46,270 bases of DNA. Origin: Marinitoga sp. 1197 (GTDB lineage: Bacteria; Thermotogota; Thermotogae; Petrotogales; Petrotogaceae). The stretch is taken from assembly GCF_001021165.1 (NCBI RefSeq), contig NZ_AZAY01000024.1, positions 1 through 46,270 on the forward strand, given 5' to 3'. A model generated the notes under the pieces. The model ran no database searches. It saw nothing but the letters and a program-made list of their open reading frames with translations, and was not told where the DNA came from. The translations under genes were made by a program, and so were the position numbers. Below, piece by piece: positions 1 through 46,270 of this stretch. Each line of letters opens with the position of its first letter. Position 1 is the first letter of the stretch.

Positions 1-1
1 A

Positions 2-286
2 TTTCGAATGTTTGAAAACTTTGTAAAAGCAATAGATGAATCGTTAAAGAAAAGTTTTGAAAAAGGTATTGAGAAGGGTTTTGAAAAGGGAATTGAGAAA
101 GGAAAATTCGAAGGAGAAAAAACAATCGCAAAAAGTCTTTTATTTAAAAAATTTGGAGATAATATTGTTCCATACTTAAATAACCTTGATTATTTGGATA
201 TAAAAACAATTGAAGATTTAACTAACAATATATTTGATATTACTCTTGAAGAGGCTATTAACCTTCTTAAAAATTCATCTAATTAA
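2..286 (+). CDS. C-terminal part of Rpn/PD-(D/E)XK nuclease family transposase-like protein (cut by window edge)
   Basis: The reading frame is open to the left edge, so only the tail is seen. From the first ATG (position 8) 92 residues remain. They start with a helical lysine/glutamate-rich stretch of EKG-type short repeats (about residues 15-38), then a segment ending in a leucine-rich helix. This repeat-plus-helix tail is typical of the C-terminus of Rpn family recombination-promoting nucleases and related PD-(D/E)XK transposase-like proteins, which are usually about 300 residues and abundant in AT-rich thermophiles. The catalytic domain would lie outside the window, so activity cannot be judged. 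A strong terminator follows at 313-344. The ATG at 8 is not proposed as the true start. Confidence 0.6.
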   Translation, partial: FRMFENFVKAIDESLKKSFEKGIEKGFEKGIEKGKFEGEKTIAKSLLFKKFGDNIVPYLNNLDYLDIKTIEDLTNNIFDITLEEAINLLKNSSN

Positions 287-312
287 ATTAATAGATATTT
301 TCAATTAAATAG

Positions 313-344
313 ACAACGCCAGGAATAACTCCTGGCGTTGTTGT
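313..344 (+). terminator. Intrinsic terminator after the Rpn-like gene
   Basis: Perfect inverted repeat ACAACGCCAGGA / TCCTGGCGTTGT (about 12 bp, loop of 5) 27 bases after the stop codon. It is followed by a T-rich but interrupted tail (TGTTGTATAT). It can also face the convergent ATPase gene ending at 390. Confidence 0.75.
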
Positions 345-389
345 ATATGCTTGGATATCGTAATAAAAATAAAAAAAACATGGGAGCTA

Positions 390-1757
390 CTATAAATTAT
401 AAATGTTTTCTATATCTTTTGGGCTAAATAAATATAAATTACTGCCTTTTAATTTGAGAAGTTCATTTGAAAACCCACTTTTTGAAAAAATAGCATATAT
501 TATATTTTTGTTTTTTACATTCAAAAATTCACTTCTTAATCTTAATTTATCATATACATCGATATCTACTTTTTTATTTGTCCATTTACATTCAGTAAAA
601 ACAATATTATTTTTATCATACGCAACTATATCTATATCATATGATTCGTTTTTTTTGTATGGAACTTTTCCCCAAATTTTTCCAATCTTCTCGGGTGTAA
701 ACCCGAATAAATCGGGATTTTCCATAATGAATCTTTTACTAATTTCTTCAAATTGAAACCCCATAAATGTATTAAAAGTATCTTTAATTTTTTCAATTGC
801 TTTTTGAGGTGCAAACTCCATTAATGAATAATTTTTATATATGTGATAAAAATAAAAATTGTAAAAACTATCTTTTATAACATATCTAAAGTTTTTGCTA
901 TTTTTCCCAAATAATGGTTTTTCTTTTACAATTATCTCGTATATATCACTTAATTCATTAAGAAATTTTGGCAAATTTGTTTGTGGAATGCCTGAAATAT
1001 CTGAAATTTCAGAACTTGTTCTCATTCCACCTGATAGAGATTCTAATATGGAAAAATAGGATCTATGTTCTGAACCAAATTCAGTAATTAATATATTTTT
1101 TGCTTCTTCCTTTAAAGGGGCAAAATCATCAACAAATAATTCATAGACCAAATCTTTTAAATTTTTTTTATTTTGAAACAACCATAAATATTTAGGTATT
1201 CCACCTGTTATTCCATATATTTCTAATGATTCTATAATATTATAACCAAAGTCTTTTAACATAATTAAAGAATCCATTAAAGAAAAATCTTTGATCTTTA
1301 AAATATAATCATTTCTTCCAAACATAGGCATTTTCTCATCTGTAAATATTTTCTTTATCATTCCTACATATGATCCTAGAACAATTAATTTATTATTATT
1401 TCTATTTTCATCCCAAGCATGTTGAAGTGCATATAAAATTTCTTTGTTCACTTTAAAGAAATTTTGAAATTCATCAAAGATAATATATTTAAACTTTTTA
1501 AATAGATCAGAAAACAGGTCATACCAATTTGTATATATTCCCTTTGAAAATAATAGACTAATTTCTTTTAATAAAGTTTCTTCTTTTTTTGCTTCAACAA
1601 AAAAATAAAATGTATTTTTTTTATTTTTATAAACCTCTTTAATGAGAGTAGTTTTTCCAATTCTTCTACGCCCGTATAAAACAATAAAGACCTTCCTATT
1701 TAATTCATTTATTTTATTGAAGAAATCAATTTCCTTTTTTCTGTTATAGAATTTCAT
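390..1757 (-). CDS. ATP-binding protein: archaeal-type AAA ATPase with C-terminal DUF234-like nuclease domain
   Basis: 455 residues. The N-terminal P-loop domain has Walker A GRRRIGKTT (residues 29-37) and Walker B YIIFDEFQ (about 91-98), typical of the prokaryotic ATPase family PF01637. A winged-helix segment follows around residues 235-290 (SSEISDISGIPQTNL). The C-terminus resembles DUF234, a PD-(D/E)XK-like fold: D376 in SYDIDIVA and E389-x-K391 in VFTECKW fit the catalytic triad. The start is supported by GGGGATGAG upstream of the ATG. Such proteins are stand-alone, of unproven function, often in mobile or variable regions; DNA cleavage is inference. It is divergent from the secreted-protein pair at 2099 and convergent with the Rpn-like gene. 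Confidence 0.8.
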   Translation of the reverse strand: MKFYNRKKEIDFFNKINELNRKVFIVLYGRRRIGKTTLIKEVYKNKKNTFYFFVEAKKEETLLKEISLLFSKGIYTNWYDLFSDLFKKFKYIIFDEFQNFFKVNKEILYALQHAWDENRNNNKLIVLGSYVGMIKKIFTDEKMPMFGRNDYILKIKDFSLMDSLIMLKDFGYNIIESLEIYGITGGIPKYLWLFQNKKNLKDLVYELFVDDFAPLKEEAKNILITEFGSEHRSYFSILESLSGGMRTSSEISDISGIPQTNLPKFLNELSDIYEIIVKEKPLFGKNSKNFRYVIKDSFYNFYFYHIYKNYSLMEFAPQKAIEKIKDTFNTFMGFQFEEISKRFIMENPDLFGFTPEKIGKIWGKVPYKKNESYDIDIVAYDKNNIVFTECKWTNKKVDIDVYDKLRLRSEFLNVKNKNIIYAIFSKSGFSNELLKLKGSNLYLFSPKDIENIYNL

Positions 1758-2098
1758 AATCTCATCCCCATTATTCTAATAATAATTATACTAATCAGAA
1801 TTATTCTAAACAGTATAATTATAATACTATTAATAATGAATGTCAACTATTAATTCAATGAAAATGAATCTTTGTGCAATGACTTTTTATTAGTAAAAAA
1901 GATAAAACAAAAAATTAACTATATTAATATATCAGGTGATATATTAATTGAGTAATTATTATTAATTTTCGAAATATAAAATTAACAGCAAATTTACCAC
2001 GTTTTCGTTTACTTTTTTTTGATAAAATAATAAGTGAATAAATTAATATTTTCTGCTGGTGCCAGTTTTATTAATCAAAAAGTATTTGAGGGATGGTA
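1758..2098. other. 341-bp divergent intergenic region
   Basis: No coding potential recognised. It must hold promoters for the leftward ATPase gene and the rightward secreted-protein gene. A candidate -10 (TATAAT on the minus strand, around 1780-1786) lies close to the ATPase start, but I could not pair it with a good -35. A 26-bp inverted repeat at 1923-1948 is listed separately. The stretch around 2005-2025 (TTTTCGTTTACTTTTTTTGA) loosely resembles the right end of the MITE at 13333, too weakly to call. Confidence 0.5.
1923..1948. promoter_or_regulatory. 26-bp perfect palindrome, candidate operator
   Basis: Arms ATTAATATATCA (1923-1934) and TGATATATTAAT (1937-1948) are exact reverse complements separated by GG. 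Two-fold symmetry with a 2-bp centre suits a dimeric DNA-binding protein better than a terminator, as no T-run follows on either strand. It lies 150 bp upstream of the 2099 gene and 165 bp from the ATPase start. No adjacent regulator gene is seen, so the ligand is unknown. Confidence 0.45.
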
Positions 2099-2737
2099 GT
2101 GAAAAAGTGGTATGTTTTTATTATATCGATAATGTTATTTGTGACAAGTTTAAATGCAGCTACGATTATAGGTAGTGAAGAAAATAGAAGCTTAAATAAT
2201 GTCAGCTCTAAAATCGATAAGACATTAGAAATTCAAATTGACAATAAAGTTATAAAATTTATTCCAGAAAATAATATTCCAAAAAATATAAAAGTTTTTT
2301 GGGTAAAAAATATTGCAGAATTAAAGAAAATTATTAATGAAATATATTCATTAAAATTAGTACATAGTAAGAAAAATTTTTTAGATAATAAGATTTCGAA
2401 TACATTAAACATAACTAATCGTACGCATTTTAATTATCTTTTTAATACTTCGGAATATAAAAACAGATGGAACCAAACTGTATTAAAAGTAGTGTTAATT
2501 GGAAAGTACTTTTATAATAATAAAAAAGTTACAAGTATAAATGTTAATTTGGAATCTTATACATATAGACCAGGATGGGAGATTGTATCAATGAATAAAA
2601 ATTATGGTGGAATAGGTTATGATTATGCCTGGGCTTCTGGAGAAGTTGTTTTTAGATTTTATTTAGTAATACACCCCATAGGTGTAACTATTATAACGAA
2701 AACATTACATGTTTATGATCAGGCTTTTATTAAATAA
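2099..2737 (+). CDS. Secreted protein of unknown function
   Basis: About 212 residues. I take GTG at 2099, because GAGGG (2088-2092) sits 6 bases before it; the ATG at 2093 would abut the Shine-Dalgarno sequence. The product opens with a classical signal peptide: KKW, a hydrophobic core of about 15, and LNA-A near residue 20. The mature part is lysine/asparagine-rich and ends in an aromatic, glycine-containing segment (NKNYGGIGYDYAWASGEVVF) followed by alternating hydrophobic residues, suggesting beta-structure. No family recognised. The next gene follows after 12 bases, so the two are probably co-transcribed and may act together at the cell envelope. A secreted toxin-like or adhesin-like role is possible but unsupported. 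Confidence 0.6.
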   Translation: MKKWYVFIISIMLFVTSLNAATIIGSEENRSLNNVSSKIDKTLEIQIDNKVIKFIPENNIPKNIKVFWVKNIAELKKIINEIYSLKLVHSKKNFLDNKISNTLNITNRTHFNYLFNTSEYKNRWNQTVLKVVLIGKYFYNNKKVTSINVNLESYTYRPGWEIVSMNKNYGGIGYDYAWASGEVVFRFYLVIHPIGVTIITKTLHVYDQAFIK

Positions 2738-2749
2738 AGGGGTGATTAG

Positions 2750-3067
2750 ATGAATTTAATAAATAAAATAATAAAAATAAATTTAGCTATTATATTATCA
2801 ATAATATCTGTTGTGTTAATTTTTCAGGTAATTTCAATTTTCAGTATTGCAGGCGGTGAAGAAATTTCATTATCAGAAAATAAAATTATAAAAGATATAG
2901 TAGATAATTATATGAAAATCGAATTTTATATAGAAAAAGCAAAAAAAGGTGAAATTATTAATATAGAAAAAATAAATAATTTATTGAATGAAATAGAAAA
3001 TTATAAAATAAGATTAAAAAGAGATATTCAAAAATATTTTCAGGAAGATATGTCATCTGCTGAATAA
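2750..3067 (+). CDS. Small membrane-anchored protein of unknown function
   Basis: 105 residues with a good Shine-Dalgarno sequence (AAAGGGGTGATTAG then ATG). One N-terminal hydrophobic segment (about residues 7-34) is followed by a charged helical domain (about 40-100) with heptad-like leucine/isoleucine spacing, likely a short coiled coil, and an acidic end. It looks like a single-span anchor with an extracytoplasmic helical domain. It probably partners the secreted protein encoded just upstream. No family recognised. The downstream DNA is a decayed IS element, so the pair sits at the edge of a region that has taken insertions. Confidence 0.5.
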   Translation: MNLINKIIKINLAIILSIISVVLIFQVISIFSIAGGEEISLSENKIIKDIVDNYMKIEFYIEKAKKGEIINIEKINNLLNEIENYKIRLKRDIQKYFQEDMSSAE

Positions 3068-3139
3068 AAATAAGAAAAACTCATTCTTTCACAGAAATAA
3101 CCATATAAAATAAAAAAAGGTAAAAAAAGAAAATAAAAA

Positions 3140-3857
3140 ACAAAAGTCATTTTTGACTTCGTCAAAAAAATTATTATTAAAAAGATAAAAAACGAAATCA
3201 GGAGTAAGATACTTTAAAGACCTTTTGCAACTTTTCTTCGAAAAGCTGTTTAATGAAAAATAATTATTAAAATAAAAACAGAATAATTTTTGGCTTTGCC
3301 AAAAAGTTATGGTAATGTTAGCTTTAAATTGAGGCCCATTATCAGTTCTAATAATTAAATTTTGAGGGATAGCATTTCTAAATTTAATAGCCTGTTAATA
3401 AATAAAATTTTTAATTTTATTTATTAAAGAATAAAATACTAATTAAAAATCCAAATATTTGCGAATGATAATGAGCATGTTAAAATCGATAATACTTAGA
3501 ATACCAACAAATCCGAACCCTTTGCTTCGCAAAAACAACTAAGAAAAATAAATATATATAATATATAAAAAAATTTATAAAATAAAAAATCATTTAGCTT
3601 GCGCAGTATGATTTAGAAATATCCGAAATCATAGAACTAGGACGACCTTTTTTTGAAAACACATTATCATCATAATTAGAATCTTTATATTTTTTAACCC
3701 ATTTTTATCGAAGATAAAAAAGCTTTTATATAATTAAAATTTTTACCTATTTCTATTTTGCGAAGCAAAATATGTTAGAGTTTTCGTTTTCTCATCGAAA
3801 AACACCCCTTTCTTTTTTCAATTTTATGATATCACTTTCTTATTTTTTGTCCAAATC
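3140..3857 (-). pseudogene. Decayed IS3-family insertion sequence (orfA and orfB remnants)
   Basis: Read on the minus strand, fragments of both IS3-family ORFs survive in the right order. An orfA-like start (ATG near 3804, MRKRKL then a stop) comes first. It is followed by a segment translating to WVKKYKDSNYDDNVFSKKGRPSS (about 3700-3630), like the OrfA helix-turn-helix and GRP linker. Further along, about 3395-3330 gives AIPQNLIIRTDNGPQF, the TDNGPQF motif around the second catalytic Asp of the DDE integrase core. Stops and frameshifts break both ORFs, and the third catalytic Glu region is not recognisable. TTTGGAC near 3848-3854 may be the outer end. The far end is unclear, so the left boundary is approximate. 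No product is expected. Confidence 0.75.
3150..3772. repeat. Cluster of six short perfect hairpins with 3-nt loops inside the IS relic
   Basis: Hairpins with perfect stems and 3-base loops: 3150-3168 (8-bp stem, loop TTC), 3231-3245 (6 bp, TTC), 3287-3305 (8 bp, TTT), 3521-3533 (5 bp, TTC), 3702-3720 (8 bp, GAA) and 3754-3772 (8 bp, GAA). All are closed by C-G. GAA is TTC on the other strand, so five of six are the same C-TTC-G turn in either orientation. The stems differ in sequence, so they are not copies of one element. No T-runs of terminator type consistently follow. Confidence 0.7.
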
Positions 3858-4003
3858 TTGTAAGGGGTGAATACGACAGGTATATTAGTAACATGGCTTT
3901 ATATAATCCCATATTCTCGTGAAAATATATAAAAACAATTTTTCGTAGAATACATTATATGCTATAATAATACTAAGAAAAAACAAATGTGGAGATGATG
4001 AAA

Positions 4004-5548
4004 ATGAAAAAATTACCAATAGGAGTACAAGATTATAAAAAACTAATAATAGAAAATTATATATATATAGATAAAACAAAATATATATTAGAATTAGCAA
4101 ATTCTGGAATACCTACCTTCCTCTCAAGACCAAGAAGATTTGGAAAAAGTTTAACAGTATCAACATTATATTATCTATTTAAAGGAGAAAAAGAATTATT
4201 TAAAGATACATATATATATGACAAATGGGAATTTAAAGAATATCCTGTAATAAAACTCGATATGTCAGATAATACATTAACAACATATGATGAATTTATA
4301 GATTCACTTAATGAAAGAATTGAAGAATTATATAGAGAATATGATATTTCACCAATAAAAAATAATTTACCAACAAAATTTGGATATTTAATAACAGAAT
4401 TAAGTAAAAAATATAAAGAAAAAACAGTAATACTCATAGACGAATATGAATCACCAATATTAGAACATATAAACAATAAAGAAAAAGCAGAAGAATTTAG
4501 AGCATTTTTAAGAGAATTCTATAAAAAAGTAAAAACAAAAGATGAATACATAAAATTTGTATTCATAACGGGCATTACAAAATTCACAAAAACAGGAGTA
4601 TTTTCTGCACTTAATAATTTAAATGATATATCCCTTGATACAGATTATTCGCAAATGTTTGGATATACCCAAAATGAATTAGAATATTATTTTAAAGAAT
4701 ATATAGAACAAACAGCAAAAAAGTTTAATATAACAACAGAAGAATTATTAAAAGAAATGAAAAAATACTATAATGGATTTTCCTTTGATGGAGAACATTA
4801 TGTATATAATCCATTTTCAATATTAAAATTCTTTCAAAAAAAGAAATTTCAAAATTACTGGTTTGAAAGTGGATCACCATCATTTCTATCAAAATATATA
4901 GAAGACAAAAAAATAACCTATGAAGATTTAGTAAAAAACACAGTAAGTAGCGATGATTTTACAACAAGAGAAATAGAAGATGCGAATGCAAATATATTCT
5001 TCACACAGGCTGGATATCTAACATTTAAAGGAAAAGAAATGTATGGGTTTGAAGAAGAATATATATTAGACTATCCAAATCTCGAAGTAAAAGATAGCTT
5101 TTCAAGATTAATATTAGAATCGAATTATAAAGTGGAAATAAAAGAAATAAAAGAAATAAACAAAACAGTATGGAAAAAATTAAAAAACAATGACATAAAA
5201 GGATTAATAGAAGAAATAAAGAAAATAATAAGTGCAATACCGTATAACTTACACAAAAAAGAAGAAAAGTATTATCACTCATTAATATTTACAATAATAG
5301 CATCAGCAGGAATAGATGTAAAAGCAGAAGAATTAACAAACTTAGGACGAAGTGACCTTGTAATAGATTTTGATGAAAGGATATATCTTTTTGAAATAAA
5401 AGTGGATAAAAGCGCAATTGATGCAATAAACCAGATAAAAGAAAAGAAATATTATGAAAAATACAAAGGAAAAGAAATATATATAATAGGGATAAATATA
5501 GATTCAGAAAAAAGGAATATTGATGATTATATAATAGAAAAGATATAA
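4004..5548 (+). CDS. AAA-ATPase-like / PD-(D/E)XK nuclease superfamily protein (DUF1703 type)
   Basis: 514 residues from ATG 4004, chosen because GGAG (3991-3994) is 9 bases upstream and family members begin MKKLPIGVQDY. The N-terminal AAA-ATPase-like domain (PF09820 type) has a P-loop variant RPRRFGKS (about residues 44-51) and Walker B VILIDEYESP (about 140-149). The C-terminus (about 420-514) is the PD-(D/E)XK domain of PF08011, with GRSDLVIDF then YLFEIKVDKS giving Asp and E-x-K. These proteins occur in many copies in Thermotogota, Bacteroidota and Clostridia. Function is unproven; a mobile or defence role is commonly suspected. An extended -10 (TGCTATAAT, 3960-3968) lies just upstream, and a terminator follows at 5570. 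Its A-ending codons are even more extreme than those of its neighbours. Confidence 0.85.
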   Translation: MKKLPIGVQDYKKLIIENYIYIDKTKYILELANSGIPTFLSRPRRFGKSLTVSTLYYLFKGEKELFKDTYIYDKWEFKEYPVIKLDMSDNTLTTYDEFIDSLNERIEELYREYDISPIKNNLPTKFGYLITELSKKYKEKTVILIDEYESPILEHINNKEKAEEFRAFLREFYKKVKTKDEYIKFVFITGITKFTKTGVFSALNNLNDISLDTDYSQMFGYTQNELEYYFKEYIEQTAKKFNITTEELLKEMKKYYNGFSFDGEHYVYNPFSILKFFQKKKFQNYWFESGSPSFLSKYIEDKKITYEDLVKNTVSSDDFTTREIEDANANIFFTQAGYLTFKGKEMYGFEEEYILDYPNLEVKDSFSRLILESNYKVEIKEIKEINKTVWKKLKNNDIKGLIEEIKKIISAIPYNLHKKEEKYYHSLIFTIIASAGIDVKAEELTNLGRSDLVIDFDERIYLFEIKVDKSAIDAINQIKEKKYYEKYKGKEIYIIGINIDSEKRNIDDYIIEKI

Positions 5549-5569
5549 CTGCATACAATCTCAAATTAA

Positions 5570-5595
5570 CAAAATCCCCATTCATGGGGATTTTG
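5570..5595 (+). terminator. Intrinsic terminator
   Basis: CAAAATCCCCA / TGGGGATTTTG with loop TTCA, 21 bases after the stop of the ATPase-nuclease gene. It is nearly symmetrical and can serve both strands. The arms AAAATCCCCA/TGGGGATTTT recur in the terminator at 13349-13372. Confidence 0.8.
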
Positions 5596-5737
5596 TAATA
5601 AGGATTTATCAATAATCTCATCAATCAAAATTCTTTCATTATATTCAAAAGAGTAATAACCAAGAGCAATACGTTTTTGACCAAGACCATATTTAATGGC
5701 AAAATCACGGATTTTTCCTTTTGGATAAGGAGTATCG

Positions 5738-5751
5738 TTCACTTGACAAAT
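5738..5751. repeat. 14-bp direct repeat, copy flanking the 3' end of rsmA
   Basis: TTCACTTGACAAAT, identical to 6567-6580. The two copies bracket the rsmA gene, 7 bases from its stop and 12 bases from its start codon. Confidence 0.6.
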
Positions 5752-5757
5752 ACATTT

Positions 5758-6555
5758 TTAATAATGTTCAATATAATGAAAGATTTCTACGAATTTTTCT
5801 ATAGATATATTTTCTGGTCTTGTTTTTGGATCAACATTGCATTTTTTTAATACTATTTCAGTATTAGTATCAAAAATTTTTTTTAAATTATTTTTTATAG
5901 TTTTTCTCCTCTGTGAAAAAGCTATATGTATGAATTTAAAGAATTTGTTTTTATCAATATCAGGTCTGTTCTTTTTAGGAGTTAGTTTGATGACCACAGA
6001 ATCAACTTTTGGATTTGGTATAAAAGCATGTGGAGGAACTGTTAATATTTTTTCAACAGTGCAAAAGAATTGTACAAATATACTTAGAGGACTATAATTT
6101 TTCCCAGATTTTGCAATCATTCTATCAGCATATTCTTTTTGAACCATTAATAAGGCTATCTGGAAATTCGGTGTTTCTAAAAAGATTTTTTCCAGGATTG
6201 GAGAAGTAATATAATATGGAATATTTGCAACATATTTTGGAGAAGATACTTTCGATAAATCTGCTTTTAAGAAATCCATGAATTCTATTTTTATATTATT
6301 AAAACTTTTAAATCGCTCTTCTAATAGTGGTTTTAAACGTTCATCAATTTCAAAAGCTAGTATGGTTGCACCGCTATTAACAAGTTCTTCTGTTAATGTA
6401 CCGGCCCCAGCTCCTATTTCTATAACAGTATCGCCTTTTTTTATTTCTGCTTTTTCTACAATTTTTTTAGCGTATTCCTGTGTTGATAAGAAATTTTGTC
6501 CGAGGCTTTTTTTGAGGTATATGTTATATTTTTTTAGCCAATCACTTGTTTTCAT
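5758..6555 (-). CDS. rsmA: 16S rRNA (adenine-1518/1519-N6) dimethyltransferase RsmA (KsgA)
   Basis: 265 residues, normal for the family. RsmA uses S-adenosylmethionine to dimethylate two adjacent adenines in the 3' terminal helix of 16S rRNA, a late step of 30S assembly. Visible motifs: GQNFL (19-23), the SAM loop IEIGAGAGTLT (45-55), acidic FEIDERL (about 68-74), and the catalytic NIPYY (111-115). The basic C-terminal part includes FSQRRKTIKNNL. The start is backed by GGGAG six bases upstream. The gene is alone on its strand. Its leader region is shared with a divergent consensus promoter (6572-6600), so its own promoter probably lies inside the small RNA gene. It is flanked by 14-bp direct repeats. 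Confidence 0.95.
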   Translation of the reverse strand: MKTSDWLKKYNIYLKKSLGQNFLSTQEYAKKIVEKAEIKKGDTVIEIGAGAGTLTEELVNSGATILAFEIDERLKPLLEERFKSFNNIKIEFMDFLKADLSKVSSPKYVANIPYYITSPILEKIFLETPNFQIALLMVQKEYADRMIAKSGKNYSPLSIFVQFFCTVEKILTVPPHAFIPNPKVDSVVIKLTPKKNRPDIDKNKFFKFIHIAFSQRRKTIKNNLKKIFDTNTEIVLKKCNVDPKTRPENISIEKFVEIFHYIEHY

Positions 6556-6566
6556 AAAAAACTCCC

Positions 6567-6580
6567 TTCACTTGACAAAT
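6567..6580. repeat. 14-bp direct repeat, copy flanking the 5' end of rsmA
   Basis: TTCACTTGACAAAT, the same as 5738-5751. This copy contains the -35 TTGACA of the small RNA promoter and part of the rsmA leader. Confidence 0.6.
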
Positions 6581-6600
6581 TAAAAAAAATGTTGTATAAT
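6572..6600 (+). promoter_or_regulatory. Perfect consensus sigma70 promoter for a candidate small RNA
   Basis: TTGACA (6572-6577), 17-bp spacer, TATAAT (6595-6600). Both hexamers match consensus exactly. It points right, away from rsmA, with no ORF downstream before a terminator at 6690-6713. Confidence 0.8.
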
Positions 6601-6606
6601 ATCGAA

Positions 6607-6713
6607 AAAACAAAATAATAACGATTAAATAGAAATATAAACGAATATCAACCAAAAACAACTTTTTAATTCCCCCTGTTTAACCCTTGGCAGCCAAAAA
6701 GGCTGCTTTTTTT
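6607..6713 (+). ncRNA. Candidate small non-coding RNA of about 107 nt
   Basis: This is the expected transcript from the consensus promoter (start about 7 bases after the -10) to the T-run of the terminator. It has no ATG and no Shine-Dalgarno-led frame. The 5' two thirds is A-rich and looks unstructured (ATAAACGAATATCAACC). The 3' part has a pyrimidine patch TTCCCCCTGTTTAACCC (6670-6686) just before the terminator stem. A C-rich single-stranded stretch could pair with G-rich Shine-Dalgarno sites such as the GGGGG runs seen at several starts here, as in C-rich regulatory RNAs of Gram-positives. That is inference. The RNA is antisense to any rsmA leader starting above 6607, and its terminator overlaps the stop of the convergent permease gene. 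Not recognised as 6S, SRP or tmRNA. Confidence 0.55.
6690..6713 (+). terminator. Intrinsic terminator of the small RNA
   Basis: GCAGCC-AAAAA-GGCTGC followed by seven T (6707-6713). The T-run is only on the plus strand: on the minus strand the stem is preceded by A and followed by CAAGGG. The terminator therefore belongs to a rightward transcript, not to the leftward permease gene. Confidence 0.85.
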
Positions 6714-7692
6714 ATATTTTTTTCAAATAATTTATTATATAAATTTTCCAGATGTTCCTGAATACTATAAGCAAAGGTATTGTAATTAATACACCAACTA
6801 CACCATACATTTGCCCAAAAATTAATAATGAAACTAAAATGAGAAACCAGTTTAAATTGACCTTTCCTCCAGATATCCTTGGGGATAATATCCACATTTC
6901 TAGTTGATTGGCCAGGGTAATAATTATAATCCCTTTTACAATACCCATTAATCCAAAGTTCGTAAAACCAAGGAGTAAAATAGGAATTGCAGTAATGAAT
7001 ATTCCGAGATAAGGGATAAAATCTGTGATTCCTGCTAATAATCCCAGAAATAAAGGGTATGGAAATCCAAATATTAATGATGTAAACCATGTTATAACAC
7101 CAACAAAAAGCGCAGTGATAATTTGTCCGGAAACAAATTTTTTTAAATCTCTAATGGTAATAATTAAAAATCTCTTTGTTTTTTTTATATCGGAATTTGG
7201 GAAAAACTTATCTATAATTTTCCATAAACGTTTATTGGCAATGGCCATGTATGCTGAAGCTACAATTAAAAGCAATCCAACTGTTATAAAATTGGAGATA
7301 TTTGAAGCGAGGTAACTGGCAAATTGTATGATTATATTTTTTAAATATGTTCCTGTAGTATCAAGTAATGTGTTTATTACGTCACCTGTTGTTCCTGGTA
7401 TATTATTAAAGTCTATATCTTTTATAACATCAAAAGCCTTTTTTCCTTCTTCAACGGTTATTGGAATTAAACTATAAAAAGAATACACTATGGCACCGTA
7501 AAAAATGAGTGAAGCCATTGGAACTGTAACTTTTCTTGAAATTTTTAATTTTTCAAGATATGATGCTATTACATCTATTAATATTGTAAAAAACAAAGCT
7601 ACGACAAGACTTCCGACTATTGTCGGAAATAATTTTAACAATATCAGGAAAAATATTAAATAAGCAACTAAAAACCAGAAAGATTTGGGCAT
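6712..7692 (-). CDS. AI-2E family transporter (integral membrane permease)
   Basis: 326 residues with about seven to eight hydrophobic segments: paired N-terminal helices (residues 5-40 and 60-80), then a soluble stretch (about 85-130), then the C-terminal membrane bundle. LLAGITDFIPYLGIFITAIP (about 218-237) is the family's hallmark PYLG loop. The family (PF01594, TqsA/PerM-like) includes proteins proposed to export autoinducer-2, and others such as Na+/H+ exchangers; substrate here is unknown. It is the last gene of the recJ operon, 4 bases after ruvX. The stop codon overlaps the terminator of the convergent small RNA. Confidence 0.88.
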   Translation of the reverse strand: MPKSFWFLVAYLIFFLILLKLFPTIVGSLVVALFFTILIDVIASYLEKLKISRKVTVPMASLIFYGAIVYSFYSLIPITVEEGKKAFDVIKDIDFNNIPGTTGDVINTLLDTTGTYLKNIIIQFASYLASNISNFITVGLLLIVASAYMAIANKRLWKIIDKFFPNSDIKKTKRFLIITIRDLKKFVSGQIITALFVGVITWFTSLIFGFPYPLFLGLLAGITDFIPYLGIFITAIPILLLGFTNFGLMGIVKGIIIITLANQLEMWILSPRISGGKVNLNWFLILVSLLIFGQMYGVVGVLITIPLLIVFRNIWKIYIINYLKKI

Positions 7693-7696
7693 AAAA

Positions 7697-8353
7697 TCAC
7701 CTTAAAAAAATAATTTTTTTATACTTTATTTGTATGTCAAATTCAGTAAAAATAACATCGTATTCATTTTTTAAATCTTCGAACAAAGTAGTTGAAGTTT
7801 TATTTCTTTTATAATACCACCAAAAAACATATGGATCTTTTGCGAGAATATCAGAATTGTTATATATATTGCTATTTTTAATAATAACATCATTAATTAG
7901 GATATTTGTTGAATCTAACTCTTCAATTTTATAAGGATTTTTAATATTTAAATTTATGCCAATATTTGGGTTATCAAGAAACATTTGTAATATAAATAGG
8001 GCACTGTTTTGATCTTTGGCTTTTTTAGCTTTCTTAGAGTTTAAAAAATTCTTTGTTAATGAATAACTTTGTTGTGTGGTTAAACGTTCATCCATTAATA
8101 TAACATCTGTATTAAAATTATTCTTTAATTTTAAACAAAAGTCTATCGTTTCGAATGTTTGTTTTGAATATCTTCCAGACATGGATATTGGAAGTCCAAC
8201 TACAAATATATCCTTATCCTTATAAATTTTATTTAATTCCTTAAATAAAAATTTTGTTTCAAATGTTCCTTTTATTGTTGCAATCTTTAAAACTGCGTCT
8301 CCTGTGGCTATACCTGTTTTGCTTAATCCATAGTCAAGTCCAATATACTTCAA
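7697..8353 (-). CDS. ruvX: RuvX/YqgF-family RNase H-fold nuclease with C-terminal extension
   Basis: 218 residues; the family is usually about 140. The RNase H-like core carries the YqgF motifs: IGLDYGLSKTGIATG (4-18, first Asp at 7), VGLPISMSGRYSKQ (about 52-65), LMDERLTTQQ (about 90-99) and KDQNSALFILQMF (about 112-124, last Asp). Family members act as Holliday-junction resolvases or in 5' processing of pre-16S rRNA (YqgF in E. coli). About 80 residues after the core (residues 138-218, IKNPYKIEELDS through the end) have no equivalent I recognise. The start overlaps the upstream small ORF by 4 bases (ATGA), implying translational coupling. Upstream recJ suggests a recombination or RNA-processing setting. 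Confidence 0.85.
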   Translation of the reverse strand: MKYIGLDYGLSKTGIATGDAVLKIATIKGTFETKFLFKELNKIYKDKDIFVVGLPISMSGRYSKQTFETIDFCLKLKNNFNTDVILMDERLTTQQSYSLTKNFLNSKKAKKAKDQNSALFILQMFLDNPNIGINLNIKNPYKIEELDSTNILINDVIIKNSNIYNNSDILAKDPYVFWWYYKRNKTSTTLFEDLKNEYDVIFTEFDIQIKYKKIIFLR

Positions 8354-8595
8354 AACTTTAACATCTCCTCAATAATATCTGTTTTTGTTTTCTTTATCTC
8401 GTATTTAATATCCATATTTTTTAGAATCTGTTCAACTATTTCCTCATCTTCATTCGATATTGCAATAATAGGGAATCCCCCCAGAGGGAAGAATTTAGAA
8501 AAAATCTTATTTTTTCTCAATTTGTCTAAAACCTTTACAAGATATTTTTGTTCTACTTTTATATACATATTTAAATCTTTTGTGGTCTTTTTCAT
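8350..8595 (-). CDS. Small conserved-looking protein between recJ and ruvX
   Basis: 81 residues. After a short basic start (MKKTTKDLN), the pattern is beta (MYIKVEQKYL), helix (VKVLDKLRKNKIFS), beta (FFPLGGFPIIAISN), helix (EDEEIVEQILKNM), resembling a ferredoxin-like or ACT-size fold. It has some similarity to the DUF4911 style of small Thermotogota proteins, but I am not certain. It overlaps ruvX by 4 bases and starts 1 base after the recJ stop, so it is translated with both. A small accessory factor for one of them is a reasonable guess. Confidence 0.7.
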   Translation of the reverse strand: MKKTTKDLNMYIKVEQKYLVKVLDKLRKNKIFSKFFPLGGFPIIAISNEDEEIVEQILKNMDIKYEIKKTKTDIIEEMLKF

Positions 8596-8596
8596 A

Positions 8597-11500
8597 TTAT
8601 TTTACCTCCGCAATTTGATTGTTTAATAATGAAATTAGGCTTCTTGATTTGAAATTTAAAAAAAATCTAATTGAGTTTTTAAGAATCCACTTATCTAAAA
8701 TACTTTCTTTCGATTTGACATTTTTATGTATTAAATCAAGTCTGAAATTTTCCATAGTTTTAAGTCCATTTGATGTATTTATTACTATACCGGAATTAAT
8801 TAATTCATCTATGATGTTTTTTACCAGTTCAATATCATCATTAAAATATTGTTTTGAAATAGTGTTTATATTTATACTATCATTTTCTTTTATTATTTCA
8901 TAAACCTTTTTCATAATTTCCGTAGAAGGATATGTTCTTGAATAATCATACATAAATTTTGTAGAAAAGTCTGTATTATATGCCATAACAAATATAATAT
9001 TATCTTTTTTATTATGAGGCCATGATGAAATTAGATCAAGTAGTTCTATACGCGTTTTTGGAACATCATATAACATAATTATCGAATTTCTGTCTTTTTG
9101 CTCAAGGGCCAATCCATCATTGGCAAATTCTGAAATTAATATTCTTGAAGGTCCTTTTTTATTTAATTCTCTGATATTTATTTTTTCAAAAAATGTGTGT
9201 GTGTGTGAATAATATATAATATAATCCTCTGAATATTCATAAGTGGTTGATATATATGATTTTAAATTTATATAGGGTTTTACATTATTGACTATAATAT
9301 TTAAGTTTTTTGAGTTATATAAATAATCCTTTATCAGTTCAAATTTATTTGAATTTATTTCCTTTACTACCTCAAAAGATGGGACATTGGTATTTACGTT
9401 TGCTACTCTGTAACCACTTAATTTAAAAAATTCTTTTATACTTTCATCATAAAATGTTCCTAATATATTGATATCGTAAAATCGCGTTCTTATAATTTTT
9501 CTGAATTGTATGTATTCGGGAATATTAGCTATTATTGGATGAGAAAATGAATATATTGGTTCATCTATTAATAATTTTCTGGAAAAATCATTTAACCGCT
9601 GAATATTTTGAATATATGCCGGAACAGTGATCAAAATTACTTTTTTGCTTTTCAATATAGAATTTTCAATCTTTGATTTTTTATTATAGTAAATATTTTC
9701 AGAAGATATATATTGAGTGATTATCTTATAAGTGTAATCAAGTAATAAATGAGATGAACCTATAATTATTAATTTATCACCACTTGATATCGTATTCTTA
9801 ATTTTTTCGATTAATAGTGTATTTTTAATTTTTATAGGGGCAAAGATAGCATTCCTTGCTTGATTTATCATATCGAGCAATATTTTATATTTATAATTAG
9901 CAAGATGATGGACATTGTCTTTTGCATGTAATGAAATTAATAAATTACCAGAATTCCCTTTTTCTGTTAATGAATCACCTATAAATTCTATATCCTTTAC
10001 ATAAAATTTTAAAATCTTTTGATTATTATAAAAGGTTCTTTCTATTCTAAAATTGCCAACGATATTACATTTTATATTACCAGACAATGTTTCTTTTTTG
10101 TTGTTTAATATGCCATATCCAACAATTTCAAATACCATTCCTTTTTCTGTTCTTGCAACAGCTGCAAGATTTTCCTCTTCAGCACCAAATATTTTTACCC
10201 TTTCCAGTGAAACATTTCGTATTAAAAATGTTGGTTCTGGATTTTTATATCCATAAGGTTCTAATGCTGTGATATCATCAAAAAAGGTGCTCCATAAATT
10301 TTCAATTTCCATATCAATATCTATTTCAGATTCAGGCTCTTTATTACCATATATATTTGCATAAATTTTATTTATTTCATCTCTTAAATATTCGATTTTT
10401 TCAGAATCAATAGTAAAACCTGCGGCCAATTCATGCCCGCCATATTCTTTAAAAAAATCTTTATTTTTTTGAGTAAGATTTTTCATCAATTCTATCAGAC
10501 TAATTCCCTGAGGACTTCTTGCAGAACCTTTTCCGGTGTTATCATTAGAAGTGGTTGAAACAAGTAAAACTGGTTTGTTAAATTTATTAGAAAGTTTTGA
10601 AGCAACTATGCCTAAAACACCCAGATGCCAATCTTTACCACTTAATACAATAACTTTTTTATCATGATAATCGGGATTAATATCCATTAAACTTAATGCG
10701 GATTTATATATTCTACGTTCATGTTTTTGTCGTTCTGAATTTAAATCGAGTAATTGTTTAACCTTTTTTTCTAAATTTTTATTTTCTTCAGTCATTAAAA
10801 GCTCAAAAGCCTTCATGGCATCGGACATTCTTCCAGCTGCGTTTATTTTTGGAGCAATTTTATACGCAACTACATATGATTTTACGTCTTCGGGAACAAC
10901 CCCGATTTCTTTCATTAAATATTTTAATGCAGGATTAGGATTGTTTCTTAATTTATCCAGGCCTTTTTTTACAAAAAATCTATTTTCGGACCTTAGCGGG
11001 ACAATATCAGCAATTGTTCCAAGCGCTACCAGGTCAATTAACGAAAAAGGATCGAAATCGTCTTTATTTAGAGTTTTATGAATTGCGAATAATACCTTAA
11101 AAGCCACTCCAACACCTGATAATCCTTTAAATGGATATTCATCATCCTTTCTCTTAGGATTGACAACCGCATCAGCATCAGGTAAAATATTTTGTGTTTC
11201 ATGATGATCCGTTATTATTATTTTCATTCCTTTTTCCTTTGCGTGTGAAACTTCATTTAATGATGTTGTGCCACAATCCACAGTAATTATATTTTTATAC
11301 CCTTTCTCATAAAGTTCATCTATTGCCTCTATGTTTAAACTATACCCTTCATCTATTCTATTTGGAATATAAGCTTCAATATCCCAACCAAGAGCTTTAA
11401 ATCCCTGATACAAAACTGCAGCAGCTGTTACACCGTCAGCATCATAATCACCATAGACAACAAGTTTTTCTTTTTTTTCTTTTATGTCAATAAGCAAATC

Positions 11501-11725
11501 AACAGTCTTATCCATATCTTTTAATAGAAATGGATCAATTATAGATGATTCATCTGGATATAGAAATTCTTCTATATCCTCTTTAGTTTTTATTTCTCTG
11601 GAAATAAGTAATTTTATTAAGAATTCTGATAAACCGGTTTCAGCAGCCAGTTTTCTGGCTAACTTCAAATTTTCTGTAAATAAAGGACTACTTGAGTCCC
11701 AATAGACCCTCCAATTCTTTTTCAA
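8597..11725 (-). CDS. recJ: Single-stranded-DNA-specific 5'-3' exonuclease RecJ with long C-terminal region
   Basis: 1042 residues; E. coli RecJ is about 577. RecJ degrades single-stranded DNA 5' to 3' in RecF-pathway recombination and mismatch and base-excision repair, using a Mn/Mg centre. The DHH domain shows YGDYDADGVT (91-100), VDCG (149-152), ITDHHET (171-177) and NPKRKDDEYPFKGLSGVG (about 189-206). DHHA1 has GGHELAAGF at about 430. An OB-like domain follows to about 570. The remaining about 470 residues correspond in position to the RecJ_C extension known from Firmicutes and include RILISEFANDGLALEQKDRN and a possible winged helix near the end. Function of that part is not established. 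First gene of a four-gene operon. Confidence 0.93.
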   Translation of the reverse strand: MKKNWRVYWDSSSPLFTENLKLARKLAAETGLSEFLIKLLISREIKTKEDIEEFLYPDESSIIDPFLLKDMDKTVDLLIDIKEKKEKLVVYGDYDADGVTAAAVLYQGFKALGWDIEAYIPNRIDEGYSLNIEAIDELYEKGYKNIITVDCGTTSLNEVSHAKEKGMKIIITDHHETQNILPDADAVVNPKRKDDEYPFKGLSGVGVAFKVLFAIHKTLNKDDFDPFSLIDLVALGTIADIVPLRSENRFFVKKGLDKLRNNPNPALKYLMKEIGVVPEDVKSYVVAYKIAPKINAAGRMSDAMKAFELLMTEENKNLEKKVKQLLDLNSERQKHERRIYKSALSLMDINPDYHDKKVIVLSGKDWHLGVLGIVASKLSNKFNKPVLLVSTTSNDNTGKGSARSPQGISLIELMKNLTQKNKDFFKEYGGHELAAGFTIDSEKIEYLRDEINKIYANIYGNKEPESEIDIDMEIENLWSTFFDDITALEPYGYKNPEPTFLIRNVSLERVKIFGAEEENLAAVARTEKGMVFEIVGYGILNNKKETLSGNIKCNIVGNFRIERTFYNNQKILKFYVKDIEFIGDSLTEKGNSGNLLISLHAKDNVHHLANYKYKILLDMINQARNAIFAPIKIKNTLLIEKIKNTISSGDKLIIIGSSHLLLDYTYKIITQYISSENIYYNKKSKIENSILKSKKVILITVPAYIQNIQRLNDFSRKLLIDEPIYSFSHPIIANIPEYIQFRKIIRTRFYDINILGTFYDESIKEFFKLSGYRVANVNTNVPSFEVVKEINSNKFELIKDYLYNSKNLNIIVNNVKPYINLKSYISTTYEYSEDYIIYYSHTHTFFEKINIRELNKKGPSRILISEFANDGLALEQKDRNSIIMLYDVPKTRIELLDLISSWPHNKKDNIIFVMAYNTDFSTKFMYDYSRTYPSTEIMKKVYEIIKENDSININTISKQYFNDDIELVKNIIDELINSGIVINTSNGLKTMENFRLDLIHKNVKSKESILDKWILKNSIRFFLNFKSRSLISLLNNQIAEVK

Positions 11726-11926
11726 AATATTCTCCCCTCTCTATTTATTTTTTTTATTTTGTTATAATTATACAAAATTTTTGCTATAAATAATATTAGG
11801 AAAATATTCCATTAGCTTTAATTTAACGTTAATTCGTTTATCCTGTATGAATAAAAGGTTGTGGAATGTAACAATTTTAGCAATATCATGGTATAATAAA
11901 ATAAACGAATTTTTGGGGGTGAGGTT

Positions 11927-13135
11927 ATGCGAAAAATACCTTTTATTTTAATTGTATTGGTATTTGCAATATCTATTTTTGCAGAAGATAGTAGAAAAAC
12001 ACTGTTAATATACTCAAAAGGATATTCAACATTGAGTACGAAAGTTGAACACAAACTAAAAGAAAGATTACTTGATATGGGGAAATATCGATTAATTGAA
12101 AGAGATTTAAATGTATTAAACGAAGTGGAAAGAATATTAAGTGGAATAGCCAATAAAAAAGACTTTAAAATGAATCAATTGGCGGCTGATTATATTGTGT
12201 ATGTAGAAGTAATAGATGCGTCATCACGTAGAAAAGAAGATGATGATGGTAATGTATGGTATGAATTTGAAATTGAAGGAGCATATAGATTAATAGATGT
12301 AGAGACAAGCCAGATTTTAGAAGTAAGAAGTATAAATGCATATGGTTCATATAATGTAACTAAGTTTGTAAGCGAATATGAAGCAAGAGATCTTGCCAAA
12401 AATCAGGCTATAGAATATTTGGTTAATACCCTTGTTTATAGAATGAATAAATTATTTTTGATTAATGCAAATATTATAAATGTAGAGAATAATATGGTTT
12501 TAATAGATGCTGGAAAAAATGTAGGAATATATAAAGGTATGATGTTTTCCTTTTCTAAAATATTTAAAGTAAAAGATGATATATATAGAAAAAAGGATGG
12601 AAAGCTAATAGTTAGAGACGTTTCAAATAACACATCTATTCTGGAAATTCTTGTAAAACCAAAATTTGATTTGAATAATAATATTAAAGTTATAGAAAAT
12701 CCAGATTTATCACCAATAAGAGGACATTTTATTTTAAGCGGTGGGTATGTATTAAACGATAATTACTTATTTAGAATGGATTTTCTTGGAGATAACTATA
12801 AAGGATTTGGATTTGGATTTTATTTAGATTTTATATTTGGTAAAGATAATCCTGTATTTTCAACTGGTATCTCATTAAATTATATGAAACAATTTAATAA
12901 ATTTATGCCAATAATTGGTGTTGATTTATATATGAGTTCTTCAATGGAATATGAAACAGAATATGCTACAAATATAGCCCTTGGCATAAGTCCAAATATA
13001 GGAGTAAATATATTATTAACAGATAATTTTGGATTTACATTAAATGGTGGATATAGATTTGAAACTACAATTGAAGGCAACTATAAACCTATTAATTCTC
13101 CATTTATAAGAGCTGGAATTGACATAATATTTTAA
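11927..13135 (+). CDS. Envelope protein: CsgG/FlgT-like N-terminal and middle domains plus beta-barrel-like C-terminus
   Basis: 402 residues. A signal peptide (MRKIPFILIVLVFAISIFA, cleavage near A19) is followed by a domain of about 150 residues like CsgG/LpoB/FlgT. It has an early beta-strand (TLLIYSKGYS), LKERLLDMGKYRLIERDLN, then LAADYIVYVEVIDAS and RLIDVETSQILEVRS. Residues about 180-250 resemble the C-terminal domain of FlgT (INVENNMVLIDAGKNVGIYKG). From about 265 on, short amphipathic strands alternate with turns and the protein ends in IDIIF, an aromatic last residue as in outer-membrane barrels. Likely exported to the outer sheath (toga) or periplasm. GGGGGTGAGG gives a strong ribosome site, and an extended -10 (TGGTATAAT, 11889-11897) lies upstream. 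Monocistronic. Confidence 0.7.
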   Translation: MRKIPFILIVLVFAISIFAEDSRKTLLIYSKGYSTLSTKVEHKLKERLLDMGKYRLIERDLNVLNEVERILSGIANKKDFKMNQLAADYIVYVEVIDASSRRKEDDDGNVWYEFEIEGAYRLIDVETSQILEVRSINAYGSYNVTKFVSEYEARDLAKNQAIEYLVNTLVYRMNKLFLINANIINVENNMVLIDAGKNVGIYKGMMFSFSKIFKVKDDIYRKKDGKLIVRDVSNNTSILEILVKPKFDLNNNIKVIENPDLSPIRGHFILSGGYVLNDNYLFRMDFLGDNYKGFGFGFYLDFIFGKDNPVFSTGISLNYMKQFNKFMPIIGVDLYMSSSMEYETEYATNIALGISPNIGVNILLTDNFGFTLNGGYRFETTIEGNYKPINSPFIRAGIDIIF

Positions 13136-13163
13136 TAAAAAAATATTAAGGATTATATAATTG

Positions 13164-13344
13164 AAAAATATAATAGGTTGTCCAAAAAGTAAAGCCGCTC
13201 AAACCTTAATTGCTAATCTTCAAAAATAGCATATTTTCGCCGGTCGTATCAGACTCACATCCATGTCCGGCTTCATATGCTATTTTTTCAGGCAATTTTC
13301 GAGTTTTCGCTTACTTTACTAATTGGACACCCTAAAAATATAAT
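13164..13344. mobile_element. MITE-like element (13175-13333) with 11-bp target duplications
   Basis: The element is 159 bp. Its ends AGGTTGTCCAA (13175) and TTGGACACCCT (to 13333) are inverted copies with one mismatch. Similarity between the arms continues inward (AGTAAAG..., AATTGC, then AAAATAGCATAT and ATATGCTATTTT), so the whole element folds into one long imperfect hairpin with CGCCGG/CCGGC near the tip. It is flanked by direct repeats of 11 bp, AAAAATATAAT, at 13164-13174 and 13334-13344. It is too short to encode a protein, so it would move only with a transposase supplied elsewhere. Duplications of 10-12 bp are known for IS4-type elements; that link is inference. Confidence 0.75.
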
Positions 13345-13348
13345 ACAA

Positions 13349-13375
13349 AAAATCCCCATAAATGGGGATTTTGTT
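13349..13375. terminator. Bidirectional intrinsic terminator
   Basis: AAAATCCCCA (13349-13358), loop TAAA, TGGGGATTTT (13363-13372), with GTTGT following on the plus strand and a run of A/T on the other side. It separates the convergent envelope-protein gene and the UgpE-like gene. The arms equal those of the terminator at 5570-5595. Confidence 0.75.
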
Positions 13376-13415
13376 GTATAAATTTATCAGAAAAATTTTC
13401 TGTACTTTTCTTTTA

Positions 13416-14261
13416 TTACCCTTTAAGACCTGAACTAACAAGGCTTTTAACGAATAGGTTCTGGATTGCAAAGAATATTATTAAAGTTGGAACAAGAGCG
13501 ATCATGGTTCCAGCCATTATTGTTCCCCAATTATTAGAAGCTTCTGCATCAATTAGCATCTTAACTCCAATTTGAATTGTTTTCATTTTATCTTCCATAG
13601 TGACGACCAAAGGCCACAAATATAAATTCCATGCATAAACGAAATTAATCAAAGCGGCGCCACCTAACATTGATTTTGATAAAGGCAAAAGTATTTTCCA
13701 GAAATATTGCATTGAAGTTGCACCATCAATTTTTGCAGCATCGCTTAATTCTTTAGGAATAGTTAAAAAATGTTGTCTCATCAAAAATGCATTTGTTGCA
13801 CTGGCAGTGAAAGGGATAATTAAAGCTAAATAGGTATTTATCCACCCAAATTGTTTCATAATAAGGAATAGAGGTAAAATCATAACAGTTTCTGCCGGTA
13901 AAAATAAAGTTATAAATAATATCATGAAAGAGAGGTTTTTCCCTTTAAATTGAAAGTTAGCAAATGCATATCCTGCAAGTGTTCCTGTTACTAATTTTCC
14001 AAAAGTTATAAAAAATGCAACTATTGAAGAATTTAAAAGCATTCTTCCTAAATCTACCAATTGAAGTGCCTCCACATAATTTTGCCAGTGAAATGAGCTG
14101 GGAAAAAGTTTTGGTGGGAAGGTATATACCTCAGCTGGTTTCATAAAACTCATGCTCAATGCTAATAAAACAGGAGCCATTACTATCAAAGATATAATTA
14201 TTAAAATAATTTCAGATAATATCAAATTCATTTTTTTCTTTCTTGAAATGCTTGAAGCCAT
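13416..14261 (-). CDS. ugpE: Carbohydrate/glycerol-phosphate ABC transporter permease, UgpE/MalG type
   Basis: 281 residues, six membrane spans, the usual size for a CUT1 inner permease. The EAA loop that docks the ATPase is ELSDAAKIDGATSMQYFWKI (about residues 178-197). The last segment NLFVKSLVSSGLKG is typical for MalG-like C-termini. It pairs with the permease encoded 9 bases upstream and with the binding protein at 15201. The Ugp assignment rests on the binding protein. No ATPase gene is in the operon, so a shared MsmX/UgpC-like ATPase must come from elsewhere. Confidence 0.85.
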   Translation of the reverse strand: MASSISRKKKMNLILSEIILIIISLIVMAPVLLALSMSFMKPAEVYTFPPKLFPSSFHWQNYVEALQLVDLGRMLLNSSIVAFFITFGKLVTGTLAGYAFANFQFKGKNLSFMILFITLFLPAETVMILPLFLIMKQFGWINTYLALIIPFTASATNAFLMRQHFLTIPKELSDAAKIDGATSMQYFWKILLPLSKSMLGGAALINFVYAWNLYLWPLVVTMEDKMKTIQIGVKMLIDAEASNNWGTIMAGTMIALVPTLIIFFAIQNLFVKSLVSSGLKG

Positions 14262-14270
14262 AATCTCACC

Positions 14271-15146
14271 TCACTGATAATGAACGGATTTTTCAACATT
14301 GTGGAAATAAATGAAGGTTATAACCCCCATTACTGCAAACATTACAATAGATTGAGCAGCAGCTAATCCATTATTTTGAAATGCAAAAGCATCCAGATAT
14401 AACTTATAGATCATAGTTGTTGTTGTGCCGAAAGGACCACCTTTTGTCATAATATCGATTATACCAAATGAAACAAACATTGTTGTTGTGAAATTCATTA
14501 TGAATAAATAAAATGTAATAGGAGATAATAATGGAAATTTTATTTTCCACATTCTTTGCCATAGATTAGCCCCATCTATCATTGAAGATTCCAGCAATGA
14601 GTCTGGAATCGATTGTAGTCCAGCTATATAAAAAATTAAATCAAAAGGAAGCATTTTCCATATAGTAGCCAACATAACAGCTATAAATGCGTATGGAGTT
14701 GTTGTAAGCCAGTCGGTATTTATTCCAAAAAGTTCCATGAATAAATAATTCAAATATCCTACAGTTGGTGTTAACAAAAAAGACCATAACGTACCTGCTA
14801 TTGCTGGAGATATTGCATATGGTGTAAATATAAATAGTCTAAACAATCTCGTGCCTGGAATATTTTGAACGAGTAATTGAGAAATCAAAAAGGCAATAAA
14901 AATAGTTAAAAAAACCGTTGAAAATGAATAAATAAAAGATGTAAAAACAGCCTGATAATATTCAGGATCACTAAATAAATCAATGAAATTATCTAACCCA
15001 ACAAAAATACTTTTATTTCCAAAAAAAGATTCCTGATAAAAACTTAATTTAAAAGAATATGCTGCAGGCCAGTAAATAAATATAATTATTACAAGAAAAG
15101 TAGGAATAAGTAAAATGTAAGGGGTGAGTTTGCTTTTCCAGGACAT
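14271..15146 (-). CDS. ugpA: Carbohydrate/glycerol-phosphate ABC transporter permease, UgpA/MalF type
   Basis: 291 residues from ATG 15146, chosen because AGGAGG lies 8 bases upstream; a longer frame back to 15188 has no ribosome site. Six spans start at LTPYILLIPTFLVIIIFIYW. The EAA-like loop is LLESSMIDGANLWQRMWKIK (about residues 192-211). This is the outer-half CUT1 permease partner of the next gene. A terminator-like hairpin at 15163-15186 precedes it, so less of it than of the binding protein should be made. Confidence 0.87.
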   Translation of the reverse strand: MSWKSKLTPYILLIPTFLVIIIFIYWPAAYSFKLSFYQESFFGNKSIFVGLDNFIDLFSDPEYYQAVFTSFIYSFSTVFLTIFIAFLISQLLVQNIPGTRLFRLFIFTPYAISPAIAGTLWSFLLTPTVGYLNYLFMELFGINTDWLTTTPYAFIAVMLATIWKMLPFDLIFYIAGLQSIPDSLLESSMIDGANLWQRMWKIKFPLLSPITFYLFIMNFTTTMFVSFGIIDIMTKGGPFGTTTTMIYKLYLDAFAFQNNGLAAAQSIVMFAVMGVITFIYFHNVEKSVHYQ

Positions 15147-15162
15147 ATGTAATTCCTCCTTT

Positions 15163-15186
15163 AAAAAAGGGCGGATTTCTCCGCCC
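15163..15186 (-). terminator. Intra-operon attenuating hairpin after the binding-protein gene
   Basis: On the minus strand GGGCGGA-GAAA-TCCGCCC is followed by TTTTTT and then directly by the AAAGGAGG ribosome site of the permease gene. The form is that of an intrinsic terminator. In an operon it would end a fraction of transcripts after the binding-protein gene or protect their 3' ends. Confidence 0.75.
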
Positions 15187-15200
15187 ATATATTTGAATTA

Positions 15201-16514
15201 TTATTTAAATACTCTATTATATCTCTTTAAAGCATTTGTAACTGTTTTGGCGGCATCGTTAAGAGCTCTTTCAACAGTCTTTCTTCCGTTTATAACATTT
15301 TCATATTCTTTTTCTATTATTTCTCTTGTTTCAGGGAATACACCCATAACTGCACCATTTGTATTAACTGTTTGTTTTGATAATAATAATTCCATTATAG
15401 CTGTTAAATAATTTGGATGCTGTGAATAGAATCCTTCTGCTAATAATTGTTCTATAGCATCTTTTCTTACAGGGAAATATCCTGTTTCAAGGTGCCATCT
15501 AATCTGTTGTGCTGGTTCTGTCATCCATTTTACAAATTCCCATGCTGCATCAATTTCTTCTTTTGGATGATTTTTAAGAATCCATAAGGATCCGCCACCA
15601 ATAACAGTTCCACCCTGAACACTTAAATCTGGTTTTGGTAAGAATGCAGTTCCAACTTCAAAACCATTTTCTTTTGCAGTTTCAACAAAGAATTTAACAT
15701 CTGATGTTGAATATAATACCATACCAGCTTTTTGTGAGATGAATATCTGTCTTGCACCAGACCAATCTTCTCTTTTTGTATTTAATAATAAACCTTCATC
15801 GGTCATTTTTTTGAATAAATTAAAGATATTTTGACCAGCTTTTCCATTAAATACAGCTTCAGTTGGTCTTACGCCAGCTCTTCCATTGCCGTTATTTACT
15901 AATGGTGCGTTTTGTACAGCCATCATTTGTTCAAAGAACCATGAATGTGTTGGCCATGTTAATCCATATCTAACAACATTACCATTTGCATCTTTCTTTT
16001 GTAATTTTCTTGCATATTCGATTAATTCATCATAAGTTCTTGGAGGTTTTTCTGGGTCTAATCCAACTTCTTTGAACATAGTTTTGTTGTAGAATAATAT
16101 AGCTGTTGATGAGTTGAAAGGCATGGAATACATTTTTCCATCAACTGTATAATAATTTGTAACCTGTTCTAAAAAAGCACCTTTATCGATAGTTGGGTCT
16201 TCATCAATTAAATCTCCAATAGGAACAGCAATTCCACCATCAATCATTGCTTGTGTTCCAATATCATATATTTGTACAATATGTGGAGCATTTCCTGCTT
16301 TAACACCAGCGATTGTTTTGTTGAATGTGTCTCTGTAAGAGCCCGTATACTGGACGTTAACCTTTATATCTGGATGAGTTTTCATAAAATCTTCAGCCAT
16401 ACTTTTTAAGAGTTCAATTCTCCATCCACTCATAGCATGCCAGAATTCTATAGTTACCTGTGCAAACATAGAAATACTTAAAACAACTACCAATAAAACG
16501 AGTAACTTTTTCAT
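15201..16514 (-). CDS. ugpB: Extracellular solute-binding protein, UgpB-like (glycerol-3-phosphate or sugar)
   Basis: 437 residues. A signal peptide (MKKLLVLLVVVLSISMFAQ) is followed by a family-1 solute-binding fold. Several stretches closely recall E. coli UgpB as I remember it: IEFWHAMSGW near the mature N-terminus, GNAPHIVQIYDIGTQAM (about 75-91), MPFNSSTAILFYNK (about 135-148), VIGGGSLWILKN, WHLETGYFPVRK, and a C-terminus with GRKTVERALNDAAK. UgpB binds sn-glycerol-3-phosphate and related phosphodiesters. Some homologues bind sugars, so the ligand is probable, not certain. CCAAGGGGGG gives a strong ribosome site. First gene of the operon, with a consensus-spaced promoter at 16609-16637. 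Confidence 0.85.
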   Translation of the reverse strand: MKKLLVLLVVVLSISMFAQVTIEFWHAMSGWRIELLKSMAEDFMKTHPDIKVNVQYTGSYRDTFNKTIAGVKAGNAPHIVQIYDIGTQAMIDGGIAVPIGDLIDEDPTIDKGAFLEQVTNYYTVDGKMYSMPFNSSTAILFYNKTMFKEVGLDPEKPPRTYDELIEYARKLQKKDANGNVVRYGLTWPTHSWFFEQMMAVQNAPLVNNGNGRAGVRPTEAVFNGKAGQNIFNLFKKMTDEGLLLNTKREDWSGARQIFISQKAGMVLYSTSDVKFFVETAKENGFEVGTAFLPKPDLSVQGGTVIGGGSLWILKNHPKEEIDAAWEFVKWMTEPAQQIRWHLETGYFPVRKDAIEQLLAEGFYSQHPNYLTAIMELLLSKQTVNTNGAVMGVFPETREIIEKEYENVINGRKTVERALNDAAKTVTNALKRYNRVFK

Positions 16515-16608
16515 ACTTTTCCCCCCTTGGAATGAGATTAAGAAAATAATACTATAAATTATTAAATGCTAAAATAAGAAATATTAAGAAATATTAAATT
16601 GTATTAAT

Positions 16609-16637
16609 ATTATACATCTTTTTTTAATAAAAATCAA
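16609..16637 (-). promoter_or_regulatory. Sigma70 promoter of the ugp-like operon
   Basis: On the minus strand TTGATT (16637-16632), 17-bp spacer, TATAAT (16614-16609). It starts just after the stop of the upstream HD-GYP gene and predicts a leader of about 85-90 nt before ugpB. Confidence 0.65.
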
Positions 16638-16652
16638 TATCTCTATTTAAAA

Positions 16653-18698
16653 TTAGAAAGACCAATTATTTTTCATATTTTCATCGTACATTTTTTTAAA
16701 TTCAATATGGTATTTTTTAAATATTTCTAGTATTTTGGGATTAAAATCATCGGGTTTTGTTCTGTTATCACCTTTTAGTATGATTTCTGTTGTTACTTCA
16801 TGTGAAAACTCATTTTTATAAGGTCTTTTGCTCCTTAAAGCATCGTAAATATCGGCAAGGGCTACAATTTGAGCTTCTATTGGGATTTCATCCCCTTTTA
16901 ATCCGTAAGGATATCCGCTACCATCATATTTTTCATGATGGTATAAAGCAATATTTCTGGCAATTTTAAAATAAGGTTCATCTAAAATTTTAGCACCATA
17001 TATTGTATGTTTTTTCATTTCCTGCCATTCTTCGTCTGTTAAATTTCCATTTTTTAATAAAATTGATTTATCTATGAGAATTTTTCCAATATCGTGTAAA
17101 GGAGCATAAAGGTATATGTTTTCAATTGATTTTTTGTCCAAATTTAATTTTTCAGCTATAAATCGAGAATATTTTGCCAATCTATGTATATGTTCTCCTG
17201 TGACTTCATCATATTCTTCAGCAATATATGCCAATTTATTTGCAAGATTAAGATATACTTCTTTAATATGCTCATAAGATAATTTTTGAATCCAGAAAGC
17301 GCGTGCTAGATTGGCAAAAATTTCCATAATTTCAACAGATTCTTCAGAAAAAACTTTTTCACTATTTTTATCGATGTCAAGACAGAAATTAATCCATTCA
17401 TTATTCTTTATACTTATTTCGTAAATCAAACTTTGCTTTATGGGTTTTGAAGCTTTTAACAGTATGTTATAAGATTCTTTGTCCATTTCAAGTCGTTCAT
17501 TTTCAACAATATTATCAATAATTCTTATATTTTCTGTTTCTGGGATATGACCAGCAGCAAATGTGATTTTTTTCAATAGTTCAAAATTATGACCATATGC
17601 ACTTAAAAACTTCCATCTATTATTAGAATCAATAAAAATTATACTACCATAATCTGCTTCTGGAATTAAATATATAGCGGTTCTAAGTAATTCTTCGTAA
17701 AAATCATCAAATGAATTTGTTATTTTTAGTTTTGAAATCATTTTTGTTAGTTGTAATAATTTAAAATTCAATGTTTCCATATTAGAGTAACTTTCTTCTA
17801 ATTCTTCATTCATTGCAATAATTTCATTGTTATATGCTTCCAATTCATCATTTTTTCTTTTTAATTTTTTGGTTGCATTTTTCAATAATATATAAAAAGT
17901 AATGGATATAGATAAAAGGATGATAATTATAGCAATTACTAATTTTATTATTTTTTCAAAGTTTGTATTTCTTTTTTTAAAAATATATTTGTCCAGTAAT
18001 GAATAATATATGGAATTTTCATCTAATTTCCATTTATCAAGATAATAATCAACATTATTTATAATATTTTTAGAGACATTTTTTGAAAATCCAAAATATA
18101 TTTCAATTGGTAAAAAAACTATAGGAGTTTTGTATAAATTATATGTATTACCATTATACAATCTATTAACAATACCAGCATCACATGATTTGTTTTTTAC
18201 GGCTTTCAATACTTCATCATAGGAATCAAATTCGTAAAAATCAAAATTCAAATTCATTTTTTTTGATAAATTTTTAATACCATTTTCGTGAATATAGTAT
18301 ATGTCATTTTTCAAAACAGCTACTTTTTTATTTTTCAAGTCTAAAATAGAATCAATAGAATTATTATTGGTATAAATGGTTCCCCAATTTGTAAAAAAGG
18401 ATTCTGAAGGATAAACGATAAAATTTTCTCTCTCTTTTGTTTTTCCTAATGCAATCAATATATCTATTTTATTGTTATTTATTTCGTTCAATAAATTTTT
18501 AAAAGAATTATATTGAAATATCAATTCCCAATTTTCTTTTTCGGCAATGCTTTTTAGTAAATCAACAGCTAAACCCTTATATTCATTGTTTTCTTTGAAA
18601 ACAAGAGGGGGATTTTCATATACGCCAACGATTAATTTTTCTGAATATAAAAAATTAAAAATAGAAATTAAAAAGAATATTAAAATAAATTTTTTCAT
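16653..18698 (-). CDS. Membrane sensor cyclic-di-GMP phosphodiesterase: SBP3 periplasmic domain, GAF-like domain, HD-GYP
   Basis: 681 residues. Order: signal peptide/first span (1-19); family-3 solute-binding domain (about 20-235, GVYENPPLVF and IDILIALGKTKERENF), usually amino-acid binding; one span (about 250-274); coiled coil (275-320); a GAF-like region (about 325-470); and HD-GYP (about 485-680). The last has HIHRLAKYSRFIAEKL, LHDIGK (H535, D536), ALYHHEKYDGSGYP (584-597) and ALADIYDALRSKRPYK, so all metal-binding residues appear present. HD-GYP enzymes linearise c-di-GMP, finally to GMP. A periplasmic ligand should gate this. It starts 8 bases after the NYN gene stop (TAGGTGATTTT ribosome site), the last gene of that operon. 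Confidence 0.9.
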   Translation of the reverse strand: MKKFILIFFLISIFNFLYSEKLIVGVYENPPLVFKENNEYKGLAVDLLKSIAEKENWELIFQYNSFKNLLNEINNNKIDILIALGKTKERENFIVYPSESFFTNWGTIYTNNNSIDSILDLKNKKVAVLKNDIYYIHENGIKNLSKKMNLNFDFYEFDSYDEVLKAVKNKSCDAGIVNRLYNGNTYNLYKTPIVFLPIEIYFGFSKNVSKNIINNVDYYLDKWKLDENSIYYSLLDKYIFKKRNTNFEKIIKLVIAIIIILLSISITFYILLKNATKKLKRKNDELEAYNNEIIAMNEELEESYSNMETLNFKLLQLTKMISKLKITNSFDDFYEELLRTAIYLIPEADYGSIIFIDSNNRWKFLSAYGHNFELLKKITFAAGHIPETENIRIIDNIVENERLEMDKESYNILLKASKPIKQSLIYEISIKNNEWINFCLDIDKNSEKVFSEESVEIMEIFANLARAFWIQKLSYEHIKEVYLNLANKLAYIAEEYDEVTGEHIHRLAKYSRFIAEKLNLDKKSIENIYLYAPLHDIGKILIDKSILLKNGNLTDEEWQEMKKHTIYGAKILDEPYFKIARNIALYHHEKYDGSGYPYGLKGDEIPIEAQIVALADIYDALRSKRPYKNEFSHEVTTEIILKGDNRTKPDDFNPKILEIFKKYHIEFKKMYDENMKNNWSF

Positions 18699-18706
18699 AA
18701 AATCAC

Positions 18707-20029
18707 CTAGCTATTTAAGTTTTTATAATACTTATAATAAGGTTTGACATAAAATACCTCCTGTAAATTCATTAAATATTCTATTATTTCATTAAGTTTT
18801 TTTTGATTTTCTGTATTATATATATAGTTTGAAGCTATAGGTAAGTTTTTTTCGTGTATATCTTCATCTTTTAAAATGCTTTTTAAATAAAATGCTTCTA
18901 CTGCAATTCTAAATTCTTCAAAATCAGCATTTAAATAAACAGGTGTTTTCATACTTACATAGTCACTTCCATCCTTCCCTATAAATTTACCGGAAAATTT
19001 CAATGCAATTCCAAAAGAACCAACCACCTTATTGGTTAAATTTAGCTCTTTTTTTGCAGAATGTATGGCTTCTATTATAGAATTTGCTTTCTTTTCCTTG
19101 AATAGATTATATACATATTCTATAAATTTATCCCTGAATTCAGGATAAGGTAGAATTTTTTCATGCTTTATTTCCCATCTCCTTGGTATAGGCACGAGTA
19201 TATACCCTTTGGAATTTTTCCATAACCTTTTTTCTTCTATCATTTTTTTTATCAGTTCTTTTAATGAATATTTGGAATTTTTTGTTATCCATGGGTTTTT
19301 TTCCTGTGCTTTTTCAATGAGTTGTTCTAATTTTAATGGTATAACACTTGTTGCCAATAATCTTTCGACATATCGCATATAATTTTCTTCATATTCGCTA
19401 TATTCTCCGTTTTTTGAATAAAATTCCTTTCTAATTTCTTTGATTAAATAACTGATAAAATCATTATAAGATAAAAATTTGAAATCTCTATAATCAATTT
19501 TCATACCAGCAATAATTCTTTTTATAATGTTTTCATTTACATCGTTATATTGATGTTCTTCTATTATTCTGATTATTTCATCAACAACATCTTCAATTGT
19601 ATCTTTGTCTTCGATTTTTTCTGACTTAACAATATCTTCATATGGAATAAAGATATCCGCTGAGAGTTCCATTTCTTTAGAAGTATTTTTGCTTCTGCTA
19701 ACCACAATAACTTCTTTTCCGTATATTCTTAATTTTTTCACTAACGGAACAAAGTCTGCATCACCTGTAACTAAAACAAATACATTTATATGCGGTAATG
19801 AAAACATAGTTTCTATAGCATCTATAGCTAACTTTATGTCATTTCCTTTTTTGTTTTCAAAGCCATCTTCTGGCATCTCGATTAATTCGATACCATGCCT
19901 TGAAAACGAAAACATCGTTGCAGGATATTTTGACCAGTGTGCATAGGCCTTTCCTCCAACTATTTTTCCCAATTCTTTTATTTTTTCTATTATTAATTCT
20001 GGATCAACAGGTTGATTCTGATAATCCAT
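18707..20029 (-). CDS. NYN (PIN-like ribonuclease) domain protein with C-terminal winged-helix/LOTUS-like region
   Basis: 440 residues from ATG 20029. The NYN domain (residues 1-130) has DYQN at the start, then ENKKGNDIKLAIDAIETM (about 58-75) and FVLVTGDADFVPLVKKL (about 84-100), giving the acidic cluster of LabA/DUF88-type RNases. A middle helical region (about 155-215, ending DFKFLSYNDFISYLIKEI) resembles an OST-HTH/LOTUS winged helix; this is tentative. The rest is unassigned. From ATG the first beta-strand is missing. The same frame upstream reads IKSVFIF before MDYQN, which fits the fold and can begin at an ATT (20051-20053) one base after the upstream TGA with AAGGA seven bases before. 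I think 20053 is the real start but give the ATG as the conservative one. Likely acts on RNA. Confidence 0.8.
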   Translation of the reverse strand: MDYQNQPVDPELIIEKIKELGKIVGGKAYAHWSKYPATMFSFSRHGIELIEMPEDGFENKKGNDIKLAIDAIETMFSLPHINVFVLVTGDADFVPLVKKLRIYGKEVIVVSRSKNTSKEMELSADIFIPYEDIVKSEKIEDKDTIEDVVDEIIRIIEEHQYNDVNENIIKRIIAGMKIDYRDFKFLSYNDFISYLIKEIRKEFYSKNGEYSEYEENYMRYVERLLATSVIPLKLEQLIEKAQEKNPWITKNSKYSLKELIKKMIEEKRLWKNSKGYILVPIPRRWEIKHEKILPYPEFRDKFIEYVYNLFKEKKANSIIEAIHSAKKELNLTNKVVGSFGIALKFSGKFIGKDGSDYVSMKTPVYLNADFEEFRIAVEAFYLKSILKDEDIHEKNLPIASNYIYNTENQKKLNEIIEYLMNLQEVFYVKPYYKYYKNLNS

Positions 20030-20054
20030 AAAGATAAAAACACTTTTGATAATT

Positions 20055-21653
20055 TCACCATCCTTTTTTATAAGTTTTTATTATATGTTCAGCTATTCTA
20101 ATACCATCAACTGCTGAAGATGTAATTCCTCCAGCATAGCCAGCACCTTCGCCTATAGGAAATAACCCTTTTGTATTAACGCTTTCATAATGCCTATTTC
20201 TCTCTATTCTAATGGGAGAAGAACTTCTTGTTTCTACACCTGTCAATAAAGAATCATAATACGAAAAACCTTTTAACTTTTTTCCCATTGCCAGGATTCC
20301 TTCTTTTAAGGCCGAGGAAACATAAGAAGGTAGGATTTTATTTAAATCATAAAAAATAGTTCCAGGTTTATATGTTGGTAAAACTTTACCAAATGATGTT
20401 GATTTTCTTGATTTAATAAAATCGCCAAATAATTGAACAGGTGCATAATAAGAATTTGTTATTTCAAATGCTTTTTTCTCATATATTCTTTGAAAGTCCA
20501 CTCCGGCAAGCGGGTGATTAGAGGGGAAGTCGGCTGGACTAACGCTAATAAGTATGGCACTGTTTGAGTTTATATTGTCTCGAGCAAATTTGCTCATTCC
20601 ATTTGTAACAACCATACATTCTTCAGAAGCAGAACCAACCACATATCCTCCTGGACACATGCAGAAAGTATATACTGCTCTTTTATTTTTTGCTCTATAA
20701 GACAATTTATAATCAGCTGCTTTTAACTTTGGATGATTGTAGAATTTCCCGTATTGACTTTTATCAATTGTTTCTTTTAAATGTTCTATTCTAACTCCTA
20801 TGGAAAAAGGTTTTGGTAATATTTTTACACCTCTATTTAATAGTACTTCAAATGTATCTCTAGCACTATGTCCTATGGCAAGAATTACAATATCTGCGAG
20901 CATTTTTTCATTATTGTTTATAACTATACCTTTGATTTTACCGTTTTTTATTATAAAATCGGTGACTTTTGAATTAAAGTAAAAACTTCCCCCGAGTTTT
21001 TCAATTTTCTTTCTAATATTTTTTACAGCAATTTCTAATTTATCAGTTCCAATATGTGGTTTGTTTGTATATAAAATTTCCTCAGGTGCTCCAGCCTCAA
21101 CAAATTCTTTCAACATTTTTTGTATTCTATGAAATCTATCTTTTATTTGGGTATTTAACTTACCATCAGAAAATGTCCCTGCCCCACCTTCGCCAAATTG
21201 GACATTGCTTTCTGGATTTAATTTTCCAGTATTCCAGAAATAATCTACATCTTTTTTCCTTTCATCGACTTTTTTTCCTCTTTCTAAAATAATAGGTTCG
21301 AATCCCGCTTCTGCCAAGATAAGCCCGGCGAATAACCCAGCAGGCCCTGTGCCTATTATAATAGGCCTTGTTAATATAGGTTTATCTCCAGATTCAGGTA
21401 TTTCATATTCTTTTTCTGGTGTATATATAATATCTTTAGAACTATTTAAAAGTTTTTTTTCATTTTCTACACTAAAGTCAATAGAATATATAAAGTATAT
21501 CATTTTATTTTTTTTCCGAGCATCTATCGATTTTTTAGCAATTCTTATTTTGCCTATATTTTTTGGAGATATATGAATTTTTTTAGCAATTTCAATTTTT
21601 ATATCCTCTATTGTATGGTCAATAGGTAGTCTTATATTATTTATTCTCAGCAT
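20055..21653 (-). CDS. FAD-dependent oxidoreductase (COG2509-like dehydrogenase)
   Basis: 532 residues from ATG 21653, which has AAAGGAG eight bases upstream; the frame extends further but without a ribosome site. An N-terminal small alpha/beta domain of about 85 residues (MLRINNIRLPIDH...) precedes the Rossmann fold: IIGTGPAGLFAGLILAEAGF (about 100-119), then FGEGGAGTFSDGKL (about 152-165). A C-terminal FAD motif GLFPIGEGAGYAGGITSSAVDG lies near 500-521, and the CMCPGGYVV signature near 332. The family is widespread in anaerobes; the electron acceptor and substrate are unknown. Last base of its stop region is coupled to the NYN gene. First gene of the three-gene operon. Confidence 0.87.
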   Translation of the reverse strand: MLRINNIRLPIDHTIEDIKIEIAKKIHISPKNIGKIRIAKKSIDARKKNKMIYFIYSIDFSVENEKKLLNSSKDIIYTPEKEYEIPESGDKPILTRPIIIGTGPAGLFAGLILAEAGFEPIILERGKKVDERKKDVDYFWNTGKLNPESNVQFGEGGAGTFSDGKLNTQIKDRFHRIQKMLKEFVEAGAPEEILYTNKPHIGTDKLEIAVKNIRKKIEKLGGSFYFNSKVTDFIIKNGKIKGIVINNNEKMLADIVILAIGHSARDTFEVLLNRGVKILPKPFSIGVRIEHLKETIDKSQYGKFYNHPKLKAADYKLSYRAKNKRAVYTFCMCPGGYVVGSASEECMVVTNGMSKFARDNINSNSAILISVSPADFPSNHPLAGVDFQRIYEKKAFEITNSYYAPVQLFGDFIKSRKSTSFGKVLPTYKPGTIFYDLNKILPSYVSSALKEGILAMGKKLKGFSYYDSLLTGVETRSSSPIRIERNRHYESVNTKGLFPIGEGAGYAGGITSSAVDGIRIAEHIIKTYKKGW

Positions 21654-21742
21654 ATAATTAACTCCTTTGCGCACCACAGGTGTGTAGTGATAAAATTCGA
21701 GTTTATGATTGTTTGACAGATTATTTTTAAAGTGGTAATATT

Positions 21743-21751
21743 ATTATAACA
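21743..21751 (-). promoter_or_regulatory. Extended -10 promoter element for the FAD oxidoreductase operon
   Basis: TGTTATAAT on the minus strand, right after the terminator hairpin of the upstream importer operon and about 90 bp before the oxidoreductase start. No convincing -35, as expected for extended -10 promoters. Confidence 0.4.
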
Positions 21752-21753
21752 TA

Positions 21754-21778
21754 AAACTCCTGCAAGAAGCAGGAGTTT
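21754..21778 (-). terminator. Terminator of the monosaccharide importer operon
   Basis: AAACTCCTGC-TTCTT-GCAGGAGTTT on the minus strand, with one further T after the stem, 19 bases after the permease stop. 10-bp perfect stem; the T-run is four long. Confidence 0.8.
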
Positions 21779-21796
21779 GCAATAAATTTATAATTT

Positions 21797-22966
21797 TCAT
21801 GAAATTTTATTTCTAGTTTTTATATCAAATACAACAGCGGCTACTAATACAGCTCCACGTATAATATACTGATAAGAGATACCCACACCAATTAAGTTCA
21901 TTCCATTAATAAGCGAGGCCATAACTAAAGCACCAACTATGGAGTTTGTAACTTTACCAACACCTCCTGATGCAGAAACGCCACCAACATAAGCAGCTGC
22001 AATAGCATCAAGTTCAAATAAAGTACCAGCCGTTGGAGTAGCAGATTGAAATCTTGATGTATATAGAATACCAGATAATGCTGTTAAAAATCCCATAGAG
22101 CCAAAAACAAATAATGTAATTTTATTTATGCTGATACCACTTAATTTAGCAGCTTCAGGATTACCTCCAACAGCATAAATATGTCTTCCTAAAGGGGTTT
22201 TTGTGGTGATAATATGATAAACAAATGCAACTACTAAAACTATTAAGAAAGTCCAAGATACACCATTGTAATTTGCCAATGTCCAGAACACATAACCAAT
22301 TACAGAGGAGATTAATATTAATTTTAATATAAAAACCTTCATAGATAAAACTTCGAAATTATATTTTAGTTTATTATTTCTCTTCTTTATTTCAGATATA
22401 ATATAAAAAAATATAATAATTGCGCCTAATAGTAGAGAGGTCATGTGAATATTTTCGTTATGGAAAATATCAGGAATAAACCCATTGCCAATTTCATTAA
22501 ATGTATCATTTAATATAATTATAGTTCCTGTTTTTTCTGTTGAAACAAGCAAAGCTCCTCTAAAAATCATCATTCCTGCTAACGTCATAACAAATGATGG
22601 AATCCCAATATAAGAAATAAAAAATCCATTAATTAACCCAAAAAATATACCAATAAGCATTACAATTAATATTGTTGGTAAAATCGGGATATTATATTGC
22701 ATCATCAGAATAGCAGCAATTGCACCTAAAAAACCAGAACCAAAACCAACTGAAAGGTCTATATGCCTGATAACTATTACCAATGTCATACCAACCGCTA
22801 AAACAGCTATATACCCCATTTGATTGAATAAATTACTTAGGTTTCTTGAAGAGAAAAATAATCCATCTGTTAATAAAGAAAATATTGCCATAATTATTAC
22901 AAGAGCAATATACATTCCATATTCTCTTATATTTTTTTTAAGTAATGTTTTTAATTCTTCAAGCAT
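21797..22966 (-). CDS. mmsB: Multiple-monosaccharide ABC transporter permease (MmsB/GguB type)
   Basis: 389 residues with about ten hydrophobic segments, the size of MmsB/GguB/XylH permeases rather than the shorter RbsC. Typical stretches: GMTLVIVIRHIDLSVGFGSG (about 59-78), TKTPLGRHIYAVGGNPEAAKLSGI (about 251-274) and DAIAAAYVGGVSASGGVGKV (about 319-338). A mid-protein segment with a charged loop (SEIKKRNNKLKYNF) matches the extra region of MmsB. It forms the CUT2 channel, probably as a homodimer, for xylose, arabinose, galactose or glucose-like sugars. It lies 12 bases after the ATPase gene. Last gene of the operon. Confidence 0.87.
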   Translation of the reverse strand: MLEELKTLLKKNIREYGMYIALVIIMAIFSLLTDGLFFSSRNLSNLFNQMGYIAVLAVGMTLVIVIRHIDLSVGFGSGFLGAIAAILMMQYNIPILPTILIVMLIGIFFGLINGFFISYIGIPSFVMTLAGMMIFRGALLVSTEKTGTIIILNDTFNEIGNGFIPDIFHNENIHMTSLLLGAIIIFFYIISEIKKRNNKLKYNFEVLSMKVFILKLILISSVIGYVFWTLANYNGVSWTFLIVLVVAFVYHIITTKTPLGRHIYAVGGNPEAAKLSGISINKITLFVFGSMGFLTALSGILYTSRFQSATPTAGTLFELDAIAAAYVGGVSASGGVGKVTNSIVGALVMASLINGMNLIGVGISYQYIIRGAVLVAAVVFDIKTRNKIS

Positions 22967-22978
22967 GCTCTTTCCTCC

Positions 22979-24493
22979 CTAATATTCTACAGCCATAGTC
23001 ATTATTTTTTCTTGTGTAGCTTCTTGACTGTTTAATTCTCCAACTATTTTTCCACCGGCCATGACATAAATTCTGTCACTCATACCTAATACTTCAGGTA
23101 ATTCTGATGATATCATAATTATACTCATACCTTCTTCAACGAGTTTATTCATTATTGTATATATTTCATGTTTAGCACCAACATCTATACCTCTTGTTGG
23201 TTCATCTAAAATCAATAATTTTGGAGATACAAATAACCATTTTGCTAATTGTACTTTTTGTTGATTTCCGCCGCTTAAGTTAAGAACTTTTTGTTCAATG
23301 CTATGAGATTTTATTTTAAGAGATTTTCTATATTTTTCAGAGATAATAATTTCTTCATTTTCATCAACATATATGTTTTTTAATATATTTTTCAGATTTG
23401 CGATTGTTATATTTGTTTTTATATCAAAATCAAGAATCAATCCATTACCTTTTCTGTCTTCAGACACATAAGCAATACCAGCTTTTATTGCGTCAGATGT
23501 AGATCTGAATTTTTGTTTTTTACCTTCAAAGTATAATTCTCCATCGATTATATAATTATCTGGATTCCCAAAAATGCTATGCGCAAGCTCCGTTCTTCCA
23601 GCTCCAATTAATCCAGCAATGCCAACAATCTCTCCTTTTTTTACATAAAAGTTGGCAGATTTTACAACATATTTTCCATCTTTTTTGTCATAGGCTTTCC
23701 AATTTTTGATTTCAAATAACTTTTCTCCAATCATATGATGCCTTTTCGGATAAATATCTTCTATTTCTCTTCCAACCATATATTTAACAATATCATTTTC
23801 TGTCATATTTTTATTTTCTATTGTTGTTATAGTTAAGCCATCTCTTAATATGGTGATTGTATCAGCAACTTCTAAAACTTCTTTAAGTTTGTGTGATATT
23901 AAAATAGAGGTTATGCCGTGATTTTTTAATTCTTTCACTATTCTTAAAAGATTTTCACTATCAGTTTCATTTAATGAAGAAGTTGGTTCGTCTAAAATCA
24001 GCAGTTTAACATTTTTGCTTAAGGCTTTTCCAATTTCAACGATTTGTTGTAAACCAACACCTAATTCTTTTACTTTCTTCGAAGTATCCATGTTGTATCC
24101 AAGCTTTTTTAACACTTTTTTTGATTCAGAAATAGTTTTGTTCCAATCAATTACTCCGTTATTTTTTATTTCATGGCCCAAAAAAATATTTTCATAAATT
24201 GTTAATTCAGGAATTAATGCTAATTCTTGATAAATAGTAACAATACCAACTTTTTCACTATCGTATATATTTTTAAATTTCATTTCTTTTCCTTCAAAAA
24301 TAATTTGACCTGTATAACTTCCATGCGTATGAAAACCGCTTAAAATTTTCATTAATGTGGATTTTCCAGAACCATTTTCACCAACCAAACAATGTATTTC
24401 TCCTTTTTTTACTTTGAAATTTACATTATCGAGAGCTTTTACCCCAGGGAATTCTTTAGTAATATTTTTCATTTCAAGGATATATTCACTCAA
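22979..24493 (-). CDS. mmsA: Multiple-monosaccharide ABC transporter ATP-binding protein (MmsA/XylG type)
   Basis: 504 residues from a TTG at 24493. GAGGTG lies six bases upstream and homologues start SEYILEMKNI, so the GTG at 24502 (overlapping the ribosome site) is less likely. Two fused ABC domains: the first has Walker A VGENGSGKSTLMKIL (about 35-49), signature GVGLQQIVEIGKAL and Walker B LLILDEPTSSL (about 161-171). The second has the degenerate P-loop GLIGAGRTEL (about 285-294), LSGGNQQKVQLAKWL and LLILDEPTRGIDVG. This is the normal asymmetry of CUT2 ATPases, where the second site is hydrolytically weak. Energises the permease of the next gene. A hairpin separates it from the upstream binding-protein gene. 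Confidence 0.92.
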   Translation of the reverse strand: MSEYILEMKNITKEFPGVKALDNVNFKVKKGEIHCLVGENGSGKSTLMKILSGFHTHGSYTGQIIFEGKEMKFKNIYDSEKVGIVTIYQELALIPELTIYENIFLGHEIKNNGVIDWNKTISESKKVLKKLGYNMDTSKKVKELGVGLQQIVEIGKALSKNVKLLILDEPTSSLNETDSENLLRIVKELKNHGITSILISHKLKEVLEVADTITILRDGLTITTIENKNMTENDIVKYMVGREIEDIYPKRHHMIGEKLFEIKNWKAYDKKDGKYVVKSANFYVKKGEIVGIAGLIGAGRTELAHSIFGNPDNYIIDGELYFEGKKQKFRSTSDAIKAGIAYVSEDRKGNGLILDFDIKTNITIANLKNILKNIYVDENEEIIISEKYRKSLKIKSHSIEQKVLNLSGGNQQKVQLAKWLFVSPKLLILDEPTRGIDVGAKHEIYTIMNKLVEEGMSIIMISSELPEVLGMSDRIYVMAGGKIVGELNSQEATQEKIMTMAVEY

Positions 24494-24515
24494 AAAAATC
24501 ACCTCTCACTTTTTA

Positions 24516-24544
24516 AAAAGGGTAGTGATTATCACTACCCTTTT
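24516..24544 (-). terminator. Intra-operon hairpin between binding-protein and ATPase genes
   Basis: Arms AAAAGGGTAGTGAT and ATCACTACCCTTTT are exact complements around one central base. The stem is followed by T on the minus strand, six bases after the binding-protein stop. Strong enough to terminate or stabilise part of the transcripts before mmsA. Confidence 0.75.
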
Positions 24545-24550
24545 AATAAA

Positions 24551-25612
24551 TTACCATCTGAAATCAGACATTTTATAATAACCAGAATCGATTAAAATCT
24601 CTTTTACATTATCTTTTGTAACAACTTGAATTTCTGATTGAATTGCAGGAACCATTTTTGCTCCATTGTCGTATGATTGAGGAGTAATTAACTCCACACC
24701 TTTCAAAAGGAATTGAGCTAAGTTAATAGCATCTTTAACAAGAATTCTAACATCTTTAAATACAGTCATTGATTGCTTTCCGTTAATAATATATTGAATT
24801 GATGCTTTTTCTGCATCCTGACCGGTTACATAATATTTTTTTACAGCTCTATCTTGTCTAAATGCATCAGCAATTGCTCTTGCAGTACCATCATTTGGAG
24901 CTAATATAAATACTGTACCTTTATCTGTTTTTTTAGCTCTTGTTAAATTATCTTCAGCTTTTCTTCTTGCAACAGTAAAACTCCAATCAGTTGTTACCTG
25001 AGCAATAATTTTTGCCATTTCTTCACGTGTTAATTCTTTTTTATTTTGTAATTTAACAGCTTCAGAAGAATTTATAATTCTAAATGTTCCGTCAGCAATT
25101 TTCGGTTGTAAAATTTCCCAGGCACCTTGGAAGAATAAAAATGCGTTGTTATCAGATAATGCACCAGCATATAAATATAATGGATTATTTTTACCAGTAG
25201 CATGCTCAACTAAAAATCTTCCCTGCGCTCTACCAACTTCAACACTATCAAAAGTTACAAAATAATCAACAGCTTTTGTTTGTAATATTAATCTATCATA
25301 TGAAATTACCTGTACCCCAGATTTTTTTGCCATTTCTACAGTTCCAGCTGCTGCAATAGCATCTTGAGGACATATAATAAGTACTTTTATACCTTTTGAC
25401 AATAAAGCCTCAACATTTTGTCTTTCTCTTGCTGGTGAGCCTTGACTAAATAAAACTTCAACGGAATAGTTTGTATCTTTTAAAGCTTCTCTAAATCTTG
25501 TTTCATCTTGAACCCACCTTGGTTCATCTTTTGTTGGAAGAACAATACCTACGTCAACAGCATAAATGGTAATAGCCAAAACAACTAAAATACCTAATAA
25601 AAACTTTTTCAT
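24551..25612 (-). CDS. chvE: Periplasmic monosaccharide-binding protein, ChvE/XylF type
   Basis: 353 residues with a signal peptide (MKKFLLGILVVLAITIYAV). Type I periplasmic binding fold of the CUT2 systems: DVGIVLPTKDEPRWVQDE at the mature start, VISYDRLILQ (about 101-110), YFVTFDSVEVGRAQG (about 117-131), LSDNNAFLFFQGAWE (about 151-165), YVTGQDAEKASIQ, QSMTVFKDVRIL and a C-terminal SGYYK. These resemble Agrobacterium ChvE and E. coli XylF; the pattern with a downstream MmsAB pair favours a broad-range aldose binder. Ribosome site GGAGGT. Its upstream region is shared with a divergent sensor kinase operon, holds three operator copies and a sigma54-like promoter, so it is probably induced by that system. 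Confidence 0.88.
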   Translation of the reverse strand: MKKFLLGILVVLAITIYAVDVGIVLPTKDEPRWVQDETRFREALKDTNYSVEVLFSQGSPARERQNVEALLSKGIKVLIICPQDAIAAAGTVEMAKKSGVQVISYDRLILQTKAVDYFVTFDSVEVGRAQGRFLVEHATGKNNPLYLYAGALSDNNAFLFFQGAWEILQPKIADGTFRIINSSEAVKLQNKKELTREEMAKIIAQVTTDWSFTVARRKAEDNLTRAKKTDKGTVFILAPNDGTARAIADAFRQDRAVKKYYVTGQDAEKASIQYIINGKQSMTVFKDVRILVKDAINLAQFLLKGVELITPQSYDNGAKMVPAIQSEIQVVTKDNVKEILIDSGYYKMSDFRW

Positions 25613-25677
25613 CTACTACACCTCCACCTTGAAATATTTGGATTATTATAAAGGATATTCTATCCAAAATAAATATT

Positions 25678-25693
25678 AGCAACACCGTGCCAA
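25678..25693 (-). promoter_or_regulatory. Sigma54-like promoter upstream of chvE
   Basis: The minus strand reads TTGGCACGGTGTTGCT: the -24 TGGCACG and -12 TTGCT of the RpoN consensus. The GG and GC pairs are separated by 9 bases where 10 is standard. The position (a start about 55 nt before the ATG) and the NtrC-type regulator next door support it; the short spacer argues against it. Confidence 0.45.
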
Positions 25694-25783
25694 TTTATAG
25701 AAAATTTAATATTAATTTAAGAAAATTAAAGATTTTTAATTATCACAGATTTTAAATATGAGTAACCATATCTTATAGTTTTA

Positions 25784-25857
25784 TGCAAAAATTGCACAAA
25801 TATTTTTTTGATTATATAATTGATATGCAAAATTTGCATATAGTATGCAAAAATTGG
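25784..25857. promoter_or_regulatory. Three operator copies TGCAA-N3-TTGCA
   Basis: TGCAAAAATTGCA (25784-25796), TGCAAAATTTGCA (25826-25838) and a partial copy TGCAAAAATTGG (25846-25857). Each is preceded by TA or TTA and the second is extended to TATGCAAA-A-TTTGCATA. Centres are about 42 and 20 bp apart, near whole helical turns. Site 1 overlaps the -35 of the kinase promoter and site 2 its start. All lie about 90-180 bp upstream of the sigma54-like chvE promoter, where enhancer sites of NtrC-type regulators sit. Confidence 0.65.
25792..25820 (+). promoter_or_regulatory. Sigma70 promoter of the kinase-regulator operon
   Basis: TTGCAC (25792-25797), 17-bp spacer, TATAAT (25815-25820), start near 25827. 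The flanking operators suggest the regulator limits its own synthesis. Confidence 0.65.
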
Positions 25858-25867
25858 TGGTGGAATA

Positions 25868-27841
25868 ATGACTTTAAAAAGAAGATTCGTTTTAATCATA
25901 TTAATTTTTGCTATTTTTCCTATAATTACTACGATTTTTAATAAAATTTATATTACGAAAAATCTTTTTAATGAACTTTCCGAATATACAAAGACAACCA
26001 TTGATGATTTTGGTTTTGAGATGGTTAATAAAATATATCCAACAACTATAAATAGTTTTTATGATCAGCAAAAAATGTTAAAAAATTTTTCTAAAAATAT
26101 CTTAGAAAATCAAAGAATAATAGATTATGCAAAATACGGATTGTTAAACACTTTAAAAATATATATAAATGAATTATTAAATTCTTCAGATATTGATGGT
26201 GTTAGAATCGTTGTAGATGGTGATAAAACTATTGATATTGGTGATTTTGCTAAAATAAAGGATATTGAAGAAGGTTTTTTTGAAGATGATAATTCTATTT
26301 ATATGATTGCAAAATATTCAAAAAATAATGTTTCAGTTTTCTCATCAAAAAGAATTGATAGATATTTTTTAGATTCTTTAAATTATTCTTCAATATCAAT
26401 TATCTCAATAATTGGAAAAAAACATAAACTATTTCAAAAACAATCATTTTATAAAGAATTTGAAATAAAAGATAGATTTGTTATTTCTGGAAATTATAAA
26501 TATCCATCAAAAATTTATTATCTTTCTAAAGATTTAATATTAGTTTTGTCTTTTGATATATCGCAATTAAATGCTATTCAAAATAAAATTAAAGATATTT
26601 TCTTTGAAAATATATCATTAAATTTAAATACTGCTTTAATAATATGGATAATATTATCTCCATTACTAATATATTTTGCTCTATTTTATTTTGGGAAAGA
26701 TATTGGAACTTTAGAACAATCTATAAGGGCTATTTCTAAAATAGCTAAAGGTAATTTTGATACAAAAATTAAGTTAGAGAATAAAAATAATAGATATAAA
26801 GAATTAGTAGAATCGATAAATATTTTGTCAGAAAATTTGATTAACATGAAGAAAGAAATAGAAAATAATATAAAAAATTTAGAAAAAGAAAAAAATACAT
26901 TGAAATATTTAGTAGAGAACTTATATGAAGGGATAATATTTTTTGATATAGATGGTAGTATTAAAATCAAAAATTCTCTTGGAGAAGAGATTTTGAAAGA
27001 AATTGGTGATCAGGAAATAAAAGAGTCAAATAATAGAATATATTCATTAGAGATGAAAGGAGAACAAAAATTAATAGAAATAACAAGGCAATATTTAAAT
27101 AATGGGTCATTTTTAGTATTAATAAGGGATATATCGTTAGAAAAAGAAATGAATAATTTATATTCTTTAAATGAAAAATTAATAGAAAAAGAAAAATTTG
27201 GGAGAATTGCTGCTCATGAAATAAGAAATCCGTTGAATTCAATGTATCTTAATTTGCAATATTTAAAAATGGAATTTGAAGAAAATAAGAAAATAGAAAA
27301 TATTAGCGATATAATAATTGAACAAATAAAGATTATCGATTCTATAGTTGGAGAACTCTCTTCTAAAGCTATTATTGAGTCAGAAGAAAAATATATAAAT
27401 ATTAATAATGTGATATCTCAAATTTTAAATTTATTGAAATATAAACTTTTAGAGAATTCAATAGAAATAGATTTTAAGAAATCACATGAAAATATTTTGG
27501 TTAAAGCAAATCCACAAAGACTTAATCAATTATTTTATAATATTATTAATAATTCTATAGAGGCTTTGGAGAATAAAAAAGGTGAGAAAAAAATAAATGT
27601 GAATATTGATAAAAATGATGAAAAGATAAAGATTATTATTGAAGATAATGGTGAAGGAATACCAGAAGAATTAAAAAATAATGTTTTCAAAAAACCATTT
27701 ACAACTAAAAAATATGGGAATGGAATAGGTTTATTTATTGTGCATTCTATAGTTAAAGAATTAAATGGAGAAATAAAGTTTGAAAGTTCGAAATCTGGAA
27801 CAAAATTCATTTTAGAATTTAAAAGTGAGGAGATATTATGA
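25868..27841 (+). CDS. Membrane sensor histidine kinase
   Basis: 657 residues. First span at 5-25; an extracytoplasmic domain of about 225 residues (26-252) with no family I recognise; second span about 254-276; HAMP (about 275-325); coiled coil; a PAS-like domain (about 345-425, LYEGIIFFDIDGSIKIKNS); HisKA with phospho-acceptor H450 in RIAAHEIRNPLNS; and HATPase_c with N-box LFYNIINNSIEAL, DNGEGIPEEL, PFTTKKYGNGIGLFIV. This is the architecture of NtrB/AtoS-like kinases that feed sigma54 activators. It overlaps the regulator gene by four bases (ATGA). Input is probably a sugar signal, either direct or through the binding protein encoded two genes downstream; that is inference. Confidence 0.92.
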   Translation: MTLKRRFVLIILIFAIFPIITTIFNKIYITKNLFNELSEYTKTTIDDFGFEMVNKIYPTTINSFYDQQKMLKNFSKNILENQRIIDYAKYGLLNTLKIYINELLNSSDIDGVRIVVDGDKTIDIGDFAKIKDIEEGFFEDDNSIYMIAKYSKNNVSVFSSKRIDRYFLDSLNYSSISIISIIGKKHKLFQKQSFYKEFEIKDRFVISGNYKYPSKIYYLSKDLILVLSFDISQLNAIQNKIKDIFFENISLNLNTALIIWIILSPLLIYFALFYFGKDIGTLEQSIRAISKIAKGNFDTKIKLENKNNRYKELVESINILSENLINMKKEIENNIKNLEKEKNTLKYLVENLYEGIIFFDIDGSIKIKNSLGEEILKEIGDQEIKESNNRIYSLEMKGEQKLIEITRQYLNNGSFLVLIRDISLEKEMNNLYSLNEKLIEKEKFGRIAAHEIRNPLNSMYLNLQYLKMEFEENKKIENISDIIIEQIKIIDSIVGELSSKAIIESEEKYININNVISQILNLLKYKLLENSIEIDFKKSHENILVKANPQRLNQLFYNIINNSIEALENKKGEKKINVNIDKNDEKIKIIIEDNGEGIPEELKNNVFKKPFTTKKYGNGIGLFIVHSIVKELNGEIKFESSKSGTKFILEFKSEEIL

Positions 27842-29190
27842 GAAGTATTTTGATAATAGAAGATGATAAAAATAGTGCTGATATCTTGAAAAGATTTTTA
27901 AAAGAAAAAGGCTATGAGGTTGGATTATGTCATGATTTAAAAAGTTCTAAAAAATATGATTTAAATGATTATGATATTTTATTATTGGATATGATTTTGC
28001 CAGATGGAAAAGGAACAGATTTAATTAAAGAATTTATTCAAGTTAATCCTTTTTTGAAAGTTGTTGTAATGACCGGTTTTGGTGATGTTCAAGATGCTGT
28101 ATATTCAATGAAATCAGGAGCTTTTGATTTTATAAAAAAACCTATAGATTTAAAAAGATTATTCTTTATAATTGAAAAGGCGTATGATGAAATTAAATTA
28201 GAGAAGGAAAATTCAAAATTAAAATATATTGTTCAAGAAAGTATAAAAGGGGATTTTGTTATAGGTCAATCTGAGATAATGAGAAATTTAATAGAAATAG
28301 TAAATAAGGTAATAGAAACAGATGCTAATTTATTAATAACTGGAGAAACAGGTGTAGGAAAAGAAGTTTTTACGAGATATATTCAAAGATTTAGTAAAAG
28401 AAAGAATAAACCCTTTATCATAGTAAATTGTGCAGCAATACCTAAAGATTTAGTTGAATCTGAATTATTTGGTTATGAAAAAGGAGCATTCACCGGTGCT
28501 GAAAAATTTAAACCAGGGAAATTTGAACTTGCAGATCAGGGAACAATATTTCTTGATGAAATTGGAGAACTTCCATTGGAAATTCAAAGTAAGCTTTTAA
28601 GAGTTTTAGAAAATGGAACAATTGAAAGAGTTGGAGGAACCAAAGAAATCAATGTTAATGTTAGAGTAATATCGGCAACTAATAGAAATCTTGAAGAAGA
28701 AGTAAAAAAGGGTAATTTTAGAATGGATTTGTATTATAGATTGAATGTAATAAATATAAATATACCCCCAATAAGAGAAAGGAAAGAAGATATTCCGATT
28801 TTTATAGAATTTTTTAATAAAAGATATTCAAAAAAGTATAATAAAAGGGAGATTAAATTTTCAAAAGATGCTTTTGATATATTAATGAATTATAATTGGC
28901 CAGGAAATATTAGAGAAATTAGAAATTTTGTCGAAAAAATATTTATCATATTTGATACAAATAAAATAATTAAGAAATCTGATATAAGTGTATTTTTTAT
29001 AAATAACAATAAAAAAGAAGATTTTGAATATTCATCAATGACACTTGATGAAATAGAAAAAAAAGTAATTTTAAATACATTAAAAAAATATGAAGGAAAT
29101 AAAACAAAAACAGCTAAAGTATTGGGGATTAGTTTAAGGACATTGCAATATAAGTTAAAAAAATATGAAAAACTGCAGGGGGAAATATAA
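27838..29190 (+). CDS. NtrC-family sigma54-dependent response regulator
   Basis: 450 residues with the full three-domain layout. Receiver (1-120): acidic pair D9 D10, phospho-acceptor D51 in LLLDMILPDG, K100 in FIKKP. AAA+ domain (about 140-375): Walker A GETGVGKE (169-176), the sigma54-contact loop GAFTGA (216-221), Walker B GTIFLDE (235-241), and the sensor region NWPGNIREIRN. Fis-type helix-turn-helix (about 405-445): NKTKTAKVLGISLRTLQYKL. An intact GAFTGA means it should remodel RpoN holoenzyme, so the genome should encode RpoN. Candidate binding sites are the TGCAA-N3-TTGCA repeats at 25784-25857. Start overlaps the kinase stop. Confidence 0.95.
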   Translation: MRSILIIEDDKNSADILKRFLKEKGYEVGLCHDLKSSKKYDLNDYDILLLDMILPDGKGTDLIKEFIQVNPFLKVVVMTGFGDVQDAVYSMKSGAFDFIKKPIDLKRLFFIIEKAYDEIKLEKENSKLKYIVQESIKGDFVIGQSEIMRNLIEIVNKVIETDANLLITGETGVGKEVFTRYIQRFSKRKNKPFIIVNCAAIPKDLVESELFGYEKGAFTGAEKFKPGKFELADQGTIFLDEIGELPLEIQSKLLRVLENGTIERVGGTKEINVNVRVISATNRNLEEEVKKGNFRMDLYYRLNVININIPPIRERKEDIPIFIEFFNKRYSKKYNKREIKFSKDAFDILMNYNWPGNIREIRNFVEKIFIIFDTNKIIKKSDISVFFINNNKKEDFEYSSMTLDEIEKKVILNTLKKYEGNKTKTAKVLGISLRTLQYKLKKYEKLQGEI

Positions 29191-30392
29191 TGAAAAGAAT
29201 CCTTGTTTTTATTCTATTCATAAGTATATATATTTTAATATTTAGCATAAATTTTTTATATATGTATCAGGCGGGATATCAACCTGAGGATTTAACAAAT
29301 TATATATCTCGAGAAGCAACTAATATAGAGGTTACGTTTAAATTTTATGAAGAAATGCATGAAAATTTAAAAATATCAATAAATTCGGCTATACCATTAT
29401 ATGATCTTGTTTTAGTTGACTTGATATGGATACCTGAATTAGCAAGTAATAATATGTTGTATCCTTTAGATGATTTAATAAGCAAAGAATATTATAAAGA
29501 TATTCCTGATTATATATTAGATCAGTTTAAATATAATGGAAAAATATGGGCTATTCCATATCTTGTAAATACACAGCATTTTTTTGTAAATAAAGAAATA
29601 TTGAAAAAAGCTGGTTTTGATAATCCTCCAAAAACTTTAGAAGAGATGGTACATCAAGCAAAAATTATTAAAGAAAAGGGAATTTTAGAATATCCAATAG
29701 TAGATTCCTGGTTAAATAAGGAAGCATTAACATGTGAATTTACATGGATCTTAGGCGCTTTTGGAGGAGACTATTATAAAAATGGAAAACTAAAGATAAA
29801 TACAGTTGAAGCGGTAAAGGCTCTTAATTTTATGAAACATTTGTTAGATGAAAAATTAATTAATCCCATGTCTTTAGAATTTAAAGAAGATGATGTTTTA
29901 AATATATTTTTAAATGGTGATGCAGCTTTTACTACTAATTGGACATATCAATTAAGATATATGGAAGATGAGAGATATTCTAAAATAGTAGAACAAGGGT
30001 CACTGGAGCTAATTCCTGTATCTAATGAAATTTTAAAAAAGAAAGAAACGGTTTCTGTAAGCGGATATCAAGGCCTCGCAATACTTAGAAATACAAAGAA
30101 AATTAAAGAGTCTATTAATGCTATAAGAATACTTACAAAAAAAGAATTTTTTAAAAAATTTAATTATGAAATTCCACCATTTAAAAGCATGTATGATGGG
30201 TATATAAAAGAAAAAGAGTATAATTATAAAAAAATTTTAGAATTAAAAAATGCAGTAAATAGACCTTATCTAATAGAATATAATAAATTTTCTGAGATTT
30301 TAAGAAGATATATTTTAATGGTATTAAAGGGATTATTAAGCCCAGAAGAAGCATTAAATAAAGCACAAAAAGAAATGTCTAATCTAAAATGA
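29190..30392 (+). CDS. Solute-binding protein encoded with the two-component system
   Basis: 400 residues. A signal peptide or anchor (about residues 1-25) precedes a family-1 solute-binding fold: ISINSAIPLYDLVLVDLIW (about 61-79), WAIPYLVNTQHFFVNKEIL, KAGFDNPPKTLEEMVHQA, and the C-terminal LLSPEEALNKAQKEM. No lipobox seen. There is no permease beside it. The start overlaps the regulator stop in TAATG, so it is translated as part of the signalling operon. That favours a role as a ligand-sensing partner of the kinase over a transport component. It is more diverged from ABC binding proteins than the other three here. A convergent terminator follows at 30451. Confidence 0.85.
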   Translation: MKRILVFILFISIYILIFSINFLYMYQAGYQPEDLTNYISREATNIEVTFKFYEEMHENLKISINSAIPLYDLVLVDLIWIPELASNNMLYPLDDLISKEYYKDIPDYILDQFKYNGKIWAIPYLVNTQHFFVNKEILKKAGFDNPPKTLEEMVHQAKIIKEKGILEYPIVDSWLNKEALTCEFTWILGAFGGDYYKNGKLKINTVEAVKALNFMKHLLDEKLINPMSLEFKEDDVLNIFLNGDAAFTTNWTYQLRYMEDERYSKIVEQGSLELIPVSNEILKKKETVSVSGYQGLAILRNTKKIKESINAIRILTKKEFFKKFNYEIPPFKSMYDGYIKEKEYNYKKILELKNAVNRPYLIEYNKFSEILRRYILMVLKGLLSPEEALNKAQKEMSNLK

Positions 30393-30450
30393 GAATAGGG
30401 ATTTTTTTTTAACGATAGTATATTTAATATTCAAATTTACCAAAGAAACA

Positions 30451-30481
30451 AAAAGCGGAGAATAATAATTTCTCCGCTTTT
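30451..30481. terminator. Bidirectional intrinsic terminator
   Basis: AAAAGCGGAGA (30451-30461) and TCTCCGCTTTT (30471-30481), with T-runs on both strands. Lies between the convergent signalling operon and the nag operon. Confidence 0.88.
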
Positions 30482-30501
30482 TTGTGTATATAATAATTTG
30501 T

Positions 30502-31590
30502 CTAAATTTTTCTATATACAATATCTCCATTAAATATAGTTTTTATAACATTTAAATTTTTATCCATAATAACAAAATTTGCGATATATCCTTCTTTTAT
30601 TCTTCCTTCATTTTTTATATTTAAATTTTGTAATGCATTATAGGATGAAACTTTAGATAATTCTTTTAAAGAACAATTGGTTATAGAATAAAAATTTCTA
30701 ACCCCTTCATCAAAGGTTAAGGTGCTGCCAGCAATAGTTCCATTGTCTAAAGTAGCTCTTTTGTTTTTTACAGTAACTTTTAATTCGCCTAAAGAATAAA
30801 TGCCATCTTTTAAGTTTGTAGCTGAAATAGAGTCAGTTATTAAGATAATATCATCTATATTTTTTATTTTATAAATCAATTTTATAAATTCTTCAGATAT
30901 ATGTATATTATCAACGATTAATTCTATTTTGAAATTCTCAAGCAGCCCAGCACCGACTCCTCCAATTTCTCTATGGTGAAGAGCTTTTAAAGCATTAGGA
31001 AAATGCGTTATTCTATTTATTCCATGTAATATAGCTTTTTTAAATGTAATATAATCAGCGTTTGAATGTCCAAGAGATATTATAATAGATTTGTTTTTTA
31101 AATAATCAGCTATAACAAAGAAATTTTTAGATTCTGGTGCCATTGTTATTAGTTTTACTTTCTCATTAATTATATTATCAATAATGTCTATTTCAGGTAA
31201 ATGAATGAATTTTTCATTTTGAGCGCCTTTTTTTGTTTTATTTATAAAAGGTCCTTCTAAATGAATACCAGCTGCAGATAATACAGGTGAAAATTTATTT
31301 GTTATCCTTTTAAGTGTTTCTATTGATGCAGATACGGTTGTTGGAAAAAATTTTGTTATACCATGAGAAAAGTTGAGTTCAGCCCAACTTCTTATATCAG
31401 AAATGGATGAATTCATTGTATCAATACCCTTATAGCCATGTGTATGTGTGTCAACAAAACCAGGCATTAGAATATATTCATATTCTTTTTTCTCTTTTAA
31501 AATTTTCTTAATTTTATTATCAGATAGTATTATTTTACCAGTATATTCACCGTCAATAGGATCAACGATTAATATATTATCGATAATCAT
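30502..31590 (-). CDS. nagA: N-acetylglucosamine-6-phosphate deacetylase
   Basis: 362 residues of the amidohydrolase superfamily. It deacetylates GlcNAc-6-P to GlcN-6-P and acetate in the cytoplasm. Motifs in order: PGFVDTHTHG (H49, H51), GIHLEGPF (metal ligand E112), LGHSNADY, THFPNALKALHHREIGGVGAGL in two parts (about 205-226), LITDSISATNLKDG (catalytic Asp), and DGTIAGSTLTFDEGV. Length is close to the usual 370-390. It is the last gene of the amino-sugar operon and follows NagB-II by 29 bases. Its product is the substrate of the upstream deaminase gene's enzyme. Confidence 0.95.
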   Translation of the reverse strand: MIIDNILIVDPIDGEYTGKIILSDNKIKKILKEKKEYEYILMPGFVDTHTHGYKGIDTMNSSISDIRSWAELNFSHGITKFFPTTVSASIETLKRITNKFSPVLSAAGIHLEGPFINKTKKGAQNEKFIHLPEIDIIDNIINEKVKLITMAPESKNFFVIADYLKNKSIIISLGHSNADYITFKKAILHGINRITHFPNALKALHHREIGGVGAGLLENFKIELIVDNIHISEEFIKLIYKIKNIDDIILITDSISATNLKDGIYSLGELKVTVKNKRATLDNGTIAGSTLTFDEGVRNFYSITNCSLKELSKVSSYNALQNLNIKNEGRIKEGYIANFVIMDKNLNVIKTIFNGDIVYRKI

Positions 31591-31619
31591 ATTCTAACCT
31601 CACAATTAAATATAACAGA

Positions 31620-32549
31620 TTAATCCAAAATTACAGATTTACTTAAATTTTTCGGTTTATCAGGATTGAGATTTTCAATTATAGCTTTTTTATATCCAAG
31701 ATACTGTGGAAAAATCATTTTTAAAGGACTTTCAAATCCTGAGTCATAATCTATATTTATATCGCCGTTTTTACCTATGAATATAACCTTTGCACCTAAG
31801 AGTTTAAGTTCTTCAGCAAGTATTTTTTCTTCTCTTGTATCTTTTGAATTTATTATTACAAGAGTGCTATCTGTTAAAGTGGATTTTGGTCCATGTCTGT
31901 ATTCAAGTGGCTCATGAAATTCTACATTTTGAATGGCCATTTCCTGTATTTTTAACGCACCTTCTTTTGAAATTCCGTATTGTTCATCAAATCCAAGAAA
32001 GATAAAATGATTGAAATCTTTTAAATTTAAAGAGTCTATTAAAGTTTTAGAATTGTTAAGAACATTAAAACTTTTTTCTGATAAATTATTGTGTTGAATA
32101 CCATTTAATAGGAAATTTAAAATAAATATAAAAGATCCAGTCATAACTACACTTTCTTCATTTGCAAAATCAAATATAAATGACTCATCACATATTTTTG
32201 TTAATGAAGAGTTTGGGGTGCATGTAATACCAATAGTTTTAATATTATTTTTCTTGAAAATTTGTACAGCTTTTACTGTTTCAGTTGACTCACCAGTTCT
32301 TGATATGAATATTGATATATCAGCACTTGGAACTTTATTAAAAACAATTGCTTCACCTCCAGATATAGTCGAAGAACAATATCCATGGGTGTTTAAAATT
32401 TTTGAAGTTATAAAACCAAGATTATAAGAAGAACCGCATCCTACAAAAACGTATTTTTTACTTTTTGTAAATGAAAAATTAAAATTATCAGCTTTTTCTA
32501 ATAATTCTGGTATTCTTTCTATTTCCCTTATAGTATATTTACCAATCAT
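31620..32549 (-). CDS. nagB2: SIS-family glucosamine-6-phosphate deaminase (NagB-II)
   Basis: 309 residues from ATG 32549, which overlaps the permease stop in ATGA and has AAAGG beside it; the longer frame lies inside the permease gene. Two SIS domains: FVGCGSSYNLGFITSKIL (about 35-52), SIFISRTGESTETVKAV (about 81-97), FLGFDEQYGISKEGALKIQEMA (about 175-196) and FHEPLEYRHGPKS (about 201-213), the last typical of GlmS/NagB-II enzymes. It converts GlcN-6-P to fructose-6-P and ammonia. T. maritima TM0813, an enzyme of this family, sits in the same operon position as I recall. Alternative: a ketose-amine isomerase such as AgaS-like proteins. Confidence 0.85.
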   Translation of the reverse strand: MIGKYTIREIERIPELLEKADNFNFSFTKSKKYVFVGCGSSYNLGFITSKILNTHGYCSSTISGGEAIVFNKVPSADISIFISRTGESTETVKAVQIFKKNNIKTIGITCTPNSSLTKICDESFIFDFANEESVVMTGSFIFILNFLLNGIQHNNLSEKSFNVLNNSKTLIDSLNLKDFNHFIFLGFDEQYGISKEGALKIQEMAIQNVEFHEPLEYRHGPKSTLTDSTLVIINSKDTREEKILAEELKLLGAKVIFIGKNGDINIDYDSGFESPLKMIFPQYLGYKKAIIENLNPDKPKNLSKSVILD

Positions 32550-33781
32550 CCTTTCACCGCCCCTTGAGTTATTCCAGAAATTATATGTTTTTGAAATATT
32601 AGAAATGCTATTATTACAGGAATTCCTATTATAGAAGATGCTGCCATTAATATTGGCCAATCGACTTGATTGAATTTCTGAAATAAAGCAAGACCAACTT
32701 GAACTGTTCTCATGTTTTTTGAGGAAGTCATTACTAAAGGATAAAAAAGCATGTTCCATGATGTAATAAAGGTATTTATCCCCATTACAGCTATAGCTGG
32801 CTTTGAAAGTGGGAATATTACATGAAAAAGGATTTGAAATGTATTAGCGCCATCAACATATGCAGCTTGTTCTAATTCAATAGGTAATTGTTCTATATAC
32901 TGTTTTAATAAAAATATTCCAAATGGTGTAACTAAAAAAGGAATAATTAGGGAATAATATGTATCTATCCATCCAAAATTTTTCATTAAAATAAATATTG
33001 GAATTATAGTTACCTGAGGAGGAATCATCATTGTAGCTAATACAATTAGAAATAAAAAATTTTTCCCAAAGAATTCTCTTCGTGCAAATGCATAAGCAAC
33101 AGTTGTGGAAAATATAATATTTCCTAATACAACAAGAATAGCAATTAACAAACTATTGAACATGTATCTTCCAAAATTATTTTCCTTCCATACGATAACA
33201 AAATTCATTAGAGTTGGAAATTTATATTTAATCTTTATATCATCTATATAAATATAAGCACTTTTTTTAGAATAAAAAGAAAATGCTATTTTTGTTATAT
33301 GTTTAAGATCTATTTTTTTAACGTTAGTCAAAGAAATAAAAATTTTATCCCATTTATTTAAATCACCATTTATTTCAATTGGAAATGAGTAGGAATTTCC
33401 ATCAATATCATAAAATTCTATATTGAAATCATCAATGTCTGGGAGTTTTGCATATAATTCAATCCCTTTTGATATTCTTAAATCAAGGTCGCCTGTTAAC
33501 AGAGCAACTTTTTGATTTTTCTCAGGAGAAATTTCTATTTTTAAGCTTTGAGTTGAAACTGGAGAATCTTTAACTATACTTATTTTTGTTCCATTATAAG
33601 TTTTAATTTTTCTTTTTATATATCTAATATATTTTGTTTCAAAATCATTTAAAAATTTTTCTGTAACAATATTATTTAGATTCCCCTGAGGTACAATAGC
33701 TGTAAAGAACATTGTTAATAAAGGGAATAAAGAAATTATAAGTAATATAAACATAAAAAATAAAAATATAAATCGTTTCAT
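32546..33781 (-). CDS. ABC sugar permease (MalG type) with a large extracytoplasmic beta-rich insertion
   Basis: 411 residues, about 135 more than a normal CUT1 permease. First span at 5-28. Then residues about 31-188 form an insertion of mostly beta-strands, with alternating hydrophobic patterns such as IEFYDIDGNSYSFPIEI (121-137) and IAFSFYSKKSAYIYIDDIKI (165-184), resembling a jelly-roll carbohydrate-binding module. The ordinary permease resumes at PTLMNFVIVWKENNFGRYMF (189-208), with five further spans and the EAA loop ELEQAAYVDGANTFQILFHV (302-321). The insertion is on the extracytoplasmic side. It probably contacts the binding protein or substrate, as the P2 loop does in E. coli MalF; inference. 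Overlaps both neighbours in the operon. Confidence 0.85.
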   Translation of the reverse strand: MKRFIFLFFMFILLIISLFPLLTMFFTAIVPQGNLNNIVTEKFLNDFETKYIRYIKRKIKTYNGTKISIVKDSPVSTQSLKIEISPEKNQKVALLTGDLDLRISKGIELYAKLPDIDDFNIEFYDIDGNSYSFPIEINGDLNKWDKIFISLTNVKKIDLKHITKIAFSFYSKKSAYIYIDDIKIKYKFPTLMNFVIVWKENNFGRYMFNSLLIAILVVLGNIIFSTTVAYAFARREFFGKNFLFLIVLATMMIPPQVTIIPIFILMKNFGWIDTYYSLIIPFLVTPFGIFLLKQYIEQLPIELEQAAYVDGANTFQILFHVIFPLSKPAIAVMGINTFITSWNMLFYPLVMTSSKNMRTVQVGLALFQKFNQVDWPILMAASSIIGIPVIIAFLIFQKHIISGITQGAVKG

Positions 33782-34656
33782 TATATATCACTCCTGAGAA
33801 GATGTTTTTGAATTACAGTAAAAATCATAATAATAGCCATTAATATATAAGCTATAGCAGAGGCATATCCCATATCAAATTGCCTAAATGAAGTTTCATA
33901 AAGATAATGAACTACAGTTTGAGTTGAATTTGAGGGGCCTCCCTCAGTCATAGTAAAAATTTCAGCAAATATTTGAAAAGACCTAATAGTGTTTAAAGAA
34001 ATTATAAAAAACATAGTTGGTTTTAATAATGGTAAAGTTATAGAAAAAAAAGTTTGAGTTTTTGTTGCACCATCTATAGAAGCAGCTTCATAAACTTCAT
34101 TTGGAATACTTTGTAATCCTGCTAAGAATAATATGGTATAATATCCAATAGCTGCCCATATATCCATTATCATAATTGAAATTAGAGCAGTTTTTGTTGA
34201 GGCCAACCAACTTGTACCAAGAGATTTAAATCCTAAAAGAGTAAGCATATTATTAAAAAAGCCATTAGCACTGTACAGGTACATCCATATTGTCGATATT
34301 ACAACCATTGAAATTACAGAAGGTAAAAAAAATCCAGCTTTAAATAAATTTTTTACAGGTAATAATTTGCTATTTATTAAGATAGCAAGTAAAAGTGAAA
34401 ATATCGTTGTAAAAGGAATTGTTCCAACAACAAAAATAAAAGTATTTTTTAAGGCTATTAAAAATATTTCATCATTAAAAGCTTTTATATAATTAGATAG
34501 TCCAATCAAATCATAGTGAGGATTTAATCCTGTATAATTTGTAAAACTCATAAAAAAAGAATAGGCAATGGGAAATATCCCAAAAATTGCAAATAGAATC
34601 AAATATGGAGATAGTAATATAAGAGTTTCAAGATTGTATTTTGTTTTCTTTTTCAT
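33781..34656 (-). CDS. ABC sugar permease (MalF type)
   Basis: 291 residues and six spans, starting LETLILLSPYLILFAIFGIF. The EAA loop is EVYEAASIDGATKTQTFFSI (about 188-207). It shares one base with the next gene and lies 52 bases after the binding-protein stop, across a GC-rich hairpin. It forms the amino-sugar or chito-oligosaccharide importer with the MalG-type partner. Ribosome site AAGGAG. No ATPase gene in the operon. Confidence 0.88.
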   Translation of the reverse strand: MKKKTKYNLETLILLSPYLILFAIFGIFPIAYSFFMSFTNYTGLNPHYDLIGLSNYIKAFNDEIFLIALKNTFIFVVGTIPFTTIFSLLLAILINSKLLPVKNLFKAGFFLPSVISMVVISTIWMYLYSANGFFNNMLTLLGFKSLGTSWLASTKTALISIMIMDIWAAIGYYTILFLAGLQSIPNEVYEAASIDGATKTQTFFSITLPLLKPTMFFIISLNTIRSFQIFAEIFTMTEGGPSNSTQTVVHYLYETSFRQFDMGYASAIAYILMAIIMIFTVIQKHLLRSDI

Positions 34657-34673
34657 TTTTTCAACTCCTTAGG

Positions 34674-34702
34674 AACCTGCGCAGGTGGCTCTGCGCAGGG
34701 TT
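34674..34702 (-). other. GC-rich hairpin between binding-protein and permease genes
   Basis: AACCTGCGCAG (34674-34684) and CTGCGCAGGGTT (34691-34702) pair with one bulged G. It lies six bases after the binding-protein stop. On the minus strand no T-run follows, so it looks like an mRNA-stabilising or processing hairpin more than a terminator. GC content is far above the surroundings. Confidence 0.65.
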
Positions 34703-34708
34703 TTTCTT

Positions 34709-35917
34709 TTAATGATTTAATACCTGTTGAATTTTTAAATTATAAAATCTTAGAGTATTATTTATATCTTCATTTTCAAGTATAATTTTTTCAATAGCCT
34801 CTGTTAAATATTGTTGTATTTTAAACCATTGAGGGTGTGATGGTGCAGGTTTTGCATATTTATTTTGTTCATAAAAAACTTGATGCATAGGATGATCTTC
34901 AAACCATGGATCATTATCAGCACCTACAACTGATGGAAATACAGAAGGAACTAATTTTGTAACTTGCATAGCAATATCAGATCTTAATAAAAATTCAGCT
35001 AATTTCATAGCAGCATCTTTATTTTTTGATTGTTCTGTTACAGCTAAAACTTCAGCACCAGCAAATGAAGCATGGTATCCACTCCATTTTGTTGGTTTTG
35101 GCAATAATGCAACATCAAAAACAACATTTGGATAATTTTTTTCTATTCCAGAAATATCCCATGCGCCACTTACATACATTCCTACCTTGCCTTCTCCAAA
35201 AGCTTTTGCAAGATCAGCTTGTTTTGTTTTTAAAGAATATTTAGATAAAGCCTTATAGAATTCAGCAGTTTCAATAACTTTTGTTGAATATAGTCTTGCT
35301 TTTTTAAAATCTTCTGAAAGAATAGAACCATTATTTCCCCAAACTGCTGGCAAGAACCATTGTTGCCATGGGCTGAAATTCTCTCCTGCACACATACCAT
35401 ATCCGTAAATATCATCACCAAGTTCATTAATTTTTTTTGCAGCTACGTATAATTCTTCCCAAGTTTCTGGAGGATTATTTGGATCAAGTCCGGCTTTTTC
35501 AAATAAATCTAAATTAAAAAATAATGCCCTTGTTCCCAATAACCATGGTAATGCCCAATAGTGAGTATCATATTTTACAGAATCCCAGCCAAAATACTTA
35601 TCTTTAACTTTTGAATAATAGTCATCCATATTCATAATAGTTTTGTTGCTTGCGAAATTTGCAACCCATGTGTTACCTAATTCTACAAGATCAGGTGCAT
35701 TATTTGCGGCAATTGCTGTGACAATTTTGTCAAAACCATTTGACCATGCAAGTTGTACGTATTCAACTTCAATATCAGGGTTCTCTTTCATAAATTGTCC
35801 GAGGATTTTAGCAGAAGATTCATCATCTAACATAAATCCCCAGAATGTAATCTTTGTTTTACCAAATGCGAAAATAACCAATACACTTAAAAGGATTACC
35901 AAAAATAACTTTTTCAT
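34709..35917 (-). CDS. Extracellular sugar-binding protein of the nag operon
   Basis: 402 residues from ATG 35917 (GGGAGGTATTTTT upstream); the longer frame to 35959 enters the previous gene. Signal peptide MKKLFLVILLSVLVIFAFG, then a family-1 solute-binding fold: ITFWGFMLDDESSAKILGQF, NAPDLVELGNTW (about 71-82), YWALPWLLGTRALFFN (about 117-132), KAGLDPNNPPETWEELY, SGAWDISG and a conserved C-terminal half. The operon context (NagZ, NagB-II, NagA) points to GlcNAc or chito-oligosaccharides as ligand. A third family-1 binding protein in this window besides those at 15201 and 29190. Confidence 0.88.
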   Translation of the reverse strand: MKKLFLVILLSVLVIFAFGKTKITFWGFMLDDESSAKILGQFMKENPDIEVEYVQLAWSNGFDKIVTAIAANNAPDLVELGNTWVANFASNKTIMNMDDYYSKVKDKYFGWDSVKYDTHYWALPWLLGTRALFFNLDLFEKAGLDPNNPPETWEELYVAAKKINELGDDIYGYGMCAGENFSPWQQWFLPAVWGNNGSILSEDFKKARLYSTKVIETAEFYKALSKYSLKTKQADLAKAFGEGKVGMYVSGAWDISGIEKNYPNVVFDVALLPKPTKWSGYHASFAGAEVLAVTEQSKNKDAAMKLAEFLLRSDIAMQVTKLVPSVFPSVVGADNDPWFEDHPMHQVFYEQNKYAKPAPSHPQWFKIQQYLTEAIEKIILENEDINNTLRFYNLKIQQVLNH

Positions 35918-35930
35918 AAAAATACCTCCC

Positions 35931-37358
35931 CTAAAGTTTTTTAATAGCCTTAATGGCATTATATATTGATATTAATTTTGTTGAATGAGTAATTATATAA
36001 GATTCATCTTTATATAAGGTTTCATCCTGATCATTCCTTATAATTACATATATAATATCTTTATTTAAACTTTTAATTTTTTTATGCAATTTATATTGTT
36101 CGGGAAATCTAAAAGAATCAAGGACAAAAGATATAACCTTAGAATTTTTTGGTAGTTCTGAATAAGTTTCTCCATTTAAAGGGTTATATTTAAAAATATT
36201 TGTATTTTTAAATTCTAAATTTAATAAAGATTCTAATTTTTCTAAATCTTTAGCAGTGGTATCAGCCTGACTTAAATTTTTAGGTTCAGGTATCACGATA
36301 GAAACTTTATCTGTATCCAAATTTATATGAAAATCTTTTTTTATATTTATTTTTAAGGATTTTTTAGCAATATCGGTTAAAAATTTTCCTTCATAATTTT
36401 CATTAAAATATTTTTTTTGAATTTCATTTATTTTCTTTATTTTCAAATTAATGGATTCTGTGTCTATTTTTTTATTTTCAATGAGATTAATAAAAGAAGT
36501 ATAAATAGGTTTAAAATTTTTCTTAGCTTCAGCAATCATCAAAATATCTCCACCATTATTAAAAAATAATTCAACACCTTTATCAGGGAAATAGTTATTA
36601 TAAAATGCTTTCATTTCAATGGCATCGCTAATTATTAATCCATTATAATTTAATTTTTTTCTTAACAGGTCATTTAAAATGATTTTAGATACTGTACCCA
36701 AATCTTCATCGAGATTTTTGTATATAATATGCGCTGTCATAATCATTTCAACGCCATTTTTAATAGCATTTTCAAAAGGTAATAAATCATAATCATTAAA
36801 AGAAAAGTTATCAATAACTGGAGTTTCTTCATGAGAATCATGAGTAGCTTTTCCGTGGCCGGGGAAGTGCTTTGCAGTTGAAAGAATACCAGCATCATTT
36901 AATCCTTTTATATATTGTGTTCCAAATATAGAAACCTTTTCTGGAGAATCAGAAAAAATTCTGAATCCAGTAACTGCACTTGAATCTTTATGTAAAACAT
37001 CAAGAACGGGAGAAAAAACCATGTTAAAACCAAATTCTTTCAATTTTTTTCCAAGATAAAATGCATATTTATAAGCAATATTTGGCTCATTTGTTTTTCC
37101 AATAGCATAATTTCCTGGTGAAGATAAGATTCCTGGAACAGTTTCCAATTGACCACCTTCGTGATCAGATGAAATAAGTAAAGGAATATTAAGAGAATAT
37201 AATTTATCCATAGAAATCTGCAACTCTTCAATACTGTTCATATTTCCTGGATATAAAATTATACCTGCAGGTTTATACTTTAAAATTATATTTAAAGCTT
37301 CATCATCAATTCCGCCTGGAAAACCAAGAAAAAACAATTTTCCATATTTATAATTCAT
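35931..37358 (-). CDS. nagZ: Glycoside hydrolase family 3 beta-N-acetylhexosaminidase (NagZ type)
   Basis: 475 residues. It removes GlcNAc from the non-reducing end of chito-oligosaccharides or muropeptides. The (beta/alpha)8 domain has ISSDHEGGQLETVPG (about 62-76), FSPVLDVL, KHFPGHG (163-169) with DSH (174-176), which carries the His/Asp general acid dyad of NagZ enzymes, and GLIISDAIEMKAF with nucleophile D245. A second domain of about 150 residues (325-475) resembles the Rossmann-like C-terminal domain seen in longer GH3 NagZ proteins. No signal peptide, so cytoplasmic: substrates enter as oligosaccharides through the ABC importer. Overlaps the ROK gene by four bases. Confidence 0.93.
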   Translation of the reverse strand: MNYKYGKLFFLGFPGGIDDEALNIILKYKPAGIILYPGNMNSIEELQISMDKLYSLNIPLLISSDHEGGQLETVPGILSSPGNYAIGKTNEPNIAYKYAFYLGKKLKEFGFNMVFSPVLDVLHKDSSAVTGFRIFSDSPEKVSIFGTQYIKGLNDAGILSTAKHFPGHGKATHDSHEETPVIDNFSFNDYDLLPFENAIKNGVEMIMTAHIIYKNLDEDLGTVSKIILNDLLRKKLNYNGLIISDAIEMKAFYNNYFPDKGVELFFNNGGDILMIAEAKKNFKPIYTSFINLIENKKIDTESINLKIKKINEIQKKYFNENYEGKFLTDIAKKSLKINIKKDFHINLDTDKVSIVIPEPKNLSQADTTAKDLEKLESLLNLEFKNTNIFKYNPLNGETYSELPKNSKVISFVLDSFRFPEQYKLHKKIKSLNKDIIYVIIRNDQDETLYKDESYIITHSTKLISIYNAIKAIKKL

Positions 37359-38458
37359 TTAATATCGCCTCTTTTCATCAAATAAATTTTTAAAAAATGT
37401 TCAGTACCGCGTTTATTTGAAAACATTTTATGTAAAACTATAGAGACAGCACCACGAGAAGTAAGATAGTCTTCTGGAGATATATGATTTATATGCAATT
37501 TTCGTATATTTGGAATGAAAATATTTTTTTTAATTTCTTCAATAAAAATATTTAAAAATTTTTCATTTAAAAGAGTAATATTACCCCCAATTATGATATT
37601 ATCTGGATCAAAAATACTAATATAATCACCAAGTTTTTTTGAATATATGTTAATAAAATCTCTACTATTATTTATTAATGTATCTATATCTTCATTTAAA
37701 ATAGATGTGAAAGAAATATTTTCATTTGTATTTATTAAAGGGATTTTAAATTCTACTTCTCCAGCACAATTATTGCTTCCATGATATAATTTGTTTTTAA
37801 TAACAATACCTATACCCAGTCCAACATGGTCTGTAGCGAAATATGGAATTGAAATATGGAAATATAAAATATTATGTGATTTATCTTTATATTTCAAATT
37901 AAAAAAAATGGCTCCACAATTACTATCATTTTCTATAAATACAGGAACATCAATTTCTTTTTCTAATGCTGTTGATAAATCCAAATTTTCAATATTTAAA
38001 GCTTTAGAATATACAATTATTCCATTTGAAGAATTAATTATACCTGGAAGTGAAATACCAACACTTAAAATTTTATAATCGTCAAATTGACTGTAAATAG
38101 AGATAATTTCATTTACGATATTGTTTTTGTCTATTTTTATATTTTTTCTTTTTGAAAAAATTATAATTCCTTGTAAATCTGTTAAAACAAATTCAAGGCC
38201 ATCCTGTTCTATTGAAATACCTAAAATATATCCAATAGAAAAATTGAATGAATAAATAGAAGTTTTTCTTCCACCAAGTGGAGAAGCTGAAAGTTCATCA
38301 ACTTTTTTTATTAAGTTTAAATTTTTTAATTTATTCAAAGATCTGGAAACAGTTGATTTTTCAAGACCTGTTTCTTTTGAAATTTCCATTAAGTATGTTT
38401 TTTCTTTTTTCCATATAAAATTCAATACTTTTATCAATGAATCAGTGATTTTTACCAT
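37355..38458 (-). CDS. ROK-family transcriptional regulator (NagC/NagR-like)
   Basis: 367 residues from ATG 38458, with AGGAG eight bases upstream; the GTG at 38467 overlaps that site. N-terminal winged helix (about 5-60): TYLMEISKETGLEKSTVSRS and LNKLKNLNLIKKV. ROK domain: IGYILGISIEQDGLEFVLTD, then LSVGISLPGIINSSNG and FIENDSNCGAIFF. The cysteine zinc motif (CxCGxxGC) found in most ROK proteins is not present where expected (GSNNCAGEVEF). Likely a GlcNAc-6-P-responsive repressor of the operon it heads; the effector is inferred from context. A 25-bp imperfect palindrome at 38476-38500, just before its start, is a good autoregulatory operator. Confidence 0.9.
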   Translation of the reverse strand: MVKITDSLIKVLNFIWKKEKTYLMEISKETGLEKSTVSRSLNKLKNLNLIKKVDELSASPLGGRKTSIYSFNFSIGYILGISIEQDGLEFVLTDLQGIIIFSKRKNIKIDKNNIVNEIISIYSQFDDYKILSVGISLPGIINSSNGIIVYSKALNIENLDLSTALEKEIDVPVFIENDSNCGAIFFNLKYKDKSHNILYFHISIPYFATDHVGLGIGIVIKNKLYHGSNNCAGEVEFKIPLINTNENISFTSILNEDIDTLINNSRDFINIYSKKLGDYISIFDPDNIIIGGNITLLNEKFLNIFIEEIKKNIFIPNIRKLHINHISPEDYLTSRGAVSIVLHKMFSNKRGTEHFLKIYLMKRGDIK

Positions 38459-38475
38459 ATAGATCACTCCTAATA

Positions 38476-38500
38476 TTAGTTGTTTGCTTCAAGCAACTAA
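38476..38500. promoter_or_regulatory. Candidate ROK operator
   Basis: TTAGTTG (38476-38482) and CAACTAA (38494-38500) with an inner TTG/CAA pair, centred 30 bp upstream of the ROK start codon. Long, spaced, AT-flanked symmetry as in NagC/Mlc sites. TATATT-like -10 candidates (minus strand) lie immediately upstream, so binding would block transcription. Confidence 0.55.
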
Positions 38501-38622
38501 TTAAAATATAACATATTTATATTAGAAAAAAAAGTATGAAAAAAAAGTATTATAGATTATTACTCTTAAATAAATAAGATTATTTACTAATAATAAAAAA
38601 AATTTTAATATTAGTATAAAAA

Positions 38623-38645
38623 TAACCCGACATAATGTCGGGTTA
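38623..38645 (-). terminator. Terminator of the metallopeptidase gene
   Basis: TAACCCGACA (38623-38632), loop TAA, TGTCGGGTTA (38636-38645). On the minus strand TTTTTAT follows. Nine bases after the stop. Confidence 0.85.
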
Positions 38646-38654
38646 TAAAGTTAT

Positions 38655-39353
38655 TTAATCTCTATCTCCAACGATACCTGCTAACATAAGCATTCTTAGT
38701 AATTGTAAAATAGCCATGGCAGCAGAAGCAACATATGTCATAGCAGCAGCACCCAATACTTTTTTCACATGTGATACTTCTGATATTGGCATACCCATTG
38801 AAGGGAGGATTTTTATAGCTCTCGCGCTGGCATTAAATTCGACTGGTAATGTTATTATAGTAAATAATACTGCAAAAGAAAATAATATAATACCAAGTTG
38901 GATTAATGTCTGACTATAAAAAAGGAATCCTATTATAAAAATAATCCATGATAAATTTGATCCAATAGAAGCAAATGGAACGGAAAAGTTTCTTAAAACT
39001 AATGGTAAATAATTTTCCTGATGTTGCATAGCATGTCCTACTTCATGGGCGACTACGCCTAAAGCAGCAACTGACCTGCTTGAATAAGTGGCAGAAGATA
39101 GTCTCAAAACTTTATTTCTCGGATCATAATGATCTGTTAAAAAACCAGAAACAGCTTCAACTCTTACATTATATAGTCCAAGATTATCAAGCATTCTTCT
39201 TGCAAAATCTGCACCGTTTTCACCTGTTGAAGAAATAACTTTAGAATATTTTGAAAAAGTTGATTGTACAGATGCCTGAGCTATTAAAGACAATATTAAA
39301 CCCGGTAATAAAATAATAAATGTAGGATCAAACCAGAATGGATAAAAAAACAC
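38655..39353 (-). CDS. Zinc-dependent membrane metallopeptidase (YugP/Zn_peptidase_2 family)
   Basis: 232 residues. GTG start at 39353 with GGAGGTGG seven bases upstream. A first span (about 8-28), then ANGADFARRMLDNLGL-like helix, DHYDPRNKVLRLS (74-86, typical of the family), the zinc site VVAHEVGHAMQH (100-111, HEVGH at 103-107), and two to three further spans (about 135-175 and 205-228). It ends with AMTYVASAAMAILQLLRML, also characteristic. The family probably acts on membrane or secreted proteins; targets are unknown. Monocistronic. Confidence 0.92.
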   Translation of the reverse strand: MFFYPFWFDPTFIILLPGLILSLIAQASVQSTFSKYSKVISSTGENGADFARRMLDNLGLYNVRVEAVSGFLTDHYDPRNKVLRLSSATYSSRSVAALGVVAHEVGHAMQHQENYLPLVLRNFSVPFASIGSNLSWIIFIIGFLFYSQTLIQLGIILFSFAVLFTIITLPVEFNASARAIKILPSMGMPISEVSHVKKVLGAAAMTYVASAAMAILQLLRMLMLAGIVGDRD

Positions 39354-39490
39354 ACAACCACCTCCAATTACAAATCTTTTTTAGTTCTTTCTAATTTTAG
39401 AAATATAAAATATCCTATCCATTAGACTATAAATATTTCAAAATGTTCAAGAGTATTATAGCATAAATATCTTAAAAAAGACTTAAATTA

Positions 39491-39499
39491 TGTTATAAT
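39491..39499 (+). promoter_or_regulatory. Extended -10 promoter of nadE
   Basis: TGTTATAAT, 28 bp before the nadE start codon. The -35 region is poor (CTTAAA), as often with extended -10 promoters. Confidence 0.5.
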
Positions 39500-39526
39500 A
39501 TTAAAAAAGCAAAAAGGAGTGGAATT

Positions 39527-41260
39527 ATGAGACTTAGAATTGGAATTGCACAATTAAATTCGCATGTTGGAAATCTGAATGAAAACTTAAATAAAGCCAA
39601 AAAAGCCTTTAAATTAGCGGAGGAAAATGAAGCTGATTTGTTGATTTTTCCTGAATTATTCTTGACCGGATATCCGCCAGAAGATCTGGTATTGAAAACA
39701 GGATTTTTAAATGATTCAAGAAATTTTTTGAAACAATATATTGATTATACATATGGTAGTGATGTAATATCAATAATTGGAAATCTTGATTTTGAGGTTG
39801 ATGCATATAATACAGCATATGTAATATACAATGGAAAAGAAGAAGCAAAATACCATAAAATATATCTCCCAAATTATTCAGTATTTGATGAAAAAAGATA
39901 TTTTTCTCCTGGGAAACAACCTCTGATGATTGAGCTGAAAAATGGTTTAAAGATAGGAGTTACAATTTGTGAAGATATATGGGTTCCAAATGGACCAGCT
40001 GTTGAATTGGCTGAAATGGGTGCTCACGTAATTGTTAATTTGTCGGCATCACCATATACAAAAGAAAAGCCAAAAAGCAGGCTGGAAATGTTAAAAACAA
40101 GAGCAGCAGAACTTTCAACATGGCTGGTATATACAAATTTAATAGGAGGACAAGATGAAATTGTCTTTGATGGTGGAAGTGTTGTTATAAATCCATTTGG
40201 TGAAATTGAACATTCATTACCTCTTTTTGATGAAAAAGTTGATTTTATAGATATAGATCCCATATCATCTACAAGGGCAAATTTAAGAGAAGGAAAAAGA
40301 AGACATCTATTATATGATAATCATAATGTTGAGATTAAAATAATTGAAAAAGAACCGAATAAAAAGAGAAAAATATTAAAAGGCAATAAAAGGGTTAACT
40401 TAATGGAAAAATATGAAGAAATATATAAAGCTTTAAAATTAGGACTTAAAGATTATATTCATAAAAACGGTTTTTCAAAGGTTGTTTTGGGATTAAGCGG
40501 TGGTATGGATTCCGCATTCGTTACGGCTTTAGCAGCGGATACTTTTGGAAGTGACAATATTTTAGGTGTATTAATGCCGTCACAATATTCATCGAGAGGT
40601 AGTATAGAAGACTCGATATTATTAGCAAAAAATCTTGAAATGAAAACTCATACAATACCGATAAGAAGAACATTTGAAGGTTTATTAAAAGAATTAAAGG
40701 TTGCATTTGAAGATTTACCCATGAATGTAGCAGAAGAAAATATTCAGGCTAGAATTAGAGGGACAATAGTAATGGCGTTTTCAAATAAATTTGGGTATAT
40801 AGCGCTTGCTACTGGTAATAAAAGTGAGGTTGCAACAGGTTATGCTACATTATATGGTGATATGGCAGGTGGATTTTCTCCAATTAAAGATGTTTATAAA
40901 ACAGAAATATATAAACTTGCGGAATATTTTAATAAAATTAAAGGCAAATGGATTATACCGGAAAATATATTTATTAAAGCACCATCTGCAGAATTGAAGC
41001 CAGATCAAACAGATCAAGATAAATTACCGCCATATGAAATACTCGATGCAATTTTAGAAAGATATATAGAGTATGAAATGAGTATAAATGAAATAGTTGA
41101 AGATGGATATGATATTGAAACAGTAAAATATGTAATAAAACTTGTCGATTTAAATGAGTATAAAAGGCGTCAGGGAGCACCAGGAATAAAAATAACTCAA
41201 AGGGCATTTGGAAAAGACAGAAGAATGCCAATAACCAATGGATATAAAATCTGGGGGTAA
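39527..41260 (+). CDS. nadE: Glutamine-hydrolysing NAD+ synthase
   Basis: 577 residues. It makes NAD+ from deamido-NAD+ using ATP and ammonia from glutamine. The N-terminal nitrilase-type amidase shows the Glu-Lys-Cys triad: FPELFLTGYP (E43), YHKIYLPN (K111), GVTICEDIW (C148). The C-terminal synthetase has the PP-loop VLGLSGGMDSAF (320-331), ALATGNKSEVATGYATLYGD and the RRQGAPGIKIT end. Length is typical of the two-domain form. Ribosome site AAAGGAG. The next gene's frame begins inside its end; its real start follows four bases after the stop. Confidence 0.96.
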   Translation: MRLRIGIAQLNSHVGNLNENLNKAKKAFKLAEENEADLLIFPELFLTGYPPEDLVLKTGFLNDSRNFLKQYIDYTYGSDVISIIGNLDFEVDAYNTAYVIYNGKEEAKYHKIYLPNYSVFDEKRYFSPGKQPLMIELKNGLKIGVTICEDIWVPNGPAVELAEMGAHVIVNLSASPYTKEKPKSRLEMLKTRAAELSTWLVYTNLIGGQDEIVFDGGSVVINPFGEIEHSLPLFDEKVDFIDIDPISSTRANLREGKRRHLLYDNHNVEIKIIEKEPNKKRKILKGNKRVNLMEKYEEIYKALKLGLKDYIHKNGFSKVVLGLSGGMDSAFVTALAADTFGSDNILGVLMPSQYSSRGSIEDSILLAKNLEMKTHTIPIRRTFEGLLKELKVAFEDLPMNVAEENIQARIRGTIVMAFSNKFGYIALATGNKSEVATGYATLYGDMAGGFSPIKDVYKTEIYKLAEYFNKIKGKWIIPENIFIKAPSAELKPDQTDQDKLPPYEILDAILERYIEYEMSINEIVEDGYDIETVKYVIKLVDLNEYKRRQGAPGIKITQRAFGKDRRMPITNGYKIWG

Positions 41261-41264
41261 GAAT

Positions 41265-42014
41265 ATGAATAATTTACTTAATAAAGAAGAGAGAAAAAAA
41301 GGCGCCAAATCATTACTAATTATTTTTGCAATTATGTTTGGTATTTATATTATTATATGGTTTATATGGTCTCAATATGAAAAGGTTTTAAATGAATTTA
41401 AAATATTACCGTCATTACAGATTGAAAAAGCAAATTGGTATAACATATATTCCAATAAAAAAATAATTGAAACAAAATATGGCGAAGTAAAAATAGAAAA
41501 AATAGATGAAACAAATTTTATTATTAAATATAAAGATAAAGAATTACATGAAAAGGCATTTAGATATTTTAATGTGAGGGAATTAGATGATGCATTGTTA
41601 ATCTCTTTTCCATCATTTTATATAAGAGGAATAAAAAATATTTTAATAAGAAAAAATGGGGAAATATATACTTTTTATAAAGTTCCAACTGATTTGCAGG
41701 ATGAATATGATGTATATTTCTCAAAATTTCTTATGGGAAATTTTGAGAAAATAAATTTTTCAGATTTACCTGAAAGATTAAAAACAGGGGATGTTGAGAA
41801 AACGATAAATATTAAAGCAAAATATACAAATTTTATATTACGTGATATGGATAAAGTATATAAATTATCAAAAAATATGTATCTATTTATGAATGAAGAT
41901 TTTTCCACTAATTATATAGAATATTATCTGGTAAATGCGGAAGAAGAGAATATAGAAGAGAAAAATTACATATTAAGAATATTTTTGGTTGAAAAACAAT
42001 TAAGAGAAAAATAA
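41265..42014 (+). CDS. Single-span membrane protein of unknown function
   Basis: 249 residues from ATG 41265 with GGGGG seven bases upstream, four bases after nadE. A basic N-terminus (LNKEERKKGAKS) and one span (about 17-36, ending WFIWS) are followed by an extracytoplasmic domain of about 210 residues with alternating hydrophobic strands. No cysteines or motif I recognise. Position suggests co-transcription with nadE and perhaps with the methyltransferase gene 71 bases on, but there is no functional link visible. Confidence 0.75.
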   Translation: MNNLLNKEERKKGAKSLLIIFAIMFGIYIIIWFIWSQYEKVLNEFKILPSLQIEKANWYNIYSNKKIIETKYGEVKIEKIDETNFIIKYKDKELHEKAFRYFNVRELDDALLISFPSFYIRGIKNILIRKNGEIYTFYKVPTDLQDEYDVYFSKFLMGNFEKINFSDLPERLKTGDVEKTINIKAKYTNFILRDMDKVYKLSKNMYLFMNEDFSTNYIEYYLVNAEEENIEEKNYILRIFLVEKQLREK

Positions 42015-42085
42015 TCAAGATAAAAATAGTTAAATAAAAAATAATTAAGAAAAACAATTAATTGGAGATAGCCTGGGGGATTTAT

Positions 42086-45046
42086 ATGTACGAAAATTTA
42101 AAAATCACAATAAAAAAAATAAAAACGCTTATAAAAAAATCTATTGATTTAAAATTAAATCAAATGGGTTTTTATGAAACAAAATATAAACCTTTTTTTA
42201 ATAAGGAAATTGTAAACAAAAATACATTTGATATGTTAAAAGAGATGTTTTCCAATGAGTACGTTGAAAAACGGAAAAAATATATTGAAAACTATACATT
42301 TAATTATTTAAATAAAATAATATCCCTAAAAATGTTGAAAGAAAAAGAAATATTAAAAGAAAAACGCGATTTTAATGAATTAAAAAAATATATACCAGAA
42401 CTTTTTGATGAAATCTATGAAATTGAAATGGAAGAAAATATATTACAAAAAATATTCGAAGAGATCAATAATGTAAAGGATTGGCATAAGGAGGATATTC
42501 TTGGTTGGGCATATCAATATTATAATTTAGATGAAGAAAGATCCAGATTATTTAAACAATCACAATTTTACACACCAGAATGGGTAGTGGAATATATTGT
42601 TGATAATACTCTAACTAAATATTATTGTGAAATATATGATGATCAGGAAATAGCAGAAAAATATAAAATAAAGTATAAGAAAAGAAACAATATAAAGAAA
42701 TTAGAAGAAATAAAAATTTTAGATCCAGCATGTGGAAGTGGACATTTTTTAATAAAAGTATATGATAGGCTTAAAGAATTTTATGAAAGAAAAGGGTATA
42801 GTAGATATGTATATATAAAAAATATTATAGAAAAAAACATATATGGAATAGATATAGATGAACGCTCAATAGAAATTGCCAAACTGGTATTAAAAATTAA
42901 GGCGTTGAGCGATGGTTATAAAGGGGATTTAGATTTTAATCTTATTTCAACAGATTTTGAAATGATAAATTCAAATGATATTGAGGATAATATATTAAGA
43001 GATGTATATGAAAGTGTAAAAGATGAAATTGAAGGATATAAAGAATTAGGAAGTTTAATAATCTTAAGTAATAAATCTAAAGAAAAAATAAAAAATTTAC
43101 AAAAGAGAAAGATAATACCTTTATTTGAAGAAAAAACACATCTTGAAAAGTATTATGTAGATAAATTGAAGAAATTCTTCGGTATTCTTATAAAAAATTT
43201 CGACATAGTGATTTCAAACCCACCATATACAGATTCTCATGATTACACACCTTCTTTAAGAAAATTAATTAGAGAAAAATATTTTGATTTTAGAAAAAAT
43301 TTATACGCAGCTTTTATAAAAAGAAATTATGAATTTTTACTTGAGAATGGTTTAATGGGAATGATAACTCCACAGACATTTATGTTTATAAGTAGTTATG
43401 AAAAATTAAGAAAGTTTATAATAAAAAATATGCATATAGAAAGTTTGGTGCATTTTGGATTAGGTGGGGTATTTGAGGATGTGCTCGTTGATACCGCTAT
43501 GTTTATTTTTAGAAAGAATAATACAAATGAAGAGAAAGGTATATATATAAATCTCAATGATGTATCATATGAGAAAAAAAAGAATGAATTAAATAAAATA
43601 ATTGAAAAAATATATAAAAATGAAAAAACAAAAAGAGTTTTCAAAGAAAATCAGAAAGAATTTAAAAAAATTCCACGAATACCTTTTGTATACTGGATAA
43701 ATGATGAAATAAAAAAAATATTTGAATATGATAAATTAATAAAATTTGCAGACGTAAGGCAGGGTATTGCGACAGGTGATAATAAAAGATTTTTAAGATA
43801 TCATTGGCAGGTACCAAAAAATGAGATAAGCTTTAATCATAAAATTGATAGGAAAAAATGGGTACCTTATGTTAAAGGAGGCCCGTATAATAAATGGTTT
43901 GGTAATTTATGGTGGGTAATAGCTTTTGATGAGGAAAACTATAATATATTAAAGAAAATGGGAAATCACTTGCCAAATAAACAGTATTATTTTAAACCAG
44001 GAATTACATATTCTATGACAACGTCAAAAGGCCCGACATTTAGATCGCTGCCTAAAAATTTTCTTTTTGATTGTAAAGGAAGCAGTATATTTATTAAAAA
44101 TGACGATTTAAAATATGCTTTATTAGGATTTCTTAATAGTAAACTTGCTTTTTATTTATATAAATTTATTGCAGGAAGTGTAGATCTTGAAGTGGGAGAT
44201 TTAAAACAAATTCCAATAGCAACAAGATTGGTAAATGAAAACAAAAAAAGAGATTTATTAATAGATATAGTTAAAATGATAATTATAATTAAAAAACAAA
44301 ATACAGATTTTTCACCTTTAGAATTTCATTATAAAGGGTCGCCTTTACATCAAAATTTAAAAGGAAGTTTTGAAGAAAGAGCATTAAAAAAAATATATGA
44401 AAAAGATTTACTTGATACATATATATTATTGCTTGAAGCGCTTGTAGAAAAAATAATCTTTCAAATGTATGGATTAAAGAAAAGTACAATAAGAGAGATT
44501 TTTCATAAAGAAGGATATCCAGCAGGCTGGTTAAAAAACGGAGAAATTGTGAAAATCCCTTCTATAATAAATTATTTAAAAAAAGAATATGTAGAAGATC
44601 TAGAATTACACGATGAAAAAATAAATGATATAGAGAAAGAAATATACCGCTTTTTAAAACATATATTTTCTAAAAAGGATTCTATTGAATATGATGAAAA
44701 TATAATGTTAAAGATATACAATAAAAAAGATAGAAATGAATATGATAATGCGATAGAAAGAATATCATTAAATACTAAGGTAAACCCCATAATGGTTTTT
44801 AATACTATAAAAGATAGAATATCTTTGGATAATTATAGAGTAAAATATTTTTTGTTTTTAGCGGTAAATGAAGAATATATAAAAAATAAAGGAGACATAA
44901 AAAAAATAAAAGCAGGACTTGAAAAAATAGGAATAACAGATGAAACAATAAAAAAATATTTAAGAAATACACTGGAAAATTATATAGAAAACAAATTTTT
45001 AAAAGAACAGTTTAATTATTATAAAAAAGCTAGACCATATATTTAG
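42086..45046 (+). CDS. Orphan adenine-specific DNA methyltransferase, PglX/Eco57I-like
   Basis: 986 residues from ATG 42086, preferred because GGGGG lies seven bases upstream. N-terminal helical region (1-155); FYTPEWVVEYIVDNTL (161-176), the usual entry of such enzymes; SAM motif ILDPACGSGHFL (211-222); catalytic NPPY (379-382), so N6-adenine methylation is expected. A target-recognition-like half follows, with ADVRQGIATGDNKRFLRYHW, YVKGGPYNKWFGN and ITYSMTTSKGPTFRSLP, as in BREX PglX. No BrxL, PglZ, BrxC or restriction gene is near, and no nuclease motif is evident in the protein. It may be a solitary regulator, a type IIG enzyme with a hidden nuclease domain, or a BREX remnant. Confidence 0.87.
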   Translation: MYENLKITIKKIKTLIKKSIDLKLNQMGFYETKYKPFFNKEIVNKNTFDMLKEMFSNEYVEKRKKYIENYTFNYLNKIISLKMLKEKEILKEKRDFNELKKYIPELFDEIYEIEMEENILQKIFEEINNVKDWHKEDILGWAYQYYNLDEERSRLFKQSQFYTPEWVVEYIVDNTLTKYYCEIYDDQEIAEKYKIKYKKRNNIKKLEEIKILDPACGSGHFLIKVYDRLKEFYERKGYSRYVYIKNIIEKNIYGIDIDERSIEIAKLVLKIKALSDGYKGDLDFNLISTDFEMINSNDIEDNILRDVYESVKDEIEGYKELGSLIILSNKSKEKIKNLQKRKIIPLFEEKTHLEKYYVDKLKKFFGILIKNFDIVISNPPYTDSHDYTPSLRKLIREKYFDFRKNLYAAFIKRNYEFLLENGLMGMITPQTFMFISSYEKLRKFIIKNMHIESLVHFGLGGVFEDVLVDTAMFIFRKNNTNEEKGIYINLNDVSYEKKKNELNKIIEKIYKNEKTKRVFKENQKEFKKIPRIPFVYWINDEIKKIFEYDKLIKFADVRQGIATGDNKRFLRYHWQVPKNEISFNHKIDRKKWVPYVKGGPYNKWFGNLWWVIAFDEENYNILKKMGNHLPNKQYYFKPGITYSMTTSKGPTFRSLPKNFLFDCKGSSIFIKNDDLKYALLGFLNSKLAFYLYKFIAGSVDLEVGDLKQIPIATRLVNENKKRDLLIDIVKMIIIIKKQNTDFSPLEFHYKGSPLHQNLKGSFEERALKKIYEKDLLDTYILLLEALVEKIIFQMYGLKKSTIREIFHKEGYPAGWLKNGEIVKIPSIINYLKKEYVEDLELHDEKINDIEKEIYRFLKHIFSKKDSIEYDENIMLKIYNKKDRNEYDNAIERISLNTKVNPIMVFNTIKDRISLDNYRVKYFLFLAVNEEYIKNKGDIKKIKAGLEKIGITDETIKKYLRNTLENYIENKFLKEQFNYYKKARPYI

Positions 45047-45056
45047 GGGGAATAAT

Positions 45057-46085
45057 ATGGAAGAATATAAAAGAATATTTAAACAAATAACCTTTTCGTT
45101 GTTAATAATAGTTATAATATTTTTTATTGGGATTATAGGATTTATGATATTAGAAGGATGGGATTTTTTTCAGTCTTTTTATATTACGGCGATAACTCTT
45201 TCAACCGTTGGGTATGGTATGCCAGAAAATATTTCTCGAGCAACCATAATATTCGATGCATTTTTAATTTTTTCCGGTATTTCTGTTGTTTTATATTTAA
45301 TTTCTTCACTAACAGCATTGTTTGTGGAAGGGGATTTTAAAAAGATAGGAGGAATATTGAAAATGATGAAACGTATAGAAAATATAACGAATCATTATAT
45401 TATAGTAGGTGGGGGAAAAACTGGAAAATATATTATTGATGAATTTATAAAAACGAAAACACCTTATATAATTATAGAAAAAAATCAGGATAGAATGGAT
45501 AAATTAATTGAAAAGGATGAATATAAAAATATAAATTTTGTAATTGGAGATGCAAGAGATGAGGATGTATTAATAAAAGCAAAAATCTTTGAAGCAAAGG
45601 GGTTATTATTAACCTCTCCAAGTGATGTAGATAATTTATATATAGCCCTAACAGCCAAAACATTAAACCCGTCATTATATATTGTATCAAATGCCACAAG
45701 TTCTGAAGAATTGAGGAAATTGTTATATGCAGGTGTGGATAATGTTATACTTCCGCCGGAAATAACTGGAAAAAGAATGGCGTTGATGGTGGCTAAACCC
45801 AATGTATTGTCTTTTATTGAAAGTACACAAATGGATTTTGGAGAAACGTTTGGATTTGCAGAAATAAGAATACCAGAAAATAGCTGGATGGTAGGAAAAG
45901 AATTTGGAGAATTAGAAATTTCAAAAACACTTGATATAATTGTAATGGCTATTAGAAGAAATGGAAAAGCAAAATATAATCCGAAATCTAACTTTAAAAT
46001 AAAACCAAAAGATTCACTTATGGTTATAGGTGATCAAGAAGATATAGAAAAGTTAAGAAGATATGTAATAATGGCAAAAGATTAA
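45057..46085 (+). CDS. Potassium channel with TrkA-N/TrkA-C (RCK) domains
   Basis: 342 residues. Two membrane helices (about 12-32 and 65-90) flank a pore helix and selectivity filter TLSTVGYG (47-54). The RCK N-domain begins at HYIIVGGGKTGKYIIDEF (about 112-129, Rossmann GxGxxG) with IEKNQDRMDKL and DARDEDVL. The TrkA-C domain is at about 255-340. This is the MthK plan, one polypeptide with a gating ring that binds nucleotides or Ca2+; the ligand is not predictable. Ten bases after the methyltransferase gene with a GGGGG ribosome site, so probably co-transcribed. Confidence 0.93.
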   Translation: MEEYKRIFKQITFSLLIIVIIFFIGIIGFMILEGWDFFQSFYITAITLSTVGYGMPENISRATIIFDAFLIFSGISVVLYLISSLTALFVEGDFKKIGGILKMMKRIENITNHYIIVGGGKTGKYIIDEFIKTKTPYIIIEKNQDRMDKLIEKDEYKNINFVIGDARDEDVLIKAKIFEAKGLLLTSPSDVDNLYIALTAKTLNPSLYIVSNATSSEELRKLLYAGVDNVILPPEITGKRMALMVAKPNVLSFIESTQMDFGETFGFAEIRIPENSWMVGKEFGELEISKTLDIIVMAIRRNGKAKYNPKSNFKIKPKDSLMVIGDQEDIEKLRRYVIMAKD

Positions 46086-46151
46086 AATATTGATTATAAA
46101 AGAAAAAGACATCAATTCACTAACGATTAACAAAATTAACAGTATTGTAAG

Positions 46152-46180
46152 TTGACAAAAGAGAAGAAAGGTGGTAATAT
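46152..46180 (+). promoter_or_regulatory. Strong sigma70 promoter of a probable rRNA operon
   Basis: TTGACA (46152-46157), 17-bp spacer, TAATAT (46175-46180). What follows is GC-richer and structured, unlike the intergenic DNA of this genome. Confidence 0.8.
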
Positions 46181-46186
46181 ATATAC

Positions 46187-46270
46187 TCGGACGCGGACGA
46201 AGAGCCGCGAGAAGGAAAAGGAAGCTCCTTGACAAGTGAACAGAGACACCCAGCGGAAGTAAGAAGAGAG
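46187..46270 (+). ncRNA. Leader of a stable RNA transcript, probably rRNA operon, with boxA (46224-46235); continues beyond the window
   Basis: No ORF or ribosome site. The leader has a hairpin CGCGG...CCGCG (46192-46209) and AAGGA-AGC-TCCTT (46218-46230). GCTCCTTGACAA (46224-46235) matches the rRNA antitermination boxA (GCTCTTTAACAA) at 10 of 12 positions. Composition is clearly less AT-rich than elsewhere. A 16S rRNA gene is expected to follow. RNase P, tmRNA or SRP RNA leaders are less likely because of the boxA. Confidence 0.65.

What the first reader, a model, noticed from the sequence alone, without database searches (positions are those of the whole stretch)
6572..6713. Unannotated small RNA with a perfect promoter, a C-rich patch and its own terminator beside rsmA
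Seen: exact TTGACA-17-TATAAT on the plus strand, then about 107 nt with no start codon, ending in a GC stem plus seven T that is a terminator only on this strand. Just before the terminator is TTCCCCCTGTTTAACCC. Inference: a constitutive regulatory RNA whose C-rich patch may block G-rich Shine-Dalgarno sites, common in this genome. It also runs antisense to the probable rsmA leader, so it may control a ribosome-assembly gene.
Basis: partly seen in the sequence, partly recalled or inferred. Interest (0 to 1): 0.65.

Follow-up and report, generated by a model that had tools for sequence, protein, structure and literature searches.

The report
Conserved C-rich small RNA in Marinitoga
Seven Marinitoga species all carry the same unannotated ~107-nt small RNA gene, with its own strong promoter, a nearly unchanging C-rich 'hook' and a terminator, which probably switches off G-rich ribosome-binding sites of other genes, in a bacterial phylum where almost no such regulators are known.

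Summary
A perfect TTGACA-17-TATAAT promoter (6572-6600), a roughly 107-nt stretch with no plausible ORF, the patch TTCCCCCTGTTTAAC (6670-6684) and a one-strand terminator (6689-6713) are all present. Comparative evidence makes this a real gene. A covariance model finds exactly one copy in each of seven same-genus genomes (one is Marinitoga lauensis), always between the AI-2E permease and rsmA genes. It finds none in 96 other Thermotogota genomes. The -35, -10, terminator 3' arm and T-tail are 100% invariant and the patch is 98% identical, while rsmA fourfold sites are 47% identical. No Rfam family matches. All seven genomes have Hfq. Apart from the terminator the RNA is A-rich and weakly folded.

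Best reading: a constitutive, trans-acting, probably Hfq-assisted sRNA that pairs through its C-rich patch with AAACAGGGGG-type Shine-Dalgarno sites. Candidate targets are a 5'-nucleotidase, alanine racemase, a GH57 branching-type enzyme and a sugar-binding protein. Target support is only suggestive: there is no genome-wide enrichment over a matched control, but more cross-species conservation of sites (p=0.02, uncorrected). Control of rsmA is not supported: the RNA does not cover its SD. This is a new sRNA family of a known mechanistic kind; expression is unproven.

The parts
6572..6577 (+). -35 element TTGACA
   Evidence: sequence; invariant in 7 of 7 genomes
6595..6600 (+). -10 element TATAAT, 17-nt spacer
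   Evidence: invariant in 7 of 7
6607..6713 (+). predicted small RNA, about 107 nt (start inferred 6-7 nt after the -10; A6606 or A6607)
   Evidence: single-copy covariance-model match in each of 7 genus genomes, none in 96 other Thermotogota; no shared ORF
6607..6665 (+). A-rich, mostly unpaired 5' part (possible Hfq distal-face contact, inferred)
   Evidence: fold; 67% pairwise identity
6668..6684 (+). C-rich patch AATTCCCCCTGTTTAAC, probable seed for pairing with mRNAs
   Evidence: 12 of 13 columns of CCCCCTGTTTAAC invariant; the one variant is a one-C shortening in G003
6689..6713 (+). intrinsic terminator GGCAGCC-AAAAA-GGCTGCT plus seven T
   Evidence: 3' arm GGCTGC and T7 invariant in 7 of 7, loop variable
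5758..6555 (-). rsmA (ribosomal RNA adenine dimethylase, PF00398), neighbour on the opposite strand
   Evidence: same position in all 7 genomes
6712..7692 (-). AI-2E family transporter (PF01594), neighbour on the opposite strand; its stop lies in the sRNA T-tract

Best explanation
A free-standing small regulatory RNA gene of the genus Marinitoga. Shown by sequence comparison: a consensus sigma-70-type promoter drives a ~107-nt RNA ending at an intrinsic terminator, and promoter, C-rich patch and terminator are under strong purifying selection. Inferred: the RNA is made constitutively, is bound by Hfq through its U7 tail and A-rich 5' part, and presents the patch UUCCCCCUGUUUAAC in a mostly unpaired state. 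The patch pairs (up to 12-13 bp) with mRNAs whose Shine-Dalgarno reads (TT)AAACAGGGGG and blocks ribosome binding. Leading candidate targets are a secreted 5'-nucleotidase/UDP-sugar hydrolase, alanine racemase, a GH57 branching-type enzyme, carbamate kinase and a sugar-binding protein.
For: Gene reality: model R1 gives one copy in each of 7 genus genomes at E <= 4.5e-13 and none with E < 0.09 in 96 others. Promoter hexamers, terminator 3' arm and T-tail are 100% identical and the patch 97.8%. The A-rich leader is 67% and the linker 64%. rsmA fourfold sites are 47%, and only 20% of rsmA third positions are invariant. The promoter+terminator signature is unique in an 846-kb sample. A similar promoter sequence precedes a tRNA operon in the same genome (L005). 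Trans pairing: the terminator hairpin is the only consistently predicted structure, and the patch is largely unpaired though its U-rich half pairs weakly in several models. Hfq is present in 7 of 7. Seven orthologous groups carry ACAGGGG at the SD in >= 3 species, against 2 for the composition-matched CAAGGGG (7/24 vs 2/38, p=0.021). The 5'-nucleotidase keeps AAACAGGGG in 5 species and AAAGCAGGGGG, still pairable through G-U, in the sixth; its outgroup homologues lack AACAGGGG. Its duplex energy of -19.0 is matched by only 7 of 736 sampled gene starts; alanine racemase (-20.4) and GH57 (-22.4) rank higher. IsrR and RoxS show the same logic (PMC9410917; PMC5419742).
Against: No expression data were available. 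ACAGGGG-N-ATG is no more frequent than the matched control genome-wide (102 vs 101). The true patch pairs with sampled gene starts no better than flank-shuffled patches that keep CCCCCU. AGGGGG is a common SD in this genus, so some matches are expected. The conservation comparison is post hoc, uncorrected, and species counts are not independent. One control SD group is conserved in 6 species. The alanine racemase site is weakened in G001, changed in G002 and lost in G000.
Confidence: 0.66

Rival explanations
1. A cis-antisense RNA, or merely a head-on promoter, that tunes the permease-rsmA operon by transcriptional interference or by pairing with the rsmA leader.
For: The gene order and opposing orientation are conserved in all 7 genomes. 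No -strand promoter reaching 9 of 12 lies inside the 156-nt gap, so rsmA is probably read through from the permease and the two transcripts are complementary.
Against: The RNA starts about 50 nt from the rsmA start codon and misses its SD. Full complementarity in cis needs no particular sequence, yet the patch is almost frozen while the leader and linker drift. In G002 the sequence next to rsmA has diverged while the sRNA has not.
Confidence: 0.14
2. The RNA works as a sponge or protein ligand: the C-rich patch titrates a G-rich regulatory RNA or an RNA-binding protein rather than mRNA Shine-Dalgarno sites.
For: Target-site statistics are weak. The patch is C-rich and single-copy. RNA sponges acting on C-rich sRNAs are reported in Bacillus (PMC8216469, listed).
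Against: No partner is known. Several conserved SD sites pair for 10-13 contiguous bases.
Confidence: 0.1
3. The conserved sequence serves the opposite strand, as a leader or intercistronic element of rsmA (hairpin plus GTTAAACAGGGGGAATT), and the + strand promoter is incidental.
For: The same hairpin and patch would be in the permease-rsmA mRNA.
Against: A perfect promoter and a T7 tail, meaningful only on the + strand, are invariant in all 7 genomes. No start codon consistently follows the G-rich sequence on the - strand (inspection).
Confidence: 0.04
4. A short mRNA coding for a small peptide.
For: Short ATG frames (up to 12 codons, or running off the end in the terminator) occur in some orthologues.
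Against: None is shared by the seven, and the window copy has no ATG or GTG.
Confidence: 0.01

Closest known systems
IsrR (Staphylococcus) and other sRNAs with C-rich regions that bind Shine-Dalgarno sites (FsrA)
   Same: AT-rich genome in which G stretches are largely SD sites, single-stranded C-rich region used as a discriminating seed, own terminator (PMC9410917)
   Different: IsrR has several structured stem-loops and three C-rich regions; this RNA has one patch and no conserved stem besides the terminator; no Rfam-level sequence relation; host has Hfq in all genomes
RsaE/RoxS (Bacillales)
   Same: C-rich regions pairing with G-rich mRNA 5' regions (PMC5419742)
   Different: four C-rich regions in RoxS; no Rfam match here, even below threshold
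Rfam sRNA families Ref84, ncr1241, LhrC (sub-threshold matches)
   Same: overlap of the terminator and C-rich 3' end
   Different: all far below gathering score (30.8 vs 52, 26 vs 60, 18.9 vs 110): chance-level matches of terminator-like sequence
Thermotoga maritima putative ncRNAs (12-13, from transcriptome data)
   Same: unstructured ncRNAs in the same phylum (PMC3636130)
   Different: no match to R1 among 96 Thermotogota genomes outside the genus; direct comparison with that paper's Table S5 was not possible

Membership tests
Trans-encoded, base-pairing sRNA with a C-rich seed (mechanistic class) | own promoter and intrinsic terminator, non-coding | tested here: met
Trans-encoded, base-pairing sRNA with a C-rich seed (mechanistic class) | short unpaired seed conserved above the rest of the RNA | tested here: met
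   patch 97.8% vs leader 67% identity; unpaired C run in most folds, U-rich half pairs weakly in some
Trans-encoded, base-pairing sRNA with a C-rich seed (mechanistic class) | targets elsewhere with conserved complementarity at the ribosome-binding site | tested here: inconclusive
   conservation excess p=0.021; no genome-wide enrichment
Trans-encoded, base-pairing sRNA with a C-rich seed (mechanistic class) | transcript detected; compensatory mutations restore regulation | not testable with these tools
   no expression data or wet laboratory
Hfq-dependent sRNA | Hfq encoded by the host | tested here: met
   PF17209 over cut-off in 7 of 7
Hfq-dependent sRNA | binds Hfq in the cell | not testable with these tools
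   U7 tail and A-rich 5' part are compatible only
RsaE/RoxS, LhrC and all other Rfam families | covariance-model score at or above gathering threshold | tested here: not met
   no match in window; best sub-threshold 30.8 vs 52 bits
Cis-antisense regulator of rsmA | covers the target's SD or start region | tested here: not met
   RNA starts ~6607; rsmA SD 6561-6568, start codon 6553-6555

The most novel reading that the evidence does not exclude
The first widely conserved, Hfq-assisted C-rich trans-acting sRNA of the deep-branching Thermotogota: an RNA with a near anti-SD sequence, made from a strong constitutive promoter, that separates an AAACAGGGGG class of ribosome-binding sites from ordinary AGGAGG sites and so sets a sugar, nucleotide and cell-wall regulon in thermophiles.
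Probability: 0.25. Interest if true: 0.65.

Novelty: new member of a known kind. Interest (0 to 1): 0.5.

Why it matters
A recent review lists one sRNA family for the whole Thermotogae phylum against 345 for Proteobacteria (PMC9029176), and T. maritima was reported to have a paucity of ncRNAs (PMC3636130). A single-copy, genus-wide sRNA with a nearly invariant 13-nt seed suggests that base-pairing sRNAs operate there too. It gives a short, directly testable handle on RNA regulation in a thermophilic, deep-branching, AT-rich lineage.

Tried and rejected
Rfam at gathering and at E<=10: nothing credible. Homologues outside the genus: model search over the phylum and a laxer one over the family gave nothing beyond chance; rsmA neighbourhoods in other family genera have different neighbours and no such element. 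Genome-wide target enrichment: AACAGGGG is 191 vs 95 for the reversed pattern, and ACAGGGG-N-ATG far exceeds its reversed control. This proved to be ordinary SD usage once the composition-matched CAAGGGG control was run, so I dropped it as evidence. Flank-shuffled patch energies: no difference. Small-peptide reading rejected. The four-C patch of G003 (M. lauensis), together with four-G versions of several of its otherwise conserved target sites, looks like homopolymer shortening in that long-read assembly rather than co-evolution; I do not count it as covariation. G010 match L015 is promoter similarity only. A first alignment mixed strands and was replaced.

Full report
What is there. At 6572-6600 on the + strand lies an exact TTGACA-17-TATAAT. 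It is the only 12-of-12 promoter in the scanned 5 kb and one of two in the window, against 0.05 expected. The predicted RNA starts near A6606-6607. It runs through an A-rich stretch to AATTCCCCCTGTTTAAC (6668-6684) and ends in GGCAGCC-AAAAA-GGCTGCT with a T7 tail (6689-6713). On the other strand the hairpin lacks a T-tract. The RNA has no ATG or GTG, and no frame is shared among orthologues. Both flanking genes are on the - strand: an AI-2E family transporter upstream and rsmA downstream. The transporter's stop codon lies inside the sRNA's T-tract.

Is it a gene? Yes, by comparison. BLAST of the region found full-length matches in all six other genomes of the genus and none comparable elsewhere. 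The seven-way alignment shows the pattern expected of an sRNA gene. Hexamers, the 3' arm of the terminator and the T-tail are 100% identical and the 13-nt patch 97.8%. The leader (67%), linker (64%) and promoter spacer (73%) drift. rsmA fourfold-degenerate sites are only 47% identical pairwise, and 20% of rsmA third positions are invariant across the seven. A covariance model finds one copy per genus genome at E 2.7e-18 to 4.5e-13, and nothing better than 0.096 in 96 further Thermotogota genomes. A laxer search of the family gave nothing better than 0.13 outside the known copies. One named record, Marinitoga lauensis NZ_QHLX01000002.1, fixes the genus. In 846 kb sampled from two genomes, the combination of perfect promoter, no SD-start and strict terminator within 260 nt occurs only at this locus and its orthologue. 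A similar promoter sequence stands about 50 nt before a tRNA-Lys/Leu/Gly operon (L005), so strong constitutive expression is plausible.

How it probably works. The only consistently predicted structure is the terminator. The near-invariant unit is the patch, in a region complementary to the probable rsmA mRNA. Perfect complementarity in cis would exist whatever the sequence, so selection on the patch points to partners elsewhere. The complement, GTTAAACAGGGGG, resembles a Shine-Dalgarno site. Hfq is encoded in all seven genomes. I infer a trans-acting repressor that covers AAACAGGGGG-type SD sites.

Target evidence and its limits. ACAGGGG placed 3-12 nt before ATG occurs 102 times in the seven genomes, but the composition-matched CAAGGGG occurs 101 times. 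AGGGG is simply a common SD here (about 13% of 736 sampled genes). Shuffling the patch flanks while keeping CCCCCU does not reduce predicted pairing with sampled gene starts. Counts therefore give no support. Conservation gives some. Seven of 24 orthologous groups with ACAGGGG keep it in three or more species, against 2 of 38 for the control (p=0.021, post hoc). The best case is a probably secreted 5'-nucleotidase (PF02872/PF00149). Its SD region reads AAAACAGGGGGTGT in four species and AAAACAGGGG-TGT in G003. In G000 it reads AAAGCAGGGGGTGT, a change that keeps pairing through G-U. G002 has no clear orthologue. Homologues in genera without the sRNA lack the element. Alanine racemase has TTAAACAGGGGG in four species, a mismatch in G001, and a different site in G000 and G002. 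GH57 has TTAAACAGGGGGA in two species and a four-G form in G003. These duplexes (-19 to -22 kcal/mol) rank within the top 1% of sampled gene starts and exceed the anti-SD pairing of the same sites. A carbamate kinase-like protein, a nucleotidyltransferase, a sugar-binding protein and an exported protein are weaker candidates.

rsmA. The RNA lies 50 nt or more upstream of the rsmA start codon and does not overlap the SD. Interference by colliding polymerases remains possible because no - strand promoter of at least 9 of 12 was found in the gap, but nothing supports a dedicated rsmA control.

Comparison with known systems. Mechanistically the nearest relatives are C-rich-region sRNAs of AT-rich Firmicutes, such as IsrR (PMC9410917) and RoxS/RsaE (PMC5419742). 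No Rfam family matches. In Thermotogae only one sRNA family is counted in a recent review (PMC9029176), and T. maritima has 12-13 unstructured putative ncRNAs (PMC3636130). It works like a C-rich seed sRNA (probable), and it is a member of no described Rfam family (tested). I therefore file it as a new family of a known kind.

Artefact note. G003 (M. lauensis, long-read assembly, 87% complete, with a frameshifted alr) has four C in the patch and four G in several otherwise conserved sites. I treat this as homopolymer error, not as compensatory change.

What is shown and what is inferred. Shown: anatomy, single-copy genus-wide conservation, conservation focused on promoter, patch and terminator, Hfq presence, absence elsewhere. 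Inferred: expression, Hfq binding, pairing with SD sites and the target list.

Noticed in passing
1818-1846 (- strand): A second perfect TTGACA-17-TATAAT; it precedes, within about 80 nt, an ORF starting ATGAAATTCTATAACAG that encodes a Walker-type GRRRIGKTTL motif (ATPase-like).
   Followed up: partly
genus-wide, e.g. L142, L118, L148, L176, L201: A recurrent ribosome-binding sequence ACAGGGGGTGN(3-6)ATG before several exported-protein and enzyme genes; AGGGG-type SD sites make up about 13% of sampled gene starts.
   Followed up: partly
3989-5548 (+ strand): A 519-aa ORF whose sequence looks like an AAA-ATPase-like/PD-(D/E)XK nuclease protein, next to rsmA on the far side (from memory, not searched).
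   Followed up: no
L266, L287, L307, L313 and orthologues: A membrane-type protein (229+ aa) whose SD context TTTCAAGGGGGT is conserved in 6 of 7 species: SD regions can be conserved in this genus without matching the sRNA patch.
   Followed up: partly
L338 / L353 (G003 alanine racemase): A frameshift splits alr in the M. lauensis assembly, in line with homopolymer errors there.
   Followed up: partly
L005 (G000:C32): tRNA-Lys/Leu/Gly operon preceded by a promoter region 83% identical to that of the sRNA.
   Followed up: no
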